Assembly (NCBI GenBank): GCA_002747455.1
Contig: PDPG01000045.1
Span: 1 to 64,000, forward strand
Direction: 5' to 3'
Source of the DNA: Pseudomonadota bacterium
GTDB lineage: Bacteria; Pseudomonadota; Gammaproteobacteria; Thiotrichales; Thiotrichaceae
DNA: 64,000 bases
Numbering within the stretch: the stretch's first letter is position 1; the number at the start of each line of letters is the position of its first letter. A program made the position numbers and the translations under genes. Shown piece by piece: positions 1 through 64,000 of the stretch. The notes beneath the pieces are model-generated. The model was not told the DNA's origin. It was given only the letters and a program-made list of their open reading frames with translations, and ran no database searches.

Positions 1-94
1 TACGATACTTAGGCAGTTCCTTTTCTGAGGCCTCGCTTGCGTAAACATCCTGCAAATTCGAGTCGTCATTTAAGTCAATGTGATGTATAGGCAT
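1..94 (-). CDS. N-terminus of a CDS cut by the window edge (MPIHHIDLNDDSNLQDVYASEASEKELPKYR...); resembles the N-terminus of PLP-dependent glutamate decarboxylases
   Basis: ATG at 94 on the minus strand, AGGAGA-like RBS upstream, open to the window edge; family guess from recalled N-terminal similarity only. Confidence 0.4.
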   Translation of the reverse strand, partial: MPIHHIDLNDDSNLQDVYASEASEKELPKYR

Positions 95-348
95 CTCTTT
101 TCTCCTTGAAGATTTTTCCTCGGTTAAATTGTGTTGCTTTTTGGGGGGAGAAGACAGAGAATCTTAATTAAATGAAAAAGTCAAGAACAAAATGTCTATA
201 AAATTACCTTTTAGCGGGTCATAACCAGACAATCGAGGGGTGTTTTTTCAACACTCACAACCATCCCTCCGGCCAGGATACATGCTTATATTGCCTGATG
301 CCCCAAGCAGTTTTGCCCGCGCGTAATACTGTCGTTAGCCAGTCACTG

Positions 349-3300
349 CTAGTAAACCACCCGTACCTGATCCTTACCCAAATAATTGCGCAATGATTCT
401 AGTGAGGCATTGTCCAGCGGTGCTTTAAACTTCGCCCCAAGCCGTATTTGCGCACTAGCCTGAGCATTCGAATAGTTCAGAATAATGGGGCATTCGCTTT
501 CACCCTGCGGTGGAATCATCTCTGCCAAGGTGTCAATAAAGCCATTGTTTGCCTGTGCTTCGGATACCGTTAGATTCAGGCTACGGGCATAAATACTACG
601 CGCTGTTTCAATATCATAAAGCGCCTCAATTCGCAGTCGGGTATTGCCAGTATGGTATTCCGTATTCAGCGTTCCGCTAATGATCAAGACCTCTTCCTTA
701 ACCACTAAATGCTCGTATTCTGCAAATACATTGCTGAAAATAAATACCTCATAGTAGGAGGTTTTATCATCTAACTGCACAAAAGCACGTTTGCCCTTCT
801 CGGTGTTTTGTGTACGAATTGCCGTGACCAAACCGGCCAATACCACCGGATGCTTTTGGTACTTTTGCGTACTATCCTCCTCGCTCAGATCGGATAGTTT
901 CATGGTACGCATTTGGCTGATTTCCGCCTCGTACTCATTGATTGGGTGTCCGGTAAGGTATAGACCCAAGGCATCTTTTTCCTTACGCAGACGTTCGCGT
1001 TCTGGCCATTCCGGTAAATCCGGTGCCAGTTTTTCATCTTCTTCAACCACCATTGAGCCACCGAATAAATCGGTTTGGCCGATGGCTTCATCACGATGCA
1101 ACTGGCTCGCCATGCGAATAACTTCCGGCAAATGTGCCTGCATGGAGTGTCGGTTTTTCCCCAAGCTATCAAACACGCCGGCATTAATCAGCGTCTCCAG
1201 TACCCGCTTGCTAAGCTTGTTGGAATTGACCCGTTTGCACACATCCACCATTGAGGTGAATGGCCCGTTGGCTTCGCGCTCTGCCAGGATGACCCCGATT
1301 GCGCTCTCTCCCGCGCCTTTAATCGCCCCTAAGCCAAAGATTACATTGCCTTCATTCTCTGTACTAAAGCGATAGCCCGAGCGGTTTACATCCGGCGGAA
1401 TGACTTCCAGACCTAACTGCCGACACTCATCAATGAACGTCACCACTTTTTCGGTGTTATCCATATCTGACGACAACACCGCCGCCATAAAGGCCGCGGG
1501 ATAATGTGCCTTTAACCAAATGGTCTGGAAAGAAACCAAAGCATAGGCTGCCGAGTGAGACTTGTTAAATCCGTACTCCGCGAACTTTTCCATCAAGTCA
1601 AAAATAGCGGTTGCCTGATCCGCATCAATGTTGCGCTTGCCAGAACCTTCCATAAAGATTTGGCGTTGTTTCGCCATTTCTTCCGGTTTTTTCTTACCCA
1701 TCGCACGCCGCAGCATATCCGCACCACCCAGCGAGTAGCCCGCCAGAATCTGTGCGATCTGCATTACCTGTTCCTGGTAGACAATCACCCCGTAGGTGGT
1801 ATTCAGAACCGGCTCCAAGTCGGGGTGTGGGTATTCCACTTTGGCAATACCTTTTTTCCGGTTTACAAAATCATCCACCATGCCCGACTGCAAGGGGCCG
1901 GGACGATATAGCGCAACCAGTGCGACGATGTCCTCGAATACATCCGGCTGTAGGCGTTGGATTAGCTCTTTCATGCCCCGTGATTCCAACTGGAATACGG
2001 CGGTGGTTTTTGCTGAGCGTAGTAGCTCGAACGACTTTTCATCAGCCAGATCAATTTGTGAAATATCCAGCGGTTCTTCACCCTTTGCCTGGCGAAAATC
2101 ATTAATGATCTGCACTGCCCAGTCGATAATGGTCAGGTTACGCAGCCCCAGAAAGTCGAACTTCACCAAGCCGACAGCTTCCACGTCATCCTTATCAAAC
2201 TGTGATACCAGGCTACCGCCACCTTCTTCGCAATACAGCGGCGTAAAGTCCACCAATGAAGAAGGCGAGATCAATACACCGCCAGCGTGTTTACCAACAT
2301 TTCGGGTCAACCCTTCCAGTGACAAGGCCAAGTCGATCAGGCTTTTAACATCCTCGTCGTCATACAGTTGTTTAAGGTCAGGTGATTCATTCAACGCCTT
2401 GGTCAGCGTCATCTTAATTTCAAAGGGAATCAGCTTGGCGATACGATCCACAAAGCCATAAGGATGACCCAGCACCCGTCCGACATCTCGCACGACCGCC
2501 TTCGCCGCCATTGAACCGTAGGTGATGATTTGCGACACCTTGTCACGACCATACGTTTCTGCAACGTAGTCAATCACCTTTTCCCGCTTATCCATGCAGA
2601 AGTCGATATCAAAGTCGGGCATGGAAACACGTTCAGGATTCAGGAAGCGCTCAAACAGCAGGTCATATTTTAACGGATCAATATCGGTAATTTTCAGCGC
2701 ATAAGCCACCAATGAACCAGCACCAGAGCCACGACCCGGCCCCACCGGTACGTCGTTATCTTTGGCCCATTGAATGAAGTCGGCAACAATCAGGAAGTAA
2801 CCGGGGAAACCCATGTTGTTAATCACATCCAACTCAACTTGCAGACGTTCATCGTAGGCTTTGCGTTCTTCTTTAAACGCTTCTGAGTTCACGTCAAACA
2901 TGACTTTAAAGCGTTCTTCCATGCCTTCGCGGGAGGTTTGGCAGAAGTATTCCGCTTCTGTCATGCCATCGGGAATCGGAAATTCGGGCAAATAGTTTTT
3001 GCCCAGTGTCAGCTCGACAGTGCAGCGTTTGGCTATTTCTACGCTATTTTCAATGGCAGAAGGAATGTCTTTAAACAGTGCCTTCATTTCCTCCGCAGAC
3101 TTCAAGTATTGCTGGTCGCTATATTTCTTCTTGCGGCCTTTATCCGCCAGCGTAAAGCCATCGTGAATGCACACACGCGCTTCATGCGAGGCAAAATCTT
3201 CCTCCGTCAAAAAGCGCACGTCATTGGTGGCAACGACAGGAATATCATGCCTTACCGCCAGCTCAACCGCAGCCTGTAGGTAACGCTCCTCCCCCGTACG

Positions 3301-3813
3301 CCCAGTGCGTTGTAACTCCAGATAGTAACGATCAGGAAACACCGTTTTCCATTCAGCCAGGCGGCGCTCCGCTTCTTCGATGTTGCCCGCTAACAGGGAG
3401 TAGCCGATGTCGCCATCTTTACCGCCGGATAAGGCAATAACGCCATCGCTATACTCACGCACCCACTCACGGCTCACATGCGGCACCCCCAGAGTCTGCC
3501 CCTCCTGATAGGCTCTGGAAATCAGTTTGGAGATATTGAGATAGCCTTGATTGTTCTGACACAACAAGATCATGTGATACTGCAGGCTTTTATCACCTTC
3601 ATCCTGGAGCAGCACATCCACACCAAAGATCGGCTTTAGCCCCTGATCCGTTGCCGCACGGTAAAACTTGACCATGGCAAACAGGTTATTCTGGTCAGTC
3701 ATGGCTATCGCTGGCATTCCCGCATCTTCTACTGCGGGCATGAGCTGCTTAATTCTTAGCGTGCTATCAACCAATGAAAACTCAGTGTGCAGTCTGAGAT
3801 GTACGAAACTCAT
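349..3813 (-). CDS. dnaE: DNA polymerase III subunit alpha
   Basis: PHP domain start ([15 protein letters not shown]), [24 protein letters not shown]; full length, context next to rnhB. Confidence 0.98.
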
Positions 3814-4385
3814 TCCATGCGTCCTATAATGCGTTGTACGGGCTTGAAACTTCGGCGATGAACGGGGGAGGCTCCCAATGTTTCTAACGCCTGTAGATGT
3901 TGCTTTGTGGGATAGCCCTTGTGTTTGGCCAAGCCATAGCCGGGGTATTGTTTATCCAATGTGACCATTTCGTGATCACGCGAGACTTTCGCCAGAATCG
4001 AGGCGGCGCTGATTTCCGCCTCAGTTAAATCTCCTTTGACAATGGCCTGCATTGGGTAAGGCAAATCAGGGCACCGATTCCCGTCTATCTTTACAAACTC
4101 CGGCTCAATGTGCAGACCTTCAACGGCACGTTTCATCGCCAGCATACTGGCCCAGAGGATATTCAGCTGATCAATCTCCTCGACTTCCGCCCGGCCCAGC
4201 GACCAAGACAGTGCCTTTGCCTTGATTTCAAGAGCCAATGACTCCCGCTTTTTTTCGGTGAGTTTTTTAGAGTCCGTCAGCCCATCGATTGGCTGGCGCG
4301 GATCCAAAATGACTGCGGCAGCCACCACTGCGCCGACCAGTGGCCCACGGCCAACTTCATCCACTCCAGCAATTCGCATTGGCAA
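3810..4385 (-). CDS. rnhB: Ribonuclease HII
   Basis: [20 protein letters not shown] motif; 4-bp overlap with dnaE. Confidence 0.97.
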
Positions 4386-5534
4386 TTAGGCTCTCTTTTC
4401 AAGTAACTGATGTATTGCGGCAGCAGCCTGCTGACTTGCGCCTCGTCTCAAGGTGTGATGAATTTCCTGAAAGCGTTGCAGGCAATCATTTTTTTCCGCC
4501 ACAGGCTGCTTAAACTGTGTTTCGACCGCCTGGATAACTGCCTTGGGCGTGAGTTCCTGCTGAATCAACTCCGGCACCAGTGCCTCATTAGAAAGATTAT
4601 TGGGCAAAGTGTAGAACGGTGATTTAATCATCCCGAGGCGTTGAATAATCCAGCCGGTTAACGCCGCGACACGATACGCTGCTACCATCGGTCGCCCGAC
4701 CAGCATCCCTTCCAATACGGCTGTACCAGAGGCCATTAATAACTGATCGGATGCTTTCATCACGGTACGAGACTGTCCCGCTATCCATTGGATAGGCACT
4801 TCGGGTGCAATAGCATGATGTAGTGCCTTAAACTGAGCAGCAATAATATCATTCACTAACGGGCAAACCAGTTGCCAGTCAGGATGACGTTGGTGCAGGG
4901 TTTTCAGTGCTTTTAGAAAGTCCGGCCCGATGCGCTGAATTTCCCCCGCCCGACTTCCGGGCAACACCCCAAGGGTAAACGGCTCAGACTGCAGTGCCAA
5001 GGTTTGTCTTGCCACCTGTTTGTCATTTTCCAATGGAATTTCATCTGCCAGGGGATGACCCACAAAAGCAACCGGAACCTTGTGTTGTTGGTAAAAGTCC
5101 ACTTCAAACGGAAACAACGCCAGCATCAAATCAAGATTGCCAACAAACTTTTTCACCCGACCTTGCCGCCATGCCCAGATTGAAGGGCTCACATAATGCA
5201 CACTAGGAATCGACTGGGCGTGTAACCGCTTTTCCAACCAGATATTGAAATCCGGCGCATCAATGCCAATAAAAACATCTGGTGGATTATCGCACCAACG
5301 TTGCAATAGGTCTTTACGTATCCCCATCAGCTCTCGCAGACGGCCAACGACCTCACTGAAGCCCATCACCGACAAACGATCCATGTCAAAGAGCGACCGA
5401 CAGCCCTGTACTTGCATCTCTGCGCCGGCAATGCCTTCAAACTCGGCGTTAGGGTAGTACGTTTTTAAGGCTTCAATTAAACGCGCACCGAGAATATCCC
5501 CCGATACCTCTCCGGCGACCATCGCAATTTTCAT
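4386..5534 (-). CDS. lpxB: Lipid-A-disaccharide synthase
   Basis: AGEVSGDILGARLIEAL, IGIDAPDFN, context. Confidence 0.97.
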   Translation of the reverse strand: MKIAMVAGEVSGDILGARLIEALKTYYPNAEFEGIAGAEMQVQGCRSLFDMDRLSVMGFSEVVGRLRELMGIRKDLLQRWCDNPPDVFIGIDAPDFNIWLEKRLHAQSIPSVHYVSPSIWAWRQGRVKKFVGNLDLMLALFPFEVDFYQQHKVPVAFVGHPLADEIPLENDKQVARQTLALQSEPFTLGVLPGSRAGEIQRIGPDFLKALKTLHQRHPDWQLVCPLVNDIIAAQFKALHHAIAPEVPIQWIAGQSRTVMKASDQLLMASGTAVLEGMLVGRPMVAAYRVAALTGWIIQRLGMIKSPFYTLPNNLSNEALVPELIQQELTPKAVIQAVETQFKQPVAEKNDCLQRFQEIHHTLRRGASQQAAAAIHQLLEKRA

Positions 5535-5536
5535 GG

Positions 5537-6307
5537 TTAGCGAATAATGCCGCGTTCACTGCGCTTACAGAATTGGCTGAGCAGCATAATTTCTTCATGC
5601 TCAGGGTAAGACGCTTCGATCTTTTCCAATGCTTGCCGAAACAGTAAATCCTGACGGTACAACCAGCGATAACATTGTTTAATGCGAGCCACGCTCTCCG
5701 CATCGAAACCATTGCGTTTCAGCCCTTCCCCATTGATGCCCCGTGGCAATGCTGGCGCACCATGTGCCATCACATAAGGCGGCAAGTCTTTAGACAGCGC
5801 CGTACCCATTCCAGTAAATGAGTACTCCCCCACATGGCAGAACTGATGCACCAAGGTAAACCCACCGAGAATTGCATAATCATAAACGTGTACATGACCG
5901 GCCAATGTCGCATTATTTGCAAAAATCGTATTACTACCAACGACACAATCATGCGCAATATGCACATAAGCCATAATCCAGTTATCATCACCGATCACAG
6001 TTTTGCCGATGTCCTGAATGGTGCCACGATTGATGGTGACGTTTTCACGAATCAGATTGCGATCACCAATAATGAGCTCGGTTGGTTCACCGGCGTGTTT
6101 CTTATCCTGTGGCGCAGCACCAACGGAGGCAAACTGGAAAATGTCATTATCTTCACCTATCGTACACGGCCCTTCGATAACGACATGCGGGCCGATTTTA
6201 CAACCCGCGCCAATGGTGACGTCCGCCCCAATAACACTGAATGCACCGACCGAAACGGTATCCGCAAGCTGTGCCTTAGGATCAATGACGGCCGTTGGAT
6301 GAATCAA
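5537..6307 (-). CDS. lpxA: Acyl-ACP--UDP-N-acetylglucosamine O-acyltransferase
   Basis: Hexapeptide repeats, [14 protein letters not shown], context. Confidence 0.97.
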
Positions 6308-6753
6308 GGTGCCTCCTTAACAGCAGCACACATCAACTCGGCGGAGGTCACCATTTTTCCATCAACTTTTGCAACCGTATTAAAAATCCACATATTACCC
6401 TTTCGCTTGAGCAACTCGGCATACAACTCCACCTGGTCCCCCGGAACCACTTGCTTGCGGAACTTCACCTTATCAACACTAACCAGAATGTATAAGGTAT
6501 CGTCCTGAGGTTCAGTACCCATGGTTAAAAAGCCCAGTAAACCCGTGGCCTGTGCCATTGCTTCGATCAACAAAACCCCCGGCATAATCGGCTTATCAGG
6601 GAAATGGCCGTTGAAGAAAGGCTCGTTGATGGTTACGTTTTTAATGGCTGTCAGATGCTTCCCTGCTTCGTAGTCCAGCACTCGGTCTACCAGCAAAAAA
6701 GGATAACGGTGGGCAAGAAATTTTCTGATTTCTACAACATCCATAACATTCAT
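6304..6753 (-). CDS. fabZ: 3-hydroxyacyl-ACP dehydratase FabZ
   Basis: [34 protein letters not shown]; start taken at internal ATG ([12 protein letters not shown]) rather than the longest ORF start at 6840. Confidence 0.95.
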
Positions 6754-6763
6754 TGGGTGGTTC

Positions 6764-7789
6764 CTATTTACCTTGTATTTGTTTTCGCAATTCACGCACA
6801 GTCTTGGTAATGTCATCAAGCTGTGTGAAACGCACTGCATTTTTACGCCAGCGCCGACTGTCAGTAACGGGCGTACCAGACGAATAAACGCCTTTTTGTT
6901 TAATTGAACCTGCCACCATACTCATGCCGGTCACGGTAACATCATCAGCAATGGTAATATGTCCGGCAATTGCAGCAGCACCCGCTATTTGACAACGTTT
7001 ACCGATCACCGTACTGCCAGCGATCGCCGCCGCGCCCGCAATCGCCGTTTGGTCGCCAATGACGATATTGTGGCCAATCTGGACTTGGTTATCAATAATC
7101 ACGCCATTGCCGATAATGGTGTTACTTAATGCCCCGCGATCAATTGTCGTATTGGCGCCAATCTCCACATCTTCGCCAATGGTTACTGCTCCAATTTGCG
7201 GGATTTTCTCCCACTTTCCAGCATCCGGGGCATAGCCAAAGCCATCGGCGCCAATAACAGCACCTGAATGCAAGCGTGTCCTGGCACCAATAGTCACTCC
7301 TTCGTAGAGCGTGACATTCGCTTTCAAGCAAACATCATCTTCAAGCACACAGCCCGCTCCCACCACACAGCCTGCACCAATTTGCACACGGTTGCCTATC
7401 TTAACCCCTGAGTCAATCACCGCCTTGGCCGCAATCGCTACCTGCTCGCCCATTTCAACATCATCGGCAACCACTGCCGATGCATGAATCACGGCTGGCA
7501 AGCGTGGCTCAGGATACATGAGCTGAACCGTTTTTGCATAGGCTAAATAGGGATTACTGTGCCGTAAGACAACACCAGAAAAAGCACTGGTATCTAACGA
7601 TAACGGGGCGATCAACGCTGAGGCATTCAAGCCCGCCAACTTAGACAGGAACTTGCTACCGGTGATAAAGGTGATTTCACCACATCCTGCCTGATCCAGT
7701 GGAGCAACGGATGAGATTTTTATGGAGTCATCCCCTTCAATATGCCCACCTATAAATTCGGCAATATCCCGAAGTGATTGACACGGCAT
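6764..7789 (-). CDS. lpxD: UDP-3-O-(3-hydroxyacyl)glucosamine N-acyltransferase
   Basis: LpxD N-terminal domain plus hexapeptide repeats, context. Confidence 0.97.
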
Positions 7790-7790
7790 C

Positions 7791-8378
7791 TTATTTCTCC
7801 TTTTTATTATGTTGTTTGGAGCGCCCGGACTGCTTTAAAGTCAGTTGAGCTCGTAGATATTCAAGCACCTCATCTGTTACGTTCACCCGCTGACTGGCGG
7901 CAACGTATTCCTGAATAACAATATCAATATTTTTTTGTTTGCGTACTTCTTCAATGGCCTGAAATACACTTTTCTGGACATCGTCGAGCGCACTATCACG
8001 CGCAAAACGTAATTCCTCACGAAAGTCCTCAAGTGCCCTGGTGCGCTCCCGTTCCAGTGCACGAATCTGTCGATCAGCCTGACGCACCTTCTCCGCAGAC
8101 CATGTGGATTTATTTTGATCCCGCTCGGCTTCGAGTTGCCTAATATGTTCTTGTTTTTTCTGAAGGGCCTTTTCTTTGGGCAAAAAATCTGCTTTCAGTG
8201 CCTGACTGGCCAACTCGGCTTCCGGTGCATTCTTTATCAAATAAGCAACATTCACCACCGCAATACTAATCTCATCACCTGCGAATACCAGAGTCTGCGC
8301 CATCCCAAGCCACAACAACATCACCCAGCGAAGCAAGAGGGATTGGTGAAGCATTTTTTTTGTCAGAAAATAGATCAT
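7791..8378 (-). CDS. skp: OmpH/Skp family periplasmic chaperone
   Basis: Signal peptide, coiled-coil, AVVNVAYLIKNAPEA; between bamA and lpxD. Confidence 0.88.
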   Translation of the reverse strand: MIYFLTKKMLHQSLLLRWVMLLWLGMAQTLVFAGDEISIAVVNVAYLIKNAPEAELASQALKADFLPKEKALQKKQEHIRQLEAERDQNKSTWSAEKVRQADRQIRALERERTRALEDFREELRFARDSALDDVQKSVFQAIEEVRKQKNIDIVIQEYVAASQRVNVTDEVLEYLRAQLTLKQSGRSKQHNKKEK

Positions 8379-8466
8379 CAGGATAGTCTACCCGCAGAAT
8401 TAAATTGGCACCATTATAGATTAGAAGTGCTCTTACTATCATCAAAACAACGCAGCATAAACAAAC

Positions 8467-8492
8467 AAGGCCCTGTCAGAAGACAAGGCCTT
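8467..8492 (-). terminator. Hairpin between bamA and skp (possible attenuator/terminator)
   Basis: AAGGCC-x-TGTC/GACA-x-GGCCTT inverted repeat; T-rich on the minus-strand 3' side. Confidence 0.45.
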
Positions 8493-8522
8493 AACCGATT
8501 CATACCAGTTGCGACAAACAAA

Positions 8523-10796
8523 TCAGAAATTGGCACCAACGGAGAACTGCAACTCCTGAACATCATCTCTATCTTTTGAGTTCAATGGCTTCGCATAACT
8601 CAAGGTCAACGGCCCTAGTGGTGAAACCCACGTCACACCGACCCCTGCCGAGTAACGCACTTCATCACCTTCAAAAGAACCATCAAACACGTTACCGGCA
8701 TCAACAAAGACATTCCCTTTGAGCCCTTTCACATCCGTCAGCATGGGAATTGGAAAACGCAGTTCCGCTGTTGCATTGAGTGACAAATTACCACCTGCTG
8801 CATCACTACCGCTGGAGTCTTTTGGTCCCAGAGAGTTATGCCTAAAACCGCGTACCGTGCGAATCCCACCTGAGTAATAGTTCTCAAAGAATGGCAATTC
8901 ATCGGTATTACCAAAGCCATCACCATACCCAACACTACCTTTCAGTACCGCTGTAATATTCTCAGACAGCGGGCGGTAAGCTGATCCCCTGTATTTCAGT
9001 TTATAATACTCAAGATCACTTCCTGGCAAACCTACCTCCAGAATCAGACTATGCCTGCCTCCCTTCGTTGGGAAAATAACCCGGTCACGGGTGTCATGCA
9101 CATAGCTGGCTGAGGCAATAAACTGAGTGTATTCATCGCCATGTATATCAATAAAGCCTGTAACTTCCGTTGGACTTGATGAGGTTGTCTTAATCTCAAG
9201 GCGCTCTGCACCCAAACTAAAACGCAAAGAATTATCATCATCCAGCGGGAAAGTGTAATTGACACTCGCACCATATTTGTCACTGAGGAAATCCGACGTG
9301 TCATCGTCAGTGGCATCAGTCTTCTTGTAGTACACTTTAAAGCCACGGCCAATACCATCAATTGTGTGGTAAGGATTGTTGTAGCTCAGATTAAAACTAC
9401 GCTTATCGTCACTATTCGCCCCTGCAATCGACAAACTCTTGCCCGTTCCCATGAAGTTATTTTGCTTCAACCCCACATTAAACAGGATACCGGCACTTTG
9501 CGAATAACCCACACCGGCGGTAAATTGATTCGACGAGCGCTCAGTGACTGTCACATCTAAATCAACCTGATCTCCCGTCCCCGCAACAGGCGAGGTCTGA
9601 ATCTTAACCGACTCCACAAAAGGAAGGCGCTGAATTTTACGACGAGACCTTTCAACTGCTTCCTTTGAGTAGAAAGAGCTTTCTAGCTGACGCATCTCAC
9701 GACGGAACACAATGTCATTGGTTCTGAAATTTCCACGAACATTAATCCGACGAACATAAACACGCTTACCCTGCTTCAGATCGAAGGTCAAATCAACGGT
9801 CTTATTGATTTCATTCACCCGTGGAATCACATCCACTTTAGCAAATGCGTATCCATACTTACCCATCTCAGCCGCAAAATTTTTCTGAGTCTCACGCAGT
9901 CGCTTCTGGGAGAAAACCTGCCCTTGTTTCAAGGCCACCATTTTCTGAACTGCTGCCGATTGAGTACCCGTTACATCAACACGCCCCACACGATACTGAT
10001 CACCTTCGTGTATATTGATATTGATGTTTACATAACGCTTGTCATCCGATAAAGACACCTGAGAAGACAGCACCTTAAAGCGAAGGAAACCACGGTCACG
10101 GTAGAAAGCTGTCAGGTTATCTAAATCACCTACTAACTTGCCTTTTGAATACTGGTCTTTGGTACTCAAAATAGCCAAACGACTCTTTGGGCCAGAGGCC
10201 AGTAGTTTTTTCAGAACGGACTCAGGAAAGGCCCTATTGCCGGTGATCTTTACATTGCGAATCTTCGCAACACCACCTTCCTGAATATGAATTTTTACCG
10301 CAGCACGCCCTCTTTCCATTGGCGTAATTGACGATGAAACCCTGGCTGCATAGTTACCACGCGACAAATATTGCTTCTGAAGCTCTTTTTCAAACTGAGC
10401 CAACGCAGCACGATCTAAAGGGCGCCCCGGCGCAATACCGCCACCTCGCAAGGCATCAAACAGCACCTTATCGGGAATCTGCTTATTGCCCTCAATTTTC
10501 AGATCACCAATCGCCATGCGCTCAGCAACTTTAACGATCAGAACGTCGCCCCGACGACTCAGCGAGACATCATCAAACAACCCTGTGCGATACAACGAAT
10601 TAACCACATTTCCGGTCATGCGGTCATCGAAGGTCTGCCCTACTCTGACAGGAACATTACTAAGCACCGTATCAGCCTTAATTCGCTGCAGGCCCGTGAC
10701 CTGAATATCTTTGAGCACAAAGCTTTCAGCCCACACCCCTTGACTTATTGCAAATAAGCAGCTTGCAAACGAAAGCCGTAGTGTCTGTTTTTTCAT
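8523..10796 (-). CDS. bamA: Outer membrane protein assembly factor BamA
   Basis: POTRA repeats, C-terminal beta-barrel ending in F, VRGFRHNSLGP motif. Confidence 0.97.
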   Translation of the reverse strand: MKKQTLRLSFASCLFAISQGVWAESFVLKDIQVTGLQRIKADTVLSNVPVRVGQTFDDRMTGNVVNSLYRTGLFDDVSLSRRGDVLIVKVAERMAIGDLKIEGNKQIPDKVLFDALRGGGIAPGRPLDRAALAQFEKELQKQYLSRGNYAARVSSSITPMERGRAAVKIHIQEGGVAKIRNVKITGNRAFPESVLKKLLASGPKSRLAILSTKDQYSKGKLVGDLDNLTAFYRDRGFLRFKVLSSQVSLSDDKRYVNININIHEGDQYRVGRVDVTGTQSAAVQKMVALKQGQVFSQKRLRETQKNFAAEMGKYGYAFAKVDVIPRVNEINKTVDLTFDLKQGKRVYVRRINVRGNFRTNDIVFRREMRQLESSFYSKEAVERSRRKIQRLPFVESVKIQTSPVAGTGDQVDLDVTVTERSSNQFTAGVGYSQSAGILFNVGLKQNNFMGTGKSLSIAGANSDDKRSFNLSYNNPYHTIDGIGRGFKVYYKKTDATDDDTSDFLSDKYGASVNYTFPLDDDNSLRFSLGAERLEIKTTSSSPTEVTGFIDIHGDEYTQFIASASYVHDTRDRVIFPTKGGRHSLILEVGLPGSDLEYYKLKYRGSAYRPLSENITAVLKGSVGYGDGFGNTDELPFFENYYSGGIRTVRGFRHNSLGPKDSSGSDAAGGNLSLNATAELRFPIPMLTDVKGLKGNVFVDAGNVFDGSFEGDEVRYSAGVGVTWVSPLGPLTLSYAKPLNSKDRDDVQELQFSVGANF

Positions 10797-10798
10797 AT

Positions 10799-12169
10799 TT
10801 AACTCACTAATCGCGTAATATCATTATAAATTGCCAGCACCATAAGCACGCCAACCATCGCCATCCCGATTCTCATGCCCACCGCCTCAAATTTTTCTGA
10901 CACAGGGCTCCCTTTTACTATTTCGATCAGGTAATACATCAAATGACCACCATCCAACATTGGAATGGGCAGCAAATTCAGGACACCTAAACTTAAACTA
11001 ATAATCGCCAAAAAGCTCATAAATACCGAAAAGCCGATAATGGCACTTTTACCGGCATAATTCGCAATCGTCAGAGGGCCACTGATATTTTTAACTGATG
11101 CCTCCCCCGTGATCAACCGCCCCATAACGCGCAGAGTCATGAGTGACATATCCCAAGTTTCCAGTGCGCCCATCTTAATTGCTTCAAAAGGTGACGCATG
11201 GCGACTAAACATTAGTTTTTGGCGGGCCTCATCGGTTACGGAATAAGCCATGCCTATACCGATCAGGCCAACCGTCTTGCCATCACGTTCGGCAGCTCTA
11301 GGAACAACGGTAACATCAAGCAACTGACCTTCTCGCAATACCCCCAACTCAACCTGCTTTCCCGGATTAGCACTGATAAACGCTGAAAATGCACTGGTTG
11401 ATTCTATCGCTTCACCATTCAAGATTTGAATATGATCGTCAAGTTGCAAACCCGCTGCTTCTGCGGCAGAGCCTTCCAATATCTTCACGACCACCGGATG
11501 ATTCTCTGCCTTTTCAAGCTTTAGTCCGATCTTACTAAAATAGTCGCCTTCATCTTTTAATAAGGGCGTGTTACTTAAATCAAGTACGCGCTGTGCAGGG
11601 CTGCCATCAGCATCCACTACCTGAAGACTCACCTTGGTATCTCCCAGATACTCATTTAACAGCGCCAGCCGCAACTGACTCACTGACTCAACAGGTACTT
11701 GATTCACATGGGTGACTTTGTCTCCGGCAATAACGCCGCTCATGGCCGCCGGCGTGTTAGGCACTGGTGTACCCAGATACGGGCGCACCGACTCAATGCC
11801 ATACATGTAAGTGGCGGCAAATGCGAAGATAGCAAAGATAAAATTAAATACTGGCCCGGCCAGTACAACCAAGAAACGCTTCCAGACTGGCTGGAGGTTA
11901 AATGCTCGATGGCGCTCGGAAGGATCAACCTCGCCTTCACGTTCATCCAGCATTTTGACGTAGCCACCCAAAGGAATGATAGATAAGGCATATTCAACCT
12001 CGTCTTCATCCTTGCCCTTTTTAGACCAGATGACCTTGCCAAAACCAATCGAAAAACGCAGGACTTTAATCCCCAGCTTTCTAGCCACCCAATAGTGCCC
12101 AAACTCATGAACAGCGACTAACAAGCCGATGGTGACAAAAAAGGCAGCGATAATAATTAAGATATTCAT
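10799..12169 (-). CDS. rseP: RIP metalloprotease RseP (site-2 protease)
   Basis: VHEFGHYWVARK zinc motif, PDZ domains, LLPIPMLDGGHL. Confidence 0.97.
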   Translation of the reverse strand: MNILIIIAAFFVTIGLLVAVHEFGHYWVARKLGIKVLRFSIGFGKVIWSKKGKDEDEVEYALSIIPLGGYVKMLDEREGEVDPSERHRAFNLQPVWKRFLVVLAGPVFNFIFAIFAFAATYMYGIESVRPYLGTPVPNTPAAMSGVIAGDKVTHVNQVPVESVSQLRLALLNEYLGDTKVSLQVVDADGSPAQRVLDLSNTPLLKDEGDYFSKIGLKLEKAENHPVVVKILEGSAAEAAGLQLDDHIQILNGEAIESTSAFSAFISANPGKQVELGVLREGQLLDVTVVPRAAERDGKTVGLIGIGMAYSVTDEARQKLMFSRHASPFEAIKMGALETWDMSLMTLRVMGRLITGEASVKNISGPLTIANYAGKSAIIGFSVFMSFLAIISLSLGVLNLLPIPMLDGGHLMYYLIEIVKGSPVSEKFEAVGMRIGMAMVGVLMVLAIYNDITRLVS

Positions 12170-12393
12170 ATAATGCAGTTCACTGCTTCTTATTGTTTTT
12201 TACCCGCAAGCCTGCCTATTTACGGCTGAGCATATCCTGAACAACAGTTTCACTTAAGATAAGCGGCATTCCACCAGCAGATTGTTGGGGTATTTTCCAA
12301 TAAGTTACAGTATCTCTGTAATGTTAATTTATTTCTCAAGAACCGGATCAATCCGACAAGTGTTTTCACAATCCGTTTTCGAGTCAGTCAGGA

Positions 12394-13206
12394 TTATATC
12401 CCTCGCTCAATAAGGCTCACAGATAGGCCCAATACAAAAACAGGCAGTGCCGCCAGCAAACCATCAATTCGATCTAAAACGCCACCATGTCCGGGCAAAA
12501 GACTGCCGCTGTCCTTTTGACCAGCCTCGCGCTTTATCAAACTTTCAAACAAGTCCCCTGCAACGGATAGCGCCGCCACTAATAGGGACAGTAGCAAGAA
12601 ATACACCCACTCGACCCCATGGAAACCAAAGAATGAGGCACCGAGCACCGCAAATAATAAAGCCGCCGCCAAACCACCTTTGACACCTTCAATGGTTTTA
12701 CCGGGGCTAAGATGCGATGCTAACTTGTTCTTTCCGATGGATTTACCTACAAAATAAGCACCGGTATCCATCGCTGCGACTAGAAAAACCAGATACAAAA
12801 CCAAACGAGGGTCATGGTGTTGCAGGCGCACAATAGCCAGCCATGCAGGAATAAGTACCAATACCGCCGACAATCTCAGAATCCAGCGGCGGCTTGAGTA
12901 GAAGGTACTCCCCTGCCGATAAATGGTAAGTAAACCCAAAATTGTTACCCACCAAACAACGCCAATGGCAATCACATACCACGACAAGCCTGCAACCTGA
13001 CTCATTATGGCAACACTGATCAAGCCAATGACAGCCACAACACGGGGCATTTCATCCAGGCCAATCAGTCGTCCCCACTCCCATCCACCAACACTGAGGA
13101 TGACAGCCAGTGACGCAATCATAAAATACTTGGATGGAAGTAGCAGTACCGCTGCAAAGACAACAACCGCCATGATGATGCCAGTGACTACACGTTGTTT
13201 AAGCAT
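12394..13206 (-). CDS. cdsA: Phosphatidate cytidylyltransferase
   Basis: Multi-TM; signature SPGKTIEGVKGG...GDLFESLIKREAGQKDSGSLLPGHGGVLDRIDGLL. Confidence 0.97.
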   Translation of the reverse strand: MLKQRVVTGIIMAVVVFAAVLLLPSKYFMIASLAVILSVGGWEWGRLIGLDEMPRVVAVIGLISVAIMSQVAGLSWYVIAIGVVWWVTILGLLTIYRQGSTFYSSRRWILRLSAVLVLIPAWLAIVRLQHHDPRLVLYLVFLVAAMDTGAYFVGKSIGKNKLASHLSPGKTIEGVKGGLAAALLFAVLGASFFGFHGVEWVYFLLLSLLVAALSVAGDLFESLIKREAGQKDSGSLLPGHGGVLDRIDGLLAALPVFVLGLSVSLIERGI

Positions 13207-13924
13207 TTTGACCTCCCTCGACTTGTTCTCCCGTCATTCCGAACCGACGCTGCCTACCGGAATAGTCTTCTATCGCTGACATCAATGCAGTCTCATCAAA
13301 ATCAGGCCAAAGTACGTCGGTAAAGTATAGTTCAGAATAGGCAAGCTGCCATAGTAAGAAATTACTGATCCGTTGTTCACCCCCTGTGCGAATAAACAAA
13401 TCAGGATCGCCCACATCGCATGTGGTCAGTTTTGCTGAGATCATTGCCTCAGTCACGGGGGAATCAGGTTTTTCCTGTATTAACTGCTGAGCCGCTTGGA
13501 CAATATCCCAGCGTCCACCATAATTCGCTGCTACTTGTAATAAAAGCCTGTCGCCACCCGCAGTCAAGGTTTCAACGTGGGCAATTTTATCCTGTAACTT
13601 CTGGGAAAACCCTGCAATATCGCCGATAAACTTGAGGCGAACGCCATGCCTAACCAAGCCTTTCACTTCGCGATCCAAAGCCGTTGCCAATAATGACATG
13701 AGTCCCTTTACTTCATCCTCGGGGCGCTTCCAGTTCTCACTACTAAAAGCAAATAAAGTAAGACACTCAACAGGTAAACGGCCACAGGTTTTAACCGTCG
13801 CTCTCACCGCTTCCGCTCCACGATGGTGACCAAACAAACGGGGACGCCGCCGTTGCTGCGCCCAGCGCCCATTGCCATCCATGACGATGGCAATATGGCG
13901 AGGTATAAGCAATTGATTTATCAT
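13199..13924 (-). CDS. uppS: Undecaprenyl diphosphate synthase
   Basis: HIAIVMDGNGRWAQ; RTGGEQRISNFLLWQLAYSELYF. Confidence 0.97.
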   Translation of the reverse strand: MINQLLIPRHIAIVMDGNGRWAQQRRRPRLFGHHRGAEAVRATVKTCGRLPVECLTLFAFSSENWKRPEDEVKGLMSLLATALDREVKGLVRHGVRLKFIGDIAGFSQKLQDKIAHVETLTAGGDRLLLQVAANYGGRWDIVQAAQQLIQEKPDSPVTEAMISAKLTTCDVGDPDLFIRTGGEQRISNFLLWQLAYSELYFTDVLWPDFDETALMSAIEDYSGRQRRFGMTGEQVEGGQNA

Positions 13925-13970
13925 AAATTATTATTCTTTAACGGCAGGTCTTTGGGGGATATTGTGGGTA

Positions 13971-14528
13971 TTATATTTCCATCAAGTCTTGTTCTTTCTT
14001 CACTAAAAGCTCATCAACAACCTTAATAAACTGGTCGGTCAACTTCTGAATGGCATCCTGTGCCCGACGCTCATCATCTTCAGAAATTTCTTTATCCTTT
14101 TGCAGCGTCTTCAAGCTTGAGTTTGCATCACGGCGAATATTGCGGATTGCCACACGGGAGTTTTCAGCTTCACCACGCACAACCTTAACCAAGTCCTTAC
14201 GACGCTCTTCAGTTAATGCGGGCATTGGAACACGAATCACAGTACCAGCCGAGTTTGGATTCAATCCCAAGTCTGATGTCATAATAGCCTTTTCGATGGC
14301 TTGAACCATCGTTCTTTCCCAAGGCGTAATGCTCAAAGTGCGGGAGTCTTCGATACCAATATTGGCGACTTGACTGAGTGGCACCATGCTTCCGTAGTAA
14401 TCAACGCTCACATGATCCAGTAGAGATGGATGCGCGCGGCCTGTACGAACCTTGGCCAACTCATCTTTCAATGCATCGATGGTTTTATTCATTCTTGTAT
14501 CAGCATCTTGCTGGATATCGTCAATCAT
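13971..14528 (-). CDS. frr: Ribosome recycling factor
   Basis: [22 protein letters not shown]; context. Confidence 0.98.
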
Positions 14529-15256
14529 TGTGCTACCTCAACTAAAGTTCCGATATTCTCGCCATCTACAATGGCCGCTAACGCACCGGATTCAAACATA
14601 TTAAACACACGCATCGGCATGCCGTTCTCGTTGCATAATACCATCGCTGTCAGATCCATTACAGCCAAACGCTGTTCAATTGCATCGTCATAACTGATTG
14701 TGTCATAACGCACAGCATCCGCGTACTTCACAGGGTCTTTATCATAAACCCCATCAACCTTGGTCGCTTTTAGTAATAAATCAGCCTGAATCTCAATAGC
14801 CCGAAGACTGGCAGCACTATCAGTGGTAAAGCAAGGGTTGCCAGTACCCGCCGAAAAAATCACAACCTCGCCCTGCTCCAAATAACGTCGGGCTGCTTCT
14901 GCAGAGAAGCCCTCGCCCACGCCGTCAATATTCATGGCTGTCATCACCCGACAACGAACGCCCTGTTTGTGCAACGCATCCTGCATTGCCAGCGCATTCA
15001 TCACCGTTGCCAACATCCCCATCTGGTCACCGCTGACACGATTAATCCCACTTTTAGCCAAACCCGCGCCCCGGAAAATATTTCCGCCGCCGATAACCAA
15101 CGCTATCTGCACGCCCTGCTTTCGCTGCTCGGCAACCTGTCGGGCAGTCTGCTGCAACATATCCGCATCGAAACCAAAATCAAAACCACCCATCAGCGCT
15201 TCACCGCTGAGCTTCAACAAAATCCGTTTTGGACGTGTTCCTGTATTTTCTGACAT
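14525..15256 (-). CDS. pyrH: Uridylate kinase
   Basis: [21 protein letters not shown]; context. Confidence 0.98.
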
Positions 15257-15345
15257 TATTCATTAACCTGATTGGGAAGCTATAGAACAAGCAGCAGTAG
15301 CACAAAAGAATGCGCCTACTCAGCTCAAACGCACTTAGGTTACAT

Positions 15346-15377
15346 AAAAAAAAGGGACGTTGCTACGCCCCTTTTTT
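15346..15377 (-). terminator. Rho-independent terminator downstream of tsf
   Basis: aaaagggacg-ttgcta-cgcccctttttt stem-loop flanked by A/T runs. Confidence 0.7.
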
Positions 15378-15403
15378 CAATTCCACTAAAAATGCAGAAT
15401 TAT

Positions 15404-16294
15404 TTACTTAGACTTATTTACTTCAGCCATTACTTCAGCAGCAAAGTCTTCTTCAACTTTTTCGATGCCTTCACCCACTTCATATCGTACAAAGCTAATG
15501 ACTTCAGCACCTGCATCTTTCAACAGCTGCTCAACTGTCTGGTCAGGATTCTTAACAAACTGCTGCCCAAGCAACGTCACTTCCGCAAGATACTTACGCA
15601 AACGGCCCTGAATCATTTTCTCAATGATTTCCATTGGCTTGCCACTTTCCTGCGCCTGAGCGACCAGGATATCCTTTTCACGCTGCATAACATCAGCAGG
15701 CACTTCGCTTTCAGAAACACAAATTGGGCGACTGGCTGCAATGTGCATTGCAATATCCTTACCCAATGCTTCGTCACCACCTTTCATGACGACAGCCACG
15801 CCGATTTTTTCGCCATGCTGGTAGTAGCTAATTTCTGAATCCGCATCCGCAGCCGTCAGTAACTCAAAACGGCGAATTTGAATATTCTCACCGATTTTTG
15901 CAACTAATCCTGCACGCGCCTCGCCCACAGACTCACCAGAATCCAGTGGTAATTCAGACAACGCAGCAACGTCCGCAGGCTTATCCACCAACGTCTGCTC
16001 GGCAACAGACTGGGCGAAAGCTGCAAAATTCGCATCCTTCGCAACAAAGTCAGTTTCAGAGTTGACTTCAACCATTGCGCCTTCTTTTTTGTCATCGCTC
16101 AATACGATAACAACGCGACCCTCGGCAGCAATGCGACCTGCTTTTTTATCCGCCTTAGCAGCACCCCGCTTGCGCATCAAATCAACTGCTGCTTCCATGT
16201 CACCATTAGTTTCAGTCAGCATTCTCTTGCAGTCCATCATACCAGCGCCCGTACGCTCGCGTAACTCTTTCACTAAAGCCGTTGAAATAGCCAT
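15404..16294 (-). CDS. tsf: Elongation factor Ts
   Basis: ELRERTGAGMMDCKRML, context. Confidence 0.98.
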   Translation of the reverse strand: MAISTALVKELRERTGAGMMDCKRMLTETNGDMEAAVDLMRKRGAAKADKKAGRIAAEGRVVIVLSDDKKEGAMVEVNSETDFVAKDANFAAFAQSVAEQTLVDKPADVAALSELPLDSGESVGEARAGLVAKIGENIQIRRFELLTAADADSEISYYQHGEKIGVAVVMKGGDEALGKDIAMHIAASRPICVSESEVPADVMQREKDILVAQAQESGKPMEIIEKMIQGRLRKYLAEVTLLGQQFVKNPDQTVEQLLKDAGAEVISFVRYEVGEGIEKVEEDFAAEVMAEVNKSK

Positions 16295-16357
16295 AATTTT
16301 AATCCTAAAAATTGATTGCCCATAATTGCCTATTAAATAGGCATTCGCGAAAAGCGA

Positions 16358-17161
16358 TTACTCAGCAGGAGTTGCTTTTTCTTCAGTTGCAGCTTCTGGC
16401 TCTGCGACCGGCTCAGCATCTGCTGGCGCTTCGGCAGCAGGCTCAACTGCTTTTGCCATATCCTCAGCTGTTTTTGCAGCACTGACGTGACCTTCAACAA
16501 TACTGTCCGCCACCGCAGAGGCATATAACTGAATCGCACGAATCGCGTCATCGTTACCTGGAATTGGGTAATCGACCCCCTCAAGCCCATTGTTTGTATC
16601 AACAACACCGATAACAGGAATACCCAAAGTCACCGCTTCTTTAACAGCGATATCTTCATGTCCAACGTCAATAACGAACAGTGCATCCGGCAGACCGCGC
16701 ATGTCCTTGATACCGCCCAGACTCTTTTCCAGCTTTTCCAGCTCACGAGTCAGTGTCAGCACTTCTTTCTTACCGCGACTCTGCATACTGCCATCAGCAA
16801 TCATCTTTTCCAGATCGTGCAAACGACGAATGGACTGCTTAACTGTTTTGAAGTTTGTCAGCATACCACCCAACCAACGGTGGTTTACATAGGGCATCTT
16901 GGCGCGTACGGCTTCTTCACGAATTGTGTTCTGTGCTGCACGCTTAGTACCAACAAAGAGAATCTTGCCGCCTTTAGCTGCGAGCTTACCCGCAAAGTTC
17001 AACGCATCGTTAAACATTGGCAAGGTCTTTTCCAGGTTGATAATGTGAATTTTGTTGCGGTGACCAAAGATATAGGGCCCCATCTTTGGGTTCCAATAAC
17101 GAGTTTGGTGTCCGAAGTGAACGCCTGCTTCAAGCATTTGGCGCATTGTAACTTTTGCCAT
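16358..17161 (-). CDS. rpsB: 30S ribosomal protein S2
   Basis: [22 protein letters not shown]. Confidence 0.99.
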
Positions 17162-17176
17162 TTTGTAGTCCTCAAT

Positions 17177-17198
17177 GGGTTAAGCCTCCACAAACCCC
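17177..17198 (-). promoter_or_regulatory. Putative rpsB leader element (5'-GGGGTTTGTGGAGGCTTAACCC-3' on the minus strand)
   Basis: Closely resembles the recalled E. coli rpsB leader segment GGGATACGTGGAGGCATAACCCC, a S2 autoregulatory region. Confidence 0.6.
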
Positions 17199-17356
17199 AT
17201 CTAACAACCAAAAACTGTGTTTTTAGCACCCTGTTAAACGTGTCGATCTGTGTGAGTATTAGGGGTAAAATTACCCAGAAAAAATATGTTTGCGTTAAAC
17301 GCGCGCGCTTTATACCATGTTTGATTTACTAAATACAACCGGTAAACATAGACCTT

Positions 17357-18148
17357 ATGCCTGTCACGATAAAAACGCCTGAAGAGATCGAAAAAATGCG
17401 CACCGCCGGCAAACTTGCCGCGCAAGTGTTGGAGATGATTGAACCGCATGTTGTACCCGGCATAACGACCAACGAATTAAATGATATTTGCCACAACTTC
17501 ATCACTAATGAACAAGGCGCAATTCCCGCACCACTAAACTACGGCAATCCCCCTTTTCCAAAATCCATTTGTACCTCTGTTAATACACAAATCTGTCACG
17601 GTATTCCTAGTGACAAGAAGCTCAAAAAAGGCGATACCGTCAATATAGATGTGACAGTCATTAAAGATGGCTACCATGGCGACACCAGCCGCATGTTCCA
17701 TGTGGGTGATGTTGCACCACCAGCCAAGCGGCTGAGCCATATTGCCCAGGTCGCAATGTATATCGGTATCGACAAGGTTAAGCCGGGCGTCAAATTGGGC
17801 GATATTGGTCATGCTATTCAAACTTATGCGGAGGCAAACCATACCTCAGTGGTTCGAGAATACTGCGGACATGGCATTGGCAGTAAATTCCACGAAGAAC
17901 CACAGGTGCTGCATTATGGCAAGCCGAATACTGGCATGACGATTGAGGAAGGCATGACCTTCACGATTGAACCCATGATTAATCTCGGCAAATGCCACTG
18001 CCGGTTATTGGGGGACAACTGGACGGTTGTGACCAAAGACCGCTCCTTGTCCGCACAATGGGAACACACAATATTAGTCACCGCTTCCGGCTACGAAATA
18101 CTGACCTTGCGTGGCGAGGAAAAGGACTGGAAAAAAATGCTCCCATAA
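17357..18148 (+). CDS. map: Methionine aminopeptidase type I
   Basis: PEEIEKMRTAGKLAA; YCGHGIG; EPMIN; divergent from rpsB. Confidence 0.97.
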   Translation: MPVTIKTPEEIEKMRTAGKLAAQVLEMIEPHVVPGITTNELNDICHNFITNEQGAIPAPLNYGNPPFPKSICTSVNTQICHGIPSDKKLKKGDTVNIDVTVIKDGYHGDTSRMFHVGDVAPPAKRLSHIAQVAMYIGIDKVKPGVKLGDIGHAIQTYAEANHTSVVREYCGHGIGSKFHEEPQVLHYGKPNTGMTIEEGMTFTIEPMINLGKCHCRLLGDNWTVVTKDRSLSAQWEHTILVTASGYEILTLRGEEKDWKKMLP

Positions 18149-18474
18149 ACCAGATCGTTGGGTTCCACCATTGTGCTGCGTGATCCATTCAGTGTTTACG
18201 CAGCGGTGAGTACGCAAATTAAACCACTGTCTTACATCTGATACACTAACCGCCATTCTGTTGTAAAATAAACACACCGCTCCTCTGTAAATGCTTGACT
18301 CGCCTGTTTGATTGCTATAAGTTCGTCGGGAGGGCGGCTGTGCTTCAAACGGCTGCCAAATGCGCTAAAAACCGGCGCTTTCATGATGCCACGAGACCAA
18401 ATCATAAATCGGGGTGGGCATCAAGTTATCTTTAGTGCCGTTAGTGTTTTCTTATTCATAACTTTAGATTAGGG

Positions 18475-20154
18475 ATGGCCTTGGGCTTTTCGTGCTTATC
18501 AGGTTTTAATTTGTCATTTTCAAACTTAAATTTACAAGAGAGTTTTGTTACCTCCATTGAGGAAGCGGGTTATTTAGCACCGACAGAACTGCAAACCCAA
18601 CTTATTCCTTTAGTTGGAGATCGTAAAAGTGTATTAGTCTGGAGCCAATCGGCTGCCGGAAAGACGGGCGCTTTCCTGATACCCGCCGTCAACTACATTT
18701 TGGCCAATCCACTTGAGGAAAAACGGGGTGCGCGCATCCTGATACTGACTTCTCGTCGCGACCGAGTCAGCCAGATCAATTACACATTAAAGCGACTCAC
18801 CAGTAACCACAATATGCGCTTTGGCTTTATTGTCAGTGGCCGCCCCTATCAGCCACAAATGCGTTTAATGCGCCGCCCGCTGGATATGATGGTCGCCACA
18901 CCAGGACGCTTAAATGATTTAGTCGATAATAATAAGGCGGACTTCTCACAGCTCGAAATGTTGATCATTGATGACATGACCACCATTTATCAAAAAAATA
19001 TGCACGGGCTGATTGCCAAAATTCTTGACCAGGTTAAAAGCGACTGTCCAACGATTGCTTTTGTACGCCATAACGACGAAGTCACCCGTCTTGCCAGAGA
19101 ACTTTTCCCGGACGCTGTTGAAATTGAGGGTATTGTTGAAGAAGAGGAAGTGCTGCCAGATCACTTGGAGAGTGGCCGATCAATTATTCATACTCCGGTA
19201 CAAAGCAGGAATGACTTCCCCAGCCATAAACAACATGCTTATGTTGCGGATGACTACACGCACAAAATTGCCTTAATGGATCATTTCCTGGATGAATTTG
19301 CTGGCCAGCCAACCGTTATCTACACCTCAACCAACAAGGCCGCTATAACACTACAAGAAAATATGGCCAATCATGGTCATGTTGCCGGGCTTGCTCACCA
19401 GCTAAAAACACAGGATATTTCGCCAACCGATACGCCTACATTGATTGTTTCCGATCAGCAGGCAGTGAATTTACCTGAGGGCACTGATCAAAACATTATT
19501 CACTTTGACCTGCCCTATAAAACCGAAAATTACAGAAAACGGCTGGAATCTCATAGCGAAGCGCGTGAGTCTGCCATGATCATTATTGCTGATGGCAATG
19601 ACTATGATGCATTACGGCGTATTGAGAAAGCGATTGGCTCGCCTGTCACACAGCGCACCGCACCGGGACTTGAGCCACTAAATCCATTTATCAGCACCCA
19701 AAAGCACACGCTCAGAAAACCCAACGGAGCCAAGACCAGAGCAAAGTCTGGGCCGAGCAAGGACAATCAAAAACGCACGAATAAGGGTAGGACAACCCTC
19801 AGTCGTCAACAGGCAGAAAAGGGAACCGCTTCAGAGAATAAACGAGGTCGCACCACCAACACCAATGCGCGGAAAAATGGCCGCACCAACAACTCAACAT
19901 CAAGCGGTAACAAAGACCAAAGACGTCAACGCAAAGGACCTTATGGCCGCTTAAATGGTGGCGTACAACGTAAGCGTACTGAATTTGGTGTGAGCACTGT
20001 TGGCACGCAAAGCAACCAGCCGGCGAGAATGCCAGATAAAGACTGGGATAACGCCATTGCTGAAAATAAATCCGGCAAAGAGAAACGTGTTGTTATACGC
20101 TATAAGGATAGGAAGCGTACCTTATTAAGGGAAGACCCGAATGCCGATAGCTGA
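18475..20154 (+). CDS. DEAD-box-helicase-like protein with degenerate catalytic motifs and a basic low-complexity C-terminal tail
   Basis: Q-motif region (FSNLNL...GYLAPTELQTQLIP), Walker-A-like SQSAAGKT, TPGR retained; DEAD replaced by DDMT; motif VI replaced by KRLESHSEAR; start codon uncertain. Confidence 0.85.
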   Translation: MALGFSCLSGFNLSFSNLNLQESFVTSIEEAGYLAPTELQTQLIPLVGDRKSVLVWSQSAAGKTGAFLIPAVNYILANPLEEKRGARILILTSRRDRVSQINYTLKRLTSNHNMRFGFIVSGRPYQPQMRLMRRPLDMMVATPGRLNDLVDNNKADFSQLEMLIIDDMTTIYQKNMHGLIAKILDQVKSDCPTIAFVRHNDEVTRLARELFPDAVEIEGIVEEEEVLPDHLESGRSIIHTPVQSRNDFPSHKQHAYVADDYTHKIALMDHFLDEFAGQPTVIYTSTNKAAITLQENMANHGHVAGLAHQLKTQDISPTDTPTLIVSDQQAVNLPEGTDQNIIHFDLPYKTENYRKRLESHSEARESAMIIIADGNDYDALRRIEKAIGSPVTQRTAPGLEPLNPFISTQKHTLRKPNGAKTRAKSGPSKDNQKRTNKGRTTLSRQQAEKGTASENKRGRTTNTNARKNGRTNNSTSSGNKDQRRQRKGPYGRLNGGVQRKRTEFGVSTVGTQSNQPARMPDKDWDNAIAENKSGKEKRVVIRYKDRKRTLLREDPNADS

Positions 20155-20181
20155 TTCGGTGGCCGACAAAAGGATATAACA

Positions 20182-21585
20182 ATGCTGAGGGATTCAGTCG
20201 CAGCGCAGCGTGGGCAAGGATGGCTCATTGGCTTCGCCGCATTGGTGTTGATTGCAGCCGTTGCTGCGGTCGCCTACACCGTCATTTATTCAGAAAGAAA
20301 TAAGCAACTCCCCGAGCCTGCCTCCCTGCCACTCCAGCAAGTCTCTCTGAATGATGACGAGCTGCAATCTCTGGCTGAAACCCTTGTCACTGCTCATCTG
20401 AGTGAAAAAGGCAATGCAGCCAAGGAGGATCTGCAGGCACTGGGCAACACACTACGCAATCTCAATCACTCCCCACACCAAGCCGCCAAAACGGCTCTGC
20501 AACTATTGACGGATAATAACGTTGAGGATGCTGTCAAAACGCTTAAAGCACTTGCCTTGAATACTCAAGCAAAGCGGGATGCCGCGAAAATGTGGGTAGA
20601 TATTGGCAATATCAGCAACTTAAACGCAGAGCAACACGCGCTGGATTCCTACCAGAAATCTGTCACGCTAGACCCCGACAATATCAATGCATGGAATCGT
20701 ATTGGTCACTTAGCGCGTAAACGTAAACATTATGATGAAGCGGAAATCGCCTACCAGCACGTTACCCGTTTATCCGATGAGCTAAGTCAAACACAGGCAC
20801 TCTCATTTGCCAATTTTGGCTTATTGCACCAATCCCAAAACCAGTACGACAAAGCTATCACCTCATTTAGTGAAGCTTTGCGAATTAATGACAAAATCAA
20901 CAACAATTCTGGCGCCGCATCTAACCACGAAAATCTGGCAAGCTTGTATCGAACCACGCAAGACTACGCACGTGCTGAACAACACTATAAAGCGGCATTT
21001 GACTTATATAAATCGAGCCATGAAACCTCAAAGCTGATTGAAATACACTCCGCTCTAGGGAGTTTGTATCAGGGGATGCAACGGACACAAGATGCTTTGA
21101 AAGAGTACGAGAAAGCACTCGCTCTGAGTCAGGACAACCCCAACGAACGTGTCAGTGCGGGCTTGTATTCAAACATGGGGATATTAGCCCAGCGGAACAA
21201 CGACCCAGATAAGGCTGAAGCTTATTTTAAGCAGGCTCTGGCGCTTTATCAGGCGATTCAGCAAGACAAGGGTACTGCCGACCAGCTGAGTAATTTAGCA
21301 ATATTGGCACGGGGTAAAAAACAGTTTCAGCAAAGCGAAGCATTACACCAAAGGGCCATTGAGCTTTATCAGCAAGGCAATCACCCACAGGCAATTATCA
21401 ATCAGTATATTAATCTTGGTTTTTTATACACCGCATGGAATAAAAAGGACATGGCCTGCGACTATTGGCAAAAAAGTCTAAAGAACCTTACCGACTCCGC
21501 ATTCGCAATGCGCAAACAACGCATTGAAGACATTGTTAAGCGCGACTGTAAACCCCTACCGGCAGCCTCAAAATCTGAGGACTAG
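20182..21585 (+). CDS. Membrane-anchored tetratricopeptide repeat protein
   Basis: Single N-terminal TM (WLIGFAALVLIAAVAAVAYTVIY), multiple TPR units; 27 bp after previous CDS. Confidence 0.85.
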   Translation: MLRDSVAAQRGQGWLIGFAALVLIAAVAAVAYTVIYSERNKQLPEPASLPLQQVSLNDDELQSLAETLVTAHLSEKGNAAKEDLQALGNTLRNLNHSPHQAAKTALQLLTDNNVEDAVKTLKALALNTQAKRDAAKMWVDIGNISNLNAEQHALDSYQKSVTLDPDNINAWNRIGHLARKRKHYDEAEIAYQHVTRLSDELSQTQALSFANFGLLHQSQNQYDKAITSFSEALRINDKINNNSGAASNHENLASLYRTTQDYARAEQHYKAAFDLYKSSHETSKLIEIHSALGSLYQGMQRTQDALKEYEKALALSQDNPNERVSAGLYSNMGILAQRNNDPDKAEAYFKQALALYQAIQQDKGTADQLSNLAILARGKKQFQQSEALHQRAIELYQQGNHPQAIINQYINLGFLYTAWNKKDMACDYWQKSLKNLTDSAFAMRKQRIEDIVKRDCKPLPAASKSED

Positions 21586-23711
21586 CCTCTGCGCCACGCA
21601 TGAAATTTAGCCACATACTCCAATAATTTCTCCGGTGCATGTGCGCGCTTCCAGTGCCCTGCGGCAAACTTATTCGCTTCAGACATTGTTGGGTAGATGT
21701 GAATTGTGCCAAGTATTTTGCTTAAGCCAAGATTATGTTTCATGGCTAGGATAAATTCAGGAATCAAGTCGCCAGCATTTTTTCCTAGAATTGTCACCCC
21801 CAGAATTTTATCTTTACCCGGCACAGTGAGTACTTTCACTATCCCTTCATTACTACTATCCGCAATGGCACGATCAAGGTCATCTATTCCATACGTGGTG
21901 AGTTCATAGGCAATTCCCTGCTCGCCTGCCTCCTTTTCATTCAGGCCAACTCGTGCCACTTCAGGATCAGTAAATGTCGCCCAGGGAACCACACGATAAT
22001 CCACTTTAAAGCGCTTCACGCCACCAAACAGTGCATTGACACTGGCAAACCAGGCCTGATGTGCTGCAGCATGAGTCAACTGATAAGGGCCAGCCACATC
22101 ACCAACGGCATAAATGTTCGGGAAATTAGTGGTTAAAAAACTATCGGTATGAACCGTGCCTCGTGGACTAATCTCGACCCCCAGCTTTTCCAGACCAAAG
22201 CCCTCAACATTCGCTTCACGCCCCAAAGCCAGTAGTACGTGATCAAATGGGATTCGCCTGGTTGCTCCTTCATGCTCACACAGCAGAAGTTTTTGCCCTG
22301 CTTCGACAACAAATGCTTTGGCGTGGTGCGACAACAGCACCTTAATACCTTCTTCAACAAAACGGCTCTGCATCCATTTCGCAATATCCTCATCCTCACG
22401 ATTCATAATGCGTTCAGAGTGCTCAATCATTGTTACCGTGGATCCCAAGCGACTAAATGCTTGCGCTAATTCACAACCAATCGGACCACCACCCAAAACA
22501 AGTAAACGCCCCGGCAACCTATCAAGGTCCCACAAATTATCGCTGGTCAGGTAATCAATCTTGTCCAGGCCTGTTATCGATGGCACACGCGGGCGTGCAC
22601 CCGTGGCGATAATCATCGTTTTGGTCGTAAGTAGCTTGCCGTTTACCTCAACACGGTAAGGATCAATAATGCTGGCTTCCCCCGTGATCACCTCCACCCC
22701 CAGATCGGTATAACGCTCAATCGAATCATGTGGCTCAATTTTTTTGATCACTTCCTGTACACGCTGCATGACAACCTTAAAGTCAAAACTTGGCTGCATG
22801 TTGTTCAAGCCATACCGCTCCGCATGTTCCGCTTCATACATCGCCTTGGCCGTTCGGATGAGAGCCTTACTTGGCACACAGCCCGTATTCAAGCAATCGC
22901 CACCCATTTTATGCTTCTCAATTAAGCCCACTTTGGCTTTAACTGCCGCTGCAATATAAGCCGACACCAAACCACCTGCGCCAGCGCCAATCACCAAGAG
23001 GTTGTAATCAAAACGCTTGGGCTTGTCATAAGCCGCTAAGATTTGATTAGCGCGGATTTTATCCACCACTTTTTTAGCCACTATGGGGAAAATGCCAAGT
23101 AGTGCAAAAGCGATGAATAACTCCGGCGAAAGAATACCGGACAGCGAGTCAATCTTGCCCAGTTGTGTACCTGCATAGATATAAACAAAAGTCCCAGCCA
23201 ACATGCCAAGCTGACTCACCCATGCAAAGGTACGGGTGCGAATCGTCGTGAAGCCCATTAAGATATTTACTAAAAAGAATGGAAATAAAGGCACCAGACG
23301 CATTGCAAATAAGTACAACGCCCCTTCCCTATCCATGCCTTCGTTAATCACTTTTAGTTTATCGGCATAGCGACGTTGCAGGCTGTCCCGAAATAAATAA
23401 CGGGCCACCAAAAAGGCCAATGTAGCGCCGATAGTGCTGGCAAAAGACACAATCACAACCCCTACAGGCAAGCCAAATAATGCGCCAGCCAAGGGCGTCA
23501 TAATCGTGGCTCCCGGTAAGGATAGCGCTGTCACCACCACATAAGCCACAAAGAACATCAGCAATGTTAGGGCTGTATTTTCTTGATAATAATGATTGAA
23601 GGCTTGTTGCTTTGCTTTAATAAAATCCAGAGAAAGATACTGCTGTAAATCACACAAGAAAAAAATTGCAACCAACAGCACCATCACACCAAACACTATT
23701 TTTTTATTCAT
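21582..23711 (-). CDS. TVP38/TMEM64 (VTT/DedA-like) membrane domain fused to a pyridine nucleotide-disulfide oxidoreductase
   Basis: N-terminal ~230 aa multi-TM with SLPGATIMTPLAGALFG; C-terminal GAGAGGLVSAYIAAAVKAKVGLIEKHKMGGDCLNTGCVPSKAL redox motif and AVGDVAG. Confidence 0.93.
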   Translation of the reverse strand: MNKKIVFGVMVLLVAIFFLCDLQQYLSLDFIKAKQQAFNHYYQENTALTLLMFFVAYVVVTALSLPGATIMTPLAGALFGLPVGVVIVSFASTIGATLAFLVARYLFRDSLQRRYADKLKVINEGMDREGALYLFAMRLVPLFPFFLVNILMGFTTIRTRTFAWVSQLGMLAGTFVYIYAGTQLGKIDSLSGILSPELFIAFALLGIFPIVAKKVVDKIRANQILAAYDKPKRFDYNLLVIGAGAGGLVSAYIAAAVKAKVGLIEKHKMGGDCLNTGCVPSKALIRTAKAMYEAEHAERYGLNNMQPSFDFKVVMQRVQEVIKKIEPHDSIERYTDLGVEVITGEASIIDPYRVEVNGKLLTTKTMIIATGARPRVPSITGLDKIDYLTSDNLWDLDRLPGRLLVLGGGPIGCELAQAFSRLGSTVTMIEHSERIMNREDEDIAKWMQSRFVEEGIKVLLSHHAKAFVVEAGQKLLLCEHEGATRRIPFDHVLLALGREANVEGFGLEKLGVEISPRGTVHTDSFLTTNFPNIYAVGDVAGPYQLTHAAAHQAWFASVNALFGGVKRFKVDYRVVPWATFTDPEVARVGLNEKEAGEQGIAYELTTYGIDDLDRAIADSSNEGIVKVLTVPGKDKILGVTILGKNAGDLIPEFILAMKHNLGLSKILGTIHIYPTMSEANKFAAGHWKRAHAPEKLLEYVAKFHAWRRG

Positions 23712-23866
23712 GGAATTTCCATACGTACTTAATACGGATTTGGTTGCTTCACTTTATACCATCAACCCAGAGAAAAAAGCCCCATACATAAAAGAATGTA
23801 CGAGGCCATGACGACTCAATCGCAATACTGATTTTTCAGCAACACCCCCGATTGGAGTGAACTACT

Positions 23867-24994
23867 TTATAGAATTTTATCCAGCGCAGACGCTAAGTTC
23901 GCAACCGTCTCATCAATATGATGCAGCTTATCCAAACCAAATAAGCCAATACGGAAGGTTTGGTAGTCATCCGGCTCATCACACTGAAGCGGTACGCCCG
24001 CTGCAATCTGCAAGCCCACATCAGCAAATTTCTTACCCGTGTGGAGCCCCGTATCATCGGTATAACACACCACCACGCCCGGCGCACCGAAACCATCCGC
24101 CGCCACACTCTTAATGCCTTTTTCAGCAAACAATGCCCTGACTCGCTGCCCAAGCTCCAACTGTTCATCACGCACTTTGTCAAAACCATACTCACGCGTC
24201 TCATTGATAATATCGCGAAAACGAGTTAGCGCATCGGTTGGCATAGTCGCATGGTAAGCGTGTCCACCGTTTTCATAGGCTTCCATAATCTGTAACCATT
24301 TTTTCAGATCACACGCAAAGCTACTGCTGGTAGTTTCTTCAATGCGCGCTCTGGCCAACTCGCCCATCATCACCAAACCACAACACGGCGACGCACTCCA
24401 GCCCTTTTGAGGTGCGCTCACCAACACATCAACGCCCAAGGCTTTCATGTCCACCCAAACCGTCCCGGATGCGATGCAGTCCAACACCATTAAACCGCCC
24501 ACTTCATGTACGGCTTCAGCCATTGCAGCGATATAGTCATCAGGGAGCATAAGACCAGCGGATGTTTCTACATGCGGCGCAAACACCACATCCGGCTGTT
24601 TATCACGAATTGCTGCCACTACTTCTTCGATGGGAGCTGGTGCAAAAGGAGACTGTGGCTCATCAGCAATACGACGTGCTTTTAGTACCGTCTCACTCGC
24701 AGGAATATTGCCCATTTCAAAAATTTGTGTCCAGCGGTAGCTAAACCAGCCATTTCTGACAACCAAAACCTTCTTATCCGTCGCAAACTGGCGTGCAACT
24801 GCCTCCATACCAAACGTACCACTGCCCGGTACAATCGCGACAGCGTGAGCGTTATAGACCGCTTTCAACGCAGATGAAATATCGTTCATCACGCCCTGGA
24901 ACAACTGCGACATATGATTTAGGGAACGATCCGTGTAGACCACTGAATATTCTAACAACCCATCTGGATCAATACCGGGTAACAATCCTGACAT
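23867..24994 (-). CDS. Class V aminotransferase (alanine--glyoxylate/serine-type, PLP)
   Basis: Fold-type I AT features, VPGSGTFGMEAVARQF, SAPQKGWSASPCCGLV lysine region. Confidence 0.85.
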   Translation of the reverse strand: MSGLLPGIDPDGLLEYSVVYTDRSLNHMSQLFQGVMNDISSALKAVYNAHAVAIVPGSGTFGMEAVARQFATDKKVLVVRNGWFSYRWTQIFEMGNIPASETVLKARRIADEPQSPFAPAPIEEVVAAIRDKQPDVVFAPHVETSAGLMLPDDYIAAMAEAVHEVGGLMVLDCIASGTVWVDMKALGVDVLVSAPQKGWSASPCCGLVMMGELARARIEETTSSSFACDLKKWLQIMEAYENGGHAYHATMPTDALTRFRDIINETREYGFDKVRDEQLELGQRVRALFAEKGIKSVAADGFGAPGVVVCYTDDTGLHTGKKFADVGLQIAAGVPLQCDEPDDYQTFRIGLFGLDKLHHIDETVANLASALDKIL

Positions 24995-25074
24995 AACGAC
25001 TCCTCAATATACTAATGGCACGATAGTGCCGGAATGCTACTCAAGTGGCAATATGTATATCGGACAGCAGGTGA

Positions 25075-25992
25075 TCAATACCGTTGTTTAAGCACGAACT
25101 GCCGCCAATCCACTTCCAGCTCAGACATATCCGTATACCCAGTGACAGCAAGTAATGACTGAATACCAAACGGGTCGCTCTTTATATTATCGCGATAAAG
25201 CGTGTAGTATTTCACCAAAAGTCCTTTGGATTGCAGATAAAACATCAGGTATCTAGCCTGAGCATAATTCAGGTTCCGGTTGATACCATAAAACGCCCGA
25301 TCAGAACCCCGCATCACCTTTTGCAGACTCATCAGCGATTTTGATCTGATTGCGGCCTGAAGACTGCCAAGCCGCCAATTATTCAGACCTAAAACGCGCC
25401 CAAAGCGAGAGCTTGAACGCTCATAGAGCGAGGCGAGGCCCTCATTGAACCATAATGGGCTTTCAGGAAAGTTTTTCTCAATATAGGGATGCACAATTTC
25501 ATGCAACAACGTGCCACTGCCTGTCCCCACATTCATCGCCATTCTACCGGCGGGAGGCTGGTAATAGCCATAGTTGCTTGGAGGCACAACAGACCATAGT
25601 TTCCGGTTATATTTGGTATAGCTTTCAGCATCCTTAAATAACCAGATAGTAATCACCTTATCAGGGTCTGCGGCAAAAAGTTGTCTTCTCAACGCTCCCT
25701 GAATCCGTTGTATTTTAGCTTTCCAAAATAATAAATCCCTATGACTCATATTTCCGGTAAGAACGTAGGGATAGCTCACTTCAATAGGAAAACTCGGTGT
25801 CAAAGCATTGACCTTTTGACTGGCAATCTTCACCTGCAAAGATGATTGAGAATTTGTGAGGCCTACATTTGCCTGGTGCTTTATATCGTGGGTTCCGCAA
25901 GATACAAGATTTGCAAGCAGCGCAATGAAAAGCATAAATTGGGCAAATCGTTGAAGCCTGAGTAGCGGGGATATTAATGCCATGATTACCAA
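25075..25992 (-). CDS. Lipoprotein with HExxH gluzincin-type peptidase motif (DUF1570-like)
   Basis: Lipobox LVSC; LLHEIVHPYIEKNFPESPLWFNEGLASLYE. Confidence 0.65.
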   Translation of the reverse strand: MVIMALISPLLRLQRFAQFMLFIALLANLVSCGTHDIKHQANVGLTNSQSSLQVKIASQKVNALTPSFPIEVSYPYVLTGNMSHRDLLFWKAKIQRIQGALRRQLFAADPDKVITIWLFKDAESYTKYNRKLWSVVPPSNYGYYQPPAGRMAMNVGTGSGTLLHEIVHPYIEKNFPESPLWFNEGLASLYERSSSRFGRVLGLNNWRLGSLQAAIRSKSLMSLQKVMRGSDRAFYGINRNLNYAQARYLMFYLQSKGLLVKYYTLYRDNIKSDPFGIQSLLAVTGYTDMSELEVDWRQFVLKQRY

Positions 25993-26457
25993 CCAAATAC
26001 CTTTACCTTGCTCTGAATACTATCATCAAAGTTTTTTGAACATTAGCTATGCACCCATTATTAGCGGTAATCGCTTTCTCAGAATTAAGCCACGCACCTA
26101 TTAACATCATACGCGAGGGGGTCGCCATGGGTGTTCTTCTCGCTTATCGTGCGTATCCATTGTTCGCTTATTGCGTTGTATCAATATTCGCTTATTGTGC
26201 TTGTTTGGGGCGAATCATCGGTTCGCTGCCTGCCAACACACCGGATGGCAAGGCGTCTGACCCGATCAGGCTAGCTTTGAAACAATAGGAGGTGCTTGGT
26301 GATAAAATCTCCCAACGACGCGATGCTGCCGAGGTTGAACAACCCCAACAACTGACCGTTAAGGATCAGCAGTCTTTTACAAAAAGGTGATGGAACTCGA
26401 TGTTGGCGAGTCAACAAGCGCTGTGCATTAATTGCTACTTGCTGAACTTGATAGAAT

Positions 26458-26534
<77 letters not shown>

Positions 26535-26615
26535 CCAGAGAGTTGGGATTATAGGAACTCCCCTACCTTCACGCAAGCTTTATTCGCGATTAATTTCAAA
26601 AATAACCGACGAGCG

Positions 26616-27644
26616 TTAAAACGACAGGGTATTCAATACCTTAGTGCCACGATACTTCACCCACGCACCTCGCTTAACCGCATCACCCTGCTTGGGTAAT
26701 AACAAGAAATGACGTTCTCCGGGGTTTTGATAGCCCTCTGGAATGGAGTCCGTTTTCAGAATTGCCATCGCAATCTCAGACCACGTTGTATCCTCACCGT
26801 CGTACCTCACGTTGTATTGTGTTCCATCCGTATGCGTGGAGAAAATAGCATTTTGCAACTCAATTGCGCCAGGGTCGAGAATCTCCTGAGCCAACACGCT
26901 CGGTGAGGCTACATCAACGACGGTATCCGCATTGACCACTTCAAATAGCAGGCCATCCTTGCGCACTTTTTCAATAATCGTGCGGATTTCCGGCTTTAAA
27001 CGCTCGGCAACTGCGCATACTGATGTCGATAAATCATCCGACTCAATCTGGTGTGAGTCATTGGCCAGGATCAATAAGGTTGAGGCCGTGTCAATATTCG
27101 CCCGCTTTAACACATCACTGTCTGAAGGCACACCTTTTACAAATTGCACCGCCAGTGATGTCATCCATGCCGCCTTCTCCTCCAGTTGGTTATTCACACA
27201 TACAATGCCCAAATCTTCATAACGCACATCGTTACGCAACTCCGACACAATATGCTGCACCTTGTCGTCACTTGGGTAGCCGGCAATAATCAAATCTATC
27301 TTATCCTTCATACTCATTAATCCTCGTTTGCGACGGGAGCTAATGCCCACCATCACCTCCGTCATTTTACCCAAGAACAAACCCAGCAAGGCAATGCCAA
27401 CCACCATATACAACGTCACCAATACCTTACCAAAGCCACTACTTGGGGAAATATCTCCATAGCCAACGGTGGTGGCCGTGGTGACTAAAAAGTAATAAGT
27501 ATCGAGCGGCGGCAACCCCTCAACCAGAGACATATATAAGGCAAAAAAGAATGACAAACCGAGGAACAACAGTAACAAATACTTGTTCTCCCGAATTGTC
27601 CGCAACGCCTTGAGTCGCTTGAGCGCATTAATCCAAAAGAACAT
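26616..27644 (-). CDS. Two-TM potassium channel with RCK/TrkA-N-like cytoplasmic domain
   Basis: Selectivity filter TTATTVGYGDISP followed by TM and RCK-like domain. Confidence 0.92.
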   Translation of the reverse strand: MFFWINALKRLKALRTIRENKYLLLLFLGLSFFFALYMSLVEGLPPLDTYYFLVTTATTVGYGDISPSSGFGKVLVTLYMVVGIALLGLFLGKMTEVMVGISSRRKRGLMSMKDKIDLIIAGYPSDDKVQHIVSELRNDVRYEDLGIVCVNNQLEEKAAWMTSLAVQFVKGVPSDSDVLKRANIDTASTLLILANDSHQIESDDLSTSVCAVAERLKPEIRTIIEKVRKDGLLFEVVNADTVVDVASPSVLAQEILDPGAIELQNAIFSTHTDGTQYNVRYDGEDTTWSEIAMAILKTDSIPEGYQNPGERHFLLLPKQGDAVKRGAWVKYRGTKVLNTLSF

Positions 27645-27647
27645 GAG

Positions 27648-28997
27648 TTATTCACCCGAAATGGCAAGATCCGCAAAACGAATGGCAGGCATACACGCCG
27701 AGCGTTGCCAGTTCCAGTAAGTTTCATCACCAATGCAGGCAATATGATTCAGCATTTTGTAGAAGTTACCGGCAACCGTTATACCCCGTACTGGCTGAAT
27801 GCGCTGACCATCGCGGCATAAATAACCGGCAGCGCCCAAGCTAAAATCACCCGAAATGGGATTCGCACCAGAATGTAAGCCCTGCATACTGGTCACTTCC
27901 AGATAGTCGCCTGCAAGTAGCTCAGCTTGACCAGCCTCCCCCTGCTCAACAAACAACTGGTGATGGCCCACTCCCAGCGGCGAGCGCACACCGCGCGAAG
28001 CATGGCCGGTTGTCTTAACCCCAAAATGACTGGCTGTCACACTATTGTGCATCATATTCTGGAACATGCCATCGACAATAAACGGCACATCCATCGTGGC
28101 GGTGCCTTCATCGTCAAACAAACTGTAACCAAAACCATCCATCAAGCGTGGCTTATCCCAGAGCTGAAGGCGACTATCGGCCACCTGCTGCCCCAATTTT
28201 TCGCGCCACGGGTTAATCCCGTCTTTGGCAGCCTTGCCCGATAACACCATCGTGAAGACAGAAAATAGACCAACCTGACATTCACGGTCAAAAATCACAT
28301 CATAGTGTTTTGATGGGACGGGCCTGCCTTCCAGCATATTCAGGCTTAAATCTGCAACGGTTTCCACCAACTCAGGAATATTCAGGTCACAGGTCAAACG
28401 AGACATTTGACCAGTACCTTTCATCGCATTTTTCTCGCCATCCTCGGCCAGCGCATAGGCGTAGGCATAAACCATGCGCGAACGACTGGCGGCATCTAGT
28501 CCAGCACTGGAAAAAATATAGCGACTGCCGAAAGACTCTGCCACGCCATTATAGGGTGCACTTTTAATCAGGGCCTTATCGAGTAAACCTTGCTCCAAGG
28601 CTAGTACCATGTCGATTTTCTCCTCGACGGTACTGTCATCTTGTGGGCAGAAAATGGCATCATCTGAACGTAATGACTGTGGATCATTCAGAATCTTTTC
28701 GTGTGGCTCCTCAGTGGAGAAAGTGGCGTTTTGCAAAGCCTGATCGACCATCCAAACCAAGGATTCCTGGTCACCGGCCTCGCTGTAGGCAATCCCAACC
28801 TTGTTATCCTTAATCACCCGCACCCCAAAGGTTCGCGTATTGCTGACCGTGTGCTCTTCCAGCTCACCCTCATTGGCTTTTAGCGACAAGGACTCATTTT
28901 CCAGCACAATCAAATCGGCATCCGCACCCGCAGCGTTGGCTCGCTCAAATACCTGCTCACTGGCGGCGACCAAAGTATTCTCTACTGGCTGTGTCAT
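27648..28997 (-). CDS. TldE/PmbA family protein
   Basis: PmbA-like: FGVRVIKDNKVGIAYSEAG, GLHSGANPISGDFSLGAAGYLCRDGQ; adjacent to TldD. Confidence 0.88.
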   Translation of the reverse strand: MTQPVENTLVAASEQVFERANAAGADADLIVLENESLSLKANEGELEEHTVSNTRTFGVRVIKDNKVGIAYSEAGDQESLVWMVDQALQNATFSTEEPHEKILNDPQSLRSDDAIFCPQDDSTVEEKIDMVLALEQGLLDKALIKSAPYNGVAESFGSRYIFSSAGLDAASRSRMVYAYAYALAEDGEKNAMKGTGQMSRLTCDLNIPELVETVADLSLNMLEGRPVPSKHYDVIFDRECQVGLFSVFTMVLSGKAAKDGINPWREKLGQQVADSRLQLWDKPRLMDGFGYSLFDDEGTATMDVPFIVDGMFQNMMHNSVTASHFGVKTTGHASRGVRSPLGVGHHQLFVEQGEAGQAELLAGDYLEVTSMQGLHSGANPISGDFSLGAAGYLCRDGQRIQPVRGITVAGNFYKMLNHIACIGDETYWNWQRSACMPAIRFADLAISGE

Positions 28998-30382
28998 CAG
29001 GCATTACCTCCGACCAAAATATTATCGACTTTAAGCGTTGGCTGCCCCACCGTTGTCGGAATCGAACCACTTACCGAGCCACACATGCCACAGGCGAGTT
29101 CAAAATCTTTGCCAACCATACTGATCTCTTTTAATACCTCAGGGCCAGTACTAATCAGCGTTGCCGCTTTAACCGGATACTGAATTTTACCCTTCTCGAC
29201 ATAATAGCCTTCGGTAACGGCAAAGTTAAACTCTCCTGTACCCGGCTGCACCGAGCCACCGCCCATGTGCGAGGCATAAATACCCTTGTCGATGGAAGCA
29301 ATCATGTCATCAAAGCTGCTGTCACCTGCCTCAATAAACGTGTTACGCATCCGCGATGCAGGCGCAAAGCGATAAGACTGACGACGGCCAGAGCCAGTGC
29401 GCGCATAACCCGTTTTCTCGCTCCCCACACGATCCACCAAAAAGCTGGTGAGCTGACCATTTTTTATAAGCTGGGTACGTTGAGTTTCCATGCCCTCATC
29501 ATCCACATTAATCGAACCCCACCCATTGACCAAAGTGCCATCATCAACCGCATTCACAACATCGCTGGCAATCATTTCACCCATTTGGTCGTGGAATACA
29601 GATGCCTTTTTTGCCACGGCGGTGGTTTCCAGCAAATGCCCGCAAGCTTCATGAAAAATGACCCCACCAAAACCATTACCAATAACCACCGGCATTTTAC
29701 CCGATGGACAAGGCCTGGCGGTCAGGTTTACCAGTGCCTGACGAGCCGCTTCTTCCCCGGTGTATTTGGGGTCGATGGTGTCGCCTAATTCCCAGCCTGA
29801 TAAACCACCATCGTTCCAGCGGCCACTGGACTGCTCTGTGCCATCACTGGCAATGGCGGTTAAACCAGCGCGGATATAGTTGCGAGTGTCATTAATGTGC
29901 AGACCTTCGCTGTTAAAAATCTCAACGGCCTGCTCACGCTGCATACAATAACCGCGTGTCTGGCTAATACGCTCACCAACCGCATGTGCCGCTGCATTAG
30001 CCTTTAGTAGATAATCAACCTTACTATCAATCGCTGCATTCTGACTCAGCACGATTTTAGCGGGGTGATGATTGCTTATACTACGACAATCAAAGCGAGT
30101 GAAGTCATGCAGCCGCTGGCTTAAATCCCGCGCCGATAATGTGGAAGCGATGCGCTTTAAACTCTCCGCATCCGTTTGATTGGTGTAGCCATAAAGCACC
30201 TTGCTACCAAAAACAATACGCAGGCCAATACCAAAGTCGATACCTGAATCCACCGACTTTACTTTGTCGCTCAGAGTCTCTATGGAGGAGGTACGATGTT
30301 TTTCGATAAATAATTCAGCAAAGTTCGCCCCCAGTGACAGGGCATGGTCGATAACCGACTGAGCAATGGCAGGATTCAGCAT
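28997..30382 (-). CDS. TldD family metalloprotease
   Basis: HExxxH motif IFHEACGHLLE; VGQPTLKVDNILVGG C-terminus; start taken at MLNPAIAQS rather than ORF start at 30445. Confidence 0.9.
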   Translation of the reverse strand: MLNPAIAQSVIDHALSLGANFAELFIEKHRTSSIETLSDKVKSVDSGIDFGIGLRIVFGSKVLYGYTNQTDAESLKRIASTLSARDLSQRLHDFTRFDCRSISNHHPAKIVLSQNAAIDSKVDYLLKANAAAHAVGERISQTRGYCMQREQAVEIFNSEGLHINDTRNYIRAGLTAIASDGTEQSSGRWNDGGLSGWELGDTIDPKYTGEEAARQALVNLTARPCPSGKMPVVIGNGFGGVIFHEACGHLLETTAVAKKASVFHDQMGEMIASDVVNAVDDGTLVNGWGSINVDDEGMETQRTQLIKNGQLTSFLVDRVGSEKTGYARTGSGRRQSYRFAPASRMRNTFIEAGDSSFDDMIASIDKGIYASHMGGGSVQPGTGEFNFAVTEGYYVEKGKIQYPVKAATLISTGPEVLKEISMVGKDFELACGMCGSVSGSIPTTVGQPTLKVDNILVGGNA

Positions 30383-30528
30383 CCGGCATCTCCTCTCTTT
30401 ATTATGATGATGCTCGATATTATCAGGGCTTAGGTGCCGATTCACAAGCGTACACGCTCCACTGATACAGAATCACTCAGTAATGGGATACATTGTTGGT
30501 CAACAACATCATCAACTGCCCAAAAATG

Positions 30529-30567
30529 TAAAAGCCCCGCAAATAACGAATACCTGCGAGGCTTTTA
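30529..30567 (-). terminator. Rho-independent terminator downstream of the DUF1566 genes
   Basis: taaaagccccgca...tgcgaggctttta stem-loop followed by an A/T-rich tract. Confidence 0.65.
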
Positions 30568-30614
30568 TTTTTTGCAATGGGTTATTTATTAACAACAACC
30601 CAAGGCATTAGCGG

Positions 30615-31388
30615 TTATGGCTGGTAGGTTTTTACCAATAGGACATAACGGGCTTTTTCCACATGGTCTGGATCGGGGAAAAAGTTTCTTTTTGGATCCG
30701 CCTGGTGCTCACCGCGGCTTTTACCGTCACGGTAAGCCACTACAACATTCCCGTCACTCATATCCAGAGCGTACACGAGGTCGTATATCTTTCCTTTCTC
30801 CTCCGCGTCCGCTGCCGACTCCTCTTTCGTCATCGGACTCCAGCCTTTCTCTCTTGTGGTCGGATACTTCTTAGGTGTAGAAGACCAGAGATATGGCGAG
30901 CTACCATTACGGAGAGCCAAGCCGTTACTATTTTCCTGCTTGTACTTCAAGCCCCTGGCAAACAAAAATAACTCACGATTAGTAGCGGGAAAGATATAAC
31001 GGTTATCAATAATACGCATTAGCTCCTTAATATTAGCCACGCGCCAACCCTCGGCCTTTTGTTGCTCGGTGACTGCATTCAAGGCATCTTTCCAACTCTG
31101 GAACTCTGTAGCATCGCCACTACAGCTCCCATCTTCAGCACTACTACCTGGGACATAAGTTTGACCAACAAGACAACGTGACCAGACCAAGCCATCCTCA
31201 GTACTGGTCACCTCTTCGCCACTTACCTGAAAATTACCTGCAGGAATATCAGCAACTACCTTGTCATCGTATTGATATTCACGATCCACAATCGCATCAG
31301 CAGCATAAACATTGCTTGCCATAATTCCGCTGATCGCGACCGCACATACCAAGAGAGAGTAGCCCGTTTGTAGTGTATTTTTAAACAT
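30615..31388 (-). CDS. Secreted DUF1566/Lcl C-terminal-like domain protein
   Basis: Signal peptide; GLVWSRCLVGQTY...GWRVANIKELMRIID...YLWSSTP...VLLVKTYQP pattern. Confidence 0.75.
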   Translation of the reverse strand: MFKNTLQTGYSLLVCAVAISGIMASNVYAADAIVDREYQYDDKVVADIPAGNFQVSGEEVTSTEDGLVWSRCLVGQTYVPGSSAEDGSCSGDATEFQSWKDALNAVTEQQKAEGWRVANIKELMRIIDNRYIFPATNRELFLFARGLKYKQENSNGLALRNGSSPYLWSSTPKKYPTTREKGWSPMTKEESAADAEEKGKIYDLVYALDMSDGNVVVAYRDGKSRGEHQADPKRNFFPDPDHVEKARYVLLVKTYQP

Positions 31389-31431
31389 AATAAAACCTTT
31401 CTATTGAATCCATACCGTTAGCACAATTAAT

Positions 31432-32892
31432 CTATTTTGATACCGCGATCAGTCCAGTCTTGTTGTAGGTGCTACTCGGATCTTCCGGAGTAAATTCACC
31501 ATTTGGCAACATAGTCCATACACGGTCAAACTTCACTGAATAAGGCCCTGAATAGCCATCACGCGTATCAGGGGTCGCAGTGACAGATCTTGTCCAGTAA
31601 GATACCCTCACCCTTTTATAACGAGTATCAACCAGCTCGGGATCAGTTTCATCTGCCGGAACAGTATAGATACTCATTAACCAATCTGCCTGCGTCACAA
31701 CTTCATTATCAGAGCTATTAAGGTTAACAATATCAAATAGTTCTGCTTTACTTGGCAATTGCCAGTTACTCTTACCACACAACTGAATTGCATTTAGCTT
31801 GGCAAGATAAGCAGCTGTTGTACAATTCCCAATTTTGCCACATGGACTCCACTCACTTTCTTCGTTATCTTTTTTACCTAAACCCTGACTCTCATCATAA
31901 TAGGAATAGTCCCACTGAGAATCGCGCAAACCCCGCTTATCTTCTTCACCATAGGTGTACTTGGCATAAGTCTTACGCTCCCAAACCAGATTGGTCACAT
32001 TATCTTTTACACAAGCCCAATTTTCGTCATCGTTAGCCAGCTCACCGCCATTTTCATCCAACTTAGTGAAGTCAAAACCGGCATGACCATTCGCATTATC
32101 GTTATAAACAACATCGCGCCCAGCTGCACAATCTTGCTTTGAGCCATCCGCGCACGTTGTGCCATTACTCCCCTTTTCAACACCCGCAGAATAAGTCACA
32201 CCAGTGTCGTTGATTTTTGGTGTTACCTCTGCTGAAGTACCCGAATTATCAATGACTTTTACATTAACAGTACCCAGCACCACAACGGCACCATCCGAAG
32301 GTTTATTCGGGTTTTTTGGGTTACTTAAGGTAAAGGTCAGATCCCAGTCACCTCCACTAACCCCATCGGGCTTAAAGATAAATCTCATCATCTGATGCCC
32401 TCTACTGCCGCTATACAGTTCAATCGTACCCCGAGCTTGTTTGGGGTCTTCAAGAATCGTGGCAACATCGCCTTTGGCACTGGTCAGCTCATAGTCCACA
32501 GTGATGGCTTTATCTTTTGTCAGTTTAGTTACATAAACGAACTCATTAGTTGTTACATCTATCTTCAACAGATTACATGGCTTTTCCTTTTCGCACATAA
32601 AAATTACATTACCATCACCGCCACCCATGTTTTTAGTGTAGTGAGATCCATCTTCATAAAGATCCTCAAGCCCCATACGTAAGGCATTTATTTTTATAGT
32701 CGGAGGAGCCTCTGAACCTGTTCCACCTGAACCTGTTCCACCTGAACCTGTTCCACCTGAACCTGTTCCGCCCGTACTCGGTGTTTGCGGGTTTAGATTG
32801 GGTTTATCATCAGTACCGTCACAAGCGGCCAAAAATACACACAACGAACCGGCTAACAATAGCCGGGAGATGGCGATGGGTTTGAGTAACAT
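31432..32892 (-). CDS. Lipoprotein with Gly/Ser/Thr repeat linker and C-terminal DUF1566-like domain
   Basis: Lipobox FLAACDG; GSGGTGSGGTGSGGTGSGGTGS; NLVWERKT...NWQLPSKAELFDIVN...YWTRSV pattern. Confidence 0.8.
   Translation of the reverse strand: MLLKPIAISRLLLAGSLCVFLAACDGTDDKPNLNPQTPSTGGTGSGGTGSGGTGSGGTGSEAPPTIKINALRMGLEDLYEDGSHYTKNMGGGDGNVIFMCEKEKPCNLLKIDVTTNEFVYVTKLTKDKAITVDYELTSAKGDVATILEDPKQARGTIELYSGSRGHQMMRFIFKPDGVSGGDWDLTFTLSNPKNPNKPSDGAVVVLGTVNVKVIDNSGTSAEVTPKINDTGVTYSAGVEKGSNGTTCADGSKQDCAAGRDVVYNDNANGHAGFDFTKLDENGGELANDDENWACVKDNVTNLVWERKTYAKYTYGEEDKRGLRDSQWDYSYYDESQGLGKKDNEESEWSPCGKIGNCTTAAYLAKLNAIQLCGKSNWQLPSKAELFDIVNLNSSDNEVVTQADWLMSIYTVPADETDPELVDTRYKRVRVSYWTRSVTATPDTRDGYSGPYSVKFDRVWTMLPNGEFTPEDPSSTYNKTGLIAVSK
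32713..32772. repeat. 15-bp tandem repeat, 4 copies (tgaacctgttccacc)
   Basis: Three identical copies and a fourth with one substitution, in-frame in the lipoprotein CDS. Confidence 0.97.
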
Positions 32893-33046
32893 AAAAATGT
32901 TCCTTTGAATACGTAATAAACACTAACTTTCCCAGCGATCATGTGCCGGAAAAATTACAGCTATAAGGACAAAATATTGCGATTCCCCAAGTTGACGACT
33001 TGCCCAGCAATATTTGCGCGTATTCAATCACAAACCATTTGATAAT

Positions 33047-33065
33047 ACAAATGATAATCGTTACC
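33047..33065. promoter_or_regulatory. Fur-box-like site
   Basis: acaaatgataatcgttacc matches 14/19 of GATAATGATAATCATTATC; upstream of TonB receptor. Confidence 0.65.
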
Positions 33066-33196
33066 ATTCGCAGCTGCTAAAATCTGGGCTATAGCAGCAG
33101 GTGTTCCATCGGGTTTTGAGCAGTTTCCGCCCCGCCAGCACTAGCCACTGTGGTTTTAATCATTACTTCTGTCTTTTTCTAATGGATCTGAAATTT

Positions 33197-35617
33197 ATGA
33201 AACTCGTTACAAACCTACCGTGTATGAGGCCGCTGCCTTATGCCATTGCATTGCTGTTGTGTAACCCTGCACTGGCTGAGGAGGCTGCACCCCAAAAGGA
33301 TAAAAAGGCCAGCTCTGCCGCATCCGTCACCGTGTTTGATGAGGTGGTGGTCACTGCTGATAAAATTGCAGACACCGTGGATACCACCAACACCAGTAAT
33401 ACAACCAGTAAAGAGATTCGCGAAAACCAAATTAATAGCCAAAAAGATCTGGTACGCTACAACCCCGGTGTCAGTGTCTCAGAGGTGGGGCGCTATGGCT
33501 CAAAAGGCTTTGCGATTCGGGGCGTGGAAGGTAATCGTGTGGCGATTACGGTTGATGGTCTTGCGATTCCTGACATTGAAGTCAATGAGATATTTACACC
33601 GTATGGCTACCTTAACAACAGCCGCTTTTCATCTGATGTGGAGTTGATGGAAAGCATCCAGATAAAAAGTGGCTCGGACGGTGTGAGTTCAGGCAGTGGC
33701 TCCTTAGGTGGGTCGGTTAGCTATAACACCAAGAAGCCCGAAGACTTACTGAATGGCAAAAAGATTGGCAACGTGCAAGTTGGCGGGTATGCAAAAACTG
33801 GTTATTCCACAAAAAACGAAGAAGGTATGTTTGCCGTTGGTGCATCTGCCAAGACGAATAAGCTCTCAGCCATTGTCAACTACGTGACGCGTGATGGACA
33901 TGAACTAAAAAATCATGAAATGCGTAAGTTTGATAAAGACCGTTTATCCATTAATCATGTATTTCCTGAAAACGAGATTGGAACCAAGGGGATTTACCCT
34001 GACCCGTCGCACTATGTCAGTAATGCCATTTTAGGTAAGGTCCAGTTTCAACCAAACGAACAGCATAAGATTGGGCTAAACGGTAGCTTTGACGAGCGAG
34101 AAAATCAAAACTACGCCATTACCAAAATAACTCTTGGTAATCAGCGCCGCCTTGCATGGGATAAAAACCAACGCAGCAGCTATGGCATAGCCTACGAATA
34201 CACCCCCCTTGATCATAAAGCCATTGATAATATTGAAGCGAAATACCAACACCAGAGTGTGATGGCGCTTGGAAACACCTTCACCTATTATGAAAAATTC
34301 GCTACAGAGGGGGTGTATGAGCTATGGTTCAACGAGTATCGCCCCATTTACCAAGACACGGATAAGGTATCGCTTTCCGCTAATTTCTCACCAAAAGATT
34401 TATCCATATTTTCTACGAAGACTTCACACGAAGTATCGGTGAATACCTCATTCAGTCGCGGGGATTATGACCCGTATTACATGACCTACTCCACCTTTGG
34501 CGACTTTATCACAATCGCGTCTCCCGACATGAAAACCGATATTTTCAATGCATCGGTTACCGACAAAGTCAAAATCGGTGACAAAACCCGCATTGAGGCT
34601 GGTGTGCGTTATGACCGATACACCCGCAAGCCATATTTTCATCCGGCAAAAGAAGCGGATATAACCAAGTACAGTGGCGGTATACTGAAAGAAATGTATG
34701 AAAATGGCAGCTTCGATAAGCACACCACATTTGACAACTTTGGCTGGTCATTATTAGGCGAGCACCAACTGACAAATCGCTGGACAGGGGAATATAAAGT
34801 CGCAACTGGCTTTTTGGTGCCAACGATCAATCAGATGTACAGCAGCTTCTGTTTCTTAGGCAACTGCCAAAAGCCTAATATCAATTTACGCCCTGAAACC
34901 TCGGTTAACCACGAACTGGCCCTAAAAGGCGAGTTTGACAAAGGTAATGTTGAAGTAAGAGGCTTTTACAGTAAGTACAAGGACTTTATCGACACCATTA
35001 ATTACAATGGCCAACTGCCAAGCGGCACTTACAGCAACCTGATCGAAGCCATCAATATTGATGAGGCCGAAGTAAAAGGGATTAGTGTCGGTGGTGAGCT
35101 GTACCTTGATAGTTTATTCAATATTGACTCAGGTGCCAGCATTACCCTAAACGCCAAAGTCACTTATGCCGAGGACAGCACCAGCAAAGGCACTAACCTG
35201 CTGGCAACGCAGCCATTGACCAGTATTATCGGTGTAGACTATACCTCACCAAGTGAGAAATACAAGCTACATGCAAAACTCACTTATATTGCTGAAAAAG
35301 ACGCGGATGACGCCAAGAAGCTCGAATACAACTACGATGAAGATCGTGAGTATGTTGACTCATTTATCAGAACCGAAGGGCTGGAAGATAAGCTGTCTTC
35401 CGCAATGCTGTTTGATCTTTACGGTAGCGTGAAGCTAGGCAAAGGTTTGAGCTTGAACGCGGGTGTGTACAACCTCTTTAATGAAAAATACATCCCGTGG
35501 GATAGCGTACGTCAGCTCTCCACCATTGGCATTAATAATATGGTAAAGGGCGATGGTATCTGGCGCTACTCAGCACCGGGTCGCAACTATGGTCTGTCAG
35601 TCAATTACGAATTTTAG
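33197..35617 (+). CDS. TonB-dependent outer membrane receptor, HpuB-like (hemoglobin/haptoglobin/transferrin class)
   Basis: Signal peptide, TonB-box-like FDEVVVTA, plug NRVAITVDGLAIPD...GSGSLGGSVSYNTK; C-terminal F; start taken at MKLVTNLP. Confidence 0.92.
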   Translation: MKLVTNLPCMRPLPYAIALLLCNPALAEEAAPQKDKKASSAASVTVFDEVVVTADKIADTVDTTNTSNTTSKEIRENQINSQKDLVRYNPGVSVSEVGRYGSKGFAIRGVEGNRVAITVDGLAIPDIEVNEIFTPYGYLNNSRFSSDVELMESIQIKSGSDGVSSGSGSLGGSVSYNTKKPEDLLNGKKIGNVQVGGYAKTGYSTKNEEGMFAVGASAKTNKLSAIVNYVTRDGHELKNHEMRKFDKDRLSINHVFPENEIGTKGIYPDPSHYVSNAILGKVQFQPNEQHKIGLNGSFDERENQNYAITKITLGNQRRLAWDKNQRSSYGIAYEYTPLDHKAIDNIEAKYQHQSVMALGNTFTYYEKFATEGVYELWFNEYRPIYQDTDKVSLSANFSPKDLSIFSTKTSHEVSVNTSFSRGDYDPYYMTYSTFGDFITIASPDMKTDIFNASVTDKVKIGDKTRIEAGVRYDRYTRKPYFHPAKEADITKYSGGILKEMYENGSFDKHTTFDNFGWSLLGEHQLTNRWTGEYKVATGFLVPTINQMYSSFCFLGNCQKPNINLRPETSVNHELALKGEFDKGNVEVRGFYSKYKDFIDTINYNGQLPSGTYSNLIEAINIDEAEVKGISVGGELYLDSLFNIDSGASITLNAKVTYAEDSTSKGTNLLATQPLTSIIGVDYTSPSEKYKLHAKLTYIAEKDADDAKKLEYNYDEDREYVDSFIRTEGLEDKLSSAMLFDLYGSVKLGKGLSLNAGVYNLFNEKYIPWDSVRQLSTIGINNMVKGDGIWRYSAPGRNYGLSVNYEF

Positions 35618-35708
35618 GCTGTAGGGTTATAACGCCATTTCCTGGCAATGGGTTGTGGCGTTGTGCCAAAGGTTCTGGGGATTAATCAGGCTTTATCACG
35701 ATACTCTG

Positions 35709-36404
35709 TTAAGAATCAAGCACTTGCTTAAGAAATGGTATTGTAATTTTGGCGTGTTGCCGCAGACTTTCCTGATCAATCACATCCAGCATGGTCAACA
35801 TTGACCCCATATCCCGTGGGTAGTGGCGGTTTAAGTAGTCAATCACCCGATCATTCAATGCCAAACCACGTTGCGCGGCACGCTGCCGCAGGGCATTATT
35901 TTTATCATCATTGGACAAGGCATGAAGCGAATAGCTTTCCCCCCAAATCAGGCGGGAGGCAAGGTCTGCTAGTTTGCAGTCGAGGTGACGTGGGTTTTGC
36001 GAGGCGCTAAAGAGTAGGCGTTGATTGCCTGTGCGGCTGTTGTTAATCAAATCAAATAAGGCTTCTTCCCAATCCAGATTGCCCAACACCAAATCAACAT
36101 CATCCACCACGATCAGGTTCACGCTGTCCAAGCCACGGGTTGCCGCCGTGCCGTAACTGGCCAGGGACTTCATGGGCAAATAAGATACACGCTGCCCTCG
36201 TTCGCTGGCATGGTAGCAGCAGGCTTGTAGCAAATGTGATTTGCCAGAATGCATTTCACCCCAGACAAATAACTGCGCCGTTTGCTCAGACTCAGCAAAG
36301 CTTTTGACTCGTTCGATCACATCATGATTTTCTTCTGTTGCAAAGAAGGAATCAAAACGCAGTCCGTCACGTGTGGTGACATTGAGTGTCATTTGCTGTG
36401 TCAT
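35709..36404 (-). CDS. hda: DnaA regulatory inactivator Hda
   Basis: DnaA-like AAA+ (LFVWGEMHSGKSHLLQA; LIVVDDVD) without DNA-binding domain; next to perM-like gene. Confidence 0.92.
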   Translation of the reverse strand: MTQQMTLNVTTRDGLRFDSFFATEENHDVIERVKSFAESEQTAQLFVWGEMHSGKSHLLQACCYHASERGQRVSYLPMKSLASYGTAATRGLDSVNLIVVDDVDLVLGNLDWEEALFDLINNSRTGNQRLLFSASQNPRHLDCKLADLASRLIWGESYSLHALSNDDKNNALRQRAAQRGLALNDRVIDYLNRHYPRDMGSMLTMLDVIDQESLRQHAKITIPFLKQVLDS

Positions 36405-37453
36405 CAGAATCGGTATATTTGACTTTCGATATAAGAATCATGGGCATGACGAAGCAGTACGGCTAGCACAGCAAACGCAGGTAAGGCCAGCAAGATGCCA
36501 AAAAAGCCGAATAATTGCCCACCTGCCAAGACTGCAAAGATGACCGCCACCGGATGTAACCCAATCCGGTCACCCACCAGCAATGGGGTCAGCAGCATGC
36601 CTTCCACCATTTGTGCTATACCAAACACCACGAACACCCAGAACACCATCATAAAGCTTTGCGTTTCCACAAATGCCGAGATGCCTGCCAATGCCATGCC
36701 CACAATCAGTCCCATATAGGGCACAAAGCTAATAATACCGGAGATAATACCAATCAATAGGGCAAAATTAACACCCACAATGGCCAGTCCAACGCTGTAC
36801 ATAAAACTCAACGCCAACATCACCAGCATTTGGCCACGCAGAAACGCACCTAATACTTCGTCGGACTCTTCAGCCAACATCACTAATTTTGGTTCAACAT
36901 TGCGCGGCAATAATTCACGGATATAAGCAACCAGACGATCCCAGTCACGCAACAGATAGAAGGTAATCACCGGAATAAGCACAATGTTCGCCAGCCAGCC
37001 CATCACCGCCAAACCAGAGCGTGATACCGTGCTAATCAATCCCTTTAAAAAACCGCCAGCGGTTGACCATTCTTCCGTCAGTGTTTGCCCAAGGCGCTCT
37101 ATATTCAAGCTAGGGACACTAATGCCCAACTTGGTCAGTAATGGCTCAACCGTGCCACTAAACCATTCGATATAGATATGGAAGTTTTTATCAAAATCAG
37201 ATACCTGGTTTTCTAATAGCGTGACCAATACCACCAGAAAAGGTAACAGGATGCAGAATAAAACGGTAAAAACAATAAGAACCGAAGCTGTTCGGGAAAT
37301 CTTATACGTTTCCAGCCGATCAACTAATGGATCACCTAGATAAGCCAGTAACGCACCCGTCACGAAGGGCAACAGAATCGGTGCCAATAAATAGAGCATG
37401 ATGCCCGTAACACCAAACATGGCCAACCAAAACCATTTTGTATTTGCAGCCAT
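36404..37453 (-). CDS. AI-2E family transporter (PerM/YdgG-like)
   Basis: Multi-TM, LPFVTGALLAYLGDPLVDRLE; context with hda. Confidence 0.92.
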   Translation of the reverse strand: MAANTKWFWLAMFGVTGIMLYLLAPILLPFVTGALLAYLGDPLVDRLETYKISRTASVLIVFTVLFCILLPFLVVLVTLLENQVSDFDKNFHIYIEWFSGTVEPLLTKLGISVPSLNIERLGQTLTEEWSTAGGFLKGLISTVSRSGLAVMGWLANIVLIPVITFYLLRDWDRLVAYIRELLPRNVEPKLVMLAEESDEVLGAFLRGQMLVMLALSFMYSVGLAIVGVNFALLIGIISGIISFVPYMGLIVGMALAGISAFVETQSFMMVFWVFVVFGIAQMVEGMLLTPLLVGDRIGLHPVAVIFAVLAGGQLFGFFGILLALPAFAVLAVLLRHAHDSYIESQIYRF

Positions 37454-37480
37454 AACACCTTCCTAACGGCTAAATGAGGA

Positions 37481-39414
<1,934 letters not shown>

Positions 39415-39463
39415 ACTGTTAACCTGAGTACTTGTAACTAAATTATGATTTGTTTAATACCAA

Positions 39464-39497
39464 AGCAGGCGCACAGAGAAAACCCTGCGCGCCTGCT
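39464..39497 (-). terminator. Strong hairpin between dnaK and dnaJ
   Basis: 13-bp stem agcaggcgcacag/ctgcgcgcctgct with 8-nt loop. Confidence 0.55.
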
Positions 39498-39518
39498 GTA
39501 TTGCTGACTTAACGTTGA

Positions 39519-41429
39519 TTACTTCTTATTGTCATCAACTTCTTCAAACTCAGCATCAACGACATCGTCGTCAACCGGCTTTTGCTGTGCCTGATCACCG
39601 CCTGGTGCCGCACCCGCCTGAGCTTGTGCCTGCGCCAATGCGCCAGACGCTTCCATCAGTGCTTGCGCCTTAGATTCAATCAAATCTTTATCATCACCTT
39701 TGATCGCTTCTTTGACTTCATCCACCAGGGCCTGAACCTTGGCAACTTCCGCACCATCAACCTTGTCACCAAATTCTTTTAGCGACTTCTCTGTGGCGTG
39801 AACCATAGAGTCTGCAGAGTTACGTGCATCCACCAGCTCACGAAGCTTTTTATCTTCCTCAGCATGAGCCTCGGCATCTTTAACCATTTGCTCAATTTCA
39901 TCATCCGACAAACCAGAAGATGCCTGAATCTGGATAGACTGCTCTTTACCCGTTGCCTTATCCTTCGCGGATACATTCAGGATACCGTTGGCATCAATGT
40001 CCAGACTTACTTCGATCTGAGGCACACCACGCGGCGCTGGCGGAATATCCGTCAAGTCAAAACGACCCAGCGACTTATTACCAGATGCCATCTCGCGTTC
40101 ACCCTGTAATACGTGAACCGTTACTGCGTTCTGGTTATCTTCTGCCGTTGAGAATACCTGCTGTGCCTTTGTCGGAATCGTGGTGTTCTTCTCAACCAGC
40201 TTGGTCATCACACCACCCATGGTCTCAATACCCAGAGACAGCGGCGTTACATCCAACAGCAGTACGTCTGTTACCGAACCACCCAGTACACCACCTTGAA
40301 TCGCAGCACCCATGGCAACCGCTTCATCAGGGTTCACATCTTTACGAGGCTCTTTGCCGAAGAAATCCGCCACCGCTTCCTGAACCTTAGGCATACGTGT
40401 CTGACCACCAACCAAGATCACATCATCAATTTCAGATGCTGACAAACCCGCATCCTTCAGTGCAATCTTACAAGGCTGGATAGTACGTGTGACCAAGTCC
40501 TCAACCAAAGACTCCAACTTCGCACGTGTCACCTTGACGTTCAAGTGCTTAGGCCCTGTCGCATCCGCCGTGATATAAGGCAGATTGACATCGGTTTGAG
40601 TTGAAGAAGACAGCTCAATCTTGGCTTTCTCCGCCGCTTCTTTCAGACGTTGCAACGCCAACGGATCGTTATGCAGATCCACGCCGTTTTCTTTCTTGAA
40701 CTCATCCGCCAAGTAGTCGATCAGGCGCATGTCGAAGTCTTCACCACCAAGGAATGTGTCACCGTTGGTTGCCAATACTTCAAACTGGTACTCACCATCA
40801 ATCTCAGCAATTTCGATGATTGACACGTCAAACGTACCGCCACCTAAGTCATAAACAGCAATCTTCTTGTCGCCTTTGGACGCCTTATCCATGCCATAGG
40901 CCAACGCTGCCGCTGTTGGCTCATTGATAATACGCTTTACATCCAAGCCAGCGATCTTACCAGCATCTTTTGTCGCCTGGCGCTGTGAGTCATTAAAGTA
41001 AGCAGGAACAGTAATAACCGCCTCGGTCACTTCCTCACCCAGATACGCTTCTGCATCTTTCTTCAGCTTCATCAACACGCGGGCTGACACTTCAGGTGCT
41101 GACATCTTCTTGCCATTTACCTCAACCCATGCATCGCCATTATCTGCTTTTACAATGTTATAAGGGACCAGCTCAATATCTTTTTGCACGGCTTCTTCAT
41201 CAAACGTACGTCCAATCAGACGCTTGATGGCATACAAAGTGTTGTCAGGATTCGTGACCGCCTGACGTTTTGCGGACTGCCCAACCAACACTTCTTCGTC
41301 GGTAAATGCAACGATTGAAGGCGTTGTGCGATGACCTTCAGCATTCTCAATCACCTTAGGCTCTTTGCCCTCAATGACCGCCACACATGAATTGGTCGTA
41401 CCCAAGTCAATTCCAATAATTTTTCCCAT
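39519..41429 (-). CDS. dnaK: Chaperone DnaK
   Basis: [15 protein letters not shown], full Hsp70. Confidence 0.99.
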
Positions 41430-41551
41430 TTTCTTGCTCCTAAAGAGAATTTTTAACTTGAGAAATAAATGCGGTTCATTTCTCTTAATTTCAAGTGGTA
41501 ATTCGCGCTAACGATGAATTAATTCCGCTAAATTACTCAATTGGTTACTGA

Positions 41552-42145
41552 TTAGTTCTTAACGACCATCACCATCGCCGGACGAACCAAACGTCCGTTC
41601 AGAGTAAAGCCTTTTTGCATCACGGCCATCACTGTATTATTTTCCATCTCAGGATTGGGCTGCATGCCCATAGCTTGGTGCAATTCCGGGTTAAACTTCT
41701 CACCAAGCGGATCTACTGCTGCAATATTGAACTTTTCCATGACCGACTCAAACTGCTTCATGGTCAACTCTACGCCCTCACGAATTTGCTCAACGCTGCC
41801 CTCTGCAGTCATGCCCATTTCCAGGCTATCGATGACTGGTAACAAAGCCTCTACAAATTTCTGTGATGCAAATTTGTGAGCATCTTCAAGCTGTTTGGCA
41901 CTACGCTTGCGATGGTTGTCCATTTCTGCCTGAACACGCACAAGACTCTCCCAGTGCTCGTCCGCCTTTTTCTTGACAGCCTCCAGCTCCTCACGCAACT
42001 GTGTAATGACTTCGTCACTCGACAGCTCCTCATCCGTACTGGCGACTTCTTCAACCGATTCGGCACCTGCGTCTTCCGCTGAAACAGCCTCTGCATCGAC
42101 CTCAGAAATGTGCTGATTTTCAGATGTTTGATCAGACTTGCTCAT
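41552..42145 (-). CDS. grpE: Nucleotide exchange factor GrpE
   Basis: GrpE C-terminal motif VMQKGFTLNGRLVRPAMVMV; context. Confidence 0.97.
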   Translation of the reverse strand: MSKSDQTSENQHISEVDAEAVSAEDAGAESVEEVASTDEELSSDEVITQLREELEAVKKKADEHWESLVRVQAEMDNHRKRSAKQLEDAHKFASQKFVEALLPVIDSLEMGMTAEGSVEQIREGVELTMKQFESVMEKFNIAAVDPLGEKFNPELHQAMGMQPNPEMENNTVMAVMQKGFTLNGRLVRPAMVMVVKN

Positions 42146-42173
42146 TGGTTCAACTCTCTTGGTAATCTTTTGT

Positions 42174-42192
42174 CACACCATAATTTGGTGTG
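42174..42192. promoter_or_regulatory. Perfect 7-5-7 inverted repeat CACACCA-TAATT-TGGTGTG upstream of grpE
   Basis: Seen directly in sequence; function unknown. Confidence 0.5.
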
Positions 42193-42305
42193 CTCCATTT
42201 ATTTTCAAGCTTTCGCCACGAAAAAATATGAAAAACCTTGAGTCGAGTCTGGTTTTTTAATTAAGTATATTAACAATATCTAATGTTCGGTTTCTTGCAA
42301 CGATT

Positions 42306-43370
42306 TCAGGAAATTTTGGAGCGCAGTGCTGCACTGAGTAAGCGTGAAGTGATATCTACCACGGGAATAACCCGCTCATATTGCATACGTTTAGGGCCAA
42401 TAACGCCTAAAACACCTAGATGTTTATCATCAACATGGTAAGAGGATGTCACCAGACTGCAATCGTTAAACACCGTCCTGCCCGACTCACGGCCTATAAA
42501 TATCTGTACACCATCTGCCTGAATGCAACTATCCAGTAGCGTCAGCACATCCCGTTTTTCATTGAAGGCATTAAAGATTTGGCGCAATGTTTCAACATCT
42601 GAAAAATCATCGTACTCCAGCAAGTTTGCCTTGCCGACAATCAGACAGTTATCTTCCGCTTTTTCGTCTTTGGAGATATCACTGAATGCTTTCTCGCCCA
42701 ATTCAATAGCAGACATCATCATGTTGTTAAGCGTTTCGCGGTCTTTATGCATGGCTTCCAGCATGTGCTGACGCGCCGCATGCAAGTCCATGCCATTTAG
42801 GTGCTGGTTCAGATAATTACCAAACTGCTGCAATTCTTCCGGTGAATATTCGCGGTCAGTGTAGAGCATCCGGTTCTGAACTTCGTTGTCATTCATGACC
42901 AGCACCGCCAACACCTGATCCGGTGATAAATACAAAAACTCAATATGACGAATCGCCACTGCTTCAGCACTGGGCAGCGTCACTACGCCGGCCATGTGCG
43001 TAATGCTGGACAATAGGCTAGAGGCACTCTGAATAAGTTGCGAACTGGTCGTGTGCGTATCGCTGAAACGCCCCTGAAGCGCATGTAGCTCGGTTTCATC
43101 CAGCGCCTTTACATTCACCAGTGAGTCCACAAACAAACGATAACCCCGTGCAGTCGGCACCCGCCCCGCAGATGTATGCGGTGAGTGGACGTAGCCCTGC
43201 TCTTCCAGGTTCGCCATCACATTACGCACTGTGGCCGGGCTGATTTTCAGGCCACTTCGCTTTACCAATGTGGAGGAACCCACTGGCGCTCCGTCAATGA
43301 TATAGCCCTCAATCAGTACCTTTAACAACTGCTTTGCACGTTCATTTAACTGCGATTTGTCAGTAGCCAT
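42306..43370 (-). CDS. hrcA: Heat-inducible transcription repressor HrcA
   Basis: LNERAKQLLKVLIEGYIIDGAPVGSSTL wHTH and YVHSPHTSAGRVPTARGYRLFVD. Confidence 0.97.
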   Translation of the reverse strand: MATDKSQLNERAKQLLKVLIEGYIIDGAPVGSSTLVKRSGLKISPATVRNVMANLEEQGYVHSPHTSAGRVPTARGYRLFVDSLVNVKALDETELHALQGRFSDTHTTSSQLIQSASSLLSSITHMAGVVTLPSAEAVAIRHIEFLYLSPDQVLAVLVMNDNEVQNRMLYTDREYSPEELQQFGNYLNQHLNGMDLHAARQHMLEAMHKDRETLNNMMMSAIELGEKAFSDISKDEKAEDNCLIVGKANLLEYDDFSDVETLRQIFNAFNEKRDVLTLLDSCIQADGVQIFIGRESGRTVFNDCSLVTSSYHVDDKHLGVLGVIGPKRMQYERVIPVVDITSRLLSAALRSKIS

Positions 43371-43522
43371 GATTCCGCCTGATACATTGCTCCGTTTTTT
43401 TCAATACTACCACTGGCCTTAAATATGGGGGCAGATGTGAATGCTTGCAAATAGAATTGGCACGCTTGCATTTATAAGCAAGGTTTGCGACTCTAATCGC
43501 CCTGCTCAATACTGGGTTTTAT

Positions 43523-44392
43523 ATGCGGTCATTTAGCCGAATCGGATTATTCTCAAAACAACAAGATACGCGCATCGCTGCCACCTTACATAAGCTGTAC
43601 CAGTTTCTGACGACACAATCCTTTGCGGTGTCCGTCACCCATACGGTGGCTTCTTTTCTGGCAGTCGAAGGGGTGGATAACGAGCACCTGGCTGACAATA
43701 TTGATTTAGCCATTGTTGTTGGTGGTGACGGCACACTACTAAAAGTGGGGCGTCTGCTAGCTCCCAAAGGCATTCCTATTATTGGCATTAATCTGGGACG
43801 GCTTGGCTTTCTGGTGGATATATCTTCCACCAATCTGGATGAACAACTACAGTCAATACTGGACGGCCAGTACACCACTGAGGCACGAACCTTACTGCAA
43901 GCCGAAGTTTTTCGCGATGATGAACTGCTCGGCTCCGGCAATGCCCTGAACGATGTCACAGTGCATGTACGCAATGATGTGCGGATGATTGAGTTTGACA
44001 CAACGATTGACGGATATTTTGTCAATACGCAACGTGCCGATGGAATGATCATCTCCACGCCGACTGGCTCAACAGCTTATTCATTATCCGCAGGTGGCCC
44101 GATTCTTCACCCCAGCCTGGGTGCAGTGACACTGGTTCCCATTTGCCCACATACACTCAGCCATCGCCCTATTGTTGTCAGTTCTGAAAGCAGTATTGAA
44201 ATCTTACTGTGCGAGTCACGTAATGTGGATGCACGGGTATCATTTGACGGGCAATCAAATTTAAATTTACGGGCGGGCGACCGGATTGTGATTCGCCAAC
44301 ATCCGAATAAATTATTGCTGATCCATCCCGTGACGTATGATTACTACCATATTTTACGAACCAAGCTAGGTTGGAGCACAACACCACCTTAG
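43523..44392 (+). CDS. nadK: NAD kinase
   Basis: VVGGDGTLL; TPTGSTAYSLSAGGPI. Confidence 0.97.
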   Translation: MRSFSRIGLFSKQQDTRIAATLHKLYQFLTTQSFAVSVTHTVASFLAVEGVDNEHLADNIDLAIVVGGDGTLLKVGRLLAPKGIPIIGINLGRLGFLVDISSTNLDEQLQSILDGQYTTEARTLLQAEVFRDDELLGSGNALNDVTVHVRNDVRMIEFDTTIDGYFVNTQRADGMIISTPTGSTAYSLSAGGPILHPSLGAVTLVPICPHTLSHRPIVVSSESSIEILLCESRNVDARVSFDGQSNLNLRAGDRIVIRQHPNKLLLIHPVTYDYYHILRTKLGWSTTPP

Positions 44393-44441
44393 CCTCCGGC
44401 GCTCATCACCAACCCTTCAACACACTCAGGAATAAACCACC

Positions 44442-46115
44442 ATGTTAAGCCACATCTTCCTTCGTGACTTCGCGATTATCGAAACGCTGGATTTAGAGCT
44501 GGAGCCTGGCATGACCGCACTAACAGGCGAAACAGGGGCAGGTAAATCAATTTTGGTAGATGCCATCGGCTTAGTACTGGGAGATCGCGCAGATAGTAGT
44601 GTGGTGCGTCATGGTGCAGAGAAAACAGAAATTACGCTGAGCATTGATCTTGCTGATACACCATCTGCCCTGAAGTGGTTGCAGGAGCAAGACCTTGATC
44701 AGGATGATCAGTGCATCCTGCGTCGAGTGATTACCAACACCGGCAAGTCCAGAGCGTGGATTAACGGCTCTCCGGCGAATCTCACCATGCTGCGGCAACT
44801 GGGTGAGCAGGTAATTGACATCCACGGCCAACATGAGCACCAGTCGCTCATGAAAAAAGAAATGCAACGACAGATGCTAGACGGTTACGGCAACCACCAC
44901 AAGCAACTAGACACACTGAGCACACACTACCAGCAATGGAAAACCTTGCAGGATAAACTTGATCGGCTGCAAAACCAAAGCAGTGATCATCAGGCACGGA
45001 TTGATCTATTAAGTTTCCAAACACAGGAACTGGAAGCCCTGTCACTGACCGAGGGGGAGTACCAACAACTGGATGAAGAACACAATCGCCTCTCTAACGC
45101 GGGTCAGTTACTTCAGGCCGCAGCACAAGGCGTAGAGCAGCTTTATGATGCAGAGCAACAGTCTGTGTACTCAGTATTGAGTGGTTTAATTGCTGAAATG
45201 TCCCAGCTCAAAACATTAGATGATCACTTTAACGAACCACTCAACTTACTCACGGAAGCACAAATTCAGATTGAGGAAGCTAGTCGTTTATTACGTCAGT
45301 ATCAGGACAGTTTGGAGCTAGACCCCCAGCGTCTACAATGGGTAGAAAACCGTATCGCCGAATTACACCAAATGGCCCGAAAGCATCATGTTTCACCCGA
45401 GGTCTTGCCGGAAAAGTTCAACGATCTATCGCTCAAGCTGGCCGTACTGAGTGGTGATGAATATGACTTGGAGGCTTTGCAAGAGAAGTTGGAAGAAAGT
45501 CGCCAAACGTATCTTAACAGCGCCACAAAGCTCCATAAATCTCGTGAAAAGGCCGCCAAACAACTGGGCCAGGGTGTTTCTAAAGCCATGCAACAATTGG
45601 GCATGGACGGTGGCGTTTTTGAAATCGCTTGTGGCTTTGACGAAAATGCCAGGTTTACCGCACACGGTATGGATGATATTGAGTTTCAAGTCAGTGCCAA
45701 CCCCGGCCAACCACTAAAACCGCTGGTTAAAGTGGCCTCCGGGGGTGAGTTATCACGAATCTCACTGGCCATTCAGATGATCGCTGCACAAAAGGTCACA
45801 TTGCCCGCGCTAATTTTTGATGAAGTCGATACAGGTATCGGTGGTGGCACCGCCGAAGTAGTCGGTCAGCAGCTCAATAAGTTGGGTAGTACTCGACAAG
45901 TGCTATGCGTAACACACCTGCCCCAAGTGGCTTCACAAGCTCACCAGCACTACAAAGTTACCAAGATTAAGGGAAAGTCCAGCACAAGTACCGGCATGAT
46001 TACTCTGCGTGGTGAAGAACGAACTGAGGAAATTGCTCGTATGATGGGTGGCATTGAAATTACTGAGTCCACACGGGCACTGGCACGCGAGATGCTGAAC
46101 AAGGGCAACCGCTAG
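44442..46115 (+). CDS. recN: DNA repair protein RecN
   Basis: TGETGAGKSILVDAIGLVLG; ASGGELSRISLAIQ; SMC-like. Confidence 0.97.
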   Translation: MLSHIFLRDFAIIETLDLELEPGMTALTGETGAGKSILVDAIGLVLGDRADSSVVRHGAEKTEITLSIDLADTPSALKWLQEQDLDQDDQCILRRVITNTGKSRAWINGSPANLTMLRQLGEQVIDIHGQHEHQSLMKKEMQRQMLDGYGNHHKQLDTLSTHYQQWKTLQDKLDRLQNQSSDHQARIDLLSFQTQELEALSLTEGEYQQLDEEHNRLSNAGQLLQAAAQGVEQLYDAEQQSVYSVLSGLIAEMSQLKTLDDHFNEPLNLLTEAQIQIEEASRLLRQYQDSLELDPQRLQWVENRIAELHQMARKHHVSPEVLPEKFNDLSLKLAVLSGDEYDLEALQEKLEESRQTYLNSATKLHKSREKAAKQLGQGVSKAMQQLGMDGGVFEIACGFDENARFTAHGMDDIEFQVSANPGQPLKPLVKVASGGELSRISLAIQMIAAQKVTLPALIFDEVDTGIGGGTAEVVGQQLNKLGSTRQVLCVTHLPQVASQAHQHYKVTKIKGKSSTSTGMITLRGEERTEEIARMMGGIEITESTRALAREMLNKGNR

Positions 46116-46124
46116 GTCAGTCTG

Positions 46125-46679
46125 CTAGAAAAGCCCCAGAACCTCAGCCAGTTCGGATTTCCCTTGCTTGAGTTCATCCATCGTCAAGCCCGATAACTCG
46201 TGCGGGAAGACTAACCACTCGTCCGTTGCATGTACATAATAGTCCGGCACAATGTCCACGGATTTATTTGCCGGCTTATACCAAGGACAAGCAATGCGAA
46301 TATCTTGCGGCATATTTCGCCGTGATAGCCGAGAGATGTCCTTCATGAGTGCATCAATGCTGCGACCAGAATCAAACACATCATCAACAATCAACAAGCC
46401 ATCCTCTGCGTTGGCATTTTCAATAAGGTAGTGCGTACCATGAACCCGAATTTCTTTACTCTGCTTATTAATGCCATAGTACGATGAAGTGCGCACGGCA
46501 ATATGGTCAGTAGGTATCTGCTTGTAGTCAAAGTATTCCTGAACCGCAATCCCAATCGGCGCCCCACCACGCCAAATTCCAACGATAAACTGTGGTCGGA
46601 ATCCATCGTCATACACCTGCGAAGCTAAGCGAAAAGAGTCACGCAATAATTCTGCGGATGATATGAATCGTTTTTCCAT
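46125..46679 (-). CDS. Purine phosphoribosyltransferase family protein
   Basis: PRPP motif LLIVDDVFDSGRSI; start taken at MEKRFISSAELL. Confidence 0.88.
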   Translation of the reverse strand: MEKRFISSAELLRDSFRLASQVYDDGFRPQFIVGIWRGGAPIGIAVQEYFDYKQIPTDHIAVRTSSYYGINKQSKEIRVHGTHYLIENANAEDGLLIVDDVFDSGRSIDALMKDISRLSRRNMPQDIRIACPWYKPANKSVDIVPDYYVHATDEWLVFPHELSGLTMDELKQGKSELAEVLGLF

Positions 46680-47291
46680 GATGATCAAGTCCTGAGTAAC
46701 GCTTTGCAATGAGCGGCGCATTATTTCACAATCAAGCGCCGGCCCCAATCAGATTATTGGTGAAGTCTGATTGACTACCGGTAAAATCAGCACATTACAC
46801 ACGGTCGTTAAATGCACACCCATAACAAAATTTTTCCTTTATTAAAAAATTTAATAGACTCAACATTCACTTTTTCAGCTCAGGTTCAGCTATTTCTGTT
46901 CTAATTCACATGTCGATTATCATGAACATGATATTGATCATAAAAACCCCATAAAACTAAGTGTATTTTTATCGAGTGCAATTAATTACATTTAACGTCC
47001 ATTCAAATGAAAAATTATATTACGCCAAGTTAGATCGTAACCTAGCCCATAACGGGCCGATAACGACCAATGTACATTAACAGTCATTTACAAATATTAT
47101 TCAGCGCATTAACATCAACGCGCCTTGTGAGGTTAGGTCTGGCGAAGCAATATGGGAAGTACCGTCAGGCTGACAAAACTTTACCTTGGAGTGTTAATAT
47201 CGCAAACTTGCCATATCTTCGTGGAACCTGAAGCCACGGGTGTGCGGAGTGGTGTATTCATGCTGAAGCAAGTGAAACACATTTATCTATT

Positions 47292-48902
47292 ATGGAGCTG
47301 CCAGTCTTGAGTTCTCGAACAAAAGAAGCATCAGTCAATAACAATAAAAGCTGGGACGACGTATTAGCCTGTTATGATATTCAAAACCAGGAGTACCTTG
47401 GTTTTGATGAGCCACAAGCAGATGCTGTGTGCAATGAGACAGCCGAAAAGGGCGCATCGCGCTGGACTGGTCGGGCCGCCATCTTTGTTGGCTGTGCAAC
47501 GGCACTGGGTAATATCCCTTTACAGTCTTTCCTGCCGAATACTGCAGACAGTCAGTTTGAAATTGCCTTGGAGCATGGTGAGAGTTCGGCATCGCCTGTA
47601 ACCACCAATGATGAAGCCAAACCTGCTCCCGCGGTTCAAGCCGCCTCGGTAAAATTGGCGACGCACGCCGCCGACAAACAGCAACTCTTAGTAAACAATA
47701 TAGACGGTGATGCCGTATTGGAACTACCGCTCCCAAAACGTGCTCTGGAAACTTATACCGGCCACCAGCTTATCAATCCTGAAAGCACGTGGTATACGCA
47801 TACCGTTCAACGATACGACAACCTGCACAATACCTTTACTCAGGTCAGGCAAGCTGCAATTTTGGATAAATTGCGTGGTATTGAGCCAATCAGAGAAGCA
47901 TTAAAAGATATTAAGATGGGCACGATTGTTCGCGCCAAATCTTTTAATGGAAAATTAGAACAGCTCGCCTTCACGCCTGACAACAAAAGAAGCTTTGTTA
48001 TCAAACCAGACGGAAAGGGTAGCTTTAGCGGTCAGTGGCAAGAGAAGGTGTTTGAAGTACGCCAAGCCAGAGCAACGTTCGTTGTTAAGAATGGACTGTT
48101 TCTTGATGGAAAAAGGGTTGATGTACCTAACAACATTATTCGTCAGGTAGTCAGCGTATTTGACTGGGATATAGACTTCTCCCACGATGTGCGTGTAGGT
48201 GACCAAGTGACCGTGGTGTACGAAAATATTTATCACGATGGTGACTTGGTAGGCAGCCAGAATCTGTTGGCGGCGGAGTTCATTAATAAAGGCAAAATAC
48301 ACCGCACCATTCGCCATACCACTGAACGAGGGTTGACTGACTTCTTCACACCAGAAGGTCGGGAGATGAAACGTGCCTTTATCCGCACACCGGTTGAGCA
48401 TGCGCGTGTTTCTTCCCACTTTAATCCAGGCCGTTTCCACCCCGTTCTTCACAAGATTCGTTCCCATAAAGGAACAGACTTTGCCGCACGCAGAGGCACA
48501 CCGATTATCGCTACAGGCGATGGTGAAGTGCAGTTTAAAGGACGCAAGGGCGGCTATGGCAACACGATTATTTTAAAACACCGTGAAGGCTACACCACGC
48601 TCTATGCTCACATGTCCAAATTTAAAAAGAATTTGAAGCAGGGTCAAATTGTTGCCCAAGGTGATGTGATTGGTTATGTAGGCTCTACTGGACTGGCAAC
48701 CGGCCCTCACCTGCATTATGAGTTCCGCAAGAACAATATTCCTGCTGACCCAATGACCGTTAGACTGCCAAACAGTATGTCGCTAACCAAAAAGGAACTG
48801 GTGAAATTCAAAGCAGATGCTATCAACATGAAGTTGCAGCTGAATGTGTTACATCGTTTCGCGATGGAGAACTTCGATATTAATAGCGCAACGGGTGGTT
48901 AA
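47292..48902 (+). CDS. M23 family peptidoglycan endopeptidase (MepM-like)
   Basis: HKGTDFAARRGTPIIATGDG; TGLATGPHLHYEF; next to anmK. Confidence 0.93.
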   Translation: MELPVLSSRTKEASVNNNKSWDDVLACYDIQNQEYLGFDEPQADAVCNETAEKGASRWTGRAAIFVGCATALGNIPLQSFLPNTADSQFEIALEHGESSASPVTTNDEAKPAPAVQAASVKLATHAADKQQLLVNNIDGDAVLELPLPKRALETYTGHQLINPESTWYTHTVQRYDNLHNTFTQVRQAAILDKLRGIEPIREALKDIKMGTIVRAKSFNGKLEQLAFTPDNKRSFVIKPDGKGSFSGQWQEKVFEVRQARATFVVKNGLFLDGKRVDVPNNIIRQVVSVFDWDIDFSHDVRVGDQVTVVYENIYHDGDLVGSQNLLAAEFINKGKIHRTIRHTTERGLTDFFTPEGREMKRAFIRTPVEHARVSSHFNPGRFHPVLHKIRSHKGTDFAARRGTPIIATGDGEVQFKGRKGGYGNTIILKHREGYTTLYAHMSKFKKNLKQGQIVAQGDVIGYVGSTGLATGPHLHYEFRKNNIPADPMTVRLPNSMSLTKKELVKFKADAINMKLQLNVLHRFAMENFDINSATGG

Positions 48903-50016
48903 ATCACGGGATCGTGCCGAGTACTTTATCGGCATAATGTCAGGAACCAGCATGGATGCAATTGATGCCGTGCTGGTTTGCTTCCGACCTGATCAAAGTA
49001 TTGAAACATGCGAAACTTTCTCAACTCCCTTTCCTGAGGGTATCCGTCAGGCACTGACTCAGCTCATTACGCCTCACTGGGTCGGCACGTTGCAGGATGT
49101 AGCCACCCTCAATGCCACCCTAGGCAGTCTGTACGCACATACCGCACAATCACTCATTGCAAAATCTAACATTCCCAAAGACAAGATCCTCGCCATTGGC
49201 AATCATGGTCAAACAATCTGGCACCAGCCAAAGCAGGCACCCTGTTTTAGCTGGCAATTGGGTGATGCTAACCAAATCGCCGAACTGACCGGCATAACAA
49301 CCATCGCGGACTTTCGGAATCGTGATATTGCGGCTGGTGGAGAAGGAGCTCCACTGGTACCAGCATTTCACGAGGCGGTTTTTGCCTCAAAAAGCAAAGC
49401 GCGGGTAATCGTTAATATTGGCGGAATTTCTAATCTCAGCCTATTAATTTCGGGAAAAGACACCATCGGTTTTGATACTGGCCCGGGGAATGGCTTAATG
49501 GATGCATGGTGCTTGAAACATCACGCTAAGCCGTATGATCACAATGGTGTATGGGCTACAAGTGGCCAGTGCATCCCCTCACTTTTGAATCAGCTTTTAC
49601 AAGATCCGTACTTTAATCGCCCCCACCCCAAGAGTACCGGCAAGGAGTATTTCAACCTTGACTGGCTGAGTGCTTATTTACAGCCAGAAATGGCCGCTCG
49701 TGACGTACAAACGACACTATTAGAGCTGACGGCCATTAGTATTCAACAAAGTACCCTTCGGGCTGCCCCAAATGTTGATGAGCTATTTATCTGTGGTGGT
49801 GGTGCCAAGAACAGCGCACTGATGGCCCGACTGAAAGCACTGATGAAGCATGTGCGCGTGGATAAAACAGACGCGCTAGGAATAGACGCCAATTGGGTTG
49901 AGGCCATTGCCTTTGCCTGGCTTGCCAGACAAACCCTGCACAGCCTCCCCGGCAACCTCCCCTCAGCGACGGGTGCAAGCGGCCCAAGAATTTTAGGCGC
50001 TATCTATCAAGCATAA
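48895..50016 (+). CDS. anmK: Anhydro-N-acetylmuramic acid kinase
   Basis: YFIGIMSGTSMDAIDAVLV; GFDTGPGNGLMDAW; GTG start proposed at 48895 overlapping the M23 stop. Confidence 0.95.
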   Translation: MVKSRDRAEYFIGIMSGTSMDAIDAVLVCFRPDQSIETCETFSTPFPEGIRQALTQLITPHWVGTLQDVATLNATLGSLYAHTAQSLIAKSNIPKDKILAIGNHGQTIWHQPKQAPCFSWQLGDANQIAELTGITTIADFRNRDIAAGGEGAPLVPAFHEAVFASKSKARVIVNIGGISNLSLLISGKDTIGFDTGPGNGLMDAWCLKHHAKPYDHNGVWATSGQCIPSLLNQLLQDPYFNRPHPKSTGKEYFNLDWLSAYLQPEMAARDVQTTLLELTAISIQQSTLRAAPNVDELFICGGGAKNSALMARLKALMKHVRVDKTDALGIDANWVEAIAFAWLARQTLHSLPGNLPSATGASGPRILGAIYQA

Positions 50017-50035
50017 ATCACACCCACCTTGCACA

Positions 50036-50884
50036 TTAAGCTAACTGCACCGGAATATTGTCAATCAAACGAATATCCCCCATATAAGCCGCCGCAAGAA
50101 TCACCAATGCCTTGTCATTGGCTGCTGCAGGCATCAAGTCATTCGCATTACAAATCTGAATATAGTCGGATTGGAAACCAAGTCCGTCCAGCTCTGCCAT
50201 TGCGGCATTTTGCAAGGATTGAAAATCTTTAACCCCTTCACTGAGCTGTATTTCGATATGTTGTAGTACCCGATATAAATTAGGTGCTTGTCGCCGCTGC
50301 GCCTGTGTCAAACGATTGTTACGTGAGCTCATTGCCAAACCATCTTTTTCCCGCATTGTGGGCACGGCTATAATCTCAATCGGTATATCCAAATCCTTGA
50401 CCACCTGACGAACTAGCATCAACTGCTGAAAGTCTTTTTGGCCAAAGACAGCGTAATCAGGTGTAACAATATTAAACAGCTTGGTCACCACTGTCGCTAC
50501 ACCACGAAAATGACCGGGTCTTGAACTGCCCTCCAGCAAGCTACTGATTTTGGGCACATCAACATGCGTAACTAACCGACCGTGTGGATACATCTCTTGT
50601 GGCTCTGGTGCAAAGACCACATCCACTCCCAAGGCTTCTAACTGCGCAAGATCCGCCTCCATCGTGCGCGGATATTTGTCCAGATCATCCTGTTTTTCAA
50701 ACTGTGTAGGATTCACGAAAATAGACACCACCTTGCGGGTAGCCTTGCCGTCGGCGCACTTCACCAATTCCAAATGGCCTGCGTGCAAGTTCCCCATTGT
50801 CGGCACCAAACCGATGGTTTCACCGGCACGTCGGTAGCTTTTGATCACTGACCGCAACTGGGCAATTGAGTGAACAAGCTGCAT
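50036..50884 (-). CDS. panC: Pantothenate synthetase
   Basis: GLVPTMGNLHAGHLELV; FVNPTQF. Confidence 0.98.
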   Translation of the reverse strand: MQLVHSIAQLRSVIKSYRRAGETIGLVPTMGNLHAGHLELVKCADGKATRKVVSIFVNPTQFEKQDDLDKYPRTMEADLAQLEALGVDVVFAPEPQEMYPHGRLVTHVDVPKISSLLEGSSRPGHFRGVATVVTKLFNIVTPDYAVFGQKDFQQLMLVRQVVKDLDIPIEIIAVPTMREKDGLAMSSRNNRLTQAQRRQAPNLYRVLQHIEIQLSEGVKDFQSLQNAAMAELDGLGFQSDYIQICNANDLMPAAANDKALVILAAAYMGDIRLIDNIPVQLA

Positions 50885-50885
50885 A

Positions 50886-51407
50886 TCAGATATCCTCAGC
50901 TATTTTTAACAATGGTTTTACCGCTAACCGAACCAGGTCATTCTCCGAGACTCCCGTTAAACTCTCGGCCAAGGTGCTGCCATCAGGAAAGCACAGGGCT
51001 GGTTCCAGCTCATACAAAGGGTATAGTACAAACTCCCGTGACTTCATCCACGGATGCGGCACTTGAAGACGTGCTGTCTCTATTTGCTGCTGACCAAACA
51101 ATAAAATGTCCAGATCCAACGTCCGTGCCGTCCATTGCTCACCGCTTCGGACACGCCCGTGCTGTGTTTCTATCGACTGCAATAAATCAAGTAAAGGCTC
51201 TGCCGCCAAGCACGTTTCAAAACCGGCAACCGCATTAGTATAGTCTGGCTGATCCTGTGGCCCGTGCGGCTTACTTTGATAAAAGGAAGAAATGCTCAAA
51301 TTGCGAATGCTGGCATGATCCGCCAAGACCGCAATCGCTGCCGTCAAGGTCTCCTCAGAGTCTCCCAGATTACTCCCTAAGCCGATGTAGCACTGTGTCC
51401 AAGTCAT
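50886..51407 (-). CDS. folK: 2-amino-4-hydroxy-6-hydroxymethyldihydropteridine pyrophosphokinase
   Basis: YIGLGSNLGD; RTLDLDILLFG. Confidence 0.97.
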   Translation of the reverse strand: MTWTQCYIGLGSNLGDSEETLTAAIAVLADHASIRNLSISSFYQSKPHGPQDQPDYTNAVAGFETCLAAEPLLDLLQSIETQHGRVRSGEQWTARTLDLDILLFGQQQIETARLQVPHPWMKSREFVLYPLYELEPALCFPDGSTLAESLTGVSENDLVRLAVKPLLKIAEDI

Positions 51408-52711
51408 GTTTTCGGTGAACTCTTACGCTTTTTTTTGCGCCGACGCTTTTTCTTGACGTACGGCGCTGCAGAACACATTTCTAACTGACGCTCGGCACTA
51501 ACCTTCTGAAACGCCTCCCACCACAATGCATCAGCCTGTAGCTGTTCATTTTGCTCCGCCACTGCACGCAAACACAAAAAATCAAACGCCGCACGAAACC
51601 GCCGGTTCTCTAGAAACGGCATCGCTCGGCTACAGTTTTTCTGGTTAAAACGTGACTGTAACAACCAAATCTCGCGAGTGACATTGCTAAACCGACGGGG
51701 TATTGCTGTAAAGCGCATCTGATCCGCTAGCACATCGTTTGCGGCCATTTGCATACATTGCAGATCTGGATAAGAAGCCTCACGGTAAGCCGCCTCAGCG
51801 GCTCTCATTGGCTTCCAAAGCATCACTGCAAACAAAAATGCGGGGGTTACAGACAGGCCCTCATTGATACGGTTGTCCGTATTTTTCAGTGAGTCATTCA
51901 CTAAAGCCTGAAAGTGCCCACTGCTCTCTCGATGCAGAGCTTGCTCGGTCAGCGGAAACAGATTGGAAAATAATTCATAATCACGTAATAAAGTGAGCAC
52001 ATGCTGTGCCTGGCCACTGTGGAATAATTTCAATGCTTCATCAAACAAACGAGCCGGTGCAATGTTTCTTAACAATGGTGCCAGTTGACGGATTGGCGTC
52101 TCACTATCGTGCTCAATGGAAAAGCCGAGCTTGGCAGCGAAGCGAATGGCCCGCAGCATTCGCACGGGATCTTCCCGATAACGGATCTCAGGGTCACCAA
52201 TCAATCGTAACTGACGCTTTTCAATATCATCCATGCCACCCACGAAGTCCAGAATTTGCTCATGCTGCACATCATAAAACAAGGCATTAACGGCAAAGTC
52301 ACGGCGCAGCGCATCTTCGTTGATCGTACCATAGACATTATCATGGATAATTCGCCCATCCCGCCCCACTTGCCCGGCATCCGATTCATCATGTGGCGCA
52401 CGGAATGTCGCAACTTCGTAATACTCCCGCCCAAAATGCACATGTGCCAAACGAAAACGGCGACCAATAATGCGGGTACTGGGTAACACAGCCTTAATTT
52501 GTTCGGGGTGGGCACTGGTTGCAATATCAAAATCTTTTGGCTTATATCCCAATAACAAATCACGAACGCAACCACCGACCAGATAGGCATCATAACCGGC
52601 ATCGTTTAGAGCTTGAAGAATGGTGAGTGCTCTGGGGTCAATCGCAGTTTTGCTCACACCCCACTTCGCTGCTGATAACACGACAGGTTCTGCTTGTTTA
52701 TGCTTCAACAT
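51404..52711 (-). CDS. pcnB: Poly(A) polymerase I
   Basis: YLVGGCVRDLLLGYKPKDFDIATSAHPEQIK; Arg/Lys-rich C-terminus; start uncertain (52711 or 52750). Confidence 0.95.
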   Translation of the reverse strand: MLKHKQAEPVVLSAAKWGVSKTAIDPRALTILQALNDAGYDAYLVGGCVRDLLLGYKPKDFDIATSAHPEQIKAVLPSTRIIGRRFRLAHVHFGREYYEVATFRAPHDESDAGQVGRDGRIIHDNVYGTINEDALRRDFAVNALFYDVQHEQILDFVGGMDDIEKRQLRLIGDPEIRYREDPVRMLRAIRFAAKLGFSIEHDSETPIRQLAPLLRNIAPARLFDEALKLFHSGQAQHVLTLLRDYELFSNLFPLTEQALHRESSGHFQALVNDSLKNTDNRINEGLSVTPAFLFAVMLWKPMRAAEAAYREASYPDLQCMQMAANDVLADQMRFTAIPRRFSNVTREIWLLQSRFNQKNCSRAMPFLENRRFRAAFDFLCLRAVAEQNEQLQADALWWEAFQKVSAERQLEMCSAAPYVKKKRRRKKKRKSSPKT

Positions 52712-52789
52712 TGGTTTCCCATAAATCAGATATCCGACTGCCCAAGACACGACACTTGATAGGCAACAGCGCGGATAATAACACAGTTT

Positions 52790-53269
52790 TCAAGGGATTA
52801 TGCTCCTCGCCATCACTAAAGCGTCTTCCCTACCCTGATCTGCCGGATAGTAATTCTTGCGCAAACCGATTTCGTTAAAACCTACTGATTGATACAAAGC
52901 CAGTGCGGCCGCATTGGATGGTCGTACCTCCAGAAAGCACATATTGGCCTTATACAAGCTACCGGCAAGCTGAAACGCTCGGTTTAATAAATTCCGCCCC
53001 CAACCTTGGCCTTGCAACTCAGGATGCACACACAGATTCAATATGTGCATTTCGTCCACCATGACGGACAAAAACAGATACCCCTTGATGGCATGGTTAA
53101 TTTCTAAAACCCAGCCATGATAATGCTTGGCCTGCAGACAATTCTGCATGACTTTCTCAGTCCAAGGGTACGGATAAGCCAGCCGCTCAACCACCATCAC
53201 CTCGGGAAGATCTTTTAACTCCATCGGGCGCAATAACGACTGGTCACTGCAAGCTGTTGCTGTATTCAC
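52790..53269 (-). CDS. rimI: Ribosomal-protein-alanine N-acetyltransferase
   Basis: GNAT fold HPELQGQGWGRNLLNRAF, FLEVRPSNAAALALYQSVGF; GTG start with GTGA overlap of upstream stop. Confidence 0.9.
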   Translation of the reverse strand: MNTATACSDQSLLRPMELKDLPEVMVVERLAYPYPWTEKVMQNCLQAKHYHGWVLEINHAIKGYLFLSVMVDEMHILNLCVHPELQGQGWGRNLLNRAFQLAGSLYKANMCFLEVRPSNAAALALYQSVGFNEIGLRKNYYPADQGREDALVMARSIIP

Positions 53270-54210
53270 GACACCACCCGCTTCGCCAGTTGCAGATCTT
53301 GCCAGACAAGTGCCTTCAGCCGAGGCTGTCGGAGCAGATAAGCAGGGTGATAAGTGACAATAATCGGTGCGGCAAACCCTGGACACTGATGGGGCTGCTG
53401 TCGGAGACGCGCCATTGGCTCAGAGCTGGCTAAAATTTGCTGAGCAGTATCCCGCCCCATGAGTACGATAATCTCCGGCTTTAGTAATTCGGCCTCACGT
53501 TGCAAATAAGGCAAGCAACTTCTGGCTTGATCCGGTTCTGGTGAGCGATCCACCGGCGGACGATATTTGAGCAAATTTGTCATATACACGTCGCTGCCAT
53601 CCAGCCCCAAACTCAGCAACATGGCCGCCAACAGCTCACCCGATTTACCCGTAAATACCTGCTTCGCCCACACGTCTTCCAGCCGTGGAATATCGCCAAC
53701 AATCATCCACTTCGCCTGCCTGTTACCACGACCAAATACCAATGGTTGCCGATCGTCACCGGCAATACGGGCTGTCATCGCCTGCTCTAACTCCTCCCAA
53801 CCCAATGTATCAAAGTCTTGTGGCGGAGCAATAGGCGCCGGTGTCTCTGATACGGTTTCATCATCCAGACTGGCTGCAATCTCTGCAATTTTTGCCGATA
53901 CGTTGGGAGGCATGACGCGCCCCTGCTGTAAACCCTGAATTAACTCGTTGGCCGCCTGAAAACCCTTGCTATGTGCGACAGTGTCAGTAGGATGTGATGC
54001 GGTGCCAGTTGCAGGTTCTACAGATTCCTTTGTCACCTCATCACTCAGTAACTCAACCACTGCCGATAAAGATGAGACCTGCTGCGAATTATCCTCTATC
54101 ACTGCCGTTTGATCATTTTCTGTAAAATCAGGCACAGCCATATCGCGGGGAATCCATACCGGAATCCCCATTGCATTCAGATACTCTATTTGCCGCTGAC
54201 TAACAGGCAA
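53266..54210 (-). CDS. Uracil-DNA glycosylase family protein (family 4-like, SPO1 polymerase-related)
   Basis: WMIVGDIPRLEDVWAKQVFTGKSGELLAAML; YMTNLLKYRPP; VTYHPAYLLRQP. Confidence 0.88.
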   Translation of the reverse strand: MPVSQRQIEYLNAMGIPVWIPRDMAVPDFTENDQTAVIEDNSQQVSSLSAVVELLSDEVTKESVEPATGTASHPTDTVAHSKGFQAANELIQGLQQGRVMPPNVSAKIAEIAASLDDETVSETPAPIAPPQDFDTLGWEELEQAMTARIAGDDRQPLVFGRGNRQAKWMIVGDIPRLEDVWAKQVFTGKSGELLAAMLLSLGLDGSDVYMTNLLKYRPPVDRSPEPDQARSCLPYLQREAELLKPEIIVLMGRDTAQQILASSEPMARLRQQPHQCPGFAAPIIVTYHPAYLLRQPRLKALVWQDLQLAKRVVS

Positions 54211-54263
54211 GGTTTACACGCTGCACGTTATTTATGGCTCCGCACCAGCCTGCCACAGCCTGT

Positions 54264-55064
54264 TTATTCATCATCTTTTGGTAAGGAAATGGTTGGGACA
54301 CTTTTAACGTAACCAAAACGTCGCAATACATAGAATACGGGGCCAGACAGTGCGTAAATCAAAAATACGCTGAACAACACTTTGGGTGGGTCAATCGCGG
54401 TCAGAGAGAATGCAAGCAATATCACCAGCACCGCAATATACGGAACCTTGCTCCGATAATCGAAGTCCTTAAAGCTGGTATAAAGCACATTGCTCACCAT
54501 CAATAAGCCCGCGCAGAAAGTCATGAGTAAAGCCGGAATTTGAACCGAGCGCCCTGTGACATCCAGTCCTGAAAAGAACCACACCATGCCCACCATAATG
54601 GCCGCCGAGGCGGGGCTGGGCAAGCCCACAAAGTAACGCTTATCCACTTCTTCAATTTGCACATTAAACCGTGCCAAGCGCAGCGCCGCGCAAGCAACAT
54701 AGATAAATGCAGCCATCCACCCGACTTTCCCCCACGCAGTTGAGTAATTTGCCATATGCACCAAAGCCCACTGATAAATTACAATGGCCGGGGCGACACC
54801 AAATGACACCAAATCGGATAGACTGTCCAGTTGTGCGCCAAATTCGGACTGTGTATTCGTCCAGCGAGCCACCCGACCGTCTGCACCATCCAGGACCATC
54901 GCAACAAACACAGCGACCGCTGCATCCTCGAACCGTCCATTAATTGCAGCCAAAATAGCATAAAAGCCGCTAAACATGGCGGCAGTTGTAATTAGATTTG
55001 GCAATACGTAAACGCCCTTAGGCGGCGTGCTTTTTTCTCTAGTCATGGCCGCTATTATTAACAC
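54264..55064 (-). CDS. pssA: CDP-diacylglycerol--serine O-phosphatidyltransferase
   Basis: CDP-alcohol phosphatidyltransferase motif DGADGRVARWTNTQSEFGAQLDSLSDLVSFG. Confidence 0.95.
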   Translation of the reverse strand: MLIIAAMTREKSTPPKGVYVLPNLITTAAMFSGFYAILAAINGRFEDAAVAVFVAMVLDGADGRVARWTNTQSEFGAQLDSLSDLVSFGVAPAIVIYQWALVHMANYSTAWGKVGWMAAFIYVACAALRLARFNVQIEEVDKRYFVGLPSPASAAIMVGMVWFFSGLDVTGRSVQIPALLMTFCAGLLMVSNVLYTSFKDFDYRSKVPYIAVLVILLAFSLTAIDPPKVLFSVFLIYALSGPVFYVLRRFGYVKSVPTISLPKDDE

Positions 55065-55203
55065 AGATACCCTTAAAAAAAAATGACTCAGAGTAGTAAT
55101 TCACCACTCTGCCAATCTGATTTAACTTACAGAAGGTAACGTGTATAGTCAGACCACTTTGCAGATAAACGCTAATCACATCCCAGCAAACTGAGTCACT
55201 GCC

Positions 55204-57276
55204 ATGAGCCATCAAAACCACAGAACACCGCCCATTGCCAATATCCACCCCGTGATTACTCGCACTCACGGCCATGAGCGTACGGATAATTATGCGTGGC
55301 TTAGAGAAAAAGAATCCGATGAGGTAAAAGCTTATCTGGAAGCTGAGAATGCCTACACGCAAGCCAATATGGAACATACTCAGGCATTTCAGACCGAGCT
55401 ATACAATGAGATGCTCAGCCACATCGAAGAAAGTGATGCCTCAACACCTGTCAAAGTGGGAGATTATTATTACTACCAGCGCATTGAGGAAGGCAAACAG
55501 TATTGGGCGCATTACCGCAAACACTTGTCGCTGGATGCTGCAGAGGAATTGATTCTGGATGAGAACGAGTTGGCTGACTCTGGTGGGCACGACTATTTTG
55601 AGCTCGGCGCACTGGAAGTCAGCCCGGATCATCAGTGGCTGGCTTACTCCACCGATACCACGGGATCCGAAACCTACACCATACATATCAAACACTTGGC
55701 ATCTGGTGAGCTGCTGGAGGAGAGGCTCAGCAATAATGCCGGAACAGTAAGCTGGGGTGATAGCAACACGCTTTTCTACACCACGGAAGAGCCAGAAACC
55801 AAGCGTAGCGATAAACTCTACCGCCATAAACTCAGAACACCGCAAAGCGACGATGTGCTGATTTTCCATGACGATGACGGCTTATTCAATGTTTCAGCCG
55901 GACTGAGCAAAGATGACAAGTATCTATTTATCACCGCAGGCAGCATCGAAACCACAGAGTATCAGTTTATTCCCACCCACGAAATCGACCAACCCGCACG
56001 GCTTATTCAGCCCCGCATCACCGGATTGCGCTACTCTGTTGAGCACCATAACGGACTGTTCTACATCCTCACCAATGCAGATGATGCCATCAATCAAAAG
56101 CTCATGACTTGCCCGGTTGACACACCCGCTTGGGAACATTGGGAAACACACATCGCCCATCGGGATAATGTGCAACTGGAACACGTTGAGCTATTCAATG
56201 ATTTCATGGTGTTGTACGAACGTGAAGATGGCTTGCACCACCTTAAAGTCACCTGTTTGGCCGACCAATCCACCCATACTATCAGCCTGCCCGAGCCCGT
56301 TTATGCCGTTGCTCCGGCGGCCAATCCCGAGTTTAACACCAGCACCTTGCGCTTCGTTTATACCTCATTGGTCACTCCGCTATCTACCTTCGACTACGAC
56401 ATGAACACCCATGAACGTGAATTGATGAAGCAAACCAACGTACCGGGTTACGATGCCAGTCTCTATACCACCGAACGTATTTTTGCGACCGCAGAGGATG
56501 GCACAAAAATTCCTATTTCATTGGTATATCGCAAAGCAGCGTGGCACGGTACGCCAACCTATTGCCACCTTTATGGCTATGGTGCTTATGGTCACACCGT
56601 CGAGCCAACTTTCTCCACCACACGACTCAGCCTACTTGATCGAGGTATGGTTTATGCCATTGCCCACATTCGTGGTGAAGAAATTTATGGTCGTCACTGG
56701 TATGAAGACGGCAAATTTCTGAATAAGAAAAATACCTTCAATGACTTTATAACATGCGCCAAGCATCTGATTAGTGAGAACTATACCCTGCCTGAAAAAC
56801 TCTCCATCGAAGGACGTAGTGCGGGCGGCTTACTAATCGGGGCAGTATTAAACATGGCACCTGAGTTATTTAGCGTTGCCTTGGCTGGCGTGCCATTTGT
56901 TGATGTGGTCAATACAATGCTGGACGAATCCATCCCACTAACCACCGGCGAGTTCGAAGAATGGGGAAACCCCCAGGATGAGACGTACTATCACTACATG
57001 CTCTCCTACTCACCATATGACAATGTTTGTGCGCAGGACTATCCGGCAATTCTGGTCACAGCAGGACTAAATGACCCTCGCGTACAGTACTGGGAGCCGG
57101 CCAAGTGGGTCGCCAAGTTACGCGCACACAAAACAGACTCCAACCCGCTTTATCTACATATGCACATGGGCGCGGGTCACTTCGCATCCTCCGGTCGCTA
57201 TGCCTATCTGAAAGATTTGGCGTTCGACTACGCCTTCATTCTGAGTCAGTTAGGCATTGCTGACCACAAGCTATAG
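55204..57276 (+). CDS. Prolyl oligopeptidase family protease (oligopeptidase B-like)
   Basis: S9 catalytic motif LSIEGRSAGGLLIGAVLN; beta-propeller N-terminus. Confidence 0.95.
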   Translation: MSHQNHRTPPIANIHPVITRTHGHERTDNYAWLREKESDEVKAYLEAENAYTQANMEHTQAFQTELYNEMLSHIEESDASTPVKVGDYYYYQRIEEGKQYWAHYRKHLSLDAAEELILDENELADSGGHDYFELGALEVSPDHQWLAYSTDTTGSETYTIHIKHLASGELLEERLSNNAGTVSWGDSNTLFYTTEEPETKRSDKLYRHKLRTPQSDDVLIFHDDDGLFNVSAGLSKDDKYLFITAGSIETTEYQFIPTHEIDQPARLIQPRITGLRYSVEHHNGLFYILTNADDAINQKLMTCPVDTPAWEHWETHIAHRDNVQLEHVELFNDFMVLYEREDGLHHLKVTCLADQSTHTISLPEPVYAVAPAANPEFNTSTLRFVYTSLVTPLSTFDYDMNTHERELMKQTNVPGYDASLYTTERIFATAEDGTKIPISLVYRKAAWHGTPTYCHLYGYGAYGHTVEPTFSTTRLSLLDRGMVYAIAHIRGEEIYGRHWYEDGKFLNKKNTFNDFITCAKHLISENYTLPEKLSIEGRSAGGLLIGAVLNMAPELFSVALAGVPFVDVVNTMLDESIPLTTGEFEEWGNPQDETYYHYMLSYSPYDNVCAQDYPAILVTAGLNDPRVQYWEPAKWVAKLRAHKTDSNPLYLHMHMGAGHFASSGRYAYLKDLAFDYAFILSQLGIADHKL

Positions 57277-57281
57277 GCACA

Positions 57282-57698
57282 TTAATGATGCCGACGGACA
57301 CTAGAATGGTGGCGGCGTGTTCTGGTGATTCTGATGCGATCATGATGTCGTTCAGGGCTGTAATGTCTACGGTACAAATGTGACGGTACATGGTGACGTC
57401 TCAGGCGGCTCCAGCGGCGACAATCAGGGGAACGATGCCAACGATGATTGCGATAACGGTAGTAATACCCATCATTCCAATAAGTGTCTATTAAATCTAA
57501 CACAACGTACATGCCCAAATCGGCGTCAAAAGATACCCGATAGCGCTGAGGTGTGTAAGTAAAGTAGCCACCCGAACTGTATAGTCTTGGCCCTGTCTCC
57601 CCTGAAATTCTTACCCGAGTGTCATCACAAGCGGCCAATAACAAGCCCGACAAAACAACGGCAAGCGTCGCCCGATATGGTGTTTTTTTGATATCCAC
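57282..57698 (-). CDS. Small lipoprotein with Arg/His/Tyr-rich C-terminal half
   Basis: Lipobox LLAACDD; tail rich in R and H. Confidence 0.65.
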   Translation of the reverse strand: MDIKKTPYRATLAVVLSGLLLAACDDTRVRISGETGPRLYSSGGYFTYTPQRYRVSFDADLGMYVVLDLIDTYWNDGYYYRYRNHRWHRSPDCRRWSRLRRHHVPSHLYRRHYSPERHHDRIRITRTRRHHSSVRRHH

Positions 57699-57752
57699 TG
57701 ATCCAGCCTCTCCAAATTAAGGTCGTGCTAATTTGATGATTCAAGCAATCAT

Positions 57753-58427
57753 TTAGTTCCCGCGCCCCAGGATAATGACATCTTTACCCAGAATTTCCAG
57801 ATCCAGATGCCAATGCTCTGCGATCCACTCGAACGTTTCGGTTGAATAAAAGGTGATGTGAGTCGGGTCTCTTTTATAATGCCATCCAGCAAAGTCGCAC
57901 TGTTTTGGTAGCAAACAAGTCATTATTCCAAGGTATGCCCGTGGGTTTAGGCAGTTGACCAGTTGGTTTATGACCGATTTGGGGTCACGCAAATGCTCCA
58001 GCACTTCAGTGGAGGTAATGAAGTCATAGCGTTGTTCAAGCACGTCTGCATCGGGTCGAAAGTATTTGTCATAGCAGGCAACCTGAAAACCTTTCTTTTC
58101 AAGTAAGCGCGATAGCGTAGGGCCGGGGCCACAGCCAAAGTCCAAGCCACGCGCGCCGACTGGCAAGCGTTCAGCCAACGGCTCCAGCAGTTTTCCCAGA
58201 AAGGCGCAGTAACCGGCGTTATCTATGTCATTTTCATGCAGATCATAACGCACTTTTTCGTCCGACTCGGCAAGCTGTTGGGAGGGCTCCACGAACAGCA
58301 ACAGACAATGCCCACATTGCCAATAGTCACGATGATCCCGAAAAAAATGCCGGATATGCTGATCGTTACAAAGTGGGCATTGAGCGGGAATATCTGACAT
58401 GAAAGACTCAGAACCAACCATCATCAC
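57753..58427 (-). CDS. SAM-dependent class I methyltransferase with N-terminal Cys-rich zinc-ribbon-like segment
   Basis: CPLCNDQ...CGHCLLLF; GLDFGCGPGPTLSRLLEKKG; FITSTEVLEHL. Confidence 0.88.
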   Translation of the reverse strand: MMMVGSESFMSDIPAQCPLCNDQHIRHFFRDHRDYWQCGHCLLLFVEPSQQLAESDEKVRYDLHENDIDNAGYCAFLGKLLEPLAERLPVGARGLDFGCGPGPTLSRLLEKKGFQVACYDKYFRPDADVLEQRYDFITSTEVLEHLRDPKSVINQLVNCLNPRAYLGIMTCLLPKQCDFAGWHYKRDPTHITFYSTETFEWIAEHWHLDLEILGKDVIILGRGN

Positions 58428-58538
58428 TTCACAAAAGGCCGCGAGCCCTTAAGTCCATTTTGGCGGATCCAATTCTCCCTATGGTGCGCACCACACCACA
58501 AACGCCCGGTGCGCACATTCATTACCCGCGCCATCTTG

Positions 58539-59261
58539 TTAGCTGGCTGCCCGCTTCTTTCGCATACGGATATTGATTAGCTCCACCGCAAGAGAGAATA
58601 ACATTGCAAAGTAGATATAGCCTTTTGGCACATGCACATCGAGACCTTCCATCGTCAGCGTTAATCCAACAACAATCAGGAATGATAATGCCAGTATCTT
58701 AATGGTTGGATGCGCATCCACAAAATCACCAATGGCTTTTGAGGCGATTAACATAACACCCACAGCCACCACGATGGCAATCGCCATAATAGAGATATGA
58801 TCAACCAAACCGACGGCGGTAATCACCGAATCCAGCGAGAATACAATGTCCAGAATCGCAATCTGCACCAACACCATGCTAAAACTAGCGGCAGCTTTGG
58901 CGGCCTGGTGCTCAGATTCCGATCCACCTTCCACACTGGCATGAATCTCGTGAGTAGACTTCGCCAGCAGGAATAAGCCACCAACAATCAGAATGAAATC
59001 ACGACCAGAAATCTCTTGTCCCAACACGCTAAACCAAGGCTCAGTCAACCCCATCACCCAGGAAATTGAAAATAGCAATGCCAAACGGGTCAACATTGCC
59101 AAGGCAATCCCTAAGCGACGTGCACGATCCCGTTGCTCATCGGGCAAGCGGGAAACCAAAATCGAGATAAAGATAATATTGTCAATACCCAACACGACTT
59201 CCAGCGCAGTCAACGTACCGAGCGCGACCCAAGCCTCTGGGCTGCTTATCCATTCAAACAT
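58539..59261 (-). CDS. TerC family integral membrane protein
   Basis: LEVVLGIDNIIFISIL; DIVFSLDSVITAVG. Confidence 0.95.
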   Translation of the reverse strand: MFEWISSPEAWVALGTLTALEVVLGIDNIIFISILVSRLPDEQRDRARRLGIALAMLTRLALLFSISWVMGLTEPWFSVLGQEISGRDFILIVGGLFLLAKSTHEIHASVEGGSESEHQAAKAAASFSMVLVQIAILDIVFSLDSVITAVGLVDHISIMAIAIVVAVGVMLIASKAIGDFVDAHPTIKILALSFLIVVGLTLTMEGLDVHVPKGYIYFAMLFSLAVELINIRMRKKRAAS

Positions 59262-59335
59262 AACATTTCCTCATTTTTTTCATATTTTAGTGTCCGGCGT
59301 AAGCTTCGCGCTTCGGTGTCATTGGACATTACAAG

Positions 59336-60334
59336 TTACTTTACCAGCTTTAAACGATCACGCTCCCGTTGACGCTTTCTGGCAGCCAGTTTTTTCAATC
59401 TAGCCTGCTCAATACGACAGGCAACGCCACCACCAATGTGTTCTTCACCACGCTGTTTTGCCAACTGAATCTGCCGTTCACGCTCGGCAAAACGGGCACG
59501 CTTCTCTGCCGATATACGGTCATAACATGATGGGCAGCTCACACCCGGCTGGTATTTATCACTGCGTTTATCTTCTTCGGTGATGGGTAAACGGCAGGCA
59601 TGACACTGATCATAGTGACCACGCTCAAGCTGGTGATTAACGGTTACGCGGTCATCAAACACAAAACACTCACCTTGCCACAGGCTCTCACTTTCATCGA
59701 CATTCTCCAAGTACTTCAGGATACCGCCTTTCAGATGGTAAACCTCATCAATCCCCTGCTCCTTCAGATAAGCGGTAGACTTTTCACAACGAATCCCGCC
59801 AGTACAGAACATGGCCACTTTTTTGGGCTTTTTAGGCAGTACATTTTCAGAAATATACGCCGGAAACTGGCGGAAGCTGTCTGTGTTTGGGTTGATGGCA
59901 TTTTTGAATGTACCCACCTGATATTCATAGTTATTGCGGGTATCAATCAGTAACACATCTGGGTCACTGATGAGTGCATTCCAATCTTTTGGATCGACAT
60001 AAGTACCCACTACACGCTTGGGGTCAATTCCCTCTACACCCATCGTCACAATTTCTTTTTTTAGCTTAACCTTAGTACGTTTAAACGGTATTTCATCGGT
60101 GTAGGACTCTTTACTATCCAGTGCTGCAAGTCGCGGATCAGTTTTCAAAAAATTCAATACCGCATCAATGCCCTCACGGCTACCAGCAATCGTGCCATTA
60201 ATGCCTTCCTGGGCGAGTAACAAAGTACCACGAACCCCATTCGCCAGCATCGTCTCCAAAAGTGGCTGACGGAGGTTTGCAAATTTATCCAGAGTAACGA
60301 ACTTATACAGTGCGCATACAACGACTTGTGACAT
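59336..60334 (-). CDS. trhO: tRNA uridine(34) hydroxylase / rhodanese-like UPF0176 protein
   Basis: Rhodanese [14 protein letters not shown]; YceA-type architecture with C-terminal Cys motifs. Confidence 0.92.
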
Positions 60335-60555
60335 AACATTTACCTTTGCTGACCGGAACGTAAATCCGGTGCATGATTAAAACAATAAAATCAGCGCATT
60401 ATACAAATACTCAATGAAATTACACGAGTGTTACACAAGAATTTTCGCAATACATGGCCTGATTAATGAATTTAAATGGAGACCTCACGAAATCAAGGAT
60501 AGAATGCCCGTTTGCAGAATCCCCTGCTTTGACCACATGACAACAGGACGAAACG

Positions 60556-61398
60556 ATGCTGGAAATCGGGCGCATCAATACATTACAAGTATATAAACAA
60601 GTCACGTTTGGCCTGTATCTGGACGGCGGAGAAGCCGGGGAAGTCCTGCTACCCAAACGTTATGTACCAAAAGGCACAGAGGTTCAGGACTGGCTGGATG
60701 TCTTTATTTATCTGGACTCAGAAGATCGTCTCATTGCCACCACGCAAACACCCAAGGTCATGGTCGATAAGTGTGCTTACCTGAAAGTGGTATCAGTGAC
60801 TCCCGTGGGGGCATTTCTGGACTGGGGTTTGCCGAAAGATTTACTGGTTCCGTTTAACGAGCAAGATCGCCCAATGGAGGTTGGTAAATCCTATGTCGTT
60901 GTCGTGGTACTGGATGATGCCACCAATCGTATTGTTGGCTCCTCACGCCTGTATGATTACCTTGATGAAACGGCAGACGATGACATTAAGGTTGGTGATG
61001 CCGTTGACCTGATGATCGCCGGTCAAACTGATCTGGGTTACAAGGCGGTCATCAATCACGACTATCTTGGCCTGCTCTTTCGCAATGAAGTGTTTCGTGA
61101 ACTTCACCCCGGCACTGAGCTGAAAGGCTTCGTTAAACACATTCGAGAGGACGGCAAAATTGACTTACGACTGGATAAAAATAAACAGGCCGTCGTCCAG
61201 ACGCTGGAAGATAAGATATTGCAACATCTGAAAGATAATGACGGTGTATCCAAGCTGACCGACAAAAGCCCACCGGAAGCGATTTACCGCAGCTACTCGG
61301 TGAGTAAAGCAAACTATAAGCGCGCACTCAGTAGCCTGTACAAACAACGCAAAATTCTCATTACTCACGAACAGATTCGCTTGAGCGAGGCGGACTAA
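60556..61398 (+). CDS. S1 RNA-binding domain protein (CvfB/YitL-like)
   Basis: Repeated S1-like OB folds, GAFLDWGLPKDLLVPFNEQ, C-terminal winged-helix-like region. Confidence 0.87.
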   Translation: MLEIGRINTLQVYKQVTFGLYLDGGEAGEVLLPKRYVPKGTEVQDWLDVFIYLDSEDRLIATTQTPKVMVDKCAYLKVVSVTPVGAFLDWGLPKDLLVPFNEQDRPMEVGKSYVVVVVLDDATNRIVGSSRLYDYLDETADDDIKVGDAVDLMIAGQTDLGYKAVINHDYLGLLFRNEVFRELHPGTELKGFVKHIREDGKIDLRLDKNKQAVVQTLEDKILQHLKDNDGVSKLTDKSPPEAIYRSYSVSKANYKRALSSLYKQRKILITHEQIRLSEAD

Positions 61399-61399
61399 T

Positions 61400-62332
61400 A
61401 TGCAAATCCAATGGTTTCCCGGACACATGCACAAAGCCGCCAAAGCGGTTCGTGAAATACTTCCAACAGTTGATGTGTTGATTGAAGTGTTGGATGCACG
61501 CATTCCCTTTAGCAGCCAAAACCCGATGATTGCTCAGCTGATGGGTGATAAGCCCTGTATTAAACTGCTGAATAAAAGCGACCTGGCCGACCCTGAATTC
61601 ACTAAAATCTGGCAGGAGTATCTGGAACGTAACAACAACATTCGCACGCTGGCAACCAATGCAACAACCACAACAAGCTTGCGCCAAATCACAAACTTAT
61701 GTCACAAACTCATTCCACACAAAGGCGGTGAAGACGATTACCGCAATATTCACGCCATGATTATTGGCATTCCGAATGTTGGCAAGTCCACACTGATTAA
61801 CTCATTGGCTGGCCGCACCATTGCCAAAACTGGCAACGAACCCGCTGTCACCAAAAATCAACAGCGCATAAAGCTAGAACATGGAATTACCCTGATTGAT
61901 ACACCCGGAATGATGTGGCCCAAGATTGAACATGAAAATAGCGGCTATCGACTGGCGGCAACGGGAGCCATCAAAGAGACAGCCACCGACAACACTGATG
62001 TAGCTTTTGCACTGGCAGAATACCTGCTGGACGTTTATCCCGAAAGACTAATTGAGCGCTACCAATTAGAGGAAACACCCGAATCATCACTGGAATTGAT
62101 CGAAGCAATTGGCCACTTACGAGGCTCATTGCGCTCTGGTGGCGGTGTACTACTAGAAAAAGCCAGCAACATTCTGATCTCAGAGTTCCGTAGCGGCATG
62201 TTGGGTTGCATTACGCTGGAAGATCCCGCACGGATTGAAATTGAGCAGCAAGAAGTAATTGCTGCACAGGAAGCCAAACGACTTAAAGAAGAAGCTCGAA
62301 AAAAACGCTTCAAGAAAAAGAAAGGCCGCTAG
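61400..62332 (+). CDS. Ribosome biogenesis GTPase YlqF/RbgA-like
   Basis: Circularly permuted GTPase: LLNKSDLADP (G4) before IIGIPNVGKSTLIN (G1) and DTPGMMWP (G3). Confidence 0.93.
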   Translation: MQIQWFPGHMHKAAKAVREILPTVDVLIEVLDARIPFSSQNPMIAQLMGDKPCIKLLNKSDLADPEFTKIWQEYLERNNNIRTLATNATTTTSLRQITNLCHKLIPHKGGEDDYRNIHAMIIGIPNVGKSTLINSLAGRTIAKTGNEPAVTKNQQRIKLEHGITLIDTPGMMWPKIEHENSGYRLAATGAIKETATDNTDVAFALAEYLLDVYPERLIERYQLEETPESSLELIEAIGHLRGSLRSGGGVLLEKASNILISEFRSGMLGCITLEDPARIEIEQQEVIAAQEAKRLKEEARKKRFKKKKGR

Positions 62333-62478
62333 CTCACTCCGTACACGACAATTTTTATCAGACTACCGGAAGTTATCGATTTACCGTTCTGATAGCTAGA
62401 AAGCCACAGTGAATAATCAATGAATCACATCCACTTTAAATTTTTTGTCGTGCACGGAGGAATTAATGTCCAATTACA

Positions 62479-63135
62479 TTATCTGGCAAAACAATTTTTA
62501 AACAAAATTTCATTCTTTGGCGAAGTCACCAATATACTCGACCGGCGATAATTTTTACTATCGATATAATTAGCAGACAATACGTACTGCCCTTCCTTAC
62601 CAAAAATCGTATCAACATGATTAGAACGGCTAAGATTAATTGGCATAGTACGTTGTTTACCCTGAATAATTGCCTTCGCCCTGGTTGGTAAACCTTGTCT
62701 ATTAAAGGAATAAATCACATCAATAGATTTACCGCTTTGACAGGCATAGTGTACTTTTCCTGAAGTTACACTGGTTTCCTTATTCTTCGTGACAAAACAA
62801 TTTTTAAACAAAATTTCATTCTTTGGTGAAGTCACCAATATACTCGACTTTTGATAATTTTTACTATCAATATAATTGGCCGACAGTACATATTGCCCTT
62901 CTTTACCAAAGATTGTATCAACATGATTAGAGCGGCTAAGATTAATTGGCATAACACGCTTTGAACCATTAATCACAGCCACTGCCTTGGTTGGCAATCC
63001 TTGTTTGTTGAAGTAATAACTGACTTTGACAGAACGATTGCTTTGACAAGAATAATCCACCGAACCGACGTTGACGGCAGCGTACGCACTGTGGGTAAAC
63101 AGCACCAGCAATACTAAACCTAAAATGTTTTTCAT
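62479..63135 (-). CDS. Secreted protein with two tandem ACP/lysozyme-inhibitor-like domains
   Basis: Signal peptide; internal ~102-aa duplication with identical segments (MPINLSRSNHVDTIFGKEGQYVLSANYIDSKNY). Confidence 0.7.
   Translation of the reverse strand: MKNILGLVLLVLFTHSAYAAVNVGSVDYSCQSNRSVKVSYYFNKQGLPTKAVAVINGSKRVMPINLSRSNHVDTIFGKEGQYVLSANYIDSKNYQKSSILVTSPKNEILFKNCFVTKNKETSVTSGKVHYACQSGKSIDVIYSFNRQGLPTRAKAIIQGKQRTMPINLSRSNHVDTIFGKEGQYVLSANYIDSKNYRRSSILVTSPKNEILFKNCFAR
62488..63070. repeat. Direct repeat, two copies at 306-bp offset (from 62488 and from 62794)
   Basis: Near-identical nucleotide blocks e.g. aaaacaatttttaaacaaaatttcattctttgg(c/t)gaagtcaccaatatactcgac. Confidence 0.92.
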
Positions 63136-63317
63136 AGAAATTACCTGTTAAAAATAAATGATTAAAATCAAAAGCCGGCTTATAGTAACCGATGTTGCAG
63201 TCTGGGAAAATTAATCTTTATACATATCCGCTTTGTGTTAGTTTATGGGTTGCCTGTGCAACAGACTTGGGGTTCGCACAGGTACGTAAACACGTACCAG
63301 GAGATGAGGAAATCATT

Positions 63318-64000
63318 ATGAAGAAACTGATTTTAAGTGCCGCTATTGCTTCGATGGCACTCAATACTGCTATCGCCCAGACAGCAACGCCAGAGATGGA
63401 GAAGATTAAAAACATCATTGTCATGATTGGCGACGGCATGGGGCCACAACAGGTGGGGTTGCTGGACTCATATGTCCGTTATTCCAAAAATCCACAAATC
63501 AAACAGTCGGCGTTCCAACGCTTGGCCGATGAAGGCATTATTGGCATCGCAAGAACTGAACCACATGAAGGTTTAGTCGTTGACTCTGCTGCCTCATCCA
63601 CCCAATTTTCCAGTGGTGAAATGGCTGGCTCAGAAATGATTGGTGTAAATTACAAGGGTGATGCCACCACCAGTATGCTGGAAATTGCGCAGAAAAAGGG
63701 TAAAGCCGTTGGTCTAATTACCGATACGCGCATGACACACGCCACCCCGGCAACTTACGCGGCTCACCTAAAGCATCGTAAGTATGAGAATGAAATTGCT
63801 GAAGAAATGCTGGCGCATAATGTGGATGTGATGCTGGCAGGTGGTCTTCGACACTGGATTCCTAAATCGGCCAATGACAAAGAAGGCGCGCTACACAAGC
63901 AACTCAGCGATATGACGCGAGGTAATATTCGCATTAAGTCCAAGCGCAAGGATGAAAAAAACCTGCTGGAGATGGCGAAGAAACAAGGCTACGACTTATC
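63318..64000 (+). CDS. Alkaline phosphatase, truncated by window end
   Basis: Signal peptide; NIIVMIGDGMGPQQVG; VVDSAASSTQFSSGEMA nucleophile region; TDTRMTHATPATYAAH. Confidence 0.9.
   Translation, partial: MKKLILSAAIASMALNTAIAQTATPEMEKIKNIIVMIGDGMGPQQVGLLDSYVRYSKNPQIKQSAFQRLADEGIIGIARTEPHEGLVVDSAASSTQFSSGEMAGSEMIGVNYKGDATTSMLEIAQKKGKAVGLITDTRMTHATPATYAAHLKHRKYENEIAEEMLAHNVDVMLAGGLRHWIPKSANDKEGALHKQLSDMTRGNIRIKSKRKDEKNLLEMAKKQGYDL

Follow-up and report, generated by a model that had tools for sequence, protein, structure and literature searches.

Can a DEAD-box protein whose catalytic motifs have been replaced still serve a purpose, and if so, which one? The question is raised by an uninterrupted open reading frame at 18475..20154 (+) of the window, the whole 64,000-nt stretch of DNA analysed here, which encodes 559 amino acids followed by a stop codon. 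The composite site of DEAD-box proteins is built from the Q motif, Walker A and DEAD of the first RecA domain (RecA1) and from the arginine fingers and motif V of the second (RecA2); motif III couples the two domains, and motifs Ia, Ib, QxxR and V hold the RNA. The initial annotation took the protein for a maintained, non-unwinding DEAD-box descendant in which the catalytic motifs had been lost.

The two-RecA DEAD-box layout was readily recovered. RecA-like domain 1 (residues 15-218; 18517..19128, +) and RecA-like domain 2 (residues 253-400; 19231..19674, +) are joined by an inter-domain linker (19129..19230, +) that varies in length and is predicted to be disordered for most of its extent. 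A basic C-terminal tail with predicted disorder follows (19675..20151, +). In Pfam, the DEAD family (PF00270) matched residues 37-194 with 79.6 bits, and no helicase C-terminal family matched at E values up to 1. The best NCBIfam model was SrmB (NF008394), at 160.9 bits against a curated cut-off of 507, and the RhlE model (NF007882) scored 122 bits against a cut-off of 743. An AlphaFold2 model computed from a 31-row family alignment gave a pLDDT near 90 for both RecA domains, with linker and tail disordered; at a pTM of 0.45, the relative placement of the domains is not fixed by the model. The best Foldseek matches in the PDB were the DEAD-box cores of Hera, DDX21, DbpA and DDX17, with E values down to 2e-22. 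Two RecA-like domains and a helicase-like structure were thus predicted.

What has been lost and what has been retained became apparent when 46 orthologues were aligned with the nearest intact (SrmB/CsdA-type) group, represented by 28 proteins that keep the canonical motifs throughout. All the motif changes initially annotated (SQSAAGKT, TSRRD, IIDDMT, the missing SAT, VSDQ and KRLESHSEAR) are present in the window protein and recur in the 46 orthologues. Specifically, motif II (DDMT, 18970..18981, +) reads DD[L/M/F][T/S/A] in place of DEAD in 46/46, so that the two Asp residues are invariant and the catalytic Glu and last Asp are lost. SAT is absent from all 46, its place being taken by VRH in the window protein (19063..19071, +). 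The QxxR helix in RecA2 is about seven residues shorter in every orthologue, and HRIGRTGR (motif VI) was destroyed in each of them; in the window protein it reads KRLESHSEARE (19537..19569, +), the arginine-finger positions are gone, and the first Arg alone remains from the motif. Across the order, none of these elements (catalytic Glu, SAT, QxxR region and the two arginine-finger positions) persists as a conserved position.

The statement that the catalytic motifs were lost held for these elements and failed for others. Invariant in 46/46 are the Q motif with its upstream Phe (GY..PT.LQ...IP; in the window protein GYLAPTELQTQLIP, 18568..18609, +), GKT of Walker A, the two Asp residues of motif II, motif Ib TPGR (18898..18909, +), the Asp of motif V and the first Arg of motif VI. 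The motif V remnant (19453..19458, +) consists of this Asp followed by Gln or Glu. Several positions were fixed anew. AxTGxGKT became [S/T]Q[S/T]A[A/S]GKT in nearly all orthologues (SQSAAGKT, 18643..18666, +), with Ala for the upstream Gly in all; motif Ia, formerly TPTREL, became the clade-specific and nearly invariant TSR[R/K][D/E]R (TSRRDR, 18748..18765, +); and the GG motif became [S/G]GRPY. The catalytic losses are concentrated in RecA2 and in residues coupling the two domains, and the ATP-binding half-site was altered rather than lost, because GKT and the Mg-binding Asp are kept.

The mean pairwise identity of RecA1 was 0.67 among the orthologues and 0.67 in the intact group, indicating a constraint about as strong as in working helicases, whereas that of RecA2 was 0.50 versus 0.67, indicating that this domain, its fold kept and its motifs V and VI eroded, was partly released. 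Both domains showed Nei-Gojobori dN/dS values of approximately 0.01-0.07 for pairs with measurable dS, several pairs being saturated. This strong purifying selection bears out the claim that the protein is maintained. In the tail, selection was looser (dN/dS up to approximately 0.18). The Lys/Arg/Asn/Thr/Gly-rich character described for the tail was confirmed by its composition, with 67% K/R/N/T/G/S/Q in residues 401-559 and 40 K+R against 14 D+E. In addition, the tail carries two peptides that the initial annotation had passed over, RRQRKGPYGRLNGGVQRKR (19921..19977, +) and VVIRYKDRKR (20089..20118, +), which are conserved in most family members as RRQRKGPYGRLNGGxQRKR and VVIRYKxKKR. No second copy of the tail was found elsewhere in the source genome.

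Of the order's 63 genomes, 60 carry the gene as a single copy (E ≤ 1e-34); we infer the order to be Thiotrichales. A contig-end fragment in G031 adds a 61st genome, and the two genomes with no match are 80% and 89% complete; among the good-quality genomes, 45 of 46 carry the gene. The named matches belong to Leucothrix, Cocleimonas and Thiotrichaceae. When the family profile was searched against 369 genomes of the class, three of which are from the order, scores of at least 728 bits were obtained for order members only, the next best being 292 bits. The 27 of these next-best relatives that were inspected all had intact motifs. No pseudohelicase was recovered outside the order in the class sample, nor at E ≤ 1e-85 in a sample of 399 genomes drawn from the phylum, many of which belong to this class.

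In phylogenetic trees, the altered proteins formed one clade with 100/100 support, on a long stem of 1.7-2.3 changes per site. Support for its union with the SrmB/CsdA-type proteins was moderate (74/60 to 87/60), and grouping with RhlE was rejected (AU p = 0.003). The ancestor was thus likely of the SrmB/CsdA type and not RhlE, a placement that is moderately supported and lies on a long branch. The protein therefore combines helicase ancestry with a conserved loss of catalytic residues, as expected of a pseudohelicase under the pseudoenzyme criteria applied to Utp25 and Deinococcus PriA.

No canonical SrmB/CsdA-type copy was found in the order, where matches to an intact-type query were at most 50% identical; five top matches placed in the tree all fell in the RhlE clade. 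Intact SrmB/CsdA-type members of different families share approximately 60-76% identity in the pairs compared. The simplest reading, likely rather than shown given the long stem, is that the order's SrmB/CsdA-type gene turned into the pseudohelicase. Canonical DEAD-box genes were found in 62/63 of the order's genomes; the remaining one, G071, is 74% complete. The source genome itself has canonical orthologues of DeaD and RhlB, two more DEAD-box genes and, as regards the question of a canonical RhlE elsewhere in the genome, an RhlE (L001).

A separate observation in the same genome (G000, contig C25) concerns a fast-evolving RhlE-like paralogue, L004:1402-2811. Its motif II is DEVD and its motif Ib ATPAR for ATPGR, and its remaining motifs look intact.

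The gene neighbourhood was compared between genera. In Leucothrix and two related genera, the pseudohelicase gene comes after map, with rpsB-tsf-pyrH divergent from it where the contig extends far enough. Downstream, in the window, lies a co-directional gene for a TPR-repeat protein with an N-terminal hydrophobic segment (20182..21585, +), starting 27 bases past the pseudohelicase stop; genomes of Leucothrix also have this gene downstream, as do some but not all members of the two related genera (it is absent in G010). In other genera the pseudohelicase gene is located beside radA and near argJ, secA and ffh (in g3, radA and ffh without argJ and secA), and in g7 it lies at yet another location. 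A conserved operon partner was ruled out, since the neighbours change between genera, and no conserved linkage to any helicase gene was seen in the neighbourhoods compared. Because the neighbourhood differs in this way, the pseudohelicase is a stand-alone gene whose context names no partner.

Other features were noted nearby. The only Rfam match in 17000-22000 was the t44 RNA (RF00127; 17179-17274, -; 74.8 bits) upstream of rpsB, an ordinary ribosomal-protein leader unrelated to the pseudohelicase. On the minus strand, 21582-23711 encodes a 709-aa fusion of a VTT (DedA-like) membrane domain with a pyridine-nucleotide-disulphide oxidoreductase, which also occurs in other Leucothrix genomes; its stop overlaps that of the TPR gene by 4 bases.

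The explanation that we favour, with a probability of roughly 0.7, is that the protein is a pseudohelicase with an RNA- and nucleotide-binding half-site but no composite ATPase site; without catalysis of its own, it would serve as an RNP scaffold, a chaperone for RNA or a cofactor for helicases. In this view, ATP-driven unwinding would have disappeared a single time from an SrmB/CsdA-type helicase, in the order's common ancestor, after which the protein would have been fixed in a new role. RecA1 appears to keep its nucleotide contacts (the Phe and Q motif, GKT and the motif II Asp) and its RNA-backbone contacts (the Ia Arg and Ib TPGR). With these parts in place, it probably remains able to bind RNA and perhaps Mg-nucleotide. 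RecA2 appears to retain the fold without motif III coupling, the QxxR RNA contact or the arginine fingers, so closure of the two domains around ATP and RNA into an active site is not expected; ATP would then be unable to drive the protein to clamp and bend RNA. The basic tail would strengthen the hold on RNA, and a partner probably docks on its two conserved peptides. The loss of ATPase and the binding of RNA are predicted properties, and a role in ribosome assembly or RNA turnover is plausible, the former being a guess from ancestry.

Three other explanations were weighed against this one. Gene decay, or a mistake in sequencing or assembly, would be suggested by the altered motifs themselves and by nothing more; with the same residues in dozens of independent genomes, open frames and dN/dS well under 0.1, this reading has practically no probability and is refuted by the orthologues and by dN/dS. 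The conservation of the DD motif II and of the motif VI loss in the orthologue alignment likewise shows that this is not the decay of one copy. It is improbable, although far less so than decay, that the protein is still an ATPase, which would hydrolyse slowly or upon stimulation by a partner with the help of DD[L/M/F][T/S/A] and of residues that re-evolved in RecA2. Such an enzyme is favoured by the set of elements invariant in 46/46 (GKT, the two Asp of motif II, the Q motif, the Asp of motif V and a single Arg of motif VI), which exceeds what RNA binding alone would need. Against it stand the losses shared across the order, of the motif II Glu, of SAT, of QxxR and of the two arginine-finger positions, and the relaxation of RecA2 to 50% identity. 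Some residual ATPase might nevertheless persist, since Asp is a conservative replacement for the Glu of motif II and Walker A is intact.

A further proposal, which is a special case of the favoured pseudohelicase reading and overlaps with it in probability, is that the protein regulates canonical helicases, as a non-catalytic paralogue pairing with RhlE, RhlB or DeaD or competing with them for RNA or degradosome sites. Canonical DEAD-box genes are available for this in nearly all genomes of the order, and a cofactor role has been proposed for the eukaryotic protein Utp25 (PMC9539457). However, no conserved linkage to helicase genes was found, and with canonical helicases near-universal, co-occurrence says little; we regard this specific role as rather unlikely.

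In E. coli, SrmB acts in ribosome assembly and requires its DEAD motif, and its conversion from DEAD to AAAD leads to a cold-sensitive, deletion-like phenotype (PMC6736130). Since SrmB needs DEAD, an inactive descendant would not simply take over the job of SrmB. Only tentatively do we propose the broader picture, in which the order swapped an SrmB/CsdA-type helicase for a non-catalytic descendant, the half-site serves as a ligand switch, the protein has a fixed place in ribosome assembly or in RNA turnover, and the family is the first bacterial DEAD-box RNA pseudohelicase family. The literature collection searched contained no report of a bacterial DEAD-box pseudohelicase, and nothing on Thiothrix DEAD-box proteins or on a change from Glu to Asp in motif II. 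The family amounts to a natural experiment, with one loss event, dozens of genomes, a near-fixed RecA1 and a relaxed RecA2, which makes it testable how useful a DEAD-box core is without unwinding and which half matters. Moreover, the label "DEAD/DEAH box helicase", as suggested by the Pfam match alone, would mislead across an order.

Pseudoenzymes are well known among kinases. Among helicases, the closest precedent is Utp25/Def, a pseudohelicase of DEAD-box descent in the eukaryotic SSU processome, studied in yeast; its authors list only one pseudohelicase proposed before it, Deinococcus PriA (PMC9539457). Utp25 resembles the Thiotrichales protein in having two RecA-like domains, DEAD-box descent, loss of DEAD and other motifs, a disordered extension and conservation (PMC9539457). 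According to its description, Utp25 lacks DEAD and keeps no more than motif Ia and parts of the Q, IV, V and VI motifs, whereas the present family has fixed the Q motif, GKT, DD and TPGR; the extension is N-terminal in Utp25 and C-terminal here (PMC9539457). PriA of Deinococcus radiodurans offers a second parallel, as motif loss is group-wide (Deinococcus-Thermus) and nucleic-acid binding is kept, but it is a DNA replication-restart helicase and not a DEAD-box RNA helicase (PMC4504706). In addition, the Walker A Lys is replaced by Arg in DrPriA, in contrast to the intact GKT of the Thiotrichales pseudohelicase, and inactivity has been measured for PriA and is predicted here (PMC4504706). The nearest relatives in sequence are gammaproteobacterial SrmB/CsdA-type helicases (for example, L049, L050, L071 and L076; NF008394, NF053636). 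They share with the pseudohelicase the DDxxHK linker motif and a PGLEP after RecA2, but carry all canonical motifs and are approximately 30% identical to the window protein; the likeness to RhlE is that of a DEAD-box protein with a C-terminal extension.
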